From contig CATKHK010000083.1 in the NCBI GenBank assembly GCA_949751835.1, forward strand, positions 1 to 64,000: a DNA stretch of 64,000 bases, given 5' to 3'. Under the pieces are notes generated by a model. That model was given only the letters and a program-made list of their open reading frames with translations. It did not search any database and was not told where the DNA came from. The stretch is from Blepharisma japonicum. Lineage: Eukaryota; Ciliophora; Heterotrichea; Heterotrichida; Blepharismidae. Numbering within the stretch: position 1 is the first letter of the stretch; every line of letters starts with the position of its first letter. The position numbers and the translations under genes were made by a program. Shown one piece after another: positions 1-64,000 of the stretch.

Positions 1-545
1 AACTTTGAGTATCCATGCTTTTCTTTATTTCTTTCATATATTGGATAAGTTGGCTTTTATAGAGTTCTGTCTCATTTGATTTCTTACAATTATCAGAATA
101 ATGTCCTATTTTTTTGCAATCATTACAGTGCCTAGTAAAAAAATGTTCAACTCTAAAATCTTTACCTAAAATTTTAATTGTTTTTCCTATATTTTTTGCA
201 TCTTCAATAGATTTTAAAGATACATAAATTGTTAAAATCCCTTCCTCAATTCCTGATTCATTCAATTTCAAATCTACAATGCTAAGAACATATTTTTTGC
301 ACCAGAAATAGAATAGACCTCAATATCTATTTTTTATCAGCAAAATCTGCTATCGAAAAAACTTCAAGAATTCCGATAAATTCTTTACATTGAAATCCCT
401 TAATCATTGCTGTATATAAAACCGTGCTCAGGGCATTGCTATTCTTGTAAATAGTGTAAGACCCAATAACTTTGATGAAGAAATCCAGAAAAGAAGGATT
501 TTGAAAAAGGCTTATTATGCATTAGCCTTATTCGGTTAGATTGAA
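1..545 (-). pseudogene. Decayed retroelement-like ORF with CCHC zinc knuckle
   Basis: Reading the minus strand from about 345 to the window edge gives an open frame without an evident start. It contains C-N-D-C, then H and C spaced as C-x2-C-x4-H-x4-C, the CCHC zinc knuckle typical of Gag or LINE ORF1 proteins that bind nucleic acid. Further 5' (about 345-545) the protein-like reading jumps between frames and meets TAG/TAA stops, for example at about 300-345, so the copy looks frameshifted and dead. The 3' part lies outside the window. A cellular zinc-knuckle protein with unseen introns is the alternative; a retroelement fragment is my inference, since no reverse transcriptase is visible. Confidence 0.5.
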
Positions 546-1144
546 ATCGCGTTAGGAAAGTGGAAAATACCATTGCTCCAAGTAAGTATATTTTAATCCG
601 AGTATTGTGAATACCTTTAAGAATTTTAATTCTGACTCAAATACAGTTGAAGAAGCTCCTCCATGTAGTAACATTCTAGGATACTTGCCAGAGAATATTA
701 AATACATCCTGAAATTCAGGTCAAGCAGAAAAAAGAGTATGCTTTTCACGCTTGTTATCTGTCAAAAATTATGGAGGTTTTATTCTTGTTATTTTCCAGG
801 AAAAAAACCATCTTCCAAGCCCATTCCTGAGATTTTTTTGAATTGTTGGCACACTTATTTAAAACTATATATGCAAAATGTGCTTAATTTTAGTAATCCC
901 AAATTAGTTTGAACATTAGTGTTTAGATTTTTTATTATTTTTATATATATTCAGCAATTAAAACCAAGTTCTTAATCATTCTTTAACTTAAATCAATATC
1001 AAATCTCTTAGCCATTGGCAGAGCATTAATAAATAAATTTTTGGAATAAGCTATTTCTGCCTCCATTTAAATTTTCATGTATTTAATAAATTATCAGTAT
1101 ACCATTTATCGCATTATTCATTAATACGACCATTACTAAGTATA
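546..1144. other. Intergenic or decayed stretch, no intact gene
   Basis: Both strands hold short coding-like scraps. On the minus strand, fragments around 760-850 and 990-1070 read like protein for 25-30 codons and then stop; the plus strand has a 101-codon frame at 607-912 with no recognisable motif. The minus scraps may extend the decayed element to the left. I see no gene I can defend. Confidence 0.4.
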
Positions 1145-2281
1145 ATGGAACCAGACGAAAGGTTATCACGTGCTCTCTGCATAATTAGCAAAACTTTTAA
1201 AACTTTTGACGACCTTGAAGAGCTTGACCACATCTTTTCTGACCTTCGCGCATTACAAATAGCTATGCATTCCCTCAACCAAACAAACAGAATGACCTTA
1301 TTGAGGAACTTTTCTGTCAAAAGGCTAGATCCTGGAAAACGTTTATTCAAAAAAGGAGACCCAAGTGGCTGCATTTACGTAATCCTCAAAGGTGCTCTTC
1401 AAATGTATAATCATGAGTCTCCTGACTGTTCTGATATGACCCTTGTAAATTTTCAAACAAAAGGAGCTTTAATAGGAGAACGTGGGATTTTAAAAAATTT
1501 CACCAGAAGCCTCACAGCAATTGCAGCTGAGGAAACCTATGTGCTCGTGCTAGAGGCTAAATTGTTTAAACTATTTTTAGGAAAAGAAGTGCATGCTGAA
1601 ATAGAGACTAAAAAGAAAATAATTGACCAGTTTATTATTGGGATTTCACAGTACCCTCCTTCCCAGAAAGAAAGGCTGGCTTATTTAATTGACTTTGATA
1701 TGTATAGAAGAGGAGATATTATGATAAAACAAGGAACAGTTACAGACTGCATGATGATAATAACAGAAGGGTCCTGTAAATTATTTCAACAGTTAGGCCC
1801 TTATAAGAAAACTGTTTCCCAGCTAGAAAAAGGGTCAATTATAGGAGATGAAACAGCCTTGTTTGATAGACCCTCATCTTTTGCAGCAGTTGCTATGAGC
1901 GATATAGTAAAAGTAGCCAAAATCCGCAATGATGATATAAAAAGCCTCTATCCTCCTAGCGTAGTCCAGTCCTTAAGGGACTCATATAACATAAGAAACA
2001 CAGCCAGACACAAAATCACTGATTTTTCTCACCCATGCTTGAAATTAAAGCTAGATGCCCTAAACCCTGACGAAGATTTTCCTCTTGCTAGCTTAACAGC
2101 TAGGGAAAAAATCAACCGAATTAAGCTCAGAACTCCTAGTCTTAAAAGCCCAACTTTTACCAATGAAAACGCCAGGAGTGTTTTTAAGTATAAACTGCAA
2201 GAATTACGAGAAATCCCTACATTAAAACTGAGCAGACTTATAGTAAGAGACAAACCGAGATCTAATACGAGTCGTTTCTAA
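1145..2281 (+). CDS. Protein with two cyclic-nucleotide-binding-like domains
   Basis: 378 aa with two tandem cNMP-binding folds at about residues 50-148 and 175-275 and a basic tail. The first has the glycine pattern of the family (CIYVILKG) and a cassette-like GER...RSLTA with an arginine at about 121. The second has IIGDETALF but a phenylalanine where the phosphate-binding arginine normally sits, so it may not bind nucleotide. There are no membrane spans and no kinase or channel domain, so this is not an ordinary PKA or CNG channel; a PKA-regulatory-like or cilium-associated adaptor is possible. The next gene converges from the minus strand 26 bp away. Domain call firm, role unknown. Confidence 0.85.
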   Translation: MEPDERLSRALCIISKTFKTFDDLEELDHIFSDLRALQIAMHSLNQTNRMTLLRNFSVKRLDPGKRLFKKGDPSGCIYVILKGALQMYNHESPDCSDMTLVNFQTKGALIGERGILKNFTRSLTAIAAEETYVLVLEAKLFKLFLGKEVHAEIETKKKIIDQFIIGISQYPPSQKERLAYLIDFDMYRRGDIMIKQGTVTDCMMIITEGSCKLFQQLGPYKKTVSQLEKGSIIGDETALFDRPSSFAAVAMSDIVKVAKIRNDDIKSLYPPSVVQSLRDSYNIRNTARHKITDFSHPCLKLKLDALNPDEDFPLASLTAREKINRIKLRTPSLKSPTFTNENARSVFKYKLQELREIPTLKLSRLIVRDKPRSNTSRF

Positions 2282-2307
2282 TAATTAATTTTGTATTAAA
2301 ATTTCAT

Positions 2308-2952
2308 TTAAGCTGATTTATCTCTATTGAATTTCTCATAGACCACTACTCCAATGGTAGCAATAAGCAGAAAAATGATGCCAAACATGATTACTTTGTT
2401 AGCGATAGACCTCCTTTGCATTGTGTTTATTAAATGGTTGGATTTTCCGAGGTCTCTAGAGATTTCTCGAGCACCTGTAGTTGAGCTTTCTATTACATCT
2501 CTTTGGGCTTTTAAACTGGTCATAGTGTCTATTGCGATACCTTCTGTTTCTAGTGCAACTTTTTTCCCGTTTTCTAATCTTGATCTTTGGTCTAAAGCTA
2601 AGTTCTGAACTTTTGCAAGTTTTTGGTCATGGACAAGGTCATTTACATTGGAGAATTCGATTAATAAATCATTTTTTTGTTTGCTGGAGGAACCATACTT
2701 TTCCCATTGCATCCTGTTGTCTAATTCTTGCCATTCTTTGCGATATCTCTTTGTTTTTGCAAGTAAAGAGCCTTTTGTGGTGATTGGCATCATAGAGACT
2801 TCGATTTCCATCTGTTTTAGGTACTTTTCAGCTTGGGCTAAATCACTTTTAAGCTTTAATAAAGAATCATTGTCACTTCTGGCTATAGTTTTTCTGCATT
2901 CTATTAAAAGCTCGATATAATCTTTTTCAAAACTTTTAAATATTTCTGTCAT
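2308..2952 (-). CDS. VTI1: Vti1-family Qb-SNARE
   Basis: 214 aa with the full Vti1 plan: an N-terminal three-helix part rich in charged residues, a linker, a SNARE helix (about residues 125-188, ending just before RRSIANKVI) and a single C-terminal membrane anchor (about 189-206) with a short lumenal tail. Vti1 proteins act in endosome, Golgi and vacuole fusion as the Qb helix of a four-helix SNARE bundle. Length matches the family (about 215-230). The gene starts 47 bp from the stop codon of the kinase on the same strand, typical of the crowded layout here. Confidence 0.85.
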   Translation of the reverse strand: MTEIFKSFEKDYIELLIECRKTIARSDNDSLLKLKSDLAQAEKYLKQMEIEVSMMPITTKGSLLAKTKRYRKEWQELDNRMQWEKYGSSSKQKNDLLIEFSNVNDLVHDQKLAKVQNLALDQRSRLENGKKVALETEGIAIDTMTSLKAQRDVIESSTTGAREISRDLGKSNHLINTMQRRSIANKVIMFGIIFLLIATIGVVVYEKFNRDKSA

Positions 2953-2999
2953 TTTTATTAAAGCTAATACACATATAAATAAATATAAATAATAAACAA

Positions 3000-5213
3000 T
3001 TATAATTCATCATATATTTGCGGGTTGTGAAACATTTGAGCTTTTAAAGTCCCATACTCCATTTCAGTATCCTCAACTTCTTTCTTCTTCGTGCTAAGCC
3101 TGGCTTGGCTTTCTTTTCTATTTGCTTGAAGTGCTGCTATTTTTTTCCTTCTTTCTTCTAAATCTTTTTTCAAAGACTACATTTGTCTTACATTAATTTT
3201 TTCTTTTGCATGGTCAATTTCTACATCTTCCACAAAAAATTTAATTTCTAGTTTTCTCGCTTCATTTAATTCCTCTCTAAGTGCCTGCTTGTCCAGCTCT
3301 ACTTTATTTTTATACTCTTCCCTTGCATCTTCTGCCATTTTTTTCGCATTTTTAGCAATTTCGTCCTTTTTCTTCCTAGCTCCTTGGACTACTTGAGCTC
3401 TTTTTTCTTCAAAATCAAGCTTTGAGTTGCTAAGAAGCTGCTCAGTCTCTATGATGGTTTCTTCTGATTTTATTATTTTTTCTTCTAAACTAGTAAGTGG
3501 GTTTCCCAACTCAGAATATCTTGTCTGTATATAGCCCATAATTTCATTTGCAGTAACTTTTTCATCTTTTCCGAACTCCTTTGTTGTTTTATTCTGGGTT
3601 TCCAGCCTCGTTCTCAGTACATCAGAGTTTATTTCCAGTTCATTTATTTTTGATTTTTTTTCATTTCCTTCATTTTGTGCTTCATCAAGCAGCTTTCTCA
3701 GATAAATCTGTAACGAATTTAAATTTTTTTCTTTTTCATTAATTTCCATAGATTTCATTTTTACCTCCTCTCTTAAATTTTCTAAATTTTTTTGCGAAAG
3801 TTTCACCTCATTTGTTTTTTCCAACAGTTCTTTGGATTTCATAGCGTTATTTTCTGCAGTTGCATGGCCATCACATGAGCTCTGCAGTTTTTCTAATTCT
3901 AAATTTACATCAGAAATCTTCAGAAGCATTTCTTTTTCTGAGACAGTGAGCAAGGCTAGTTCTTTTCTTTTTTCATTGATTCTTTCGTCTAAAAATTTTA
4001 TGTTTTCTTCGTATTTTTGTAAGGCATGGGCTTGCTCTTGCAGCTTGTGGCGGGCTAGTTTGGTTTCTTCTTCTTTTTGGGAGAGAGTTTGCTTCATTTG
4101 TTGGATGCTCTGACGATATGAATTGGGCTGTGGCGATTTCATTTCTTCTATAGATTCTAATGGCTCATTTTGTGATGCTTTTTTTGTGGGCGATTTTGCT
4201 TCTTCAGGTGGTGGCTCTGGGTTGTCTGTAGAATTTTTGGATTCTTGCTTGGAAATTACTACATAGCCTTTAGGAATATTTGGGTTTTCTACATTTAAGT
4301 CAGGAAGAGGCTTTGGCTGCAGCTCCTGCGTGATTGTGGCTCGCATTGGAGGATGGTCAAGCATTCATTTATGGTTTATTACCTGCTGTATATTCAACCT
4401 CCTGGCAGGTTCTTTTTCTAGCATTTTGCTTATCAAGTCTTTTGCATATGCAGGAAACGTCAGTGGGAATTTTGGCTTTCCATTCGCAATATTCCTCAAC
4501 ATTTGGTCCCTAACCGTCGCTTTAAAAGGAGTAGACCCATTTAGCATTTCATACAATAAAATCCCCAAGCATCAAATATCCGCAGAAGTATCATGCCCTT
4601 TTTCTTCCACCATTTCTGGAGGCAGGTACTCCAATGTTCCACAAGTGGTAAATCTCGGCATTGCATTATCTTTTGAATAATAATTTGACCAGCCGAAATC
4701 AGTCAGTTTCAATCTTCCATCTTTGTCAAGCAAAATATTTTCAGGTTTTATATCTCTATGAATAATTGCTGGGACATGCGAATGCAAATACTCGACTGCC
4801 AAACCGACTTCACGGAAATATTGAGCAGCAACGCGCTCGAGGAATTGTTTTTCTCTGTAGAGTTTGTGGAATAGGTTGCCGCCTTCAGCGAGTTCCATGA
4901 TGAGATAAAAGTTCTTTTCGTCTTCGAAGTGATTATAAAGTTTTATAATGTGGGGGTGGTTTAACTCATACATAATATAGACTTCTCGGCGAAATTGTGG
5001 AAGCATTTTAGTAACTTTATCCTTTGGAACTTGCTTCAGTGCATATAAATGTGAGGTTTTCTTATGCCTAACTCGCCATACTTGACCAAAAGCTCCGTCA
5101 CCAAGACGTCGCTCGAAATCAAAATCTTCTCGTTTTAGCTCTTCTTCTTCGCCGTTGATCACTGAAGGGGATTCGAATAAGAGCTTCGTAAAAGCCGGAC
5201 GACGAAAGCCCAT
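3000..5213 (-). CDS. Aurora-like serine/threonine kinase with long coiled-coil tail
   Basis: 732 aa in two exons (5213-3192 and 3176-3000) around a 15-nt intron at 3177-3191. The kinase domain spans about residues 32-283: glycine loop GDGAFGQV, Lys60, HRDIKPEN at 152-159, DFGWS at 172-176, and CGTLEYLPPEM at 191-201, a strongly Aurora-like activation segment. In-frame TGA supplies the tryptophans of ADIW and of HKW at the end of the domain. A proline-rich linker and roughly 400 residues of charged coiled coil follow, unlike classical Auroras, which end after the kinase domain. An Aurora/PLK-related mitotic or ciliary kinase that carries its own scaffold is a fair inference. It is divergent from the methyltransferase gene, 139 bp away. 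Confidence 0.85.
3177..3191 (-). other. 15-nt intron (kinase)
   Basis: GTAAGACAAATGTAG; A at position 10. Removal replaces a TAG with 58 further codons in frame. Confidence 0.85.
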
Positions 5214-5352
5214 TTTTATTGTTAAACTAGAATTAATAAGCAGGTTGAGAATTCTCTTGAACTGTTTAAATTTTTATTATAAGCTTTCCAAGGCCTCTAC
5301 TCTTTATAGAGGTGCTAATAAGCTGAAATTCTCTTAATATTTTACTATAAAA

Positions 5353-6693
5353 ATGTATATAAAAAAAATTATGGTTGAGCCATCAATTGAAAATGTTTCT
5401 TTCAAGATCGGAGAATTCAATTTACAAGTGGCTAAATCTCTTTTATTCCAATCAAGAATTACAATTCCGCTTAAGCCTTCACAGATAATTTCAATCCCTT
5501 GCTTTTCTTCAGAAAATCCCAATTTCCCAAAATATTCTTTCACATTGGTTGACTCCCCTTCAAAACAAAAGCTCAAGCTTAAAACTTTTAGCGTATTTAT
5601 TATCCCTCAAGGCCAAGAAAATGCATGAAGTTTTAGTGAAATCGAAGGCCAGCAAGATTTACTAAAAACAGTCGACACTTCAAGACTATTGTTTGTAAAG
5701 CTTAATCATGGTTTTGAATTTAGATCAATGCTAGAAATTAAGCAAGAATTATCAGAAATTGCACAAATCTTGGCTCCTCCAATGTGCAAGTCACCAAGCA
5801 TCGTATTTATGACAAATGGAGATATAGGGGAAAGAGCTGTGGTTTTTCAGAATGGGAGTATGATAATAGAAGACGTAAAACAAGGGGAAATATATTTAAG
5901 GCAGTTGATTTATTTGACAAATGTTAACCAAGTACAGTCAGAAATCAAACTTAAACAAGTTTTAAGTACAGAATGCCCTTTACATGCTGAGAATTCCCCG
6001 GCAGTGAGTCAAGGGGTTTTATTGGAAGCTGATTATAGTACTTTGACATGTGAATGGCTAAAGGTTATGCTATTTTCTTTAGCATTCAATTCCAATACAA
6101 TTTTTGGAAACGAAGGAATTGTAAATGTTTTAATTTTGGGAGCTGGAGGAGGAGTTTTCTCAACATTTTTATTAACTCACTTCCAAAACATCCAAGTATT
6201 TGCTGTAGATATTGATAGCTCGCTTATTGATATTGGTAGAAGGTTTTTTGGTGTTAAAGAATCTAATAGACATCAAATTATTATTGAAGATGCTTTAATT
6301 TTCGTCGATAACTGCAGAGACTTGTTATTTGACTTTATATTCCTTGATATCGGTGCAGCAGATCCACATATCCCAACACCTCCGCCCGCATTTATTTCTC
6401 AAGATTTTTTAAGAAAACTAAAGAATATAATGACTGAAAATTGCGTTTTATCAGTAAACACAATTAGGACTGACCCAGAACAAGAAAATTCCATCAAAGA
6501 ATTTTCAAAATCATTTGAAAGTTTATACAAACTATCATGCGAGGAAGACACAAATGATATTTTATTCTGTCTAAAACAAGTAATCACTCAAAGCCAAATT
6601 GAAGAAAATTTGAAAATAATTGAGGAGAGGAAAACATGGGACTCCTCTATCAATTTATCAGATTATTTAAGCGCCTTAATATTAAAGTCTTAA
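5353..6693 (+). CDS. METTL13-like / spermidine-synthase-fold methyltransferase
   Basis: 446 aa; one in-frame TGA (5626-5628) is read as Trp92. The C-terminal half has a Rossmann methyltransferase core: VLILGAGGG at about 260-268 as the SAM loop, VDIDSS at about 285 as the acidic residue following strand two, and FIFLDIG as motif IV-like. The pattern resembles the second methyltransferase domain of METTL13 (eEF1A methyltransferase), and the N-terminal half also resembles the region preceding that domain. METTL13's N-terminal lysine-methyltransferase domain is absent. The substrate cannot be read from sequence. Confidence 0.7.
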
Positions 6694-6733
6694 AGGTCTT
6701 CATAAATTTTTCCGTAAAATTAAATAATTTGAA

Positions 6734-7780
6734 ATGGAAAACCTCGGCTCATCCCGTGGCCTCAGTACCTCTGATTTAAATCATGCTTCCTCCAAAAGCT
6801 CCGACGTCGACGAACTTCGCTCTGGTATGAACAACCTAGAGCTGCAGCTTGCTAAATCAAAAGAAGAAAAAGCGCTGATTTTGCACCAATTAGAAGAAAC
6901 TGCAGATGTCCTTGAGCGGACTCAAAAACAGATTGGTGACCGTGATAACGTTTTACATGAAAAAGACAGGCAAATAAAAGACTACGAATTCCGCTTAGAG
7001 CAGCTTCAAAGGAAAAGCCCACAAGTCAATCTTGACGTTCTAAGTTTCCAAGCTGAATTGAAAAAGAGAGATGACGAAATTAAAGAACTAAGAGAAATCA
7101 TTAGAAATAAAGATAAAGCACTGGAGTCTGTATCAGCAAGCTACCATTTAGAATATCAAAGGTTAAGAGATGCAGACGAAAGACTTATTCAAAAAACCAA
7201 AACATTAGAAAATTTGCAGGTAAAAATAAAGGAGAATGAAAGTAGTATTGACAACTTGTATTTATCCAAAAGATCAGAAGGCACAATGATGCTTGAAATC
7301 GAGCATTTTAAAGCAGATAATGCAAGACTAATGAGACTATTGAAGTCGACAAAGGAATTTAAAGAATTCGGGGAGTTTGCAGAAGCCTCAAATGGAGTCA
7401 GATATTTGCCTCAGACGAACCCTACAAGCCATTACGACTGTGTAAAAGCAAAAATAACTGAAGAATGTGATGACTGAATCCCGCTCGAAACTGCAAGACT
7501 TGCCAATGAGTTTTTGACTAAATATGGGAATGTTGGGTTTAAATCCCATCATATGAATAGGTTTTTGGAAGATTTAAATAAGGCTTGGAGAGCAAGAGAA
7601 AAATGCTTAATGAGCATTGTGAGAAGTAAGTGTATGAGAGAAGTGGAAACTTTGAGGAGAAAAGTAGCAACAAGGCCGTCTTATTCTCAGGTACAATCAG
7701 AGACAGAAATCAATAGACTAAAAACTGACTTAAAAAAAGCCCATAGCGATTTAAGAGGCGGAAGAACTACGTTATATTAA
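6734..7780 (+). CDS. Coiled-coil protein with conserved-looking C-terminal domain
   Basis: 348 aa; TGA at 7475-7477 is read as Trp. Residues about 25-215 are an almost continuous charged coiled coil. The end is different: after the Trp comes IPLETARLANEFL, then HHMNRFLEDLNKAWRAREK and a basic tail, looking like a small helical domain and not a random coil. It starts 40 bp after the methyltransferase stop on the same strand. I do not recognise the family; a basal-body or cytoskeletal role is only suggested by the composition. Confidence 0.75.
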
Positions 7781-8023
7781 GCTAATGAAATTTAAAAAAT
7801 CGGCGCATAAATAAAAATGTATAGAATTTCAGACAGATTTTCTATTATAATATTGATAAAAATTCACCATATCTTTATGATAAAAATTCATAAATAAAGG
7901 CCATTCCTAAACTCTGGCTCAAAATAGCAAAAATAAATCCATAAAAAATATCCTTCTCTACCATGAGAATAATTAGGTGAACTAACATTTAAAATTATCA
8001 AAATTAAACCAGCACTGAATAAA

Positions 8024-8575
8024 ATGTTGCTTTACCCTCAGTTTATTAATACAAAAGCCATGGCAAGAGTGGCAGTAACTAAAGGCAGATTTGCAGTGAG
8101 TAGTCTTTGTGATGACGGGAACGCTGATAACTCTCGTGAAAGCCGAGAAATCCCTTTAGTTTATCGATCCATTAATCTCGCAAGTCTGCACCATGCTAAT
8201 AGTGAAGACTCTACAGTAACTCTTCAGAGTTCTCCTAACAACTCGCCTTCATTTAAGCCCCAGGTTCGACGATACCATCGAACTTCTACTTGGAATAAAC
8301 CGACCCAGCCATTGAGAAATAAACAAGTTCAAAATGACCCCTCTGTTTTTGATTTGGCTCACTGTGCGTCGCAGCTAAACAATAACGTATCAACTATTTA
8401 GATCACTGATATGTTAGAAACCCATAAGCGCATGATGATGACAATTTTATCTGAAGGAGACGAATCTCCACCTGCCTTTGATATCCAAAAACAATTGGAA
8501 ACTTTAGCTAGGCAAAATTCAGAATTGATGTCTGAAAACCGAGAACTTAGAAAGCTGATGAAACGAGTAGACTAG
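8024..8575 (+). CDS. Hypothetical protein, two exons
   Basis: Exon 1 (8024-8386) would stop at TAG 8399-8401, but GTATCAACTATTTAG at 8387-8401 is a perfect 15-nt intron. Removing it opens a second exon, 8402-8575, ending TAG. The product is 178 aa: a Ser/Asn/Pro-rich, probably disordered N-terminal two thirds, then a short coiled coil (about 140-178) ending LRKLMKRVD. No family is recognised. The joined frame across the intron is the evidence that this is a real gene. Confidence 0.65.
8387..8401 (+). other. 15-nt intron (8.0-kb gene)
   Basis: GTATCAACTATTTAG; phase 0; A at position 10. Removal opens 57 more codons. Confidence 0.85.
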
Positions 8576-8733
8576 GCTTCACAGAAACTTTTTAAAAAAA
8601 CAAACTATTAATAACTATTTTCTTAAATTTCCTTATTCTCGAAATCTTCTTTTTGGCTTTTCTGAGGTTTTTTCAATATTTTCTAAAGATATTTAAATAT
8701 TCCCTAATTAATTTCAAAGCCCATATTTTTCTT

Positions 8734-11508
8734 ATGAACTGGAAGAAGCAATCAGAGATTCTCGAACTTCGTTCACACCCTGAATTAATCCGAAATATAT
8801 CTATTCTTGCCCACGTTGACCATGGTAAAACTTCTCTTTCTGATAGCTTAATCTCTTCTAATCAGATAATCTCCCCAAAGCTTGCAGGAAAGTTGCGTTA
8901 TCTTGATTCCCGTGCCGACGAGCAAGCAAGGTGCATTACAATGAAATCGAGCTCAATTTCACTCATTTACCCTATGCCAGAAACCTCCTACCTTATCAAC
9001 CTTATTGATTCCCCTGGACATGTCGATTTCTCCTCTGAAGTCGCCGCAGCTCTGAGGGTCTGTGATGGTGGCCTGTTATTAATAGACGTCGCCGAAGGCT
9101 TTTGTGCACAGACCTATACAGTGCTGAAACAGAGCTGGGACGAAGGTATAAGGCTATGTTTAGTCCTAAACAAAATCGATAGGCTCATAAACGAGCTGAA
9201 AATGACCCCAGAAGATGCATATAAACATTTAAATTCCATTGTAGAAAAGGTAAATGCAGTCGTCAGTGGATTTTATTACGAAAAAAGAGGAAGAGTCGTG
9301 GATGATGAAAGTGATGAAGAAAGCTTCTTTTTTAAGCCAGAGCTTGGAAATGTGGCCTTTTCAAGTGCACTAGACAGGTGGGCGTTCACATTGCGAGAAT
9401 TCGCAGACATTTATGCGAAAAAAATGGGATTTAACCCTAAAGCTCTTTGCAGCTGCTTTTGGGGCGAGTTTTACTATAACCCGAAAACTAAAAAAGTCGT
9501 CAAAAAAAAATTCAGTGAAAAATGCCAGCCAATGCTTGTGCAGTTTGTGCTAGAGCCACTATGGAGGATTTATGACTGCATTATGATCAACAAAAATCCA
9601 GAAAAGCTGACATCTATGCTAGAAAAAATCGATATTGCAGTATCTCAAAGAGATATGGGCTATTTGAACAATGAGCCTAGAACTACTTTGCAAGCAGCTA
9701 TGAGCTCATGGATGCCAATTGATAAAGCAATATTGTCGATGATCGTTAGAAATCTCCCAAGCCCTATAAAAGCTCAAGGGGAAAGAATTAAATTGATTGC
9801 GCCTGAATTAGAAGAAAAATGTCCAGAATTATTTGCGAGTGTATCTGCGTGTGACCAAGCGGGGCAGATTTCAGTTTTTGTAAGCAAAATGGTGTCAATT
9901 GACCCAAGTGTCCATATTAATAGAAAGCCAGGCGAAGAAATAGACTATAATGAAACTTTGATAGCTTTTAGTAGGGTGTTTTCAGGGACTTTGACGAGAA
10001 ATACACCAATTTATGTGATAGAAAACAAAGGAGACGTAATTGAGTGCCTGATCGAAAAATTGTATTTACTTATGGGGCAGTATTTGATACCTGTAGATAG
10101 TGCTCCTGCAGGGACAATTGTAGGGATTGGGTCTTTGGAGCACGTTGTGTTTAAAACAGGGACTTTATCGTCAATTCCTGACTGTCCTACATTTACACCA
10201 ATTCCTCACAAAGCGTCTCCAATAGTAAAAGTATCAGTGCAGCCTGTAAATTTGTATGATATGAACAGAATGGTCCAAGGACTTCAAATGTTAGACAGAT
10301 CTGATAACTCTATAGAAGTGTACGTACAAGATAATGGTGAACATATAATTGCTGTATGTGGAGAAGTTCATTTACAAAGGTGCATAAAAGATCTTGAAGA
10401 AAGTTTTGCAAAAGTCCCTGTAACTGTTAGTGAGCCACTTGTGAGCTTTAAAGAGACTATTGTATTGGAAGGAAAACAATTTACAGATATTACTCCTAAT
10501 AAGCTGTGCTCGATGACTGTCTCTGCTTACCCTATCCCTGAGGATATTTTGAATTTTTTGGATGAAAAGCATGAAGTAATGAAACAAATTTTTGGAGTTT
10601 TTGCTAAACCTTCCACTGAATTAAAATCTGCATTTATTGAAGAATTCAGAAGTCTGCTAACCACCTGCCCACAACCATTGAAAACTTTAATTGAAGAACA
10701 CCTCTTTTCATTTGGCCCTCGCCGCGCAGGCAACAACATGTTAATTTACAAAGAAAAAAAATCCATACTAGAATCTAACGAGCCTAAAGAAGAAACTAAA
10801 GAAGAATCAGAAAGTGGCGATGAAAACGGAAGCTCTACCAATGCATCCAAATTTTCAGGCTGTGACTTTGACTTACCAAATGCTTTTATTGCAGGTTTTG
10901 ACCTGGCAAATAACTCCGGCCCACTATGTGGCGAGCCCCTTAGAGGTGTCTGCTTTGTGATAGAAGAAGTGAAAATTTCAAATTCTGAAGAAACAAAAGA
11001 TCCATATGGACCTTTCCAAGGCCAAGTAATCTGCACTATGAGAGACGCGTGTAAAGGAGCTGTTTTAGCGAATTCTCCAAGAATTGTAGAAGGGATGTAT
11101 GAATGCACTTTCCAGACGACTCAAGAGCATATTGGACGCCTTTATGCTGTCATAAATAGAAAAAGAGGGAAAATTGTGCAGGAAATTCTGACTGAAGGGA
11201 CTGATATGTATGTGTGCAAAGCATTTTTGCCTGTGGTGGAGAGCTTTGGGTTCTCTGATGAGCTGAGGATAATGACGAGTGGAGCTGTAATGCCACAGCT
11301 GACTTTTTCACATTGGCAAACGATTGTGGAGGACCCATTCTATACCCATAAAACGCAAGAGCAGTTGGAAGAGTTCGGAGACCAGCCGATATTGGAGAAC
11401 TTGCCGAAGAGCATTATTAATAAGGTGAGGAGGAGAAAAGGACTGGCGACTGATGAAAAGTTAGTTATTCATGCAGATAAACAAAGGACTTTGACTAAAA
11501 TGAGGTAG
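8734..11508 (+). CDS. EFL1: EFL1 / Ria1, ribosome-assembly GTPase
   Basis: 924 aa from ATG 8734 (the frame is open upstream but has no ATG, only a TTG). EF-2-like GTPase with AHVDHGKT at 26-33 (G1), CITMKSS at 67-73 (switch I side), DSPGH at 92-96 (G3) and NKID at 146-149 (G4). Wording such as SSNQIISPKLAGKLRYLDSR is specific to EFL1 and separates it from eEF2. EFL1 works with SBDS to release eIF6 from late 60S subunits in the cytoplasm. An acidic insert (about residues 700-720, KEETKEESESGDE) lies in the domain IV region, as in other EFL1 proteins. No introns. Confidence 0.93.
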   Translation: MNWKKQSEILELRSHPELIRNISILAHVDHGKTSLSDSLISSNQIISPKLAGKLRYLDSRADEQARCITMKSSSISLIYPMPETSYLINLIDSPGHVDFSSEVAAALRVCDGGLLLIDVAEGFCAQTYTVLKQSWDEGIRLCLVLNKIDRLINELKMTPEDAYKHLNSIVEKVNAVVSGFYYEKRGRVVDDESDEESFFFKPELGNVAFSSALDRWAFTLREFADIYAKKMGFNPKALCSCFWGEFYYNPKTKKVVKKKFSEKCQPMLVQFVLEPLWRIYDCIMINKNPEKLTSMLEKIDIAVSQRDMGYLNNEPRTTLQAAMSSWMPIDKAILSMIVRNLPSPIKAQGERIKLIAPELEEKCPELFASVSACDQAGQISVFVSKMVSIDPSVHINRKPGEEIDYNETLIAFSRVFSGTLTRNTPIYVIENKGDVIECLIEKLYLLMGQYLIPVDSAPAGTIVGIGSLEHVVFKTGTLSSIPDCPTFTPIPHKASPIVKVSVQPVNLYDMNRMVQGLQMLDRSDNSIEVYVQDNGEHIIAVCGEVHLQRCIKDLEESFAKVPVTVSEPLVSFKETIVLEGKQFTDITPNKLCSMTVSAYPIPEDILNFLDEKHEVMKQIFGVFAKPSTELKSAFIEEFRSLLTTCPQPLKTLIEEHLFSFGPRRAGNNMLIYKEKKSILESNEPKEETKEESESGDENGSSTNASKFSGCDFDLPNAFIAGFDLANNSGPLCGEPLRGVCFVIEEVKISNSEETKDPYGPFQGQVICTMRDACKGAVLANSPRIVEGMYECTFQTTQEHIGRLYAVINRKRGKIVQEILTEGTDMYVCKAFLPVVESFGFSDELRIMTSGAVMPQLTFSHWQTIVEDPFYTHKTQEQLEEFGDQPILENLPKSIINKVRRRKGLATDEKLVIHADKQRTLTKMR

Positions 11509-11582
11509 AATAGCTAATAAGATTAAATTCGATATGAAAATAAGAGGACTTATTCATGCTTTTTTGTTTAAAGCACATTAAA

Positions 11583-13172
11583 TTATTGTTGATCAAGATC
11601 TAACAGTTCTTTTAGCTCTTTGTTTTCTTTAGCAAGCTTTTCCATTTCTTCTAATAAATCCTCTTTTTCTTCTTTAGCTTTGTTTATTTGTAGTCGTAAA
11701 GAGTTTACTTGTTCAGCCATAGTCTGCTGCAGCAACCCTTTAGAAGAAATCAAGTTTTCAACCTGTCTCTGCGTTTTTTGCTGCTCTTTTTCCATATTCT
11801 GTTGTTTTATCAAGCTATTTGCACACTTATTTATAGCTTCATTCATCGCTTCTTTCAGCTGATCTCTTTCTTCAGCCAGCCTTTCTAAGTCTTCCAGCGT
11901 TTTTTCCATTTGTTCTTTCAGCATTTTTTCTGTCATTCCTCCATTATCTTTAATTTCCCCAATTTTATTTTCATATTCCTCTATTTTCTCCAGCGCTTCT
12001 TCCAGCTCAGAAAATAATTTTTTATTTTCTATATCCAAACTCATAATTTTATCTTCTTTTGACTCAATTCTTTTCAGCAATTCCTGGTTTTCTCTTTCAT
12101 AATCATTAAAAGTCTCTCGGGCACGCTAATTAAAGATTACCAATTCATTTTGGGCAATTTCTTCATTTTCTCCTATAAGACCATCTAAATGTTTTCTGAG
12201 CCTATTTACTTCTTTATCAAGCTCTTTTATGGTTTCTAAAGCTTGATCATATTTTAATGATAGTTCTTCACACTGCATTTCTTTTTCACAGATTTTTTGC
12301 TCTAAATCAATGATATTTTTATTAAATTTTTCTATTGGGATTGAATTTTCTGATTTTCTGCACTCAATATTAAGCTCTTCTACATATTCTAATAAGGAGA
12401 GTTTTTCTTCAGATAAATCTTTGTTTTTCTATATAAAAAATACTTCAACTAGCTTTTCTTTTTCGCTTTTAAGTATTGCTACTTTTTCTTCTAATTGTGA
12501 TAATTCTTCAGAGTTGCTTTCTCTGATCATTTTTAGTTCTTCAATAGTAGCTAGTGCTGCATCTAGCCTGGTTTGGAGTCTTTCATTGTCTTCTAGCCAT
12601 TTCTGTTCTCGCTCTTCTGATCTTTCAATGTCAAGTCTACATTGCCCAACATCATATAACAAGCTTGTTTTCATATCCCCAGCTAATTCAAATTCGTCAG
12701 ATTTTAGAGCAAGCGCTTTGCTGAGGACTATGATATGATCTCTGAGTTTTTCAATGGTTTCATTGAGCTCATAGTTTTCTTCTTCAAGCTTGCTTTTTTG
12801 GTCTTTTAAATATATAAGTCTTTCAGTTTTAGGGAGATCTCCATTACCTTTTATGCCCATAGCTACTTTATTTTCGAGCTTTCGTATATAAGCTTTGCTT
12901 TCATCTAACTTTTCTTCTAAACTGCATTTATCATCTACAATTCTCTCTAGTGCTTTTTTATTTTTAGTTAGTTCTTTTTCTTGGTATTCTAATTTGGATT
13001 TTAATTCTCTTTGATCTTCAAGGATTTCTTCATATTTCTCAGAAAGTTTTTGGTACTGTTTTTGGAGTTTATCATAAGAATTCGCAATAATTCTATCCTG
13101 AGCTGCAGGCTTTACAAGAGATGCAGTTTTTCTCTCAACTTGACGTTTTTGAAATGATAAATTTGTGTTCAT
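11583..13172 (-). CDS. Coiled-coil protein, three exons
   Basis: 519 aa from exons 13172-12444, 12428-12141 and 12125-11583, split by 15-nt introns GTATTTTTTATATAG and GTAATCTTTAATTAG; both junctions are in phase 0 and the frame is open right through. After a short basic head (RQVERKTASLVKPAAQDR) the protein is coiled coil to its end. No motor, membrane or enzyme domain is present. It could be a centrosomal, basal-body or cortical structural protein, but nothing in the sequence decides this. It is divergent from the AAA protease, about 200 bp apart. Confidence 0.75.
12126..12140 (-). other. 15-nt intron (coiled-coil gene, second)
   Basis: GTAATCTTTAATTAG; phase 0; joins two coiled-coil exons. 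Confidence 0.85.
12429..12443 (-). other. 15-nt intron (coiled-coil gene, first)
   Basis: GTATTTTTTATATAG; phase 0; removes an in-frame TAG. Confidence 0.85.
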
Positions 13173-13371
13173 TTTCTAAAAATTTAATAAAAATCCAAAA
13201 AGCCCAATTTTTCTTTAAAATTCTCAATCATTTATTTAATGTTTCTTAATAATCCCAAATAATTGCTTCTGCAAGAAGCTGATCTTTCCTTAGAACTAAA
13301 TTTAAAATATGGTTATAAATGCTTAGACTTGTGCAGAGATTTCTGAGAACTGACTATCAGGCTTTGAGAGT

Positions 13372-15159
13372 ATGCCTTATTTAGAGAAACTTAATAGAGA
13401 GTTGCGATTTGAAGAAACCGTCAAACTGTATGAAGGTTTGCCTGGAAGACTCAAAGATGACCCCAATGCAAGAAATCAATATCTCCATGCCAAGTCTCAA
13501 TTAAATCTCATGAATGCCCACACAACTCCAGAAAAAAAACCTCAGCCTATTAATGAAGATAAAAAATCCAAAGAAAAAGCAGAATTAGACTCTGACTGGA
13601 GTGAAGAAGAAGCAAAAAAAGAAAGAGAAAGAAGCGCCTACGCAATCGGCACAGAAGAAAACCCTCTTCTAATCAAAAACGTCGAAAATTGGGAAAAATC
13701 CAAATGGTGGAACCTCTTCACGTTCAGTAACGGCATGACTCTGCTTGTCATAGGCTCCTTTATTTATTTATTTTACGGAAATTCTGGAGTTAACATGTTT
13801 GAGGCAAAATCACATATAATTATTGCAGAAAACAGCCCTTATACTTTTAACGACGTAAAAGGGATTGATGAGTGTAGAGCTGAGCTAGAAGAAATAGTCC
13901 ACTATCTCAAACATATGGAAAAATACGAAAAAATCGGTGCAAAAATGCCTAAAGGCTTACTTTTAACAGGGAAGCCTGGGGTTGGGAAAACTCTTTTAGC
14001 AAAAGCTATAGCTGGAGAAGCAGGGGTAAAATTTTTTTATTCCTCAGGCTCAGATTTTGAAGAAGTCTTTGTTGGCCTCGGCGCCAAAAGGGTGCGTGAA
14101 TTATTCGCAACAGCCAAAAAAAATGCCCCTTGCATAGTTTTTATTGATGAAATCGACGCTTTAGCATCCAGTCGTAGAAATAGAAGCCATAATTATAACA
14201 GACAAAGCTTGAATCAGTTACTAGTAGAAATGGACGGCTTTGACCCTAACCAAAACATTTTAGTTATAGCTGCCACAAACTTGCCTGGAGAGCTAGACGA
14301 TGCTTTAAAAAGGGCTGGGAGGTTTGATAAAGTAATTGATGTCCCATTGCCTGATATTAAAGGAAGGGAAGAAATATTAGAATTATATTTGGCTAAGGTG
14401 TTTTACGATAAAAGCGTCGATAAAGGCATCATTGCAAGAGGAACTGCAGGGATGACTGGGGCAGATTTATCGAATTTGGTAAATTTGGCAATGCTAAATG
14501 CAATTAAAGAAGGGAGAAAAGCCTGCTCAGCCCATGATGTGGATGTAGCAAGAGATAGGATTCTGATGGGGGTTGAAAGAAGAACAATGGTGCTTACGCC
14601 TGAAGAAAAAATGAATACAGCGCTGCATGAAGTAGGACATGCCTTGGTAGCTGTTTTATCAGAAGGAGCTGAACCACTTCATAAAATTACAATACTCCCC
14701 AGAGGCCATGCACTAGGAGTAACTATGCAGCTGCCTAAAAAAGATACATTTATGGAAAGCCGAAACAAAATCCTAGCACAAATTGACGTAGCAATGGGCG
14801 GAAGAGCAGCTGAAGAGCTTTTCTTCGGAAAACAAAAAATGACTGAAGGCTGCTCCAGTGATTTATCAAACTCTACACAGATTGCTTACCATCACGTAAG
14901 AGGAGGACTTTTTAACGAAAAAACAGGCCTAGTGAATACCAACGCATTAAGAAACCAATGAGGAAGCAGAAGTGAAGGCTTCAAGCAAAGGGACATGATC
15001 GATAAAGTAGTTAAAGAAATCCTCGACGACAGCTACAAAAGAGTTCTCGAGAAGCTTCGTACCCATAAAGACTTAATTCAAAGGATTGCCAGAGTTTTAG
15101 TTGAAAAAGAAACCTTATCAGGCGAAGAGTTTTGTGATATGGTGAAAAATGGTTCATAA
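13372..15159 (+). CDS. YME1: Mitochondrial i-AAA protease (YME1-like), FtsH family
   Basis: 595 aa as read from ATG 13372, with TGA 14959-14961 as Trp. A TPR-like N-terminal region and one membrane span (about 120-136) precede an AAA module: GKPGVGKT at 200-207 (Walker A), VFIDE at 256-260 (Walker B), ATN sensor 1 and RAGRFD. The zinc protease motif HEVGH is at 419-423. One span plus the order N-domain-TM-AAA-protease fits i-AAA (Yme1), which faces the intermembrane space and degrades unassembled inner-membrane proteins. The start is uncertain: an excellent presequence (MLRLVQRFLRT) begins at 13319 but lies in another frame (see findings). Confidence 0.9.
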
Positions 15160-15215
15160 TTTATATTGATAAATCCTTATTTACCAAATAGTTAAATAAG
15201 TGAAACTTAAATAAC

Positions 15216-16682
15216 TTATGGGAAGATATATTTATATATCTGGAATACTAAAATCACTATATGGAAGGCTATGATAATTAAGGAAATTGGCCTAGTTGCG
15301 AACTTGTAATCGTAGATCGACTTCCCTGGGAGCATTTCTCGAGCTGCCAAATGCATCAGTGGGATAGCGATTGGAATCATTAAAATACTGAAAAGTCCTC
15401 CAATAGATGTGACGATTCCCTATGTAAAAGTTACTAAGTCGTATTCATAAAATGCAATGGCAATTGGCAAAAACACTGTGGAGAGCTTTATTGCATAATC
15501 TCCTATAGCCGATTTATGCTCGCCAACCCCATAAAAATAGCTGGTTAAGTTGTGAGAAACTGCAATAGCTAATAATGGGAAATTTGATAAAATTCCTATA
15601 GAAGGATATAGCACAATAAAGTATGCTATAGGATAAGTCCACCATGGTCTTTCGCTTTGGGAGTATCCAGCTGAATATTCTCTGAAATCGATGTTAAAAA
15701 ATCCTTTTACATCAGGAATTGCAGCGGGCATAATAAGGCCTACCATCATATAGATGATAAGCGAGGCTACCAGAACTCTTTTCAAAATATTTTGGATGCT
15801 TTTTGGCTTTTTCTCAACATTTTCTAAAATACTTGGCAAAAATGCGTGGTAAATCGCAGCAAATAAAATTATGGGGAAACTAATACCTACGTTCATATAG
15901 TCAGCGACTTTATAATCTTCAGGCCTAGAAGGTTCATCACTGCTTATGTCTTTGCCTACTATGAGACTAATTATAGCTAAAATTGTGGATAATAATAAAT
16001 TAAATAGCGTTCCACAAATCATAGCGTTTTGTATGTATTTCGACTGCTTCATACCAATAAGCGTAAGATAAGTCACAATTACTGAAAAAACTACTAAATA
16101 AATCCAATAAGAGCTTCTGCAGTCATTGAAAAATCCAATTGACTCATAAATGTTGCATGAATCCATTAATCCAATATCAAGATTTGACGTGAGAGAGCTT
16201 GCAAAGATTACTGCATAGCTCACCAAGCTTAAAATTCCTAAAACCCAAAAGACAAACATATAAGCGCTTTTCCAAAAATTTCCAAATAAAATATTGATCA
16301 TCTCACATAGGTCGACCCTGCGGTCAGTAATAACAGGAGGGTACTCTTCATGCGAAATTAAGTGAGATTCCAATTCATTCTTAGATTTTGATCCAAAAAT
16401 AATTGATTGGAATGAAGGTCTTGGGAAATTGTGGTTGTTGTCACGCAGCTGGATTAGGGCTTCACAGCGGCTCATGACTTCTACCAGCTGTCTGCCTCAG
16501 AAGTAGCAGAGTCAGCAGCAAAATATTGTATAGAGGCCTGAGAGAAGCCATCCACTCATACGGAAAGCATAAGGAAGACTTAAAATTCCTGATCCTACTA
16601 CTACACTGACAGTAAATAAAAAGCCAGTTAATGCCCCAAAGGAAGATGCTGGTTTGCTAGAAGAGTTCTCTGAATCTTTCAT
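15216..16682 (-). CDS. AAAP-family amino-acid transporter
   Basis: 483 aa in two exons (16682-15435 and 15419-15216) around GTAACTTTTACATAG at 15420-15434; two TGA codons near the start are read as Trp. The N-terminus has the AAAP/SLC38 signature, GFLFTVSVVVGSGILSLPYAF, in the first membrane helix, and about eleven hydrophobic spans follow. The last span and the tail lie in the second exon. Such carriers move neutral amino acids across plasma or vacuolar membranes with protons or sodium. The substrate cannot be told from sequence. An ATG at 16475 would miss the first helices, so 16682 is preferred. Confidence 0.85.
15420..15434 (-). other. 15-nt intron (transporter)
   Basis: GTAACTTTTACATAG; phase 0; adds the last membrane spans of the transporter. 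Confidence 0.88.
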
Positions 16683-17141
16683 TGGGATTATTTTTATGGA
16701 AATTATGGTAGATTTTGCAAGTAAAATAATGACGTGATAGATAATCCAGACATGGAAAAAATTTCAGCTAAATTTAGATTTATTAGTTATGTGCAAGATT
16801 TTAAGATATTTTAACTTAAAAAATAATAAATTGTTAATAATTGATTGCATAATTAATAAAGATATGCACACTCTAATACTGATTTACCCTTTTTTATCCT
16901 TTTTATAAATATTTTTAGATTTTCCATACAATCTAATATTAGGTTTTGCTCTACTAAATATGATTAAATAGGTTAAAAGTTGATTCATTTAATTAGATAG
17001 ATTCATTAGCATATGTTGTATAAAATCATTTATTTTTTATTCTGTATATTTTGTATTGTCATTAAAATTTCTAATTCTAGGCATTATTGGATATTAATTA
17101 TTTATTTTAATCAATGCAATTTCTTACAGTGCTACTAAAAT
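16683..17141. other. AT-rich intergenic region
   Basis: About 460 bp with stops in all frames. No RNA gene, repeat or intron-like join was seen. It should contain the promoter of the transporter and the 3' end of the small gene to the right. Confidence 0.5.
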
Positions 17142-17570
17142 TTACTTTTCCATTAAGTAGTTTTCTGATTCAATTTTATTTTTTATTCTAAAATAGGACT
17201 TCTGAGATTGAAGTGATGCTTTTCAAATCCTTTCCATTGACTTTCGGGATGGACTTGCTATTTGTGCTGATGAAAAAGATCTTGATTTTTGTAACTGTTT
17301 ATGATTTTCTTTAGAATTTTTTTTTATAGTCAAAATCGGTAGCACGAATCCATTAATTTCATATAAAGCCATAGGAGATATTTCATCTTTTGTTTTATTC
17401 TGAGGAAATCAACATTCACTCGTTTTTAGCTTCAAAGGTGGAATTGTAATTTTTTGGAAATTACTATGGCGTTGTCTCGGTTTCGACTGAGTAGTTTGTG
17501 GACGTTTCGGGACTACAACGTCGTAAGGATCTAGATTTGTGGTAAAAATTGGCTTTCTAAACTTACTCAT
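17142..17570 (-). CDS. Hypothetical basic protein visible only with TGA as Trp
   Basis: 142 aa, no intron, ending TAA. Two internal TGA codons (in the contexts ECWFP and ERIWKAS) hide it from a standard-code search. The start is MSKFRKPIFTTNLDPYD. The composition is basic and serine-rich with a run KSRSFSSAQIASPSRKS that could be phosphorylated. No domain is recognised. The codon pattern and the clean frame over 143 codons support it as a gene; a chance frame cannot be excluded. Confidence 0.6.
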
Positions 17571-17801
17571 GGCTTTTGGTTGCAAATAGTTTATTAAAAA
17601 GTGAATAAATCAATAGCCTAATAATATTCTTTTAATTATAAAATTTGAATAAATAAAGATTAAGAAAGCTGGTTATTATATCGACAAAATTCCTTATCTC
17701 TTGACTAATTTAATATGCCTAAATCAAAATTTGATACTTCATTTCAATATAATTAAATTTCAGAGGAGAATTATACTTATTTTTTCATAGTAATTCCTCT
17801 A

Positions 17802-18593
17802 TTATAATTTATTGAGGAAATCACTCAAGGCTTCTTGAACATCTTTACTTTTTTCAATATACAAATAATGCCCAGTCCCTAAAATCACTTCTATCTGTAA
17901 CTCTGGCAAATATTTCGAATACAAATCATTTACATCAACCCCAGGGAACTCACACGTGTGTCTTGATTTTTCCCCAACGATCGCCATAGCTGGCCCATCA
18001 AAACTTCTATCATTTTCCTCTCATTTTGGTATTTCTTTTAATCCTTCAATTAAATAATCCACATTTACTCTTCATTCAAAGCTATTTGCCCCATTCATCC
18101 TCAAATTAGACGAAATTAAGCTCGTGATTATAGGATTTTTGAATTTTTTGTCAATTTCTTCTTCATATTCTTTTCTATGTTTCCCTTCTAATTTCAAGTC
18201 TTTCATAAAATACAAATAAGAGTACATATTTTCATAATGACTGGTCAGAATGTTTGTGTAATCTACAGGGGCAGCATCAATTACGACCACTTTATTAAAT
18301 CTTCATGGCTGCAGCCCACTTGCGTATATCGCTGTTTTAGCTCCCATAGAATACCCTACAATTGATGCATATTTAATCTCATGAAAATCCATAAATTCAA
18401 ATAAATCTTTGGCCAGTAAGTCATAACCCATCCCTAAGGCGTGAAAAGATCTTCCATGATTTCTTGCGTCCAATAAATAGTGACTCCCATGAATTCCTCT
18501 TGCCAATCCACTTATATTCAGCCCATTTCCTAGAAACCCATGCAGTCAGATTACAGGATCTCCAGTCCCGAAATGGAAAAAATGCTGCTGCAT
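17802..18593 (-). CDS. ABHD11-like alpha/beta hydrolase
   Basis: 263 aa with three TGA codons read as Trp. It carries the ABHD11 hallmarks: an oxyanion region LHGFLGNG at 17-24, LLDARNHGRS at 40-49, the nucleophile elbow GYSMGAKT with Ser82, VVVIDAAPV, and the catalytic His242 in GTGHYL near the end. ABHD11 is a mitochondrial serine hydrolase; no clear presequence is seen here, as the protein opens directly with MQQHFFHFGTGDP. It is divergent from the phosphatase gene, with only 29 bp between start codons. Confidence 0.85.
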
Positions 18594-18622
18594 TTTTAAG
18601 GTAAAATTATTTAGTTGCAGAA

Positions 18623-19747
18623 ATGGGCTGAGTTTTCCTTATAAGTCTTATAGCGATTTTTCTGACTTTTTTGCAAATTTATGAACAAGAGAGGCTAGAA
18701 GAGTCAAGTAGGGATTTAACGATATGGATGCAGTCCTATAGGAACCCAATTTTTGATATTTTTTTTGAAATTATAGGAGAGATTACTAGTGTTTGCTGTA
18801 TTGTAATAGCTGGGACTGTTTATCTAATCGGAAATAGGGAAACTGGCTTAATAGGACTCATTGCGTCACTTTTTGGGGTTGCACTGTCAGGATTTCTTAA
18901 AATTTTATTTGGCCACCCAAGACCATTTTGGAAATATTCAGAAATCAAAGGAATTCAATGCCCTGAAGATTTCGGGACACCTTCTGCGCATGCATTGTCG
19001 GCTGGAGCTGGATTATTGGTACTGGGAATAATGTGGCTTAGATCAGGAAATCAAAATTCAAAAAAAGTTATGATAATGCTTTGTGGTCTAATGATTACTG
19101 CAATTGATAGAATTTTTCTTGGAGCTCATTTTTATTTTCAAGTGATTTTAGGGTATATTTTTGCTGGATTAGTGGCTAGTATTGTTTTACATCCAAAAAT
19201 TTATTCTTGAATATACAAAATACCAAATGATATATCGGTAGTAATAAAGAGTCATATAATAATGCTTGGGTTTATAGCAGCGTCAATTATAACAGCATTC
19301 TATAGGAAAGGTAAATGAGATGACTCATGGTCTATTAATTTTCAAGTCCAATGTGGAAAAGAGATAACTGTTGATGATGCGGTATATGAAAATTTTACAG
19401 ATTCAGCTTTGGTATGTTTAGTAGTGGGGATGATAATGGGACTTTTTATGCTTAAAGAAAAGGAAAAGCCAAAATTTAGTTATGGGCTAGCCTTTTTAGC
19501 AATGTTTTTCAATGTCGGCATAATGGGCACAATGAAGATTTCTGATATTTTGATAATAAAATTCACAGATGATTTTTGAAGAATTTTATTGATATGTACT
19601 CTTCATTATTGTTGTGGTATAATACACTGTTACCTGATGCCAATTGTTATTAATTTCTTACACATTGCCAAGACCCCAGCAAAAGAATATTTGAAGCTCC
19701 AAGACTTAGAAAAGTGTGAAATTGTAGAAAATAAAAAAGAGCTGTAA
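18623..19747 (+). CDS. PAP2-fold membrane phosphatase, glucose-6-phosphatase-like
   Basis: 374 aa from ATG 18623, whose third codon is TGA (MGW, then a hydrophobic signal-anchor). The phosphatase signature is present: KILFGHPRP (motif 1), GTPSAHALS (motif 2) and DRIFLGAHFYFQ (motif 3). Motif 3 has His-x3-Gln rather than the usual His-x3-Asp; glucose-6-phosphatases also have Gln here, and FGHPRPFWK resembles their motif 1. About nine membrane spans are predicted, also like that family. A hydrolase of an ER phosphate ester, possibly glucose-6-phosphate, is a reasonable inference; a lipid phosphatase is the alternative. Five more TGA-Trp codons follow. Confidence 0.75.
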
Positions 19748-19915
19748 TATATATACCTATAATCTTTTACACAGAGCTAAATTATAGAATAATTCTTTTA
19801 ATCTACTAGAATTTGTTGAATTTTTTTCTGGCTATAAGAAATTAACTAAATAGTATAAATTAACAATAAATTAGAATAACGATGATTTCTCAATTAAAAT
19901 TGATCAAAATTAAAG

Positions 19916-20386
19916 TTACAAAACTTCTAGTCTATTCTTTCTCAAAGGCGTCAATAAGCTGTACTTGAAAGAATTTCTTTTTTCTTGAGAAGTCGACCGA
20001 CATCTCTTTTTTAGGTCATTTTTCTGTGATAAAATCAAATCAAAGGTATCTTGAATTTTTGTTCGATTTAAAAGTGGCTTCTCAATAGTCAATAGCCTAT
20101 AATTTATTTTTTTAGGCAAAAGCTCCAATGGTTTTTTGTGTATTTTCTGATTTAAATAAATTCTTTTCATAACGTCTTCATTTCTTTCAAAAATCATCGG
20201 ATTTTCATTTTTTGCAAGTTTTGCAAAAGAAGTGATTGTTTGGTGACTATCACTGTTGGTTGCATTTGATTGATTTGATGCACTAGAAACCACTGCTCTA
20301 TTACTTGAAGGAGTAAAACAAAGCTGCATCCTTGGCTTGATCTTGTAGTAGTTTTTTATATGGGAATGCTTTACTGTTTGAGACAT
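19916..20386 (-). CDS. Hypothetical basic protein
   Basis: 156 aa, no intron. The N-terminal third is Ser/Asn-rich (SSASNQSNATNSDS) and the rest is basic with no membrane span or motif I recognise. The ends are clean and the gene lies in a small space between the phosphatase and the prenyl synthase, which it faces away from (148 bp between starts). Confidence 0.55.
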   Translation of the reverse strand: MSQTVKHSHIKNYYKIKPRMQLCFTPSSNRAVVSSASNQSNATNSDSHQTITSFAKLAKNENPMIFERNEDVMKRIYLNQKIHKKPLELLPKKINYRLLTIEKPLLNRTKIQDTFDLILSQKNDLKKRCRSTSQEKRNSFKYSLLTPLRKNRLEVL

Positions 20387-20534
20387 TGTTTATAAATGTC
20401 TTGGAGTTATTTATTATAATTTTTGATATAGAAAAATAATTTAATCATGTTTATTTCAACTCAAAATTATATAATTTAATAATCAAAATCAATATCATCT
20501 TATTTTTCTAATATTAATATATTGCAATATAAAA

Positions 20535-21617
20535 ATGCTCAATCATATCAAGCGCTTCTATTCCTCATCTCTCACAAAGTACACAGATATGCTCAAAAGT
20601 TCTGATTTCTTAGAAGCGTACTTGCCGCGAGCCATAACTCATCATTCTCAATTATCAAAATTGATTGATTCACCTTCAAATGATTATGATATCACCAGCA
20701 TCTCAAAAAGCATATGCGAGCCTTCATATAATATTCTTGATAGAAGAGGGAAAATGTGAAGAGGATCTTTGTGCCTTTTGACTGCAGATATTTTTCAGCA
20801 TGATCCTAAAGAAATTTTACCTCTGGCGCATTCTATTGAAGTTATACATAATGCTTCATTAATATGTGATGATATTGAAGATAAAAGTGAAAAAAGGCGA
20901 GGCCTCCCGAGTACTTATAAAATATATGGACTTGATATTGCGCTTAACTGTGGAAATTTTATGTATTTTCTTCCGCTCAGGATAATTCATGATCTGGCAA
21001 TTGATATTACACATAAAGAAAAAATTTTGAGAACTTATAGCGAAGAAATGCTTCAGCTGCATTTAGGACAATGCACTGATATATCATGAAATAATGATAA
21101 GTTATACATTCCTTCAGAAGACCAATATTATCGTATGGTTTTCAATAAAACCTCAGTCCTCGTCCGAATGTCAGTGAAGTTTGCTTTAAACTATTTTGGC
21201 CACGATGATGCAATCTCTCGCGCACTTATCCGTTATGCTGAAAAAATTGGTGTTTCTTTTCAAATTATGGACGATATCCTAAATCTTGTAAGTCCAGTAT
21301 ATAAAGAAGGGAGGAATTTTTTAGGTGAAGATATTACAGAAGGCAAAAAAACGTTGATAATAATACGAGCTATTTCACAAACCAAAAACAAAGCTGAAAG
21401 GCTTAATGAGATTTTAGCAATGCATACAAATGATATAGGGTTAGTTAATGAAGCGCTTGATATAATAAAGAGCACAGATGCTATTGATTATGCGAAAAAT
21501 ATAGCGATTAGACTCAAAGATGAAGCTTGGAACCCTTTGAATGAACTTCTGCCGAATTCGGAAGCCAAAGAGAGTTTAGCAAGTTTAAGTGAAATGGTAT
21601 GCTCAAGGGTCAAATAA
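20535..21617 (+). CDS. Polyprenyl (GGPP/FPP-type) diphosphate synthase
   Basis: 360 aa with three TGA-Trp codons, one in the family's K(M)WR motif at about residue 75 and another in the GQ..DIxW motif. The first aspartate-rich motif is DDIED at 112-116 followed by KRRG; the second is DDILN in place of DDxxD. IEVIHNASLICDDIED and GQCTDISW resemble GGPP synthases of the fungal/animal type. It would condense isopentenyl diphosphate onto allylic primers for protein prenylation, dolichol or ubiquinone. The N-terminus (LNHIKRFYSSSLTKY) could be a mitochondrial presequence. Product chain length cannot be fixed from sequence alone. Confidence 0.85.
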
Positions 21618-21725
21618 AATTAATCTATTAATTATTATCAAATAATAGAAAATTTAAATCTGGATTATTTATTGATTTTGCTTAAATTAAGACGAAGTCT
21701 ATATTTTCTAAAAGCTATGAGGCAA

Positions 21726-22304
21726 TTAAAGCATTATATGATTAGTATATATTATAGCCAGCAAAGTTCCAAGAATTGCCCCAATTACTGTATCTGAAGG
21801 GAAATGGCACATATAGTAAATTCTCGAAAACATAGTTGACAGAGTCATAATAAAGCAAACCCACAATGGAAATTCAAAATTAAGATGCAAAAAGCTCCAG
21901 AATAAAGCAGCTTGTGCAGAGTCTCCTGATGGCATCGAATGGTTTTTTTCTATTCCTCTTAGATTATATTTAAGGATTTCTGTTCTCTTCGAGCAGGCTT
22001 CTGGTCTAGGTCTTGAAATAGCTTTTTTGGAAACTAAAGTAAGGATTAGGGTTAAAGCAGGTAATCCAACACAAGCAAAAATAGATGAGGGGTTTAAAGG
22101 CAAATGCCAAAGGACGCAACCCCACAGAAGTAATGCTTGCTTATTGTTGAATGCACTGGCAAAGAGAGCCATGACGTATTGAAATACTCCCCAGGCTTGC
22201 GTATGCCTGTTTACTATGCTACAGAATTTTTGGTCAAAAGAATGGATAGCACTCTTGATACCACAAAGTGACATAATTTCCTGCTGTTTTAAAATGGTTA
22301 TCAT
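21726..22304 (-). CDS. PAP2-superfamily phosphatase, copy 1
   Basis: 192 aa from ATG 22304 (a TTG seven codons earlier is not needed). PAP2 motifs: KKAISRPRP, SMPSGDSAQ and SRIYYMCHFPSD, i.e. the complete KX6RP, PSGx and SRX5HX3D set with the catalytic His and Asp present. Four or more membrane spans. Probably acts on dolichyl or phosphatidyl (di)phosphates at the ER. A paralogue lies at 45930-46481; the two share the run SMPSGDSAQAALFWSFL and most of the last third. Confidence 0.85.
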   Translation of the reverse strand: MITILKQQEIMSLCGIKSAIHSFDQKFCSIVNRHTQAWGVFQYVMALFASAFNNKQALLLWGCVLWHLPLNPSSIFACVGLPALTLILTLVSKKAISRPRPEACSKRTEILKYNLRGIEKNHSMPSGDSAQAALFWSFLHLNFEFPLWVCFIMTLSTMFSRIYYMCHFPSDTVIGAILGTLLAIIYTNHIML

Positions 22305-22448
22305 GTTTGTGAATTTTTGCAACAATAAATTAAAGAAATTAAGAATTAATATAGAGTAATTTAATTTATATTATTTGTAAATATTATCAATTATCAATAA
22401 ACACTTATAAAATATTTAAAAAATTATAAATAATTTTATAGCATAGAA

Positions 22449-24674
22449 CTAGTCAAAATCAATGGTCATTCTTTTTAAAGGATATAATTTTCCAATAATT
22501 TTCATTTTTACAGCCATCGCTCTTTTTAGGTGCTCGCAGTCTGGGCCGCATTTTTTATAGTCATGATCTTTCATGCACTGATTTATTAATTTTTTGGAGG
22601 TGGGCGAAAGAGCTTGATATTCTGCATTATTATTAAAAATTGATATTAAGCAAGAAGGAATTTTTCCTTCTTTCTCTTCTTCAGCGATTTCTTCCAAAGT
22701 AATTTTGGGAGGATGTGGCAATGTTTTATTTAGGTTTTCTGCAGTCAAGAATGCTTTCTTTAATTTGTTTTTTAACTTAGAAGGATTTTTATGTTTGCCA
22801 ACATAAGGCAAGCTATCAAAATTCTGTGATTCATGAATTAATATTGCTTTCAAACTTTCGCTAAAGCTATCATAATGATTGTCTTTTAACCCAAGCAGAT
22901 CTTTATATTTTTGAAATAAAATAATCTGGTCTTTGTCCAATGTAATTACTAATGCCTTTTCCGCTTTTTCTAAAAGTTCATTTAATCTTTCAAGCTCAAT
23001 TGAAAATTTTTTTGATATTTCCCTACTATCTCCTGCTCTATGGCCTTGAAATAAATTATTTTTTTCATCCAAACTTCGATTCATATCATCTTTTTCATAA
23101 TTTTTTAAAATTCTTTCATCTTTTGAGGTTTGCCTTGTTCTGGTATTTTTAACCTCATCATTTTCCTCTGAATTTTCATCCAAATAAGTCGATCTTCCTC
23201 TGCTCCTATTCGTCAATGCTTTTTGATTAGAATTCCCTACATTTCTAGTTCTTTTTTTCTCGTTAAAATTCACAATTGACCCTTCAATCCCTTCTTCATC
23301 ACTTTTTTTGCTCTTTTCAAGACCATATTTTTTTATAATTTCATTACTATCAATTCCAATATATACAAATTTTTTCCCATTTTGCTGATACCATAAATCT
23401 TCTATTTGCTTATTTTTTTCTTCAGCAATTCTTCATAGCACACTTTTTTGGAAATAATCCTCTTTTATACGCTGAATTTTATTTCTCTTCCCTATAAGCT
23501 TAATCTTTAAGCTCTCACATTCTTTTTTTAAGTTGTTTATTGCAGCTTTATTTTTGCCAAGTTTTTCTTTAGCTATTTCATTTATGATTTTTTCGGATCT
23601 TAATTCGTTAGAAATTTCAGTTATTTTTACTTTTAGAACAACAATTTCATTAAGGCCTAGTGCTTCAGTTAGCTCTTGGATTTTGGAGTCTTTAAATTTT
23701 ATTTGCTCTTCAAGCTTCTTTTTATCTTCAAGAAGAAAATCATGTTTTCGTTTAATTTTGAGAAATTCTAATTCTTTTTTCTCCAGCATACCTTCTAAAA
23801 TCGATCCTTTTCTGTATTCTAATCCAATATAATCAGCTTGGCATTCTTTTTCAACAACTTCAATTTCCTTTTTAATTCTTTCATTCTCAAGTTTATTTTT
23901 TATATCATTCTTTAAATTTGTAACTCCTATTTCAAGCTCTTTAGCTTTTTCTTGGGCATCAAATTTCAATAAATCAGGGGTATCTATAGGACTTGGGACA
24001 TCAGTTTGCATTTGGCACAATGAGTCATAAAGATCTCACAGTTGGGTCGTAATTCCAGTGAATTTGAGGTTTTGCAGTTTTTCGCCTAATTCTTTGAGAA
24101 AATTGAGGTCAGGGGTTTCTCCTCCAGTTGTTTTTTCTATAATTTTGTTTGGTAAAGCTCCTGTTTGAGTACAAGCTTCTTTAGAGTCATGCTTATCTGA
24201 ATTTTTCAAAGATTCGATATTTTTTAAATGTTTTTTGATATTATGATATGCTTTTTTATAGCCAATAACCGCTCTTATAATACAGTTTCCCAGCTTATTA
24301 TCTTTTTGTTTAGCACAAATTGCAAGATTTTCCATATATTCTTGATATTTCTCAAAAATTTGGCTAATTAATTTAAAATCTCTAATGTCAGCTACTTTAA
24401 AACTTTCTAAATCAATTTCGAACTTATCTAGATCTTTATCAAGCCTGGTAAGCTCTGAATTACAAAATAATTCAGATGATTTTTTATACGGAGAACTTGA
24501 AAATGCGAGTGGGCTCATATCCATAGACGGGTCAGTGTTTACAATTTCAGCTGAAATTTCGTTTATATTGAGGAATATGCTGTTCGATTTCTTTGAATTC
24601 CTTCTATTGGTAGCAGTAATTGACCTTGTTGTAGCTCTTTTTTTCTTTAAATTCGGGAAGCTTGGGTCATGCAT
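22449..24674 (-). CDS. Large coiled-coil protein with Cys/His C-terminal motif
   Basis: 741 aa in one exon when two TGA codons (24036-24038 and 23433-23435) are read as Trp. Residues 1-60 are basic and Ser-rich; about 80-165 helical; about 230-420 strong coiled coil; about 440-530 charged and disordered; the last 90 residues form a compact-looking domain ending CMKDHDYKKCGPDCEHLKRAM, with a C-x7-C-x3-C-x-H pattern that could bind metal. I do not recognise the family. The length of open frame across two TGA codons makes the gene itself secure. Confidence 0.75.
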
Positions 24675-24861
24675 GTCAAATTAATCATAATTTCATTTTC
24701 ATTTGCAATTTATCGTGATAATATGCTTATAAAAATAACTTTACTAAATAAAAGAATAAATAAACAGACTTTATATTCTGAGTTGCTGTATATAAACTGC
24801 AAAAAATTAAAAATTTATTATAAATTTGTCAGCGATTCAACTTCGGTTAAACAAATTAAAT

Positions 24862-25333
24862 ATGGGCTGTGGCGCAAGCAGTACAAGGACAACTCCAGGG
24901 TTTCAAGCTGTCATCGTGACTTTTTATCTAGGTCAAAAAGAAATATTCAATAAAAGTATACAGAACATTGAATGACGAGCCATTAGATTTTTCTGTAACT
25001 TCTGAATTTGATGAGATCCCATTGCCAACACTTATGAACATTATTTCGTTTGACAAGGATATTGGCGATAGCGTTGATGCAAATTTCCTCTCAAATTATG
25101 ATAAAGAAAATGATAAATTTGATTATGTTGTTCAAAGACTTATTGGAATTGAAGTTGAGAATTATAAAGATCCAATGAGTGGAAATATGTGGGTACCTTA
25201 TGTCAAAGGAAACAAACTCGACTGAAACAAGATTTGTAATGAAGATTTTAAGGTAAAACCTGAAGATGAAATTGTATGACGATTCCAAAAATTCAATGAA
25301 GAAGCTGAAAACCAAGTAACTTCTCAGGGGTAG
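24862..25333 (+). CDS. Small, probably myristoylated protein, two exons
   Basis: Exons 24862-24915 and 24932-25333 join across a 16-nt intron, GTGACTTTTTATCTAG, into a 151-aa protein; two TGA codons are read as Trp. It opens MGCGASST, a textbook N-myristoylation site (Gly2, Ser6) with Cys3 for palmitoylation, so membrane-tail or ciliary-membrane targeting is likely. After the intron the reading KKKYSIKVYRTLNDEPLDFS is in frame with the long second exon, which is what supports the intron. The rest is acidic with no family recognised. Confidence 0.65.
24916..24931 (+). other. 16-nt intron (myristoylated protein)
   Basis: GTGACTTTTTATCTAG; A at -6; needed to join the two frames. Confidence 0.7.
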
Positions 25334-26035
25334 TATAAATGATAAAATCATTAAATTATAATTAATTCATAGAAGCCAATATAATAGGATTTTTTTTGAG
25401 TCTTTATCTCAAGTCTTGAGGCTCAAGAAATAGCTAGAAAGAAGATATTTTTAAGATATAAACAAGAGTAATTTAGTCAATTTTAATAACTAGACACAGT
25501 ATAAAGTTTATAGTTCTTGCATAAATTCTTATTCTTGCTTGCTGCTTTATTTATCACATAAGCACAACTAAATAAATATCATATTAGATATATGGGTTTT
25601 AGTCTATCTCCATCTTTGTCGTTGATTTTATCGATTTTTGCTATAATAGTTGTCTCGGAATCTTTTACTTGGCCAATAAGCTCCTGGATATTTTTTCTTG
25701 GTCAATAAGCTCCTGGATTTTTCTTTTTTCTTGGTTTATAATCTAAATTTTTTGGCAGCTTATTTTTCTATCCAGCTTATCAGTTGAAATCTACACATCT
25801 TTATGATTTTTTTTCTTTTTTATATAAATCAATCATCTATTTCCTATTTAGCTTTAATTTTGCAATTATTGCTTTTTACAAAGCTTCAGACTCTTGCTAG
25901 TTTTTTATTCTTAAGAACGAGATTTATTTTGTTTTTATTTCTTACATTTTATATATTATTTTCCTTATGAATTATTCCTCTGCTCTAAATTTCCACCTTT
26001 TTCATTTCATTTCCTTCTAATTAATTTTCTTCCAA
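25334..26035. other. T-rich region with a 29-bp tandem duplication
   Basis: About 700 bp without a defensible gene. At 25673-25720 the segment around caataagctcctgga occurs twice, 29 bp apart. On the minus strand 25590-25740 reads like a short charged coiled coil but changes frame at the duplication, so it may be a decayed coding fragment. The stretch just before 26036 is T-rich and presumably holds the POC1 promoter. Confidence 0.45.
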
Positions 26036-27355
26036 ATGGTAAATTTTATCTAGAATGACCAAAATCGTCTGAAATCAAGCAGCTCAGATCCTCAGCTTAA
26101 AAGAAATTTTCAAGGCCACAGTGCACCGATTACTGCAGTTGACCTGCAGCAGAATTTAAAGCAAGTTTTATCTGGTTCTGAAGATTCAAATGTCATGGTA
26201 TGGCATTTTAAACCTGAAATGCGCCCATATAAATTTACAGGCCATCGAGCAGCAGTCACTGATGCTTGTTACTCCCCAACAGGTGATATTATTGCATCTG
26301 CTTCAAAGGACGAAACAGTGCGTCTCTGGCAAAATACTGTGAAAAACAAATCTGTAGTATTAAAAGCTCATACCGCAAGTGTAAGAAGCGTTTGTTTTTC
26401 CACTGATGGATCTTTATTATTAACCTCATCTGACGACAAATCCCTCAAAGTATGGACTGTTGAAGACAGAAAATTCCAATTTTCCTTGACTGGACATTTG
26501 AATTGGGTAAAAGATGCCCGATTCAGTCCAGATTCAAGAATGGCAGTTTCTGGAGGCGACGACCGCACAGTCAAACTGTGGGACTTATCACAAAAAATTT
26601 GCCTTTCTACATTTAGTGACCATACAGGTGGCATAAATAAGGTCCGTTTCCACCCCGATGGCACTTGCATTGCTAGTGGCAGTTCAGATAGAAAAATCAA
26701 GATTTGGGATATTCGGTCTCAGAGGCTTCTCCAGCATTATGATGCTCATGCAGACTCTGTGACTTCTGTATCATTCCATCCTTCTGGGATGTATTTACTA
26801 TCAAGCTCTAATGATTCCACACTAAAAATCTGGGATCTTAGACAAGGTCACATTCTTTATACTTTATATGGCCACCAAGGTGAAGCGAATATTGCTAATT
26901 TTTCAGCTGATGGAGATTATTTTGCCTCAGGAGGGATGGACAAATTAGTAATGATTTGGAAATCGAATATAGAAATTAATCAAAAAACTGAAATCGAGTT
27001 ACCTAAAAAAGCGACAAAAAAAAGCTTTTCCGAAATTGAAAATGCTAGAAAAAGCGCAGCCAAAGGAGAAAAAGAATTCACATTTTCGCCTCATAAAAGT
27101 GAATCTGGAGAAATAAAGGAGGAAAGTATTAAGGCAGAAGTTTTAGATGAGCAGGATAATGGAAATAATTTTCCGCTTATACCAGGACTGCCAAAAGAAG
27201 TAGGCAGAACACTGATGCAGATTGAAAATCAATTAGAATTAATTACAAGAGTTTTGGTGCAATTGGAAAAGAAAGTCACGATGTATGAGGATCAAATGTT
27301 GATGCTGTCAGCTCATTTTTCTGAAAAGGAAAGGGGGAGCATTTCTTCATATTAA
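26036..27355 (+). CDS. POC1: POC1 centriolar WD40 protein
   Basis: 434 aa. The first exon is only the ATG (26036-26038); a 15-nt intron, GTAAATTTTATCTAG, follows, then exon 26054-27355. The start of the spliced frame (MNDQNRLKSSSSDPQLKRNFQGH) restores the first WD repeat, which is the evidence for the intron. Seven WD40 repeats fill about residues 15-310, with MVWHFKPEMRPYKFTGH and LLQHYDAHADSV matching POC1 closely. A charged linker leads to the C-terminal POC1 coiled coil (about 380-425). POC1 strengthens triplet microtubules in basal bodies and centrioles, fitting a ciliate. Confidence 0.93.
26039..26053 (+). other. 15-nt intron directly after the POC1 ATG
   Basis: GTAAATTTTATCTAG; removal restores the first WD repeat of POC1. 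Confidence 0.88.
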
Positions 27356-27757
27356 GTTAATAATCTTCAAAAAGTTATAATAAATTGATTAAGCTTATAT
27401 AGACATATAACATAATCATCTCAAAATACTATAATTTCAAAAATTTAGCAGTTAGTCATTAGATAAATTATTAAAAAAATAGATGTCATTGATTTTTGCC
27501 ATCGATTAAGTATATTTTCAGGTTTATTGATTAGTTCTAAAATTTTCATTTTAATCATTGTATTATATTCTATGCATTTAAAATATCATTTATTCACTAC
27601 TATTAAATCTGTGACTTTCTACGATTTCTCATTTTCTTTATTAGTATCCCGATACTCTTTCAGCATATTTAAATTTTCCTGAAACTTTTTTTCTACCACA
27701 AAAATTTAAAAAAGACCTTAAAATTTCAAATAAATGGTATAATAATTTAACATTATA
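27356..27757. other. AT-rich intergenic region
   Basis: About 400 bp, strongly AT-rich, stops in all frames, nothing recognised. It separates POC1 from the next plus-strand gene and presumably contains its promoter. Confidence 0.5.
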
Positions 27758-29168
27758 ATGAATATATCATTATCTCAAAGCCTAGACGATCTTTCACTCT
27801 ACCCAGAAAAGCGATTCCGCAAAAAATCTCCAAAAATTTTGAAGAAAATCCCAAATTACCACTCAATGAGTTCCTTAAAGCTTCATCCCGATAAGTATAA
27901 GCGTGACACTTATTTTTCTTTCGGGATAGCTAACCCAAACTCAATATTTGCTCGAAATCACCAAATTAATAATACCTCAACCTTTCATTTAACTCCTATA
28001 AAAGAAGCACCAACCTCTCTAATCCAATTTACTTCTTCAGTACTTAAAAACAAATACGAGCTTATCCAAGTCCTCCAAGAGCTCGAAAAATCATCCCTAG
28101 ATCCTGACATAAAAAAATCCAAAGCGGCCTCAAAAGCCTTAGATATTTGTTCAAATGAAGCTGGATCCTACCAAAAAGAAATGCAATTGATCACTTCAGA
28201 AATTTCAAAATCACTTTATATGAGTAAAAAAGAGCTCCCTGAAGTGGCTCTAGAAAAAATATATGATAAGCATATAGGTAAATGTATACAAAGATGCCCT
28301 ATTAGATGAAGAAATCCCTTATTTTATTATAGCAGATACATATAAAGAGCTATGGGAAGACTCAAAAAAAGACAATAATAAGCTTCATAGGCTGTTAATT
28401 CAGTCAGAAAAAGGTGAATTTTATGTAGAATTTAATGGAGTAATTAAGAAAAAAGACAAAGAAATTGAACAATTGAAATTGGATGTAGAAGAAGCGATAA
28501 ATGCACCAGTTAAAGCTGCAGAATGAAAAATGCTGCAACTAGAAGAACAGGTAATTTATATTAAGAACCAAAGGTATAAAATAGATGCAAGTGAAATCCA
28601 AGAAAAGCTTACTCAAGCCCATAAAAAAATCAGTAACCTCAGATCTGAGTCTTTAGCTGACAAAAATTTGATAGGAGAATTACAGCTAAAAAATGTCCAA
28701 AATGAAAAAATAATGCTGCATTTAAGGGAGAGCTTAAATGATCTTACGAATAAGCATGATATTATTTTACATGAAAATACAAATTTAAGGTCAGAGTTTG
28801 AAAAAAGCAATAAAATGATAAGACTAATGGCTGAAGAAAAAAAGGCATTAGAAGCACAGCTTAGGCTATTAGAAAAAGAAATAGAAATTTTGACTTTAAA
28901 TGCAGAAAATGGAGTTGAAAACTTGACTCCGAGACCAAATTTTAATAGTGCTGAAGAGATTCATAATTTTAAAGGAGCAAATACGAAAGAAAAAGTGTCA
29001 GAATTAATAAAACTTTTAAAAAATTTAAAGATTATTCAGAAGCCTTCACATATTTTTAAAAGAAGAGAAACTTTGAATCTAAGAAGAAATAGCTCAATAA
29101 GTGTTATTCCAAAAAGGAAAATAGCGAGAATGTTCTCTGTCGTTGAAAAAAGAGATGAAAATTTATAA
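27758..29168 (+). CDS. Coiled-coil protein, two exons
   Basis: 464 aa from exons 27758-28277 and 28294-29168. The joining intron is 16 nt, GTAAATGTATACAAAG, which ends AAAG and not TAG; it splits a codon (G|AT, Asp) and is inferred from the shift between two long frames that read DKHI-D-ALLDEEIPYF when joined. TGA at 28523-28525 is Trp. The first 100 residues are Ser/Pro-rich; the remainder alternates helix and coiled coil (about 250-390) and ends basic. No known domain. The unusual 3' splice site makes the exact junction less certain than the others. Confidence 0.65.
28278..28293 (+). other. 16-nt intron with AAAG 3' end
   Basis: GTAAATGTATACAAAG; splits a codon; inferred from a frame change between long frames. 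The only intron here not ending TAG or CAG. Confidence 0.6.
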
Positions 29169-29219
29169 ATTCCTTATAAAACATTAAAATTACCTTTGCT
29201 TTTTATTATTTCATGTAAA

Positions 29220-30644
29220 ATGGATGAATTCCAACCTAACTTAATTGCTTCTACTCCAGAAAAAGACTTACTTGAAAACAAGCTAGAGTCATTATCTACA
29301 TCTCCAAATTCCCCTACAAGAAAGAAATATAGACTTTATGGCAAAATTGTATCACAATTTTTTTGCCAATGCTCAATTTGCAACTTTCAAATAAAAAGAG
29401 CTCCAAATAAACCCAAAAAAATTTTCGACTATACAGATTACGAAGTCCATAAACAAGGAAAATTAAAAACCTTCACATGACTTTTAATTGAACTTGGAAA
29501 GCTGTCCAAAAAATTACCTATCAAAATAACAGTCCCCGACACTGTTATTTTTCGTCGAGGAAAACCTATTGTAATAGTCCAGCCCATAAAGGAAACTTAT
29601 ATAAAAATGACCTCAAACCCAGAAAGGCTGAATCTAGCGAAAATTTTAAAATCTTTTACGAAAATCGTAAAAAAGAGAAAAAAAGAAGATTTAAGCCTTG
29701 TAAAAGGAAATAACGAAAACGACTCAGCTGTTTTTATTACCCAAGATTCATATGGTAAAGAAACAGTTTTATTGAAATACTTAGTGAAAGGGAAAGACTG
29801 CTCAGAAATTGAAGAAAACCCTCAATTTGAAGATGGAGTGTTAAGGGTAATGAGTGAAAAAGAATTCATTGATTTAATGTGTGAGAGGCCTGGCAGCTTG
29901 ATATGAAGGACAATTTCATATATACAGACTGTTATTAAATGTAAATTTGGGATAGGGGAAATAATTACAGTTGAACTGTATTCAGATAGAGACAATAGAA
30001 CTTTGTCGAACTATATTGAAGCACAGGAAAATGAAACTCAACTAATGTATAGTGATCCTAAAGAATATTGCCAGTTGATGTGCAAGAGGATCGTTTCCCT
30101 TATTTTTGAGCATACGAAGTATCAAATATTAAAAATTAAAGCAGAATTCATGAAAGATGATGAAAATAAAATTTGACTTGCTTTTGCCCCAGAAATTTAT
30201 GTTAGGAACAGAGAAGTTCCTACTTCCTCAAGAAGAGAGGCAAAAGAAATAATTGATGCTCCTGACCAAAGCCCAGGATTTTTTATTACAGAAAAAAGCC
30301 CAAATAGGTCATACTCTGAAAGCTTGATAAAAAATCCCCAAAATGTTGCTATATGAAAAGCTAAAAAAATAATATTAATGCCTCTGAAGCAGCAAATAAG
30401 AGACAGACGAAGCAAGTCTTCGATGAAAGCTATTTATTGCCCAGGTGAAAGCAATTCTCCACAGAAAATCCGCCCTAACACGCATATAGAAAAAATATGG
30501 GAAAGTTTAGTTAAATCAAAAAAGACTCATATGAGAGAAAGATCATTAAATAAGACCCCAGAAAGTATAAGGGACTGATGCTATACTCCTCCATTGCGAT
30601 TTTCTCCTTTGAAGAATTTGCGATCTGCTAGCTATTTAATTTAA
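29220..30644 (+). CDS. Hypothetical protein of 474 aa
   Basis: One exon from ATG 29220 with six TGA codons read as Trp (e.g. 29478, 29904, 30174, 30354, 30576). A Ser/Pro head, a CQCSIC cysteine pair at about 58-63, a probable beta-rich middle (KITVPDTVIFRRGKPIVIV) and a basic Ser/Pro tail with several SP sites (SPNRS, NSPQK, TPES). It lacks coiled coil and membrane spans, unlike its neighbours. I do not recognise the family. It converges with the gene to the right, 72 bp between stops. Confidence 0.65.
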
Positions 30645-30716
30645 TATTAATTATTGTTATCAATATAAAGTTTTTTCCCCTATTTCATTGATTTTTCATA
30701 AATATTCATATTTCCT

Positions 30717-31427
30717 TTAAATTTCACTATACAAATTATCAGGAATTCTCCCAAGAGTAAACTCAGATCCTTTATGATAAGTTTTTGCTTTTAATTTTTG
30801 TATTTCTTTTTTTAGTCACAAATTTTCTTCTTCCAGTTTATCAGTGGGATTTTCAATTATTTTTTCCGAATTCATGTTTTTCGCTAGAAGATCTTCATTA
30901 TCTTTTTGCAGTTTAATGATAATTTCTCTGTATTTTTTTAATTTTTCTTCATATAATCTCCTCATAGATTCCATTTGAAAATTATGGATTTCATTTTGTC
31001 TATTCACAAGTTCTTTTGCTTGTTTTTTGTATTTTTTCTTGTATTTTAAAGCTAAATTTTGAGCCAAAATTTCAACATTTGAGTTACTAAAGATCGGATT
31101 GGCTGTTTCGCTCATTTTTACAGGTGAAAAATCATGAGTTTGTTCAAAATTTGGTTTCGCAGGTGTAGAAGTCCTAGATTTAGACAGTGTTGGTGTCGAT
31201 GATAAATCTGATAGTACTATATCATAATTAGATTTATTGTTTACATATCGAGGTTCATGAGATTGTTTTCTTGATAAATGCAGTTCTGTGTTGGATCGGT
31301 TTAAGGATTCACTTTCTCGGTTTATTTTTGATGCTTGCCTCTTTGCTATTTCTTGGAGGTCTATTGGTTTTCTTTCTATTACAACTATGCTATTTTGAAT
31401 TGGCTTCTTTCTTAGCTTTGGTGGCAT
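30717..31427 (-). CDS. Hypothetical protein with C-terminal coiled coil
   Basis: 236 aa; the frame continues through a TGA (30816-30818, Trp) to TAA at 30717. The first 110 residues are Ser/Thr-rich and basic, then a coiled coil runs about 115-215 and the protein ends in a short segment with FTLGRIPDN. No family recognised. It starts 61 bp from the stop of the EF-hand gene on the same strand. Confidence 0.65.
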
Positions 31428-31488
31428 AAGCTGAAATTATTGATTTAATATGAAAATCATAATTTTCATAAATGAAAGATTATTATTC

Positions 31489-32991
31489 TTACTCTTCTGC
31501 AAGGTTCCAGGCTCCCCGAATCATCTGTTCAAAGTCGTCGTCACTTTTGACATTTGCTGAAATATCTTTATAAAAGTTCTCGAAATCTTCCAGAGAAATC
31601 GCTTGGTTGGCTCTGACGCTACCCCACTTATTCATAAATTCTACTAAAACTTGGTCTCTTGTCTTCGCCCCTGATCTAAACTCTGGGTGTGCACTGCCGT
31701 TATAATTCTGTCTTATAACGCTTAAAGTGACTTGCCCTTCAGTGTTATTTTCTAATTTTTTATAAGCCATGTCAATAAGCTCTTTTCGTTTCTGGCTTAT
31801 ATCGTCTTTTAATGCATCTAAAAATTCTTGATAGGATACTTTTCCATCGTGATTTATATCAAAATATCTAAAAAGTCTGTCGAGATCCATAGGGCTCAAA
31901 ACATGGCCGTTTTCGCGTAGTCCCCATTCGAATTCGTGACGGGTTAAAAAGTCGTCGCCATTCACGTCCATTCTTCTTAATAAAGTTTCAAGGTCTCTTA
32001 TGGTGCCTCTTTTCAGGATATCATTTTTAAGCTTACTTATAAGTGCCTTTGGCAGTTCTCTTCTCGGCTTAAACTGATGTCGATCCCCAGCTCCTCTTCT
32101 TGCAAAAATCCCTGAAAACTCCTCATACACAATAGTTCCTGACTTATCCACATCATATTTATCAAATAGTGCTCTAGCTTCTAGATTATCAAAAGCGCAT
32201 CCCCAATGCTGTAAACACTTAGTGAACTCCTCAAAAGTAATAGTCCCTGAATTATCTTTATCAAAGTGTCTAAAGGTTTTTTGCATAGCTCGGCCTTCAT
32301 CTTCATCCCCTCTTATTCTCTGCCTGATTTTTTCATAAATTAAATCTTCTATTTCATTTAGCCTTGTGTCTGGGACTGGATTTCTTCTAGAATTTAGATC
32401 CCAAGTGTTGGTAAGCAGGGCTTCAAAAAAGTGGTCTTGTTCTAATGGTAAAGTTGCACTTAAGTTGGCATAGTAAGCTAAAAAGCCGTCTTCAGTCATA
32501 ACTCGTCCCTCCGAGTATTTTCGTACGGCGTTTTCAAATTCTTCTCTGACGAGTTCTTTTGTTTTTTCTCGGGTTATTACTCTAGGATGACGATTTTCAT
32601 TATAAAAACGCTTGAGTTCTTCTACTTCTATAAATCCACGCTTTCTCTGATCCAATATTTGCCATGTATGTTTAACTGCTGACAATCTGCTATCCGAAAT
32701 GGTTTCTTGTAAAGAATTCAAGAATTCCCTGACTGAAATATTCCCATCCTGGTTTTTATCATAATATCTAAATAGTTCAGCTTGCTCCTGTGAACTCATA
32801 AATAGCCCCACCTTGCTTAAAAAGGCTTGAAATTCATAGCGGTTAAGTGATCCACTGCTATCCACATCACATTCCTATATGAAAAATACATGAAACAGCT
32901 CATACACCTTGTCCATGCCATCATATCTTCTTGAATAAAGCTGAGTTCTGAATTTATTGAGGATGTTAGGAAGCTTATTTTTCCAATCCAT
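31489..32991 (-). CDS. Multi-EF-hand calcium-binding protein
   Basis: 495 aa in two exons (32991-32890 and 32874-31489) around GTATTTTTCATATAG. The exon junction lies just before an EF-hand loop, and the first exon supplies the entering helix, supporting the model. Six canonical 12-residue loops are visible, opening with DVDSSGS, DKNQDGN, DKDNSGT, DVDKSGT, DVNGDD and DINHDG, with degenerate hands between them. The order looks like repeated calcyphosine-type modules, so it may be an internally duplicated calcyphosine-like protein; these are common in cilia. It would act as a calcium sensor; no catalytic domain is present. Confidence 0.85.
32875..32889 (-). other. 15-nt intron (EF-hand gene)
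   Basis: GTATTTTTCATATAG; phase 0; restores the first EF-hand. Confidence 0.88.
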
Positions 32992-33006
32992 TTAATATTT
33001 ATTTAC

Positions 33007-33945
33007 TTAAAATACCATTTTAGCTACCTCACAAAACCGTGGCAATGAAAATTTTTTGAATAATGCTTGAAAAGGCGATTGTCTTGATCCTTGTAAATTT
33101 AAGCATAATTCTTTAGCACAAGCTCTTAGGTCTGTATCATTATAAGGACTTTCTTCTATAAGTATCTGTGGTCATGCTGAGTCGTTATTATATAATTTAT
33201 TCGTCAGATATATAGAGCTTGCAGCAATTTGTGAGGGAGAGTATTTCAGCATTTTATAGTCCATTAGAGATAGTTCTATTGTGTAGTGAGCAAGATTAAA
33301 GGCTAAATTGTCCATATGGATAAGTCTTGCATATCTTTCAAGAAATCGGAATGGAGTTGTCACAGTTACATTGAAATGAAGAGCCCTTAAAATACTTCCT
33401 TCCATAGCAAGTATTTCTTTTTGTGAATAAGTATGATCTGATATGAAAGATAGTGATTTTACATCAGGGACTGTGATTTCTTCATATTTGCAAGCTATAA
33501 GCAACGCAGAAATGGCTAATAGCTGATAATTGTGTCTTGATACAATTGTAGCCTCACAGAATCGGTCTATGATATTTACAGTCAAAAATAAGGTTTCCGG
33601 CATCAGTTTGAACTTCAAATGGACTTCGACGACTCAGTCAATCAAAATGCTCCTCATGCTTTCATTGATTTCGAACTGAGCCTTCAAATACCCAAAATTT
33701 GCTTGGAAATTGCTCTCGACCTTATGCAAATATTCGAAAATTTCATGTGCGTAATAGCCAAGCCGTTGTGGATCTTGAGAATCAATTTTATCAGAATCAT
33801 GGGGGCGCAGTATTAGGTTTGTTATGTCTTGGCCAAACGTTCTGTGAGTACAAGCGGTAGCGGGCTTGAGGACTTGGTATAGGTTTTCTTTATTTTCAAG
33901 AGAGTAATAACCACTTAGGTTCATATAGTTTAAAATTATTTTCAT
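33007..33945 (-). CDS. Mitotic (A/B-type) cyclin
   Basis: 312 aa with two TGA-Trp codons. The first lies in the cyclin signature RSILIDWVVEVH (about 98-109), where Trp is nearly invariant. Two cyclin folds follow: LMPETLFLTVNIIDRF, then LLIACKYEEI, and the second fold (FLERYARLIH to SSIYLTNKL). This is an A/B-type cyclin that would activate a CDK at mitosis. RTFGQDITN at 35-43 resembles a destruction box but lacks the leucine at position four (see findings). The N-terminus is short for a B cyclin. The stop is only 15 bp from the EF-hand gene's ATG. Confidence 0.88.
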
Positions 33946-34755
33946 TTCAAATATCTAACGGAAATTCATGACTTTTCAGTAACCCGCAAAAGTGTGGCAT
34001 TCTGCTATTAAAATTACTTATAGGACAAATAGATGAAAAATGTTTACTTTTCGCCATAAAATTGAGGGTCCCTTTTGTATGAGCTTCATGTAAATTTGTT
34101 CCTATTTAAGGGTCAGTATATTGGCTTCAGTTGAATATTTTTGCTCATGCTGCTAAATTTACGCAATATATAAACACTTTCAAAATACTGAAAAAAGTTA
34201 ATGATTTCCAGGATGCCTCTTTTTGCTTCAATAAAATCTCAAAAATTAGTTTTAGTCCATACTCATAGCAGCATAAAATTGGCGGTGAAATTAATTTTAA
34301 GAGATTATTTTAAAAAGTTTTATCATTTTTAAAAATTATAAATTCATTGAGATTTAGAAATTATTGCTATGTGAAGATTTCGCCATAAGCAACTTAAAAT
34401 AACATTTTCTATTTGTGAAACTCACGATCATTTTAAAAAAAATTATAAACCTAATCAAGGAAACTCCTTTTTGGTATCTTATTCTTCTATTATTGAATCC
34501 ATTTGTTTTACAAGAATATCTTCCACTTTAGACATTTTTATTAAAAAAAGCTTAAAGATTTTCTTGTCGTATTTCAATTTTTATTAAGAAAAATTATGAA
34601 AATCTCTCTGAAGTGCTTTATTAATGCATAGCAAATGCTAATATAAATTACTGTTTTAAATTAAAATAATCAGGCCAAAATTAATTATAAAATTATTGTG
34701 CCCAAAAATTTCTATTCTCCTCATGCAATACCATTATTTTTATATTATCAACTTC
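33946..34755. other. Long AT-rich intergenic region
   Basis: About 810 bp, one of the longest gaps in the window. I found no long frame on either strand even with TGA as Trp. The only neat short frame is 18 codons on the minus strand at 34479-34535. No repeat or RNA fold was recognised by eye. Confidence 0.5.
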
Positions 34756-35967
34756 CTACATCATAAAGCTCCTCTTTAATATATTGATTTTTTCTTTCCG
34801 TCGAGTGTCCAATTCCTTAGACACTTCTTGTATCTCCTGCTTCATGTTTTCCTTCATTTGCTCGATTATTAAGTTCATAAACCCTCCTTGTCCTTCCAGT
34901 TCTTTTATTTGCACTTCATAATTCAGTTTTATATCACTGATTTTTGAAGCTTTTTCTGAAAAAGACTCTTCCATTAAATCTTCTAATTGATTTTCAATAT
35001 TCTCGATCTGTTTAGAAGTATCCAGGCTTGGGCCAAATGACAAATTTACTTCGTCCATGGTATTGCCAAATAAGTGGATTTCTGGAGAGGAGTATTCTAT
35101 TTCACTAGGAAGAATATCAATACAAGATTTATTTAGTGGGGAATCAAAAACACTGGTATCCCCAGTAGACCGGTCTATCATAGCTTTTTTTCTAGAATCA
35201 AGCCTTCGTTGCAGATCTGAATCTTGAGATTTAAAATCTGTTGCACATTTCTGGGTAATTACCTTAGAATTGGTTTGATGAAGATGGATTATTCTTTCCA
35301 AATTTTTGGAAAATTTATAAGAAGGCTCTGAAAGAGCCTGGTCAAGCTGAGCTGACAAAAGAGTTTTATTCCTTTCTGACTCTTTTTTGCGCTCCTCTAT
35401 GCTATCTTCTAACTTATGACTAGGCCTCTTTGGCTGTGGTGTTGAAAAAGTGTGCCTCCTCTGAGAATTTCTTTTTATTGTGTTATCAGAGACTATTTTT
35501 ATTTCAATTTCTTTCTCAGGCTGAATTTTTTGGTTTTCTCCCTCATTTTCTCCTTCAGATCCTGAATTTTCAACTTCTGGTATTACATACTGAACTGGTG
35601 ATTTATGTACTGAGTTTACCTCTTTTTTGCCTTCTCCCTCTTCTTTTCTCTCTTTTTGAGGAGATGGTGATTTTGCGGATTCTCGCCGGTTTCTGCCTGG
35701 GGATGCATTTTCCTCTCTCATCGTGCTAATGGCTTGAGGTTTGACAAGCATTTTATGCATGCGATCTTGGAAATCCAAGTATCTTGGATCTTTATTATAT
35801 TCATAATATTCGATTATTTCTGTATACATCAGCACAAGTTCATTGATTATTTCTATACTTCAGTTTTTTTCGAGTTCCAGTTCTTTTTCAAGAAGCTTTA
35901 TGCCAAAATCGCTAGAAAGCTTAGGAGGGCCTCGGCCGAGTCTTGGATTAGACTTAGATTTGGACAT
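34756..35967 (-). CDS. Hypothetical charged protein with C-terminal coiled coil
   Basis: 403 aa from ATG 35967; one TGA is Trp (KNWSIEIINE). It opens MSKSKSNPRLGRGPPKLSSDFG and has a helix at about 25-75, a long disordered middle with Ser-Pro and Glu/Lys runs (phosphorylation-prone) and a coiled coil at about 330-395. No family recognised. It lies 55 bp downstream of the USP gene on the same strand. Confidence 0.65.
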
Positions 35968-36022
35968 TTTCTTATAAATATTCACCTGTCATAAATTGTT
36001 GAGAAATTTTTATATAAATTTA

Positions 36023-37231
36023 TTATGAAGATGATGGGTTATTAAAAATTACCCTGCAGGAAATGCATGCATAATTATAAATGGGATTTGGCATGCTGCA
36101 AGAAAGGCAGATTTTGCGATCTACAAATTGCTTTGTAGGGATATATGTGGATGTTTGTTCTAAATTGACAGAATCGGGAGGAGCAATGTAATTTGGCTCG
36201 ATCGGCAAGTCAATATTTCTTGAAAATATTGGGAAATGATAGGTAGATTTTTTATTGCTTAGTCTATATAGTGCAATATAAGGCAGAGTTTCCTTTAAAT
36301 CATTATAATCCTCGAGCAGTATTTTTCTTTGGTCATCTATAACTTGCCATACCTTTTTTGCTCTTGAATAAATAATGGCTGTATAATGTTCTTTCCTTAC
36401 ATACAAAACAAAACCGACTGCGTTATATCAATATGCTCCACATGGAATTGACTGAAACTTCTCAAAGTTTGAGTATACAGTGCTTGGCAAATTTGGGATA
36501 GATTCAGAAAAACCCAAGTGTAATAACAAATATCTTGGAAATTCACTAAAAAAAAAAGCCTTTTTGTATGACATTTGATGACAAGTGTGGCATCTCCTTA
36601 AAGTATTAACATAATCCATGTTTGTAAGTATGCTACGATCTTCATTTTCTCCTTTATTTATGATACCCAGAGAAACGAGCCAATTTTCTTGGTCATCCAT
36701 CTGCACAGAGTGCCGAATAGTGTAAGCTTTTATATCTATATCATCGATCTTTGGGTTTATGAATACTGTACATCTTTCATTGGTACAAATCTCCACCTGT
36801 TTTCCTACTTTTCCAAAAATTTTGTGCACAGGGCAGCAAGCTTCTTCCCTCTCAGTATTGAGACTTTTAAAATAATAATCATGAATAATTCCAAATATAA
36901 AACTCGTAATATCTCAGGCATCCCCCTGGCTCCCATTTTGATAAATATTCTTTTGACTAGCAAGAGCATTTCTTAAATTTTGCACTTTTAAAGGCTCGTC
37001 TTCCCTAATTTTTCTTTCTTCATATTCCCTTCTCAAATTTATTAACTCAGCAACAATTGGATTTACTTGGTCTATGAAGCGTGCACTTCATTTTGGTTTT
37101 CCCATAGTTCTTAATAACCCACTTCGAGCAAAAAGCTGCAGTGCTGATATAATAAAGCAATCATTGTCGTTATTTACTATGCCTTGAGCTGTTGATTCGA
37201 TATTGGCAGTACTGTTAAAGTTTTTTTGCAT
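36023..37231 (-). CDS. Divergent ubiquitin-specific protease (USP, C19)
   Basis: 402 aa with three TGA-Trp codons. It has the USP skeleton: a cysteine box NNDNDCFIISALQ (Cys25; the usual form is GxxNxGNTCYxNxxLQ), QGDAWDI in the place of QDAxEF at about 119-125, a CxxC pair (CHTCHQ) as in the USP zinc finger, and a His box HYTAIIY with VWQVIDD after it. Catalytic Cys and His are present, so it may be active although the boxes are divergent. The C-terminus ends with a CLSC...CISC pair, C-x2-C-x10-C-x2-C, resembling a RanBP2-type zinc finger that could bind ubiquitin. Substrate unknown. Confidence 0.75.
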
Positions 37232-37624
37232 GAAACCTTCTATATTTTATAAAATTATTATAAAATAAAGCGAAGCAGTAATTTATTAGAAAATTGCAAA
37301 TTTTAATATAAATTTCCTTTCTTCTTCATTGCTTTTCTGTCTTCACTTCTTAAATTTCTAGACTTGAAAAATCTCTGTTATATATGCTTTCATTTAGTTC
37401 TTAGTAATAAAACTATCAGTGCTGATATTTGCAAGCCCATGAGTTCAAGCGGGCAATATAACAAAAATAAAGCCTTTTAGATCTTTATTATAATATCTAA
37501 AAAATAAAGAAAAACTGATTAATCTATAAGAGATACAAATTTTTAATATAAATTCCTTAGGTAACTTTTAATGCCAAAAATTTAATAAAAGTTCACTATT
37601 TATGTCTTCAAACGGCTATAGTAA
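37232..37624. other. Divergent promoter region of USP and P4-ATPase genes
   Basis: About 390 bp, AT-rich, between two divergent start codons. No gene, tRNA or repeat was seen. By position it must contain both promoters, but no motif is recognised. Confidence 0.5.
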
Positions 37625-40600
37625 ATGGAAAGAACCCAAACATTAGCTGTGCAAGAAAACCGAATAGTTAAAGTCCCTAGAGAAGAGCCTAGCAATTTTA
37701 AGCCCAATGGGATCAGCACTTGCAAATACAACCTCCTTACCTTTATTCCTAAAAATCTTTGGCTTCAATTTCAAAAACTAGCCAATGTCTATTTCTTAGC
37801 CATTGCTGTATTACAAGTTATCCCTCAAATTTCAGTCTCTGGCGGCATCCCTAATATTTTGCTTCCTTTACTGTTTGTTCTTACATTAAGCGCAATTAAA
37901 GATCTTTTAGAAGATCTTAAACGAAGAAGGGCAGATAAAGAAGAAAATAGTAGGATCGTGGAATATTGGACTAATGAAGGATGGAGATTAATTGCGTGAA
38001 AAAAACTGCATGTAGGAGATGTTGTAAAAGTCAAGAAAAACGAGTATTTTCCTACTGATTTAGTCCTACTTACTTCAAGTGAGCCAAGTGGAATCTGCTA
38101 TATCGAGACAAAAAACTTAGACGGAGAAACCAATTTAAAGCACAAGCTTTCTTTAAAGCAAACTCATAATATTTTTACTGAGGCTGGAGATGACGTTTTA
38201 AGGAGATTCGAAACAGACATCAAGTGTGAAGACCCAAACTCAATGATTTATCAGTTTAAAGGGACAATTTTGATAAATGGAGTTACAATTCCGATCGCCC
38301 CAGAGCAATTTCTACTACGAGGCAGCTCTTTAAGAAATACTGACTGGATTATCGGGATTTCTGTTTATACTGGGCACGAAACCAAAATTATGCTGAACTC
38401 CTCAAATGCTCAATCAAAATTTTCTGCTGTCGAGCACCAAATGAATAGGCAGGTGGTTTATATTTTTCTTATGCAATGCTGCATCTGCTTGTTTGGCGCT
38501 GTTTTTTATACGATTTGGTTCGAAGTTACAGAAGACGACACTGAACAGTATTTAAACTTGGATGAGGAAACACAAAGCGGTGTCGTCATTTTTATCCTTA
38601 TTTTTTTCTCATGGATGCTGATATTTACGAATTTTGTCCCAATTTCTTTAATAGTGACACTAGAAATGGTGAGGTTTTTACAAGCAATTTGGATTAGTTG
38701 GGACTTAAAAATTTATTATGAGCCGACAGACACCCCTGCTGGTGTTCAGTCATCTAATTTGAATGAAGAATTAGGACAAATCCATTATGTTTTTTCTGAT
38801 AAAACTGGGACTCTTACTTGCAATGTTATGGAGTTTAGAAAATTTTGTATTGATGGGAAATCATATGGGACTAATAGTAGGACTAAAATTGATAAGCAGC
38901 CAAATGTTGATTTTGTGGACCCTAATTTTGACCCTAAATCTGAAAAAGCTATAGAATTTTTCACAAATTTAGCAGTCTGTCATACAGTTGTAACAGAAAA
39001 GCATGAAGATGGGACTATAGAGTATAAAGCTTCATCTCCCGATGAGCAAGCATTAGTTTGTGCTTCTAAGTACTTTGGCGTTGAATTATTAGGAAGAGAT
39101 AGAGACCAAAGCGTTATTGTCAATGTAAATGGAAAAGAGCAGCTTTATAAAATATTAAATGTTATTGAATTCACAAGCACCCGTAAAAGAATGTCAGTCA
39201 TTTCTAGATACCCTAATGGGAAAATATATTTATTATGCAAAGGAGCAGATACTGTCATATTACCAAGGCTAAGACAAGGTCAAAACTTAGACGCACCTTG
39301 GAAATACTTAGAATCCTATGCTTGTGAAGGGCTGAGAACGCTTGCTATTACTTTTAAAGAAATTTCAGAAGAAGATTACGAGGCTTGGAACTCAGAATTT
39401 ATAGAAGCCATGAATAATATAGAAAATCGAGAAAAATTAACAGCTCAACTAGCTGAAAGAATAGAGCAAGATTTAGAGCTATTAGGAATCACCGCAATTG
39501 AAGACAAACTTCAAGACGGCGTTCCATCCACAATCGCTATGATAAGAGAAGCTGGGATCAAAATTTGGCTACTTACAGGCGATAAAATAGAAACTGCTGT
39601 AAATATTGGATATTCTTGTGCTTTACTTACTAATGAGATGATCCAGGCTACAGTTGATGGGAATTCTACAAATACTGTAAAATACCAGCTTCAAGAAGCT
39701 TTAGCTACTTTTAGGCTAGAAACTGCGAAATATGCATTGATTATTTCAGGCGACGCTTTATTGAGAATTGCAAAACCTGAGCTGATTAGGCTGTTTTTGA
39801 AATGTGTAGACTATGCTGAGGTCGTTTTAGCGTGCAGAGTAAGCCCTCAGCAAAAGGCACAGCTTGTAAAGCTAATTAAGGACACAAAACCAGATGTAAG
39901 GACACTAAGTGTAGGAGATGGAGCCAATGATGTAAACATGATTTTAGCTGCTCATGTAGGTGTTGGGATTGCAGGAGTTGAAGGAAAGCAAGCAGTTAGG
40001 GCTGCAGACTATTCAATCGCTCAGTTTTCTTACTTAAAACGGCTTCTATTCGTCCATGGCCGCGAATGCTACAGAAAAAATACCAATCTGATCTGCTACA
40101 ATTTCTACAAAAACGTCTTATTAGTTATGCCACTATTTTTTTATGGCCTTTTCAGTGCTTATTCAGGACAGATTTTATACAACATGTGGACCTATCAGCT
40201 TTTTAACGTGTTTTATGCAGCCTCGCCTATCATAATTTATGCTATTTTCGATAAAGATCTCGACTATGAGAACCTTGAGACCAAACCTTCATCATATAAG
40301 CTTGGGCTAATAGGAGATTTATTCAGCACAAAAGTCTTTTGACTATGAATAGTAGAGGCAGTTCTCCAAGCTATGCTGATTTTATTTGTGGTTGTATTAG
40401 CTATTTGCTACTATACAGGAGATGAAGATTATGGCAGAGTTAATGGCATGTGGGTTGCTAGTGACTTGGTTTATTCTTTAGTAGTCATTATAGTGAATTT
40501 AAAAATTTTCTTTTTCAGCTTTACTCAGTATTGGTTTTCTATAATTGCTATATTTGGAAGCATTGCCACATATTATTTGACTTCTATTATATTGACAGTT

Positions 40601-40963
40601 TGGCTTCCAATTATCAATTGGTTTGATAATTACGATGGCCGAGGCTCGACTACACAAATGTTTGAGAACCCAAACACTTATTCTTGCTTGGTATTATGCA
40701 TTATCGGCGCTTTTCTGTTTTTGCCTGTTATAAGCCACATAAAAGAAATGATTGATCTACTTAAGCCAGCGCCACCATATTATGAAGAAATTGAGAAAGA
40801 TGAGAAAAATGAAGAGGAAGAGCAGTTTATAGAGGAAGAAGAACTCCCATTGAGCACTTATACACCATTATTAACTAGAAGGCACACAGGGTTTGCATTC
40901 AGTCAAGAAGCTGGGCACGTTCCTCAAATTACTGACCCTGATTTTTACCAATCAAAACCTTAA
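37625..40963 (+). CDS. P4-ATPase phospholipid flippase
   Basis: 1112 aa, no intron, several TGA-Trp codons (e.g. 37997-37999, 40340-40342). All P4 motifs are present: DGET in the actuator domain, FVPISLIVTLEM (the P4-specific PISL helix), DKTGTLT with the phosphorylated Asp392, KGADT for nucleotide binding, and GDGANDV at 764-770. About ten spans are expected, with an acidic C-terminal tail. Such enzymes move aminophospholipids to the cytoplasmic leaflet in Golgi, endosome or plasma membrane, usually with a CDC50 subunit. The length and the N-terminal FKPNGISTCKYN segment are normal for the family. Confidence 0.95.
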
Positions 40964-41017
40964 ATAATTGAATATTTAATAAAAATCCCCTAAATCATTT
41001 TATTAATAAAAGCCAAA

Positions 41018-42946
41018 ATGTCAGGGTTTAAAGGCACGTTCACTAAAGAAGAGGGAGGCGAAAAGAACTTAGACTACGATGATTCAGCATTTTATTACTT
41101 CGCTGGAGTTGTCCTTATAATCGTGATAATCCCAACAGTGTATTACTTTATTAAGTACCAGATTTTGGGCGTGGAAACTAAAGAATCACCAATAGTCATC
41201 AAAAAAGGGACGATCACACACGATTGTCCTTGCGCTATTTGTGTGCAAAAACGGACAGTATTTAAAACACCTCAGAAAGCGTCTAGGTTCGGAATGGCTG
41301 GGTTTTGCCACTTATTATTGATAATCTTATTAGGGTATGCCATTTATGTGACAGCAGTCAATATTAGCAATTCCCCAAAAGGGATAAAAGCATTTGACCC
41401 TTACGAAATTTTGGAAATTGAAGTGGGCGCTACCGATAAACAAATTCGTTCAGCCTTCAGAGAACTCAGTAAAAAATACCACCCTGATAAAAATCCAGGA
41501 AACAATTGGGCAGCAGGAAAATACATAACCATCACAAAAGCCTATGAAACCTTGACAAATGAGTTGGCGAAGGCAAATTATGAAAAATATGGAAATCCTG
41601 ATGGGCCTTCTCCAGCAAAAGTGGCAATAGGGCTGCCGATGTTTTTGCTGAAAACAGAAAACCATGTATCAATTTTGGTAGTCTTTTTTGTAATTGTGGT
41701 TATAATTGTGCCGGGGAGCTTGTATTTGTGAATTACGACGTCGAAAAAGGTGGATAAGAATGGAGTTTTGCAGGATAACATGCCTATGTATTTAAAGCTT
41801 ATCAATGAAAATATGAATATCAAGCAATGCTTATTGATGATTGCTATCAGTGCTGAATTCCATGAATTTGCAGTACCAAAATCTGATGCACAAGAGCTAA
41901 ACAAATTAAGGCTGAAATTCATTGAGTTTATACCAAAAAAGCAAAATCTCAACCCAAAGATACTAAAAGTTTTGCTATTGCTGCTTGCACATATGAATAG
42001 AAAACATCTTTCAGATAAAGCCCAGAAGGATTTGAATATGATTTTAACTAAAGCTGTTAATATCATTGAAACCATGCTTGATTGTGCCTATATCATTAAT
42101 TCAGTCCCTAGAGCCAAAAAAATGAGTATACACACATTTACTTTACTAATAGAAGTAGCTCAATTAATCACGCAAGGGCTGTGGCTTCATGAAAGCAATT
42201 TATTAATGCTCCCACATATAAATGATAGTAACTTGAAATTATTCAGTAAAAGCAAAAGCAAAGGAAAAATTTCTGATATTGACATCAATAATTTATCAAA
42301 ATTCGAAAAATCACTATCAGAGCAACAAATTTCTGACATAAAAGAAGTCCTCAATTATCTCCCAAAGCTTAAAGTAGAATATTCAGTATTCGTTGATGGA
42401 GAAGAAGAAATTGCAGATGGAGACGTTATTACTGTAAAAGTTGTTATCACAAGAGAGCAGCTTCAAGAAAACCAATTCGTAGGCCCTATCCACGCCCCAA
42501 GAATTCCTCTATCAAAATATGAAAAGCTGTGGCTTCTTATTGCAGAACCAAAATTCAATAAAGTCCTCTATATGAAGTCGTTTTTCACCAATGAAAGAGT
42601 TATTGAAGACAAAGACTTCAAAGTACCATTAGGCCCACAAGGCTTCAATATTGGCCCAGGCGAGCATTCATGGGAAATTCACGTTAAATCTGACTCATAT
42701 TATGGTCTCGACGTCTGCGAAAAGCTTAACTTCATAGTGAAAAAGCCTGAAGATGCCAAAAGAGAAGAATATAAAGTCCATCCTGATGATGAAAACATTG
42801 AAAAGAACGCTACTTGGCTTCAAAGCGTGATGACTGGCTTGCAGCCTGAAGAGGAAAGTTCAGAAGAAGAAAATATCCCTGAGCTAGAAGAAATCCCAGA
42901 AGGAAAATCCGAAGAAGTAGAAGATTTTGAGCTTTTAGAAAATTAG
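41018..42946 (+). CDS. SEC63: Sec63, ER translocon J-protein
   Basis: 642 aa with a TGA-Trp at 41729-41731. Three membrane spans (about 27-45, 95-113 and 217-238). The lumenal J domain sits between the second and third, with HPD at 155-157 inside KKYHPDKNPG. A long cytosolic part follows with the Sec63 domain (helical region, then an Ig-like beta domain around 450-590) and an acidic tail (EEESSEEENIPELEE) that in yeast binds Sec62. It works with BiP and the Sec61 channel in post-translational import into the ER. It ends 16 bp before the next gene. Confidence 0.93.
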
Positions 42947-42962
42947 ATTAAGAATTATTAAA

Positions 42963-43748
42963 ATGGAAGATAAACGATATTTCGGGGCTTGTGAATATAT
43001 TGGGACTAGCTTTTTCGGCTGGCAAAGCCAAGGCACAGAAAACGCTACTGTAGCTGGGATGATAGAAGCTGGCATAAAACACATTTTAGCAAAACCAATT
43101 AAACAAGGAAACATTGAGCTTGTAGAGCTAAAAGGCTCAAGCAGAACAGACACAGGTGTCCACGCAATTTATAACACTTTTCATATAGACTTCAAGAGAA
43201 ATCCACAATTTGGCATGATTCCCCCTGAAAACTTATTAATAGGACTGAATAGGAGTTTTGAGAAAAATAATGCAGGCATAAAAATCCTAGAAATGAGAGA
43301 AGTTCCATTAGATTTTCATGCAAGATTTTCAGCAGTTTCCCGTGAATACATTTACAAGCTTTTCATCGGCCCAGAATCAGTATTTTTATTAGAATTTTAT
43401 TGAATATTAGAAGAATTAAATATCAATAAACTTGAAGAAGCCTTCCAAATTTTTGAAAATAAAATCAGCCTCAATGATATCTGCAAGGTAAAGCAAGAAA
43501 AGTACGAAGACGACCAAGTAAAAATCGACGCCTGAATGGACATAAAAGAAAATGAAATCCTCCTTCATTTTCGATCAACAAAATTTTTTTGGCACCAAAT
43601 CCGCTATATGGTAGGAGCCTTGGTGGATTTTTCCTGCGGAAAAATCTCTTCAAAACAGCTTCATGCCTTTTTCTTAGGAACAGCTGGGAAAAAGCCAAAC
43701 AGAGCCCCAGCAACAGGGCTGTATCTGGCTAAGGTAGAATATGTATAA
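42963..43748 (+). CDS. TruA-type tRNA pseudouridine synthase
   Basis: 261 aa with two TGA-Trp codons (43401-43403, 43533-43535). The catalytic motif is SSRTDTGVHA with Asp63; FHARFSAVSREYIYKL and FWHQIRYMVG are the other TruA signatures. It converts uridines, typically 38-40 of the tRNA anticodon stem, to pseudouridine. It is short, close to the bacterial and organellar size and shorter than PUS1/PUS3. It starts MEDKRYFGACEY with no clear targeting peptide. Only 16 bp separate it from the Sec63 stop. Confidence 0.9.
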
Positions 43749-43781
43749 TTTAATAAAAATTGGCTAAATCTCTAAGATTAG

Positions 43782-44174
43782 TTAGAAAAAGTATCCAAGA
43801 AGTTTCCCTCCAGTGTGTCTTTTACGTGCTTCTTCATGGTCAAGGATTCCATAAGTTGTGGTCAAAACAACGTATCCAAATTGTCTAGATGGTAATAAAT
43901 CAGTTGCGACCTGCTCAATATCAGTCAGGGCAATGTCAAATCTTGGTGAGATAACTCCACATTTGTTTAATCTTCCAACCAAGTCGACTACAATTTTATT
44001 AGACCTGTGGTCATCAATAACTTCGAATTCTCCAATGTATCCGTGCTTTTGCATTAAGCGAAGGAATCTTATGACAACTTTTGAGGCAGGTCTAATGAGT
44101 ACTTGCCTTTTTCCTCTTTTTTCAGCATTGATGATACTTTTGAGACAGTCTGCAAGCACATTCATTCTCACCAT
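43782..44174 (-). CDS. RPS15A: 40S ribosomal protein uS8 (RPS15A)
   Basis: 130 aa, exactly the eukaryotic length. It starts [21 protein letters not shown] and ends [10 protein letters not shown], with [18 protein letters not shown] in the middle, matching uS8 across its whole length. It is part of the body of the small subunit and binds the central domain of 18S rRNA. No intron. It converges with the pseudouridine synthase (33 bp between stops). Confidence 0.97.
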
Positions 44175-44218
44175 TTTGTTTGATAAAACTCAATTAAAAT
44201 TAATTCTCACATCTTATA

Positions 44219-45634
44219 TTAGAATTCTTCAATTTGGCCGTTTAAAATATCTTCTAAGCCGGCAGCTTGGCATTGTAGGAATCTTACGATGTCTAAGTTG
44301 CTCTCTCTAGCACCTCCTAGTCCTCTTTTTCTTAAATTTGCATTCAAGCTTTGCAGCTCTGTTATTTGGTCTCTTAGCTGGGCTTCTTGCACATAAGCCT
44401 GCTGGACTTTTTCTCTTAATTCGTTCATTTCAGCTTTTTGGGTTTTTATTTTGTCTTGTAGCCTATCTATTTCCCTATTCTGTTGTGAAGGGCCAAATAA
44501 AGGTCTGCTTGACACTCCAGATTCTTCTTTGTCTTTAAGTGATCTTCTAGCAGCAAGACTCAGTGCTGATTTTGAGTCTTTTAATGCCTCTTCTATTTCA
44601 ACTTTTTTGTCTTCAATTTCGAACATTTTGTCATTAAAATTTGATTTTAGATTATCAAGTTCTCCTTCGTCTAAAAAGTCATTAGACTGTTTAATCCAAT
44701 CATAAAGTTGATATAAATCAGTCAGCCAAATCTGAGATAAACTTGTAGTTGACGTAACTTCATCTCTTAAAGACTTAATTTTTCCATTTAAAGTTTCAAG
44801 CTTGCTCTCATATATATCAATAACCTTGGAGCATTGTTCACCAAACACTTCTTTTACCAGCATTTTAGTGACTGGCGACATCACATAAGGCTTATCTTTT
44901 GATAAAATAATCAATGACAGCTGCTTTATTGCTTCCTTTGTAGACTCATCAGTGAAGTCTTCGACCACTTCTTGTTTCTTCTGCAGCTGGTAATTTTCAT
45001 TCATAAGGTCATCAAAAGCTTTCTTAGTCGTCGCAAATTCTTCTCTAAGTGCAGATAGCTGTACCAATGCTTCAGCAGAAATTTGTTTTTCTTTCGTAAG
45101 TGACTCTTGTAAAGAAATAGTCTGTGATTTCAACATGTCGACTTTTTGCTGCTCTTCTTCATTTTGTTGAGTTAGCCTTCTGATCTGTTTTTGGCTGAGG
45201 TCTAAATTATGATTTAAATCGTCTTTTTCTATATTCAACCTGCTTTGGTCAATTTCTAAAGCTTGGAGCTGCTTTTTCAGTTCTTGTCTTTGGGCTCTTA
45301 CAGTAGATAATTCGTCATCAAGCTCATATCTTTCATCAATTAGCTGTAATATTAGTTGTCGGGCGTCGCAGAGTTCTGCTTCTAGCTCGTCTACTTGAGT
45401 TCGGTAAAAAGTTTCGATTTTTCTGTGCTCTTTTTCATGATCTTCTAAAATTTGGATTAATTTCTCTTTGGACACGTTTGAATAATCCGGAGGCTTGGCT
45501 TCATTTTGGTGCTTGCGAACGCTTTCTAATTTTTTTCGAAGAGTTTCTAGTTCTTCCTAAGTTATAATTACATCAGTGGGTGGCTCTGCATCTAAATCAG
45601 CAGCTTTTAAAGTAATTCTTCGGACTACGTCCAT
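44219..45634 (-). CDS. Coiled-coil protein, two exons
   Basis: 466 aa from exons 45634-45572 and 45556-44219, joined by removing GTAATTATAACTTAG at 45557-45571. Exon 1 (MDVVRRITLKAADLDAEPPTD) leads directly into EELETLRKKLESVRKH. Coiled coil covers about 30-200 and 360-450; between them lies a globular helical stretch with TKMLVKEVFGEQCSKVIDIYE and LYQLYDWIKQSNDFL. No motor or membrane span. The balance of coiled coil and a central helical domain suggests a scaffold or tether, but I do not recognise the family. Confidence 0.75.
45557..45571 (-). other. 15-nt intron (coiled-coil gene)
   Basis: GTAATTATAACTTAG; phase 0; adds a 21-codon first exon with ATG. Confidence 0.85.
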
Positions 45635-45929
45635 TTATTTAAGATTAATTTATATTACATTTTCTTTAAATTCCTGTCTCTTAGTCTAATTTTTCTTGAT
45701 TTTCAAAAATATTCAAATATTTTGAATAATTTTTACCGTTTTGTATAAAATATTATAAACAATAAATTCCAGTTTCACTCTAAAAATTCTCACATTTTTC
45801 TCTATTAGTATCCTTCTTTAAGTTCTTTCATATTTTTTGCATATAATTCTCAGGTTTATTATTATCCATTACCAATTTTCTTGTTCCCAAAACTCATAAA
45901 CATGATTGACCATATTTAAAAAGCAAGGA
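45635..45929. other. Divergent intergenic region
   Basis: About 295 bp, AT-rich, between divergent genes. It includes an ATG at 45902 which, compared with the paralogous phosphatase at 22304, looks like the ancestral start now out of frame (see findings). No other feature recognised. Confidence 0.5.
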
Positions 45930-46481
45930 ATGAAGCTATTCTGTGGCGTCGCAAAAGCAATTAGTTCTTTTGATGAGGACTTCTGTGCAGCCATCAACCG
46001 ATCAATGAAATCTCGGGGTTTTTTTGAGTACATCATGGCAATTTTCGCTGTGACTTTCAATAATGAGCAACCGTCCTTTTTCTGGGCTTGTGTTCTTTTA
46101 TTCCTGCCCTTTAATATCAACTCCGCTATAGCGGTTGCGGCACTGCCTGGGCTCTGCTTATTCATCACTTTGCTGTTCAAAAAAATGATTTCACGTCCTC
46201 GACCTGTTGCTTACCCTCCTAGAAGTGAAATTTTAAGGTACAACCTCCGAGGAAGCGAAAAAACTCACTCAATGCCTTCTGGCGATTCTGCACAGGCTGC
46301 GCTGTTTTGGAGCTTTTTATATATAAAATTTGGGTTCCCAGGGTGGGTATGTTTGATATTGACATTGGCGACGATGTTTTCAAGGATTTATTATATGTGC
46401 CACTTCCCATCTGATACAATTATGGGGGCACTTCTTGGGCTTTCTGTAACAGTTACTTACACTAATCTTTTAATGCCTTAA
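45930..46481 (+). CDS. PAP2-superfamily phosphatase, copy 2
   Basis: 183 aa with the complete PAP2 set: KKMISRPRP, SMPSGDSAQ and SRIYYMCHFPSD, plus about five membrane spans. It is a paralogue of the gene at 21726-22304, almost identical through SGDSAQAALFWSFL and the last motif, more diverged in the first 90 residues. ATG 45930 (MKLFCGV) is the first in-frame start. Probable function is dephosphorylation of a lipid or isoprenoid phosphate in the ER. The Sec23 gene follows 23 bp later on the same strand. Confidence 0.85.
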   Translation: MKLFCGVAKAISSFDEDFCAAINRSMKSRGFFEYIMAIFAVTFNNEQPSFFWACVLLFLPFNINSAIAVAALPGLCLFITLLFKKMISRPRPVAYPPRSEILRYNLRGSEKTHSMPSGDSAQAALFWSFLYIKFGFPGWVCLILTLATMFSRIYYMCHFPSDTIMGALLGLSVTVTYTNLLMP

Positions 46482-46504
46482 ATTTAGTGTGATTAAATAT
46501 CAAT

Positions 46505-48733
46505 ATGACCGAAGACGCTTTTTCTTTAGAAGCAAAAGATGGGGTGAGGTGCTCATGGGTGAAGTGGCCGAGTAAAAAAATTTTGGCTGATAGGATCGTT
46601 GTGCCTGTAAGTGTGTTTTATACACCTTTGAAAAAGATTGAAAATATAGGCCTGGTAGAATATGAGCCGCTTTTTTGCAATATTTGTAAAGGTGTGCTAA
46701 ATCCTTATGTCGGGGTGGATTATAAAACAAAAGTATGGAGCTGTCCTCTGTGCTTTAATAAAAATGCATTCCCACCACACTATAAAGAATATATCTCAGA
46801 GAATAGCATACCTTCAGAAATGATGCCTCAGTTTACCACGATGGAGTATATTTTAGCCCACTCTGAGCCTGTCTCGCCTATCTATTTATTCATTATTGAT
46901 ACTTGTTGTACAACTGAAGAATTAAATTCTTTAAAATCCTCAATAATAAACTCATTGAGCTTAATTCCAGAAAACTCATATATAGGCATATTAACAATAG
47001 GGAAAAATGTATTTTTATATAATCTTGGCTGAAAAGAAGGGGGAAGATGTTATGCTTTTAAAGGGGAAAGGATTTATGATCCTAAAAAAATCAAAGACCA
47101 GTTAGGAATTAACCATCATGACCCAAGAGGTAATATTGCTGGGGGGAGAAAATTTTTTACCACAAAAAGCGAGTCTGAATTTTCACTTATAGGGATTATT
47201 GAAAAAATAAAGCCTGATATATGGCCAACTGCAGTTGGAGATAGGCAGTTTAGATGTACAGGAACTGCGCTAAATGTGGCTGTTTCTTTGCTAGAGTTAG
47301 CATATCCGAAGCGTAATGCAAAAATTTTGCTATTTGTGGCAGGGGTATGCACAGTTGGATATGGGATGATAGTAGGTGTTGATATTAAAGAAACTATAAG
47401 GACCCATATGGATATAAGGAACCAAAATGCAGTAAATATGAAGCCAGCGATCGACTATTATAAAGAATTAGCAAAAAGAGCTATAAGCAATGGGATTTCT
47501 GTTGATGCATTTTTCTGTGCTGTAGATCAGACTGGAGTTATGGAGATGAAATATCTATGTGAGGAAACGGGCGGCCATATTATTTTGACAGACTCTTTTA
47601 CTACAGAAATTTTCCAAAAATCATTGACCAGGCTATTAGGAGAAAATAATGAGACTTTTGAAGTAGGGTCTGATGCTATTATTCAGATACACACAGAGAA
47701 AAATTTGGGAATAGCTGCAAAAATTGGGCCTGGAGGAAATCATATTCATGATAAAGCTAACCAAAAAAAGCTTGAAGAATTCATCACTGTGCTTCCATGC
47801 ATAGATTCTAATACTACGATTTCCTATATTATTGATTTCCCAGAAAGATATAGTAAGCAGAGTGATTTTTACTATTTGCAGTTTCAAACAAATTATCGGC
47901 ATTTTGATGGGAGGAAAAGACTAAGGGTGACAACAGTAAAATTTCCAATTGTTAATAATGATATAGATATCAAACATTTTATACCTGGATTTGACCAAGA
48001 ATCAGCTGCTGTAGCAGTTGCAAGGTGGGCTGTAATTAAATTGGAGTCGAAAGAGCCCTTGCAAGTGATTAGATGGATAGACCGAACCTTAGTCAGACTT
48101 ATAAAAGTTTTTGCATCTTATCTTGTCGACAACAAAGAGTCCTTTAAACTCTGCAAAGAATTTTCACTATTCCCTCAATTCATGTTCTATATGCGAAGAT
48201 CTCAATTTCTGCAAACCTTCAATATTTCTCCAGACGAGAGCTCATACTACAGATCATTAATTTTACGAGAAAACATCATGAATTCTCTATTAATGATCCA
48301 ACCAGCTTTGCTTGAATATTCATTTGAATCTCCAGAGCCTCGCCCTGTTCTTCTTGACATAGTTTCTTTAAAAAATGATGTGATTTTATTAATGGACTCA
48401 TTTTTTATTGTACTTGTATGGCATGGAGATACTATAGTAAGCTGGAGAAAAGCAGAATATCATAATAAAGAAGGATATGAGCATTTTAAGATGCTTTTAC
48501 AGTTGCCATTGATTGATTCCAGAGGAATTTTGAATGAAAGGTTTCCTGTGCCGAAATTTATTGTCACTGATTGTGGGAGAACACAAGATAGATGCTTAAA
48601 AGCTAGGGTTAACCCGTCAACAGGAGGAAATGTTGAGAACTTGCCAGGTGATGGTGTTAATTATCTTACTGATGATGCAAATTTGAAGATGTTTACAGAT
48701 TCTATGATAGAATATGTAATAAAGCCACAGTAA
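46505..48733 (+). CDS. SEC23: Sec23, COPII coat GTPase activator
   Basis: 742 aa, one TGA-Trp at 47030-47032, no intron. The N-terminus has the Sec23 beta-barrel start (RCSWVKWPSK and PVSVFYTPLK), the zinc finger Cys58, Cys61, Cys80, Cys83, the vWA-like trunk (IYLFIIDTCC), a helical domain and a C-terminal gelsolin-like domain ending with FIVTDCGRTQDRCLKARVNPS. With Sec24 it forms the inner COPII coat at ER exit sites and stimulates GTP hydrolysis by Sar1. Length matches the family. Confidence 0.95.
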
Positions 48734-48961
48734 GCACACATATAATAATTCATAGCATTATTAGTAAATAAATATCAAAAACGCTAGTATTTTATCATTT
48801 GAATAAGTTTTAAGAATTGCCATTTAAGTCGAAATTCTCAAATATTCTTCTGATATCAAAAGCTTTTATATCTTGTGTGCTATGATTATTTTAGTGATAC
48901 TATTAATGCCTAAAATCAAAAAAAAATATAATAATTAAAAAAACATCTTTAAAATTTCTAA

Positions 48962-49594
48962 TTAAACTACAGGTCTTACAGCTTGACCCACAGGCGTTTG
49001 GATTATTGTTTGTCCAGGAACAGCATAAACTGGCTGAAGCCCTAACACCCTAGGCTGTTGCTGCATCATCTCTACCACTTCTTTTCCATGCATTACCATC
49101 AAAGTCTCATTATTGCTCAACCTTATATAAGCACTCCATACAGTTTTTGTAAAGAAAAAAGATAGCAAATTGGCGATGATTAATCCAAATATAGGGTAAG
49201 CAAGCCCACACATATCTAAATCTTCACAGAAAAATATGTATTTTATTAGCCTCAGAGGGATAAGAATGCACAATTCCACAATTTTAAACTGACTGTAAGG
49301 ATGAAGAAGCAAAGAGTCCACCTTTGTAATACCGTTGATTCCTTTTAGAGCAAAAAATATTGCTACTATATCCAGTAAGTCGTGAAGTCCTATGACAATA
49401 TCAACTACTAAATATTCATGCTTTAAGAGGACAAATGCTAATTCAAGAAAGCATAAAGCGCCTAAAACAATGTCGATCACTGCTATCATGATGACTGCGG
49501 CTTTTAGTGTGAGGCAATATAAAGCTCCTTTGTAGGGGCCACCAAAGCAGCTGAAAAGAAAGTGTTCATTTTCTGAGCTGGGTCTTAAATCCAT
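48962..49594 (-). CDS. Tetraspan membrane protein, array copy 1
   Basis: 210 aa from ATG 49594 (MDLRPSSENEH); the ATG at 49660 would add an unlikely hydrophobic leader absent from the other copies. Four membrane spans at about 30-55, 62-95, 110-130 and 135-160, a DMCG motif in the loop before the last span, then the juxtamembrane block TKTVWSAYIRLSNNETLMVMHGKEV and a Gln/Pro/Val tail. Two related copies lie to the right on the same strand. I do not recognise the family outside this array; the strict conservation of the MVMHGK segment suggests a binding or sorting site on the cytosolic side. Confidence 0.75.
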   Translation of the reverse strand: MDLRPSSENEHFLFSCFGGPYKGALYCLTLKAAVIMIAVIDIVLGALCFLELAFVLLKHEYLVVDIVIGLHDLLDIVAIFFALKGINGITKVDSLLLHPYSQFKIVELCILIPLRLIKYIFFCEDLDMCGLAYPIFGLIIANLLSFFFTKTVWSAYIRLSNNETLMVMHGKEVVEMMQQQPRVLGLQPVYAVPGQTIIQTPVGQAVRPVV

Positions 49595-50198
49595 TTTTGT
49601 AATTATATCTATTAAATAGCATAAAATATATATGTATTTATATACAAATTGAGTGTACAAGGATACTCAGATTTTTTATTTTTCAATTAATCAAAAATAG
49701 CATTTTAAGGGATAATTTTAATAATTATTTGATCACAAATAAAATCTAAATTATAGGCAATAATATACCATTGTTTTCAAACAATTCAAAGAGATATTTT
49801 AAAATTAGCAATGATAATCTAGAATGAATGCATAAATTATAAATAATAGCTTGAAGCAAAAATTAGCTTCTCATTTTTTGGTTATTTTCTAACAAAATTT
49901 CATTGAAAAAATGAGCTATTTGTGTTCTATAGGATATTTAATAATAATGATATGAATGTAATTATTTATATCAATTATTAAATTTGTTGTATAATGAAAT
50001 ATTATAGACAAATAAATTATTATTTCAATTTTCATTGCTTATTGAGGAATTAGAAGGTAAGCATCCATCAGAAAGACTTTCGATCAGCAGTCTCCAAATA
50101 GCAATTATTATTTTAAATTTAAATTCAAAGACCTAAATCACGCATCACCCACAGAGAACAAATTGATATAAATATAATGTATTAGATTAGGTTAGGTT
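49595..50198. other. AT-rich intergenic region
   Basis: About 600 bp, AT-rich, no intact gene. A coding-like scrap around 50038-50140 (plus strand) reads about 33 codons and stops; it has no motif. Nothing else seen. Confidence 0.45.
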
Positions 50199-50849
50199 TT
50201 ACTTAAGCGACATATCATCTGTCCAAAAAGCTTTATGACTCCTTTTTCTTCCTCTTCCTCCATTTTCAAATTTAGCACATTTCTCGCATTTATGGAATTT
50301 CTAACATTTCTGGCATTTCGGGCATTTCGGCATTTTGGGCATTTTTTCTGTCTACCTTTTCTTCTCCCCTTCCAGGTCGGCCATTTTATTTTTCGCGCTC
50401 TCTTGATCCTTTGCACCCTTTTAGTTTCTCTTCTGTTCTATCTTTTATGCATTGCCTTATTTTCCTTTCTCTTCACCTTCCTTGTACTCCTCTTCTTCCA
50501 TTTCGTTACTGGCCTTTTTCTTCTCCTCTTGCCTCTCCCCCAGGTCAATTGATACCTATCTAAATCTGCGGCTAGCATTATCTCCATCATCCAGTAACAA
50601 CTCCTTCTTGCCTAGCTGCCCACAACAGCAGCTCATCAAATTCGTCATTTTCCAAGTAAGCATCTGTTTTTTTCTTCCTAAATCCTTAATGATATGAGGC
50701 CTCATCTTCTTCCTTTAACTCCATCATGCGAATTTCCTCCTCTCCCCATCCGCCATTGCATTATCAAGGTCTTCTTCAAATCATAATTCATTACTATAAG
50801 AATCATATTCTCGCAACTCAAAGCCACCTGAGTAATCGGAATATTTCAT
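50199..50849 (-). pseudogene. Degenerate gene for a charged, Cys-repeat protein
   Basis: The minus strand starts convincingly (MKYSDYSGGFELREYDSYS, with TGA as Trp) but stays open for only about 49 codons. Coding-like reading continues in changing frames: an acidic stretch, then ASNEMEEEEYKEGEEKGK, then a CPKCQKC...KCEKC cysteine repeat and a tail ending WTDDMSLK and TAA at 50199. At least two frame changes and several stops separate these parts, and no intron-like 15-mers repair them. I read this as a decayed gene, perhaps with a short zinc-ribbon repeat. Sequence errors are the alternative. Confidence 0.5.
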
Positions 50850-51330
50850 ATCGATTGTAAATATTCATATTTTTATTGTAAAATTTTTTCTTATTACCAT
50901 TTTTTGTTATCTTAAATGCTGAAATTAGAATTAATATTAGATTCCAATTCAACCTCTCCCGATCCATAATGATTAGGATTGGACTACATAAAAAGGTTGC
51001 CCTGTAGTATTTACAGGCTGCTGCCTTATCATTTCAACTTCTTTTCCATGCATAACTAACAAATTTTCGTTATATTTCAGCCTTATATAAGTGCTCCATA
51101 CAATTTTAGTAAAAAAGAAATCAACTATGAAGAGGATTACAACAGCAAGAAGAGCAACAAAAAGCCCGTAGATACGAGCTTCAGCAGTAAATTTCATGAT
51201 TCTTATAACGATAGGTAAGTTTAATTCCACAATTTTGAATTGCTGGTATCTCTCAAATTTTTGGAAATTTGATTTAATGAGGCCTGTTAACCCTGGGATT
51301 GCAAAAATTAAGGCTGCAATATTAATAAAG

Positions 51331-51596
51331 GCGGGTTAACAAAATTAATCCAAAACATTAGGAAGTAGGTTTTTGAGAAATATCTAAAGTTCTCTTAGGA
51401 AGAAGATATTAAATTTATAAATAGTGAGGCAGAATAGAATAAATTTTTAATAGGATATTAATATCCTATTAAAAATTTATTCTATTCAGCTTCTCTATTT
51501 TTCCGAAACAGTCTTTACTTTTTTCTTCCTAAGACGCATTTCAGATATTTTTCAAAACCAGCTTCCTGATGTTTTGAATGATTTTCGTGAATCAGC
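51331..51596. mobile_element. Foldback MITE-like element
   Basis: Two arms of about 100 nt are inverted copies of each other with scattered mismatches: caaaacattaggaagtagg near 51351 matches the reverse complement of the sequence near 51555-51575, and cttaggaagaa occurs inverted at about 51396 and 51522-51535. The arms meet in a perfect 56-bp palindrome. There is no coding capacity. It lies inside tetraspan copy 2. Boundaries are estimated from where the inverted similarity fades (gcgggtt on the left, aatcagc on the right); an aaag on each side might be a target duplication, but this is weak. Confidence 0.65.
51432..51487. repeat. Perfect 56-bp palindrome at the element's centre
   Basis: Each half, 28 bp long, is the exact reverse complement of the other, with no spacer, centred between 51459 and 51460 (gatatt/aatatc). 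Single-stranded DNA or RNA from this site would fold into a long hairpin, extended by the imperfect arms outside it. Confidence 0.9.
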
Positions 51597-51808
51597 AAAG
51601 GCTTCCATCTCTAATCAGAAATCATATTGATTTAATTTTTTGCTGTGCTAATAGCTCCATATAGATAAAAGCTAGATAGTCCTAGAATAATATCGATAAT
51701 TGCAATTATTATGACTGCTGAATACAGAGTCATGCATAAGACTCTCTCATATGGCTTCCCGTAATAATTCAAACACTTCTCGTTGTCTGAATTTGAGCTG
51801 CTGTCCAT

Positions 51809-52301
51809 TAATCTTATATTTATAAATGAAGAAAATTTAAGTAAAGTTTTATCATGGGATATGATTATTATTTATTATAAAGCTATAATTAATCAAATAA
51901 ATGATATCTACCCTACAGCCTGTCCCATAATAAAATTCATACAAAAATTTATAATTTTCTAATTATATATAGATTAGTTGTTTTACACATAGACAAATGC
52001 ATTGATGTCTATTGATTAAAATCTTAATCTTAATTAGAATTTTAGAATAGGCGTTTCAAATAGAAAACCCATAATTTATAAAATATAAAAATTTCCTAAG
52101 CTATTACTGATTGCTTAATATTTATGACACTTTAATTTGTTCCCAATAATATATTAAATCAATTATTATATATGCTAAGCAAATAACTGCATTTGGCAAA
52201 ATACCTTATTCTCAGTAAGAAAACTAAAAATAATCTTAGAATAAAATTAAAAAGTTATTGATTAATAATCATAAAATTAATTATGGCTATTGATATTGAG
52301 C
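51809..52301. other. AT-rich intergenic region
   Basis: About 490 bp between two tetraspan copies. Very AT-rich, no frame of note on either strand and no repeat recognised. Confidence 0.5.
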
Positions 52302-52904
52302 CTAAGCTAATGATTGGCTGTATTGAGTTTGGGATATTGGAATCCCATAAACAGGCTGAAATACATAATCTCTCCTTTGTTCCAACATCTGAGCAACCGC
52401 TTTTCCATGCATAACCATTAAAGTCTCGTTATTTCTTAATCTTACATTTGCACTTCATACAGTTTTCGTATAAATAAGCGATACTAATGTTCCAATTCAA
52501 ACGCCAACCAAATAAACCCACCCACACATATCAATTTCATCACAATATGTATATTCAAGAGGTCTGAAAATACAAAGTATAAAAAATTCTATAATTTTAT
52601 ATTGTGAGTAATATTTCAATCTCGAATGGTTAGCCTTCAGTATAGCACATATACCAAATATCCCAAAAAGCCCTCCTACGATTAGAAGTACCGGCCGTAT
52701 ATACATAAAAAGAGGTAGGGAAGCAATTTGCTCATAATTTCCCAATATAAATATGAGTGCTAAAACATTTATACATCCAAGCCCAATATCAATAAGTGCA
52801 ATAATTACAACAGCTAATTTTAGCGTCATGCATAAAAATCCTTCATAAGGTTCTCCACAGCATCTTAAGAACTCTTCATTTTCTCTATTTTCTCTTAAAT
52901 TCAT
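52302..52904 (-). CDS. Tetraspan membrane protein, array copy 3
   Basis: 200 aa from MNLRENRENEEFL to TAG at 52302-52304, with two TGA-Trp codons (one in TKTVWSANVRL, exactly where copies 1 and 2 have TGG). Four spans, the DMCG loop motif and the MVMHGK juxtamembrane block are all conserved with copy 1. N-terminal CGEPYEGFLCMTLK matches the GxPY motif of the other copies. Function unknown. The start is 110 bp from the divergent DHHC gene. Confidence 0.78.
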
Positions 52905-53014
52905 TTTATTATATTAGTTTGATTTTTGAGAAAAATAATCACATGATTTTTAATTTTTCATTATTTACAATAAAATTGCTGGAGATTTTGTAATTATGCT
53001 TAACTTGTCATAAA

Positions 53015-54682
53015 ATGGCAGATGCTCAGCTATTTCTCAACGCTATTCATAAAGCTGACATTGTAGATATTTACCGAATCTTACGTAGAACAGGAATAAA
53101 CCCTATAGAAGCAATAGACCAGAAACATTATACAGCTCTTCATGTATCAAGTCTTAACGGAAATTACGCTGTTTTAGAATTTTTGATTTCTCATGTATAG
53201 ATAATTCAGGTGAAACAAATTTATGGTGCTGATGCTAATAATGTCTTAGCGGAATGAGTAAATAAAAAAACAAATGAAGGGTTTACAGCACTACATTTTG
53301 GAGCTTTTAAAGGAAACCTTGTAAAAATCAATTAGAAAATAATTAAAAAATTATTGGAAATTGGTGCAGAAACCAATGCTATAAATAAACAAGGTTTAGG
53401 GGTAATTCATGTAGCTGCACAAGGAGATCAGCCTCTAATCATTGCTTATTTTAATGAGTTGGGGATAGGGACGAAAGAATTAGATCACAAAGGAAGCACA
53501 CCTCTGCATTGGGCTTGTTATATGGGTTGTGAAATGTCATCAGCTTTACTAATCTCATTAGGCTCTCCTCCAAATCTAGCAGACAAAGACGGCCATACAC
53601 CTCTCCATCTTGCAACAATAGCAGGAAATTCCAGAATTATTAGAAATTTACTTATCAAAGGTGCAGATAGAAATATCAAAGTAATTAATAATTAGGATAA
53701 TGAAGAGAAAACTGCTTTAATGATAGCTCAGCAAGGCAACAAAAAAAATTTAGTTTCACTCCTCAAGCCTCCTACAATTTTGTCAGATTTTGGATTAAAG
53801 CCACCGTTACGACCTCCAAGACCTGCCTATATATCAGTTGCAACATTTTTGTGTTTTTATGGAGGTGGTACTTTAGCAACTTTATTTTTTAATATTCAAT
53901 ATTCAGGAGAATTGGTTAGCTATATTTATAGTGTCTTGATATGCATTTCTTTATTGCTGTTTTTATTTGTGAGTGCAAGAAATCCTGGGTACATAGAAAG
54001 TGAAGGAGCAAGCTTATTTTCATTGTATGAAAAATATGAATGTCATTTGGTATGCCCTGATTGTGCTATTTATAGACCAGCAAGATCAAGGCATTGTCAA
54101 TGCTGCGATAAATGTGTGGAAAAATTTGATCATCACTGCCCATGGGTAAATAACTGCGTCGCAGCCAGAAATTTAGGCTTTTTCTTTGGATTTGTTAACA
54201 CTATGTGAATTACACTAGCCTTTACTGTAATTGTCTGCGAAGAAGTTATAAGACACACTGAACACAAAGAAGGCCTTATAAATATTTCTTTAAAATCCAG
54301 CCAATCACTAGCAGGGGTTGTCGGCACAGGTTCATTTTTCTTTTTAATCCCATTAACAATGCTAGTATTTGTGCACTATCAAAATTTCTTCAAAAATGTC
54401 ACGACAAATGAGCGTTTCGCAAAAAATATAAAAATCGAAGAAAATGAAGAAAGTCAAACAGGGTCTTTTATGAAAAATGACCAAAGTGCGTTGCTAAACT
54501 GCTTAGAAATGTGCTGCAACACGAAAAAACATAGAAGAATTTCGTGTGAAATACGACCGCTTGAAGAGGATTCTGTCATGTATCAAGATGTAATTAAAAA
54601 TTATGAAGGGTCAGCTCATCAATCTGTACTATCCAACAGACAATCTTTATTGGATTCCCATCATAGTAATATTTTAATATAA
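53015..54682 (+). CDS. Ankyrin-repeat DHHC palmitoyltransferase
   Basis: 540 aa from four exons: 53015-53194, 53210-53320, 53336-53680 and 53696-54682. All three introns are 15 nt and phase 0, and each lies within the ankyrin region. Five or six ankyrin repeats ([32 protein letters not shown]) fill residues about 5-225. Two membrane spans, the zinc-binding cysteine domain [21 protein letters not shown], the catalytic DHHC in [11 protein letters not shown], then two more spans (with TGA-Trp at 54206-54208). The plan is that of zDHHC17/13 (Akr1/HIP14), Golgi enzymes that S-acylate proteins recruited through the ankyrin repeats. Confidence 0.93.
53195..53209 (+). other. 15-nt intron (DHHC gene, first)
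   Basis: GTATAGATAATTCAG; ends CAG rather than TAG; phase 0. Confidence 0.85.
53321..53335 (+). other. 15-nt intron (DHHC gene, second)
   Basis: GTAAAAATCAATTAG; phase 0; lies inside an ankyrin repeat. Confidence 0.88.
53681..53695 (+). other. 15-nt intron (DHHC gene, third)
   Basis: GTAATTAATAATTAG; phase 0; lies inside an ankyrin repeat. Confidence 0.88.
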
Positions 54683-54712
54683 AAAGCAAGCTAAATAATT
54701 TTATCAGCTTAA

Positions 54713-56179
54713 TTATATGTAGAGAATTCTACCATCAGCGTATTCTCTGTATTTTGTACCATCTGGCATTGTGACTTCTTTGTGTCCTCCAGGATGAATT
54801 AAGATTTTCTCTCCATCTATTTTGGTAATGCACCGAGTGCTGTCAGAAAACGTCGTTTCTTCTTCTCCATCAGCACTAATTCTTCGGACGGTCCCATCTA
54901 TATAAGTTATTTTTTTATTTCCATTAGGATAATGCTTTTCTATTTGGCCGTCGTTGAATTTTATAATTTCCATTGAATTCGGAAAAATTGTGTGGATTGC
55001 TGAATGTTTGGCATAAAAATATACAATTTTTCCGTCAGGAAATACTTGTTTAATATCTTCATTATCTAGAAAAACCACTGAATATCCATTTGGATACACC
55101 TCTTTTCTCCCTCCGCTAGGAAACGTGATTTCTTTATGCCCAGATTCGTATGCTTTTAAAACTTTTCCATCTGGAGTTGTTTGTTGTGAAATTACAGGGA
55201 TTGCTTCAGAATATTCAGGAGTTGAAATAGGCTCACTGGGGTCTAAACCTTTATAAGCTTCGAAACTTTGCTTATAGCTGTGATTAGAAACAATTGAGTT
55301 GTTATTTATTTCTTTTTTTTCTGCCACTTTTTGGGTTTCCTGTGTCCTTTTAACTTCATAACTCGGATTATTTATTATTTGTGGCTGATCTTTTTGTGCT
55401 TCTTCCTTTAAAATCTGCATTTTTTTAATTTGATCCTGCAGTTCTGCTTGTCTTTTCTTAGCATCTTCAAGCTGTTTTACAGCTCTTTCTTTATTCATTT
55501 TATACCTCATATTCCTCTGTTTATCTTCTTCTTGATATTTATTAAGCGTCTGTGTCAAGCTCTCTATTTCATCCCTTTCTTTTTTATTAGGAAAATTAGC
55601 TAATACTTTTTGGTTTCTTTCATGGACTTTTAGTTCTTGTTTTAATTTCATTTGTTCGCTCTCGTAAACTTTTTCGACTTCTTCTTGGACACTTATCTTG
55701 ATTTTTTCGAAGTCTTCGACTTCTTTTTGATATTGATTTTGTTTTTCTTCATACAAAATTTTAGATCTTTTAAGCTGATCACTGTCTTTTCTGAATTTTT
55801 GGATCTCATAATTTAATTCTTCGATTTTACTTGATAAAAGATCTTTTAGCATTGTTTCTTGGTCTTCTTCTTTTGCAACAGGTGGAAGCTCAGTTTTTGG
55901 TTTTATATTAAAATATTTTTGAGCGATTTTCCCTACTTTTGGAGCTTGAATTTGTGGCTGCTCAGCAACAACTTTACTGTCATTTTGCTTAGGTTTTACG
56001 ATTTCTGGCTTTTCATCTTTATATTGAATCTCAGTCTGTAAATCTCCTCACGCTTCATTTTCTGGTGATTCATGAAGATACCGTGAAGGGTTATATTCAG
56101 GCTCTGATTCATCTATACTTTCCCTTAGCATGCTCTCAAAAGCTTTGTCAAATAAAGACCCAGACGATTTTTTATACAT
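54713..56179 (-). CDS. SAS4: SAS-4 / CPAP centriole-assembly protein
   Basis: 488 aa from ATG 56179, one TGA-Trp. The C-terminal third (about 320-488) is the TCP10/CPAP G-box domain, a chain of beta hairpins with repeated Pro-Asn/Asp-Gly turns (TPDGKVLKAYESGHKE, YPNGNKKITYIDGTVRR, MPDGTKYREY). Upstream is a coiled coil (about 115-275) and a short acidic N-terminus. The G-box binds STIL/Ana2, and SAS-4 sets centriole length and recruits microtubules. The protein is far shorter than human CPAP; no tubulin-binding PN2-3-like segment is obvious. The gene is divergent from the FAM136A-like gene with only 40 bp between start codons. Confidence 0.88.
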
Positions 56180-56219
56180 AATTTAAATATAAAGAATATG
56201 AAAACCATGATATAAATAT

Positions 56220-56699
56220 ATGGAGGAAAGAGATATCAATGAATTCAAGTCGAGTCCATTTGATAAAAATCTTTTGGAAGGAGCTAACGAGATTAAGAAT
56301 TGCGCAAAAAATTTAGTAGAAAGATTGGAAATTCCTTATAGGGTTTTATTAGTGATTTTTAATTAGAAATCAGCATTTGAGTGCAGCAGAGATTGCTTTT
56401 CAGTGGAAAATTATGAACTGAAAGAGTCTTTTGCGTGCAAGAATAAGTGTTTTAGCGGTCTTGAAGCTTTAAAAAAGGACCAGGAAGCAAGTTTTGCGCA
56501 ATTTGATGTAAAAGAAATTTAGACTGCCCTTAATCTTTGTTTTCACTCATGCACAAAACAAAAGAGAAAAACCCCTTATTTATCAAATGAAGCAGTTTTA
56601 TGCTATAGAGACTGTATGAGAAGAGGGCAGAAGTCTTTAAGCAATATGGAAGAGCATTTTGCTTCTCTCTATTCCCAATACACAGACACTCGTTGGTAA
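56220..56699 (+). CDS. FAM136A: FAM136A-like mitochondrial protein
   Basis: 149 aa from three exons (56220-56351, 56367-56507, 56523-56699) with two 15-nt introns. Four C-x3-C motifs are in order: CSRDC, CKNKC, CFHSC and CYRDC. This is the pattern and spacing of FAM136A (about 138 aa), a protein of the mitochondrial intermembrane space whose paired cysteines form disulphides. Each exon restores one or more of these motifs in frame, which proves the introns. Function in the family is poorly known. It is too broken up by introns to appear in a plain ORF search. Confidence 0.8.
56352..56366 (+). other. 15-nt intron (FAM136A-like gene, first)
   Basis: GTGATTTTTAATTAG; starts GTG. A 24-nt alternative beginning GTTTTATTAG upstream would also keep the frame. 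Confidence 0.75.
56508..56522 (+). other. 15-nt intron (FAM136A-like gene, second)
   Basis: GTAAAAGAAATTTAG; phase 0; connects the second and third C-x3-C motifs. Confidence 0.85.
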
Positions 56700-56753
56700 T
56701 TTCTTAATAAAAATCAAATATTAAAATAAAATGTGAATATTCTAGTAAAATTA

Positions 56754-58133
56754 ATGTCTGCTGAAAATACCTCGAAGAAACCTCATGACCAAAAAACCAA
56801 CTGAAAGCCATTGCCTTATATTGATCAATCTAAGTTTACTCTTAATAAAAATTCAACCCAATCATATTTTGAGCGTAAACTTGGTCCTGGTACTTATTGT
56901 CCAAAAATGCCTGAATTAAGCCAAAGTTTCACATTTTCAATTTCCCCAAGATTTACATTTGAGACAAGAATAGAAAAAATAGTTCAAAAAATCCAAAATC
57001 AATCTAGAGAGAAAAGCTGTAAATCAGAAGAACGATTTAGAACTAATTTAGATCTCTCATTGTTTACACCTGAAAGAAAACTTGATTTAATTAAAGAAAA
57101 ATCAAAAAAAGCATCTCTTAAAGAGCTGATAACTAAAAAAGCAAAAGTTTGGATAGAAAAAGTCAAAAAAAGCAGGAGAGAAAAAAGTTTTGAAGAAAAA
57201 TTCAAAAAGTTTGAATTCAGAAAGCACGTTCGGGATGCAATTGATATAAAAAAGAGCTGGATAATTTTAATAGCACATTTAGCGATAATACAGAATTATA
57301 AAGCTAAGTTCGAGGATGAATCTAATAGGATTTTCCAATTACAGAGAAGATTAAAGCTGTTTACTATTTTAGTTAGATGAATTGGAAGACTGAAAATTGC
57401 TCTAAGATACGCAAGGGAAAGAAATGCTCGCAAAAAATTAAGAACAATTTTGCGCCCTTACTTAGTGATTTGAAGGATAAAAAGACGAGAGAAATTCCTT
57501 ATGTGTGTTACCCGGACTATTGAAATATGCCTTGGTAGAAGTGAAATTGGCAGAATTGCTTCGTTTTGGGTATTAAAAATAATTTTAATACAAAGGACCT
57601 ATAGAAAATGAAGACCTATCCACTATGCAAGACTAAAAGCTTTGCAGACCATGTGAAATAAATTAATAAAAACTAGGAAACCTGAAATAAGATCTACAGT
57701 TGAGACTTTTGGGTGAAGATATGTTAGGATATATTTAAGGGAAAAAACAAAAGAATATTTAGAGAGAAAATCTAGGAAAAATGAAAATCAGCAACAAGGA
57801 AATGATAATAAACCTTTATTTTTGTCTATTTATCAGGATAAGAAAGAAATTAAAAATCTTATCGCAAAAGCCACAGCTGAAATTGAACAAAAATCACAAG
57901 CGAATAGTCCAATTAATAAAAAAAATGTGCCAATAAAAAAAGAAGATAAAAAAAATCCAGTCAGAAGCTCAGTTAGAAAAGCGACTGTAAGAAGTATGAA
58001 ACCAAGGAGAAGCACATTTAATGATTCACTTCTGCTAAAAGGTCCATTTACAACCATGGCAAGAGATGCTGCTGGAGAATCAGTTCTTTTAGAAGTTCAT
58101 GAAGTCAGGCCAAGAGGGAGATCAAAAAGATAA
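56754..58133 (+). CDS. Very basic protein with GPGxY motif
   Basis: 459 aa in one exon with about nine TGA-Trp codons, most in the middle third. Near the N-terminus is KLGPGTYCPK, the core of the SHIPPO/STPGR repeat seen in axonemal microtubule inner proteins, here apparently once. Residues about 110-370 are extremely basic and helical (many Arg/Lys with Trp spaced through, resembling degenerate IQ or microtubule-binding helices). The tail is disordered with RRSTFND and GRSKR. A microtubule or calmodulin-binding role is an inference. No known family matched by eye. Confidence 0.7.
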
Positions 58134-58214
58134 TTTTACTATAGTTTGTGAATTATTTTTAAAAATAAATTATATTAATTCTAATTTCTAAAATATATTT
58201 TCATTTAAATTAAT

Positions 58215-61200
58215 TTATGAAACTCCTGTTTTCTTGACGTTTGCTTCCCCCATAAATTCTTTGTATATGCCTGAAAACATCGACATTATTTCTTTATAAT
58301 TATTCCTTATTAGCAAAATCCCTGCTTTAGAATTCATTTGGCTTAATTCTATACTCATTTTTTTCTTCTGCTCCTCTTCTTCGTGATATTTCTAAATAGA
58401 TATTACTCTCTGAGCAATAATAGCTTCTTTTTCAATTTGCCTTTTTTTCTTGCTTCTTCAAACTCTCTGTATCATTCTTGCTGCAGTATCCATTTTTAGA
58501 TTCGTATTTGTTGCCTCTTCATGCTTCCTTCTATAATTATCATATGATGATTTTATATCTCTTAATTCTTCTTGCAGATTTGATAATTCTTTTTCTTGAG
58601 CTTTTATTTTTTTACAATTTGCAGCAATTTCCGTATCTTTTCCAGTGATTGCTTTTCGATTTTCCATTTTCATTCGTTCAACAGATACTTTTAGCATAAG
58701 ATTTTCGTGCTTTGAAGCGCTAATTTCAGCTGACAATTCTTTTTTACTTTCTTGGAGCTCATTTTGTGCATCTTCTATTTGTTTTTGCTTATTTCGGATT
58801 TCCTTTTCTTTATCAGAGATAATTTTTTCAATCTGCTTATTTTTATTTTCTAAATCTTCAATCTTTTGTTGGAATTCTTCATTTATTTTTGCAACTTTCT
58901 GATTTTCATATAATTTCTGCTCTAAATTTTTCTCTGTTTTTCGAAGTTGCTGTGCAATGTTTTCATTATATGCTTTGATCGAAGTGTTTTCATCTTCAAG
59001 AGTTTTCTTTATAGTCCTAAGTTCTTCAATGATTTCAGCTTGTTTTTCACCATTTTCTCGCTCTATTTCCAGATTTTCTTTCATTTCTCGATTCAATTTC
59101 ATTAGTGTATTAAATTCTTGATTAAGATTTTCAAAATCATTGCTGAGCTTTATAATTTCTAAGTCTTTAGTATTTATTTCTTTATTTTTAATTTCCAGAT
59201 ATTTTTCTAATTCAATTATTTTAGCATCAAGATCTGAAACTGACTGTTTTAATAATAAGATTTCACTTTTATTTGCATTTAATTTTGCTGTAAGAATAGA
59301 GTTTTCTTCTTTAAGTGATTGGAGTTCTGAATTAGTTCGAAATAGATTTTCTTTTAGTCTTAATGACTCTGCAGTTGCAGATTCCAAATCTTCTCCAAGT
59401 TTCTTGGTATATATTTTGTTTTTCATAGCTTCAATATCTTTAGTATTTATTTCTTTATTTTTATTATCCAAAGTTTTTTCTGCTTCAATTAGTTTACCAT
59501 TAAGCTCAGAAATCGATTGTTTAAATAATAAGATTTCATTTTTATATTCATTTATTTTTGCAATATGTTCATAGTTTTCTTCTTTAAACGATTTTAGTTC
59601 TGATATCGTTCCAAATAAATTTTCTTTTAGCTTTAGAGACTCTTCGTTAGCAGATTCCAAATCATCCTCTAACTTTTTTATATGCATTATGCTTTTGCTT
59701 ATTTCTTCATTTCTCATTCCTAACTCATTTTCTGCTTCAATCCTTTTGGCATCAACCTCAGAAGAAGAGAGCTTTATATGCGAAATTTCCCTTTCTTTTT
59801 CATTTATTTTTGATATAAGCATAGAGTTTTCCTCCTTGAGCGATTTCATTTCTGAATTTATCCTAGCTAAATTGTCTTTTAATTTTAAAGACTCTGCATT
59901 ACCAGACTCTAAGTCTGTTTCTAGTTTTTTTATATATAATGAATTTTTCAAAATGTCAGCAGCTTTCGAGTTTATTTCTTTATTTTTAATTTCCAAAGTA
60001 TTTTCTGTTTCAATCTGTTTGATATTGAGCTCAGAAACCGAAAGTTTTAATAATGAGATTTCATTATTATTTTCGTTTAATTTAGAGACATGCAGAGAGT
60101 TCTCTTCTTTAACAGATATAAGCTCTGAATTGATATCAGCTAAATTTTCTTTTAATTTGTTTGACTCTTTCATGGCAGATTCCAAATCTTGCTCTAGCCT
60201 TTTTATATATATTGAATTTTTCAAAATGTCTGAAGCTTTCGAATTTATTTCTTTATTATTAAATTCCAAAGTATTTTCTATTTCCATCTTTTTGGCTTCA
60301 AGCTCTGAAATTGAACTTTTTAATAAATAGATTTCATTTTTATTTTCATTTATTTTTGAAGAAAGTGATGAGTTTTCTTCTTCAGCTAATTGCAATTTCG
60401 AATTAGTTTCAGATAAATTTTCTTTTAGCTTTCTTGACTCTTCTATAGAAAATTCTAATTCTTCTTCTACTTTTTTTATATATGCTTTATTTTTTGTAAT
60501 TTCATCATCTTTGGCTTTTATTTCTTTGCTTTTAGCATCTAAAATTTTTTCAGCTTCAATCCTTTGGGCATTGAGGTCAGAAACAGAGATTTTCAATAAT
60601 GATATTTCATTTTTATTTTCATTTATTTTTGTGATAAGCATAGAATTTTCTTCTCTAGCTGATTGCAGATCTGAATTAACTCCACATAAATTTTCTTTTA
60701 ACTTTAGAGACTCTGCATTAGAAGATTCCAAATCTTCTTCAAGTCTTTGTATATTTATTTTATTTTTCACAATTTCATCATCTTTAGTAATTATTTCTTT
60801 ATTTTTATTTTCCAAAATATTTTCTGCTTCAGTTCTTTTGGTTTCGAGGTCAGATATGGAAATTTTTAATGATGAGATTTCATTTTTATTTTCATTTATT
60901 TTTTGAGTAAGCAAAGAGTTTTCTTCTTTAAGTGATTTAAGCTCTGAATTAGCTTCAAGTAAATTTTCTTTTAACTTTAGAGATTCTGAATTAGCAGATG
61001 TCAAATCCTCTTCAACTTTTTTTAAATATCTTATACTTTCTTCATTTTCAATAATAATTTTTTCTTTTTCACTTTCAATTAAGGAGTATTTTTTAGACAA
61101 AGAATCCAATTTATCAATTAGTTGAGATCTGTCTTTCATCATTTCTAATTTCTCATTTGTAAGAAATTCTATATTTTGCTTAAATTTTTCTCGGGAGTCT

Positions 61201-64000
61201 GCTTGTTCAGAATCTTTTAATTTTAGCTTCTCTTCATAATACCTTTTATTAGCTTCAATTTCTACTTCTTTCTGCTGAAGCTCTTCACCAAGCATTTCAG
61301 AATTGTATTTTTCTTTATTTATTGAAGACTTTAAACTTTCAAGCTCAATCTTGTAATTATTACATATAGTTTCGATTTCTTCTACTAAATTTTTCACTTT
61401 GCCGCTTCTTGATTCAGTGATTTTATTTCTAAAATTTGCTGTTGATTCTAAATTATCTAATTGAAATTTGTTTTGATTTTCAATAAAATCCTCTATATTT
61501 TTATTTTTATTTTCCAATCCTTCAATTTTTTTTTGGAAATCTCCATTTATTTTTGTTAATTCTTCATTTTCAGAAATTTTTTTCTCTAAATTTTTTTCTG
61601 TTTTTTGGAATTGCTGTGTAATGTTTTCATTAGTTTCTTTAGTAGAATTGTTTTCATCTTCAAGATTTTTCTTTATAGTAGTAAGATCTTCAATGATTTC
61701 AGCTTGTTTTTCACCATTTTCTCGTTCTATTTCAAGATTTTCTTTCATTTCGCGATTCAATTTCATTAGAGTTTTATATTCTTGGTTAAGATTTTCAAAA
61801 TCTTTGCTTAGCTTCATATTTTCTGAGTCTTTAGCATTTATTTCTTTATTTTTAATTTCCAAATTTTTTTCTGCTTCAATTTTTTTGATTTCAAGATCTG
61901 AAACTGACTGTTTTAATAATGAGATTTCGCTTTTATTTGCATTTAATTTTGCTGTAAGAGTAGAGTTTTCTTCTTTAAGTGATTGGAGTTCTGAATTAGT
62001 TCCAAAAAGATTTTCTTTTAGTCTTAATGACTCTGCAGTTGCAGATTCCAAATCTTCTTCTAATTTTTTTATGTATTTCACATTCTCTTCGTTTTCAACA
62101 GAAATTTTTGCTTTATCTCTAACAATAAATGATGTTTTTTTAGATAAAGAATCCAATTTATCAATAAGCTGAGATCGATCTTTCAATATTTCTACTTTCT
62201 CTTTTGCAAGGAATTCTATATTTTGCTCAAGTTTTGCAACTGTTTCAGCATGCTCAGAATCTTTGTTATTTAATTGTTCTTCGTAAGCTTTTTTATTTGC
62301 TTCAATTTCCATTTCTTTTTGTTGCAATTTTTCACTTATCGTCTCAGAATTACTTTTTTCTTTATTTATTGAAGATTTTAGATTTTCAAGCTCAATTTTG
62401 TGGTTATTGCACAAAATTTCTATTTCTTCTCTTAAATCTTTAATTTCGCTGTCCTTGGCTTTACTTTGTCTCTCTCTAGTTATTAATTCTTTTTTAGCTT
62501 TTTCAAGAACTTTAGAATAATCATTCATTTTGGATTTTATGGCTTGATTAATTTTTGCATTAATTCCTTCTTTAAGCATATTAAATTCTTTCCCACTGGC
62601 AAGCAGTTCATTCCTCAAGGCTTGTGAAAGCTCTTTTATTCCTTTCAAATTTATTTTCTTCAAACTCTTATTAACCTTTGCCTTTGTTGCTTCTAATTGG
62701 AGGGCTAAAAGTCTCGCATCTTCTTTAGTTTCTTTTAAATTTTCATTCAAAAGATGATTTTTTTCTTTTTCTGAGGCCAATTTCTTTTTGCTTTCATCTA
62801 TTTGATTTGATAATTCAGATATCCTGAACTGTCGATCATTATTCTCAGCCTCAAACTCAGTTTTGCTTTTTTTAACCTCATCTCTTAAAGACCTATTTTT
62901 ATTTTTTAATTCAATAATCTCATTTCTCATTTGATTGATATCTTGCTCTTGCTCAAGCATTAATTTATCAATTTCTTCTAAAAACGCTTTATGCTCGTCA
63001 TTTTTTTTATCCAATTTTGACTGATAATATGAATGGATTTTTTGAACCTCATTTTTTTTAAATTCATCAATCGCAGCTTGAGTGGATCCAGTTGATACCT
63101 GTTGGTTTTCTTGATTAAGTAGCTCAAGTCTTTCATTTTCACTTGTGAGAACTTCAATTTTTTCTTTAAGTTCCGTTATTTCTTCCATTAATTTTTGCTT
63201 GTCTATTATTCATAGATTTTCACCATCATTAAATTTATCAAGCTCAGCTTGCAGCTGAGCACACATAGCTCTATAGTCAACTTTTTTATTTATTTCAGGT
63301 CTATTTTCTACCTTCATTGCTCTAGAGCCAAACTGCAATGATGATATGCTTTCTTGAGCATGAGAAGAAGATGGCCCTATAGTAACGATTAAAGATGTTT
63401 TGGAATTTCCTCCTAAAGAGTCTTCTAATAAGCGTGTCAATTTAGAGTCACGAAAAGGGACATATTTTGCTTTTTTGTCTGCAAGTGCTTGAATACAGTT
63501 TCCTAAAGCTAACAATGCTAAGTTAATATTTTTCGCTTCATCAAGTCTGCTACCTACCGCTTTTGATTTTTTTACTCTTTCACTACCAGCTAAATCTACC
63601 AAATACAAAGTACTTCTAGTCATACTTTGATCAGGTGTTTCTCCTTGCTTTTCTAATGCTTCTAGCTCTTCTATTGTATATTTTTTTCTTTTTTCGAGTT
63701 TTACCATATAAACTGCATGAGATCTACTCGAATGAGAATTCATGCTTGTAAATGCTGTATTTCGGTTTCTGTCACCTATAACCATTAATTCCATGCATTC
63801 TTTGACAGTATTTACAGTGACCCATTGGACACCTGATAAATAAACCCCTTCGTCAGGGTCTTCTCTAATTTTCACTTGATTTTCATTGTCAGGAAATAAT
63901 AAGTCTTGTAGCATTTCCATATAAAGCTGGACAAAACCAACTTGTATTGAAAAGGTAAAGCCAGTATCTTCTTTTACGTGTTGAAAAATATGTTGAATTG
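58215..64000 (-). CDS. Giant kinesin with repetitive coiled-coil tail (5' end outside window)
   Basis: At least 1920 aa. Exons: 64000-58407 (continuing beyond the window) and 58391-58215, split by GTAATATCTATTTAG at 58392-58406. The visible part of the motor has SSRSH (switch I), DLAGSE (switch II), LALLALGNCIQAL and VPFRDSKLTRLLEDSLGGNSKT, all kinesin motor signatures. TGA-Trp at 63210-63212 links motor and tail. The tail is about 1570 residues of coiled coil built from repeats (see the repeat entries), ending in AARMIQRVWRSKKKRQ, an IQ-like calmodulin-binding motif whose Trp is TGA. Cargo and direction are unknown; the motor is N-terminal, so plus-end movement is likely. Confidence 0.9.
58392..58406 (-). 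other. 15-nt intron (kinesin)
   Basis: GTAATATCTATTTAG; phase 0; opens a 58-codon final exon after the IQ motif. Confidence 0.85.
59136..61016 (-). repeat. Seven tandem copies of a 91-residue coiled-coil unit
   Basis: Within the kinesin tail, seven units begin with forms of LEEDLESAN-ESLKLKENL and pass through KEENSxLxxKINENKNEIS and EAExxLExKNKEI. Units 2, 4, 5 and 7 count to exactly 91 residues (13 heptads) and unit 3 fits the same spacing; unit 6 is 84 (12 heptads). Numbering counts the separate copy at 61800-62063 as unit 1; unit 8 runs into another module. Nucleotide identity has drifted, so these are old duplications kept in register. Confidence 0.85.
61800..62063 (-). repeat. First, separate copy of the 91-residue unit
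   Basis: This copy (LEEDLESATAESLRLKENLFGTNSE...) is most like unit 8 at the other end of the array, sharing LTAKLNANKSEI. It sits in an A-B-C arrangement: A (62139-62417), B (here), C (about 61465-61800). The same A and C modules recur around the seven-copy array at 61089-61367 and about 58800-59136. Confidence 0.8.

Follow-up and report, generated by a model that had tools for sequence, protein, structure and literature searches.

Genomic context of the interrupted gene

One member of a tandem gene array within the first 64,000 bases of a Blepharisma japonicum contig is interrupted by a palindromic element of 264 to 266 bp, which raises the question of whether the element belongs to a mobile family, is germline-limited DNA kept in the somatic genome, or arose where it now lies. 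The DNA analyzed here (the window) is this initial portion of contig C83, which is 199,491 bp long and belongs to an assembly of 224 contigs and 45,185,585 bp. A triple-unit CCCTAACA repeat occurred 168 times in the assembly, compared with 0 times in a reversed control, and the first places listed included the ends of contigs C4, C5, C6, and C7. This unit is the telomere unit of Blepharisma stoltei, a species with a 41-Mb somatic assembly in which TGA is read as tryptophan (PMC9942806). Because these telomere repeats cap contigs, a somatic assembly of the Blepharisma type is likely, in agreement with an earlier note, made from the sequence of the window, in which the DNA was taken to look somatic.

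Three related genes lie in tandem on the minus strand, with the broken one (copy 2) in the middle (Table 1), and a protein search revealed a further relative on contig C7. The split in copy 2 is genuine, given that both of its parts matched an intact paralogue. Owing to a length difference of one nucleotide that lies outside the element, the two parts are read in different frames. This frame shift (between positions 51638 and 51332) is unexplained by the element and would be either a second lesion or a base-calling error. An intron of 15 to 16 nt was rejected as its source, as no GT start was seen by eye between the two frames.

No Pfam family scored above its cutoff for the three proteins tested (i.e., copy 1, copy 3, and the C-terminal part of copy 2). 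Copy 1 had no match, and the C-terminal part of copy 2 reached 13.7 bits for Flp_Fap, below the cutoff of 32.2. Copy 3 showed a subthreshold similarity to the FtsX-like permease family (E = 0.0002; 21.9 bits versus a cutoff of 25.5), which probably stems from its hydrophobic segments. The earlier placement of the element inside a tetraspan gene was accordingly upheld with respect to the splitting of a paralogous gene, the parts of which match the intact copy; "tetraspan" was unconfirmed and serves only as a description of hydrophobic segments, since no family exceeded its cutoff. Elsewhere in the window (58537 to 62286), the plus strand carries long, repetitive, Ser/Phe-rich open frames that appear to be the antisense reading of a minus-strand coiled-coil gene.

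Table 1. Coordinates of the element and of the surrounding gene copies in the window
Feature	Position	Strand	Basis
Copy 1, unsplit paralogue, 210 aa	48965..49594	-	Open frame and protein search
Copy 2, broken gene, whole	50973-51808	-	Protein search
Copy 2, C-terminal part, 119 codons plus stop, open, other frame	50973..51332	-	Protein search
Copy 2, N-terminal part, 57 codons, open	51638..51808	-	Protein search
Copy 3, unsplit paralogue, 200 aa, TGA = Trp	52302..52904	-	Open frame and protein search
Direct repeat AAAGGC, left copy (candidate target-site duplication)	51327..51332	+	Repeat-pair search
Direct repeat AAAGGC, right copy	51597..51602	+	Repeat-pair search
Inserted foldback element, 264 bp if AAAGGC is the target duplication	51333..51596	.	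Palindrome and direct repeat
Left palindrome arm	51336..51459	+	Alignment of arms
Right palindrome arm, reverse complement of left	51460..51591	-	Alignment of arms
Perfect palindromic core, 56 bp	51432-51487	.	Half-length of 28

An imperfect palindrome with a perfect core

The foldback structure and the perfect 56-bp palindrome described earlier were both recovered, the latter as the core of a larger, imperfect palindrome (51336 to 51591). Its inverted arms make up almost the whole element and abut without a loop. The arms are identical at 104 of 123 ungapped columns, with 4 indel events, and at 76 of 95 columns outside the core; BLAST, which counts gaps, gave an arm identity of 78%. Within the core, 28 of 28 pairs match (p = 0.0019, given the 80% identity of the outer arms). 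Predicted folding energies were -109.8 kcal/mol for the plus strand (z = -15.9) and -97.2 kcal/mol for the minus strand (z = -13.0), values equaled by 0 of 200 shuffles in each case. The palindrome is far above chance expectation.

Foldbacks were also scanned for (10-nt seeds, arms of at least 30 nt, and loops of at most 80 nt) in the window, in 24 ten-kilobase stretches (304 kb together with the window), and in short overlapping loci, for a total of 319,689 bases. The element scored 38.5, and only two other distinct places scored at least 18 (20.5 and 19.0); nothing comparable was seen in the 304 kb of assembly sequence scanned. One of these places (L014:5940-6129) is an A+T-rich foldback with 82-nt arms at 78% identity and a 22-nt loop, located 3' of an open frame, and the other is at L024:7536-7616. 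By eye, neither resembles the element. The longest open frame in the arms matched only itself in a protein search, which gave no sign of a coding origin.

A very stable fold on both strands is what would be expected of a hairpin RNA precursor under selection, such as a source of small RNAs directed against the paralogues. We regard this explanation as very improbable, as the arms match neither the paralogues nor any other part of the assembly. The transition mismatches would form six G-U pairs on the plus strand and three on the minus strand, too few to reveal a strand preference, and strand-specific RNA selection was set aside on these uninformative numbers. An assembly or library artifact (i.e., a foldback chimera) is hardly credible. 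The frame difference in copy 2 may hint at local base errors, but artificial foldbacks are expected to be nearly identical, whereas these arms differ at 19 of 123 columns and by 4 indels, and unrelated sequence flanks the element on either side.

Boundaries and the empty site

Direct repeats of at least 2 bases were paired across the element, with left copies starting at positions 51290 to 51345 and right copies starting at positions 51575 to 51665 (292 pairs). The two longest, both of 6 bp, were AAAGGC (51327 and 51597) and AAGGCT (51310 and 51598). The AAAGGC copies bracket the palindrome, 4 to 5 bases beyond both arm ends, and appear to be the best-fitting boundaries of the insert. An element of 266 bp (51331 to 51596) flanked by a duplication of 4 bp, AAAG, would fit equally well, and the total gain is 270 bp in either case. 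The chance of such a flanking repeat was 0.017, a post hoc value from narrow windows picked after the repeat had been seen; wide windows hold the second 6-bp repeat. Piggy-Bac-like TTAA boundaries (51336 and 51632) were rejected; the right TTAA is some 40 bases beyond the end of the arm, and joining the flanks there meets a stop.

The interval between the IDIILG and FKIVE motifs provided an estimate of the length of the empty site. It spans 458 nt in copy 2, or 188 nt after subtraction of the 270-bp gain, and 63 codons (189 nt), 64 codons (192 nt), and 67 codons (201 nt) in copy 1, copy 3, and the relative on contig C7, respectively. Because 188 nt fits the intervals of the unsplit paralogues, we favor an insertion. 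When the flanks are joined at AAAGGC, the frame of the C-terminal part is open across the junction; the frame of the gene stays broken, since 188 nt is one short of the 189 nt in copy 1. We hold with about even confidence that a single-copy foldback element of approximately 264 to 266 bp inserted into one of the tandem gene copies and broke it. Counting against an insertion, a one-off element without relatives is unusual for a transposon, 6-base repeats are not rare locally (AAGGCT being the second), and the frame shift of one nucleotide, whether a true mutation or a base-calling error, is further damage for which the insertion does not account.

The same repeat pairs bear on an internal eliminated sequence (IES). 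The earlier note had suggested that the element could be a retained or incompletely excised copy of such DNA. In the version considered here, the sequenced clone may have kept at this locus, in whole or in part, a palindromic IES ("MITIES") of the kind usually removed from the new macronucleus. Palindromic IESs are known in B. stoltei (e.g., repeat families 87 and 160), about three-quarters of the IESs in that species have TA in their repeats, and about a quarter are not TA bound, with 6,566 of approximately 40,000 bounded by non-TA direct repeats (PMC9942856). However, none of the 292 direct-repeat excisions restored a protein of paralogue length. The longest excision product had 177 aa (TT; 302 bp removed) and the longest TA-containing one had 170 aa (TAA; 323 bp removed), with 52 and 45 codons, respectively, in the motif interval, compared with 63 to 67 in the paralogues. 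Excision at AAAGGC, the repeat with the best fit, would not repair the frame, and this repeat contains no TA. Repeat-to-repeat excision that restores the gene thus found no support, although it is possible that the gene was already dying, in which case an IES within it need not restore it.

A Blepharisma IES is absent from most macronuclear (MAC) copies and is precisely excised between mostly TA-containing repeats, and neither property was found here. The element is present in the assembled consensus, yet published retention in MAC DNA is low, with scores of at most 0.02 (PMC9942856). We found no positive support for retention and consider it a doubtful explanation, albeit one with which the absence of other copies from somatic DNA is also compatible.

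Search for other copies in the assembly

The element had been called MITE-like in the earlier note, in which a lack of other copies was named as the result that would speak against the idea. In the 45.2-Mb somatic-type assembly, the whole element, the left arm, and the right arm each found only the element itself with a search method that skips common words. Patterns of the 44-nt core and the 27-nt half-core, with up to three mismatches, likewise found only the element. Two arm patterns with two mismatches hit 7 and 5 further weak places in the assembly, compared with 1 and 4 in reversed controls, and no contig was common to both patterns. When 25 stretches (304,000 bases) were scanned with a model built only from the arm sequences, it recovered both arms and then six matches with E values of 0.58 to 8.8. 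No further copy was thus firmly found, and no description of the element came up in searches of the literature, where searching by sequence is impossible.

In common with MITEs, the element is short and noncoding and has terminal inverted repeats. The AAAGGC (or AAAG) on either side is a candidate target-site duplication, given its post hoc chance value and the second 6-bp repeat in the wide windows. Many similar copies were not seen in the assembly, and the element could not be linked to any transposase, family, or terminal motif. Membership in a MITE family is not supported, because the assembly searches gave the element alone. A germline family could still exist, because a somatic assembly would miss most germline-limited repeats. 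The element therefore seems to be a solitary foldback insertion within a decaying gene copy rather than a proven member of a mobile family.

The lack of relatives of the element, arms, or core is also what would be expected of a local inverted duplication, produced by template switching during replication or repair and then lengthened and partly homogenized in place, without mobility. Template switching can create hairpins and homogenize inverted repeats, as published (PMC8794818 and PMC8604942), and the loopless, abutting arms and the perfect core would suit this origin. We nevertheless judge it rather unlikely. No source for an arm was found nearby or elsewhere in the assembly, a 270-bp gain between direct repeats resembles an insertion more closely, and arm drift in place should have damaged the parts of copy 2 more than is seen.

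Age of the arms relative to the gene

If the arms were identical at the start, their divergence outside the core amounts to 0.116 per arm (Jukes-Cantor). The parts of copy 2 contain 0 internal stops in 176 codons, and their length differs by one nucleotide. Under free decay to the divergence of the arms, a stop arose in 92 of 100 simulations (probability of no stop, 0.083). At the indel rate of the arms, about 11.1 indels would be expected in the parts of copy 2 (probability of at most one, 0.0002); this rate rests on four events, and the expectation becomes about 8.6 if 123 columns are used as the base instead of 95. Because the parts of copy 2 have no stops and few indels, the arms would have diverged where the gene escaped damage. 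The earlier suggestion of an older insertion fits the divergence of the arms and does not fit the well-preserved parts of copy 2.

The IES model also predicts less damage in the gene than in the arms, which would drift as excised DNA free of selection while the gene remained intact. We favor divergence of the arms before insertion over such drift in place under excision, a preference that presumes identical arms at birth; a palindrome that was imperfect at birth would weaken or remove the argument for recency. Both readings of the arm age would point to a germline history of the element.

Proposed history and significance

In the history that we favor, a preformed foldback element would have inserted recently into copy 2 and duplicated a short target, AAAGGC or AAAG. 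Divergence of its arms would predate the insertion and probably took place while the element resided elsewhere, and the likeliest source would be germline-limited DNA, which is invisible in a somatic assembly. The perfect core may be the product of hairpin-templated correction (i.e., template switching within the palindrome), by which the center would be homogenized while the outer arms drift. A more specific version, which we think unlikely, is that a palindromic germline-limited element (MITIES) has just escaped elimination, is retained somatically, and has newly pseudogenized one paralogue of an expressed family, with its core kept by the same kind of correction.

Should the element prove to be an IES that was retained or has escaped, the locus would provide a dated example of the passage from germline parasite to somatic lesion, and the intact paralogues beside it would serve as controls. 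Should it be no more than a solitary foldback insertion, the locus records an ordinary pseudogene-making event, with a neat palindrome that has a perfect center and drifted outer arms.

Comparison with known systems

The element resembles the palindromic IESs/MITIES of B. stoltei (families 87 and 160) in being a short palindrome inside a gene of the same type of ciliate. Those IESs are excised and repetitive (PMC9942856), whereas the present element is in a somatic-type assembly in which no other copy was found; it is also longer than the 153-bp palindromic class, and its best boundary repeat is free of TA.

BogoMITE, a Pogo/Tigger-derived element of B. stoltei, is likewise short, noncoding, and built with inverted repeats. 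It has a C-rich terminal repeat of about 30 bp and a TAA/TTA duplication (PMC9942856), whereas the present element starts with GGGTTAAC or GCGGGTTAAC. For the 18-nt end of the Bogo repeat, the assembly contained no exact match and 8 places with two mismatches, none of them on the contig of the window. Two of these near-matches (C38:415156-415173 and C38:415241-415258), both on one strand, are spaced 85 bp apart, with telomere repeats (C38:415631-415726) roughly 0.5 kb away; the pair may be a remnant of germline DNA close to a chromosome end. The ends of the element also differ from those of the Tc1-family element of B. stoltei, for which a 38-bp terminal repeat and a TATA duplication are described in the same paper; a 26-nt part of this terminal repeat was absent from the assembly with up to three mismatches allowed.

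Foldback (FB-type) elements share with the present one a structure composed nearly entirely of inverted arms and a short target duplication. The target duplication of FB elements is about 9 bp, compared with 4 to 6 bp here, and the present element has no family and no internal arm repeats that we could see. Its perfect center and imperfect outer arms are also those of quasipalindromes corrected by template switching, a process known from short inverted repeats and proposed here from one sequence.
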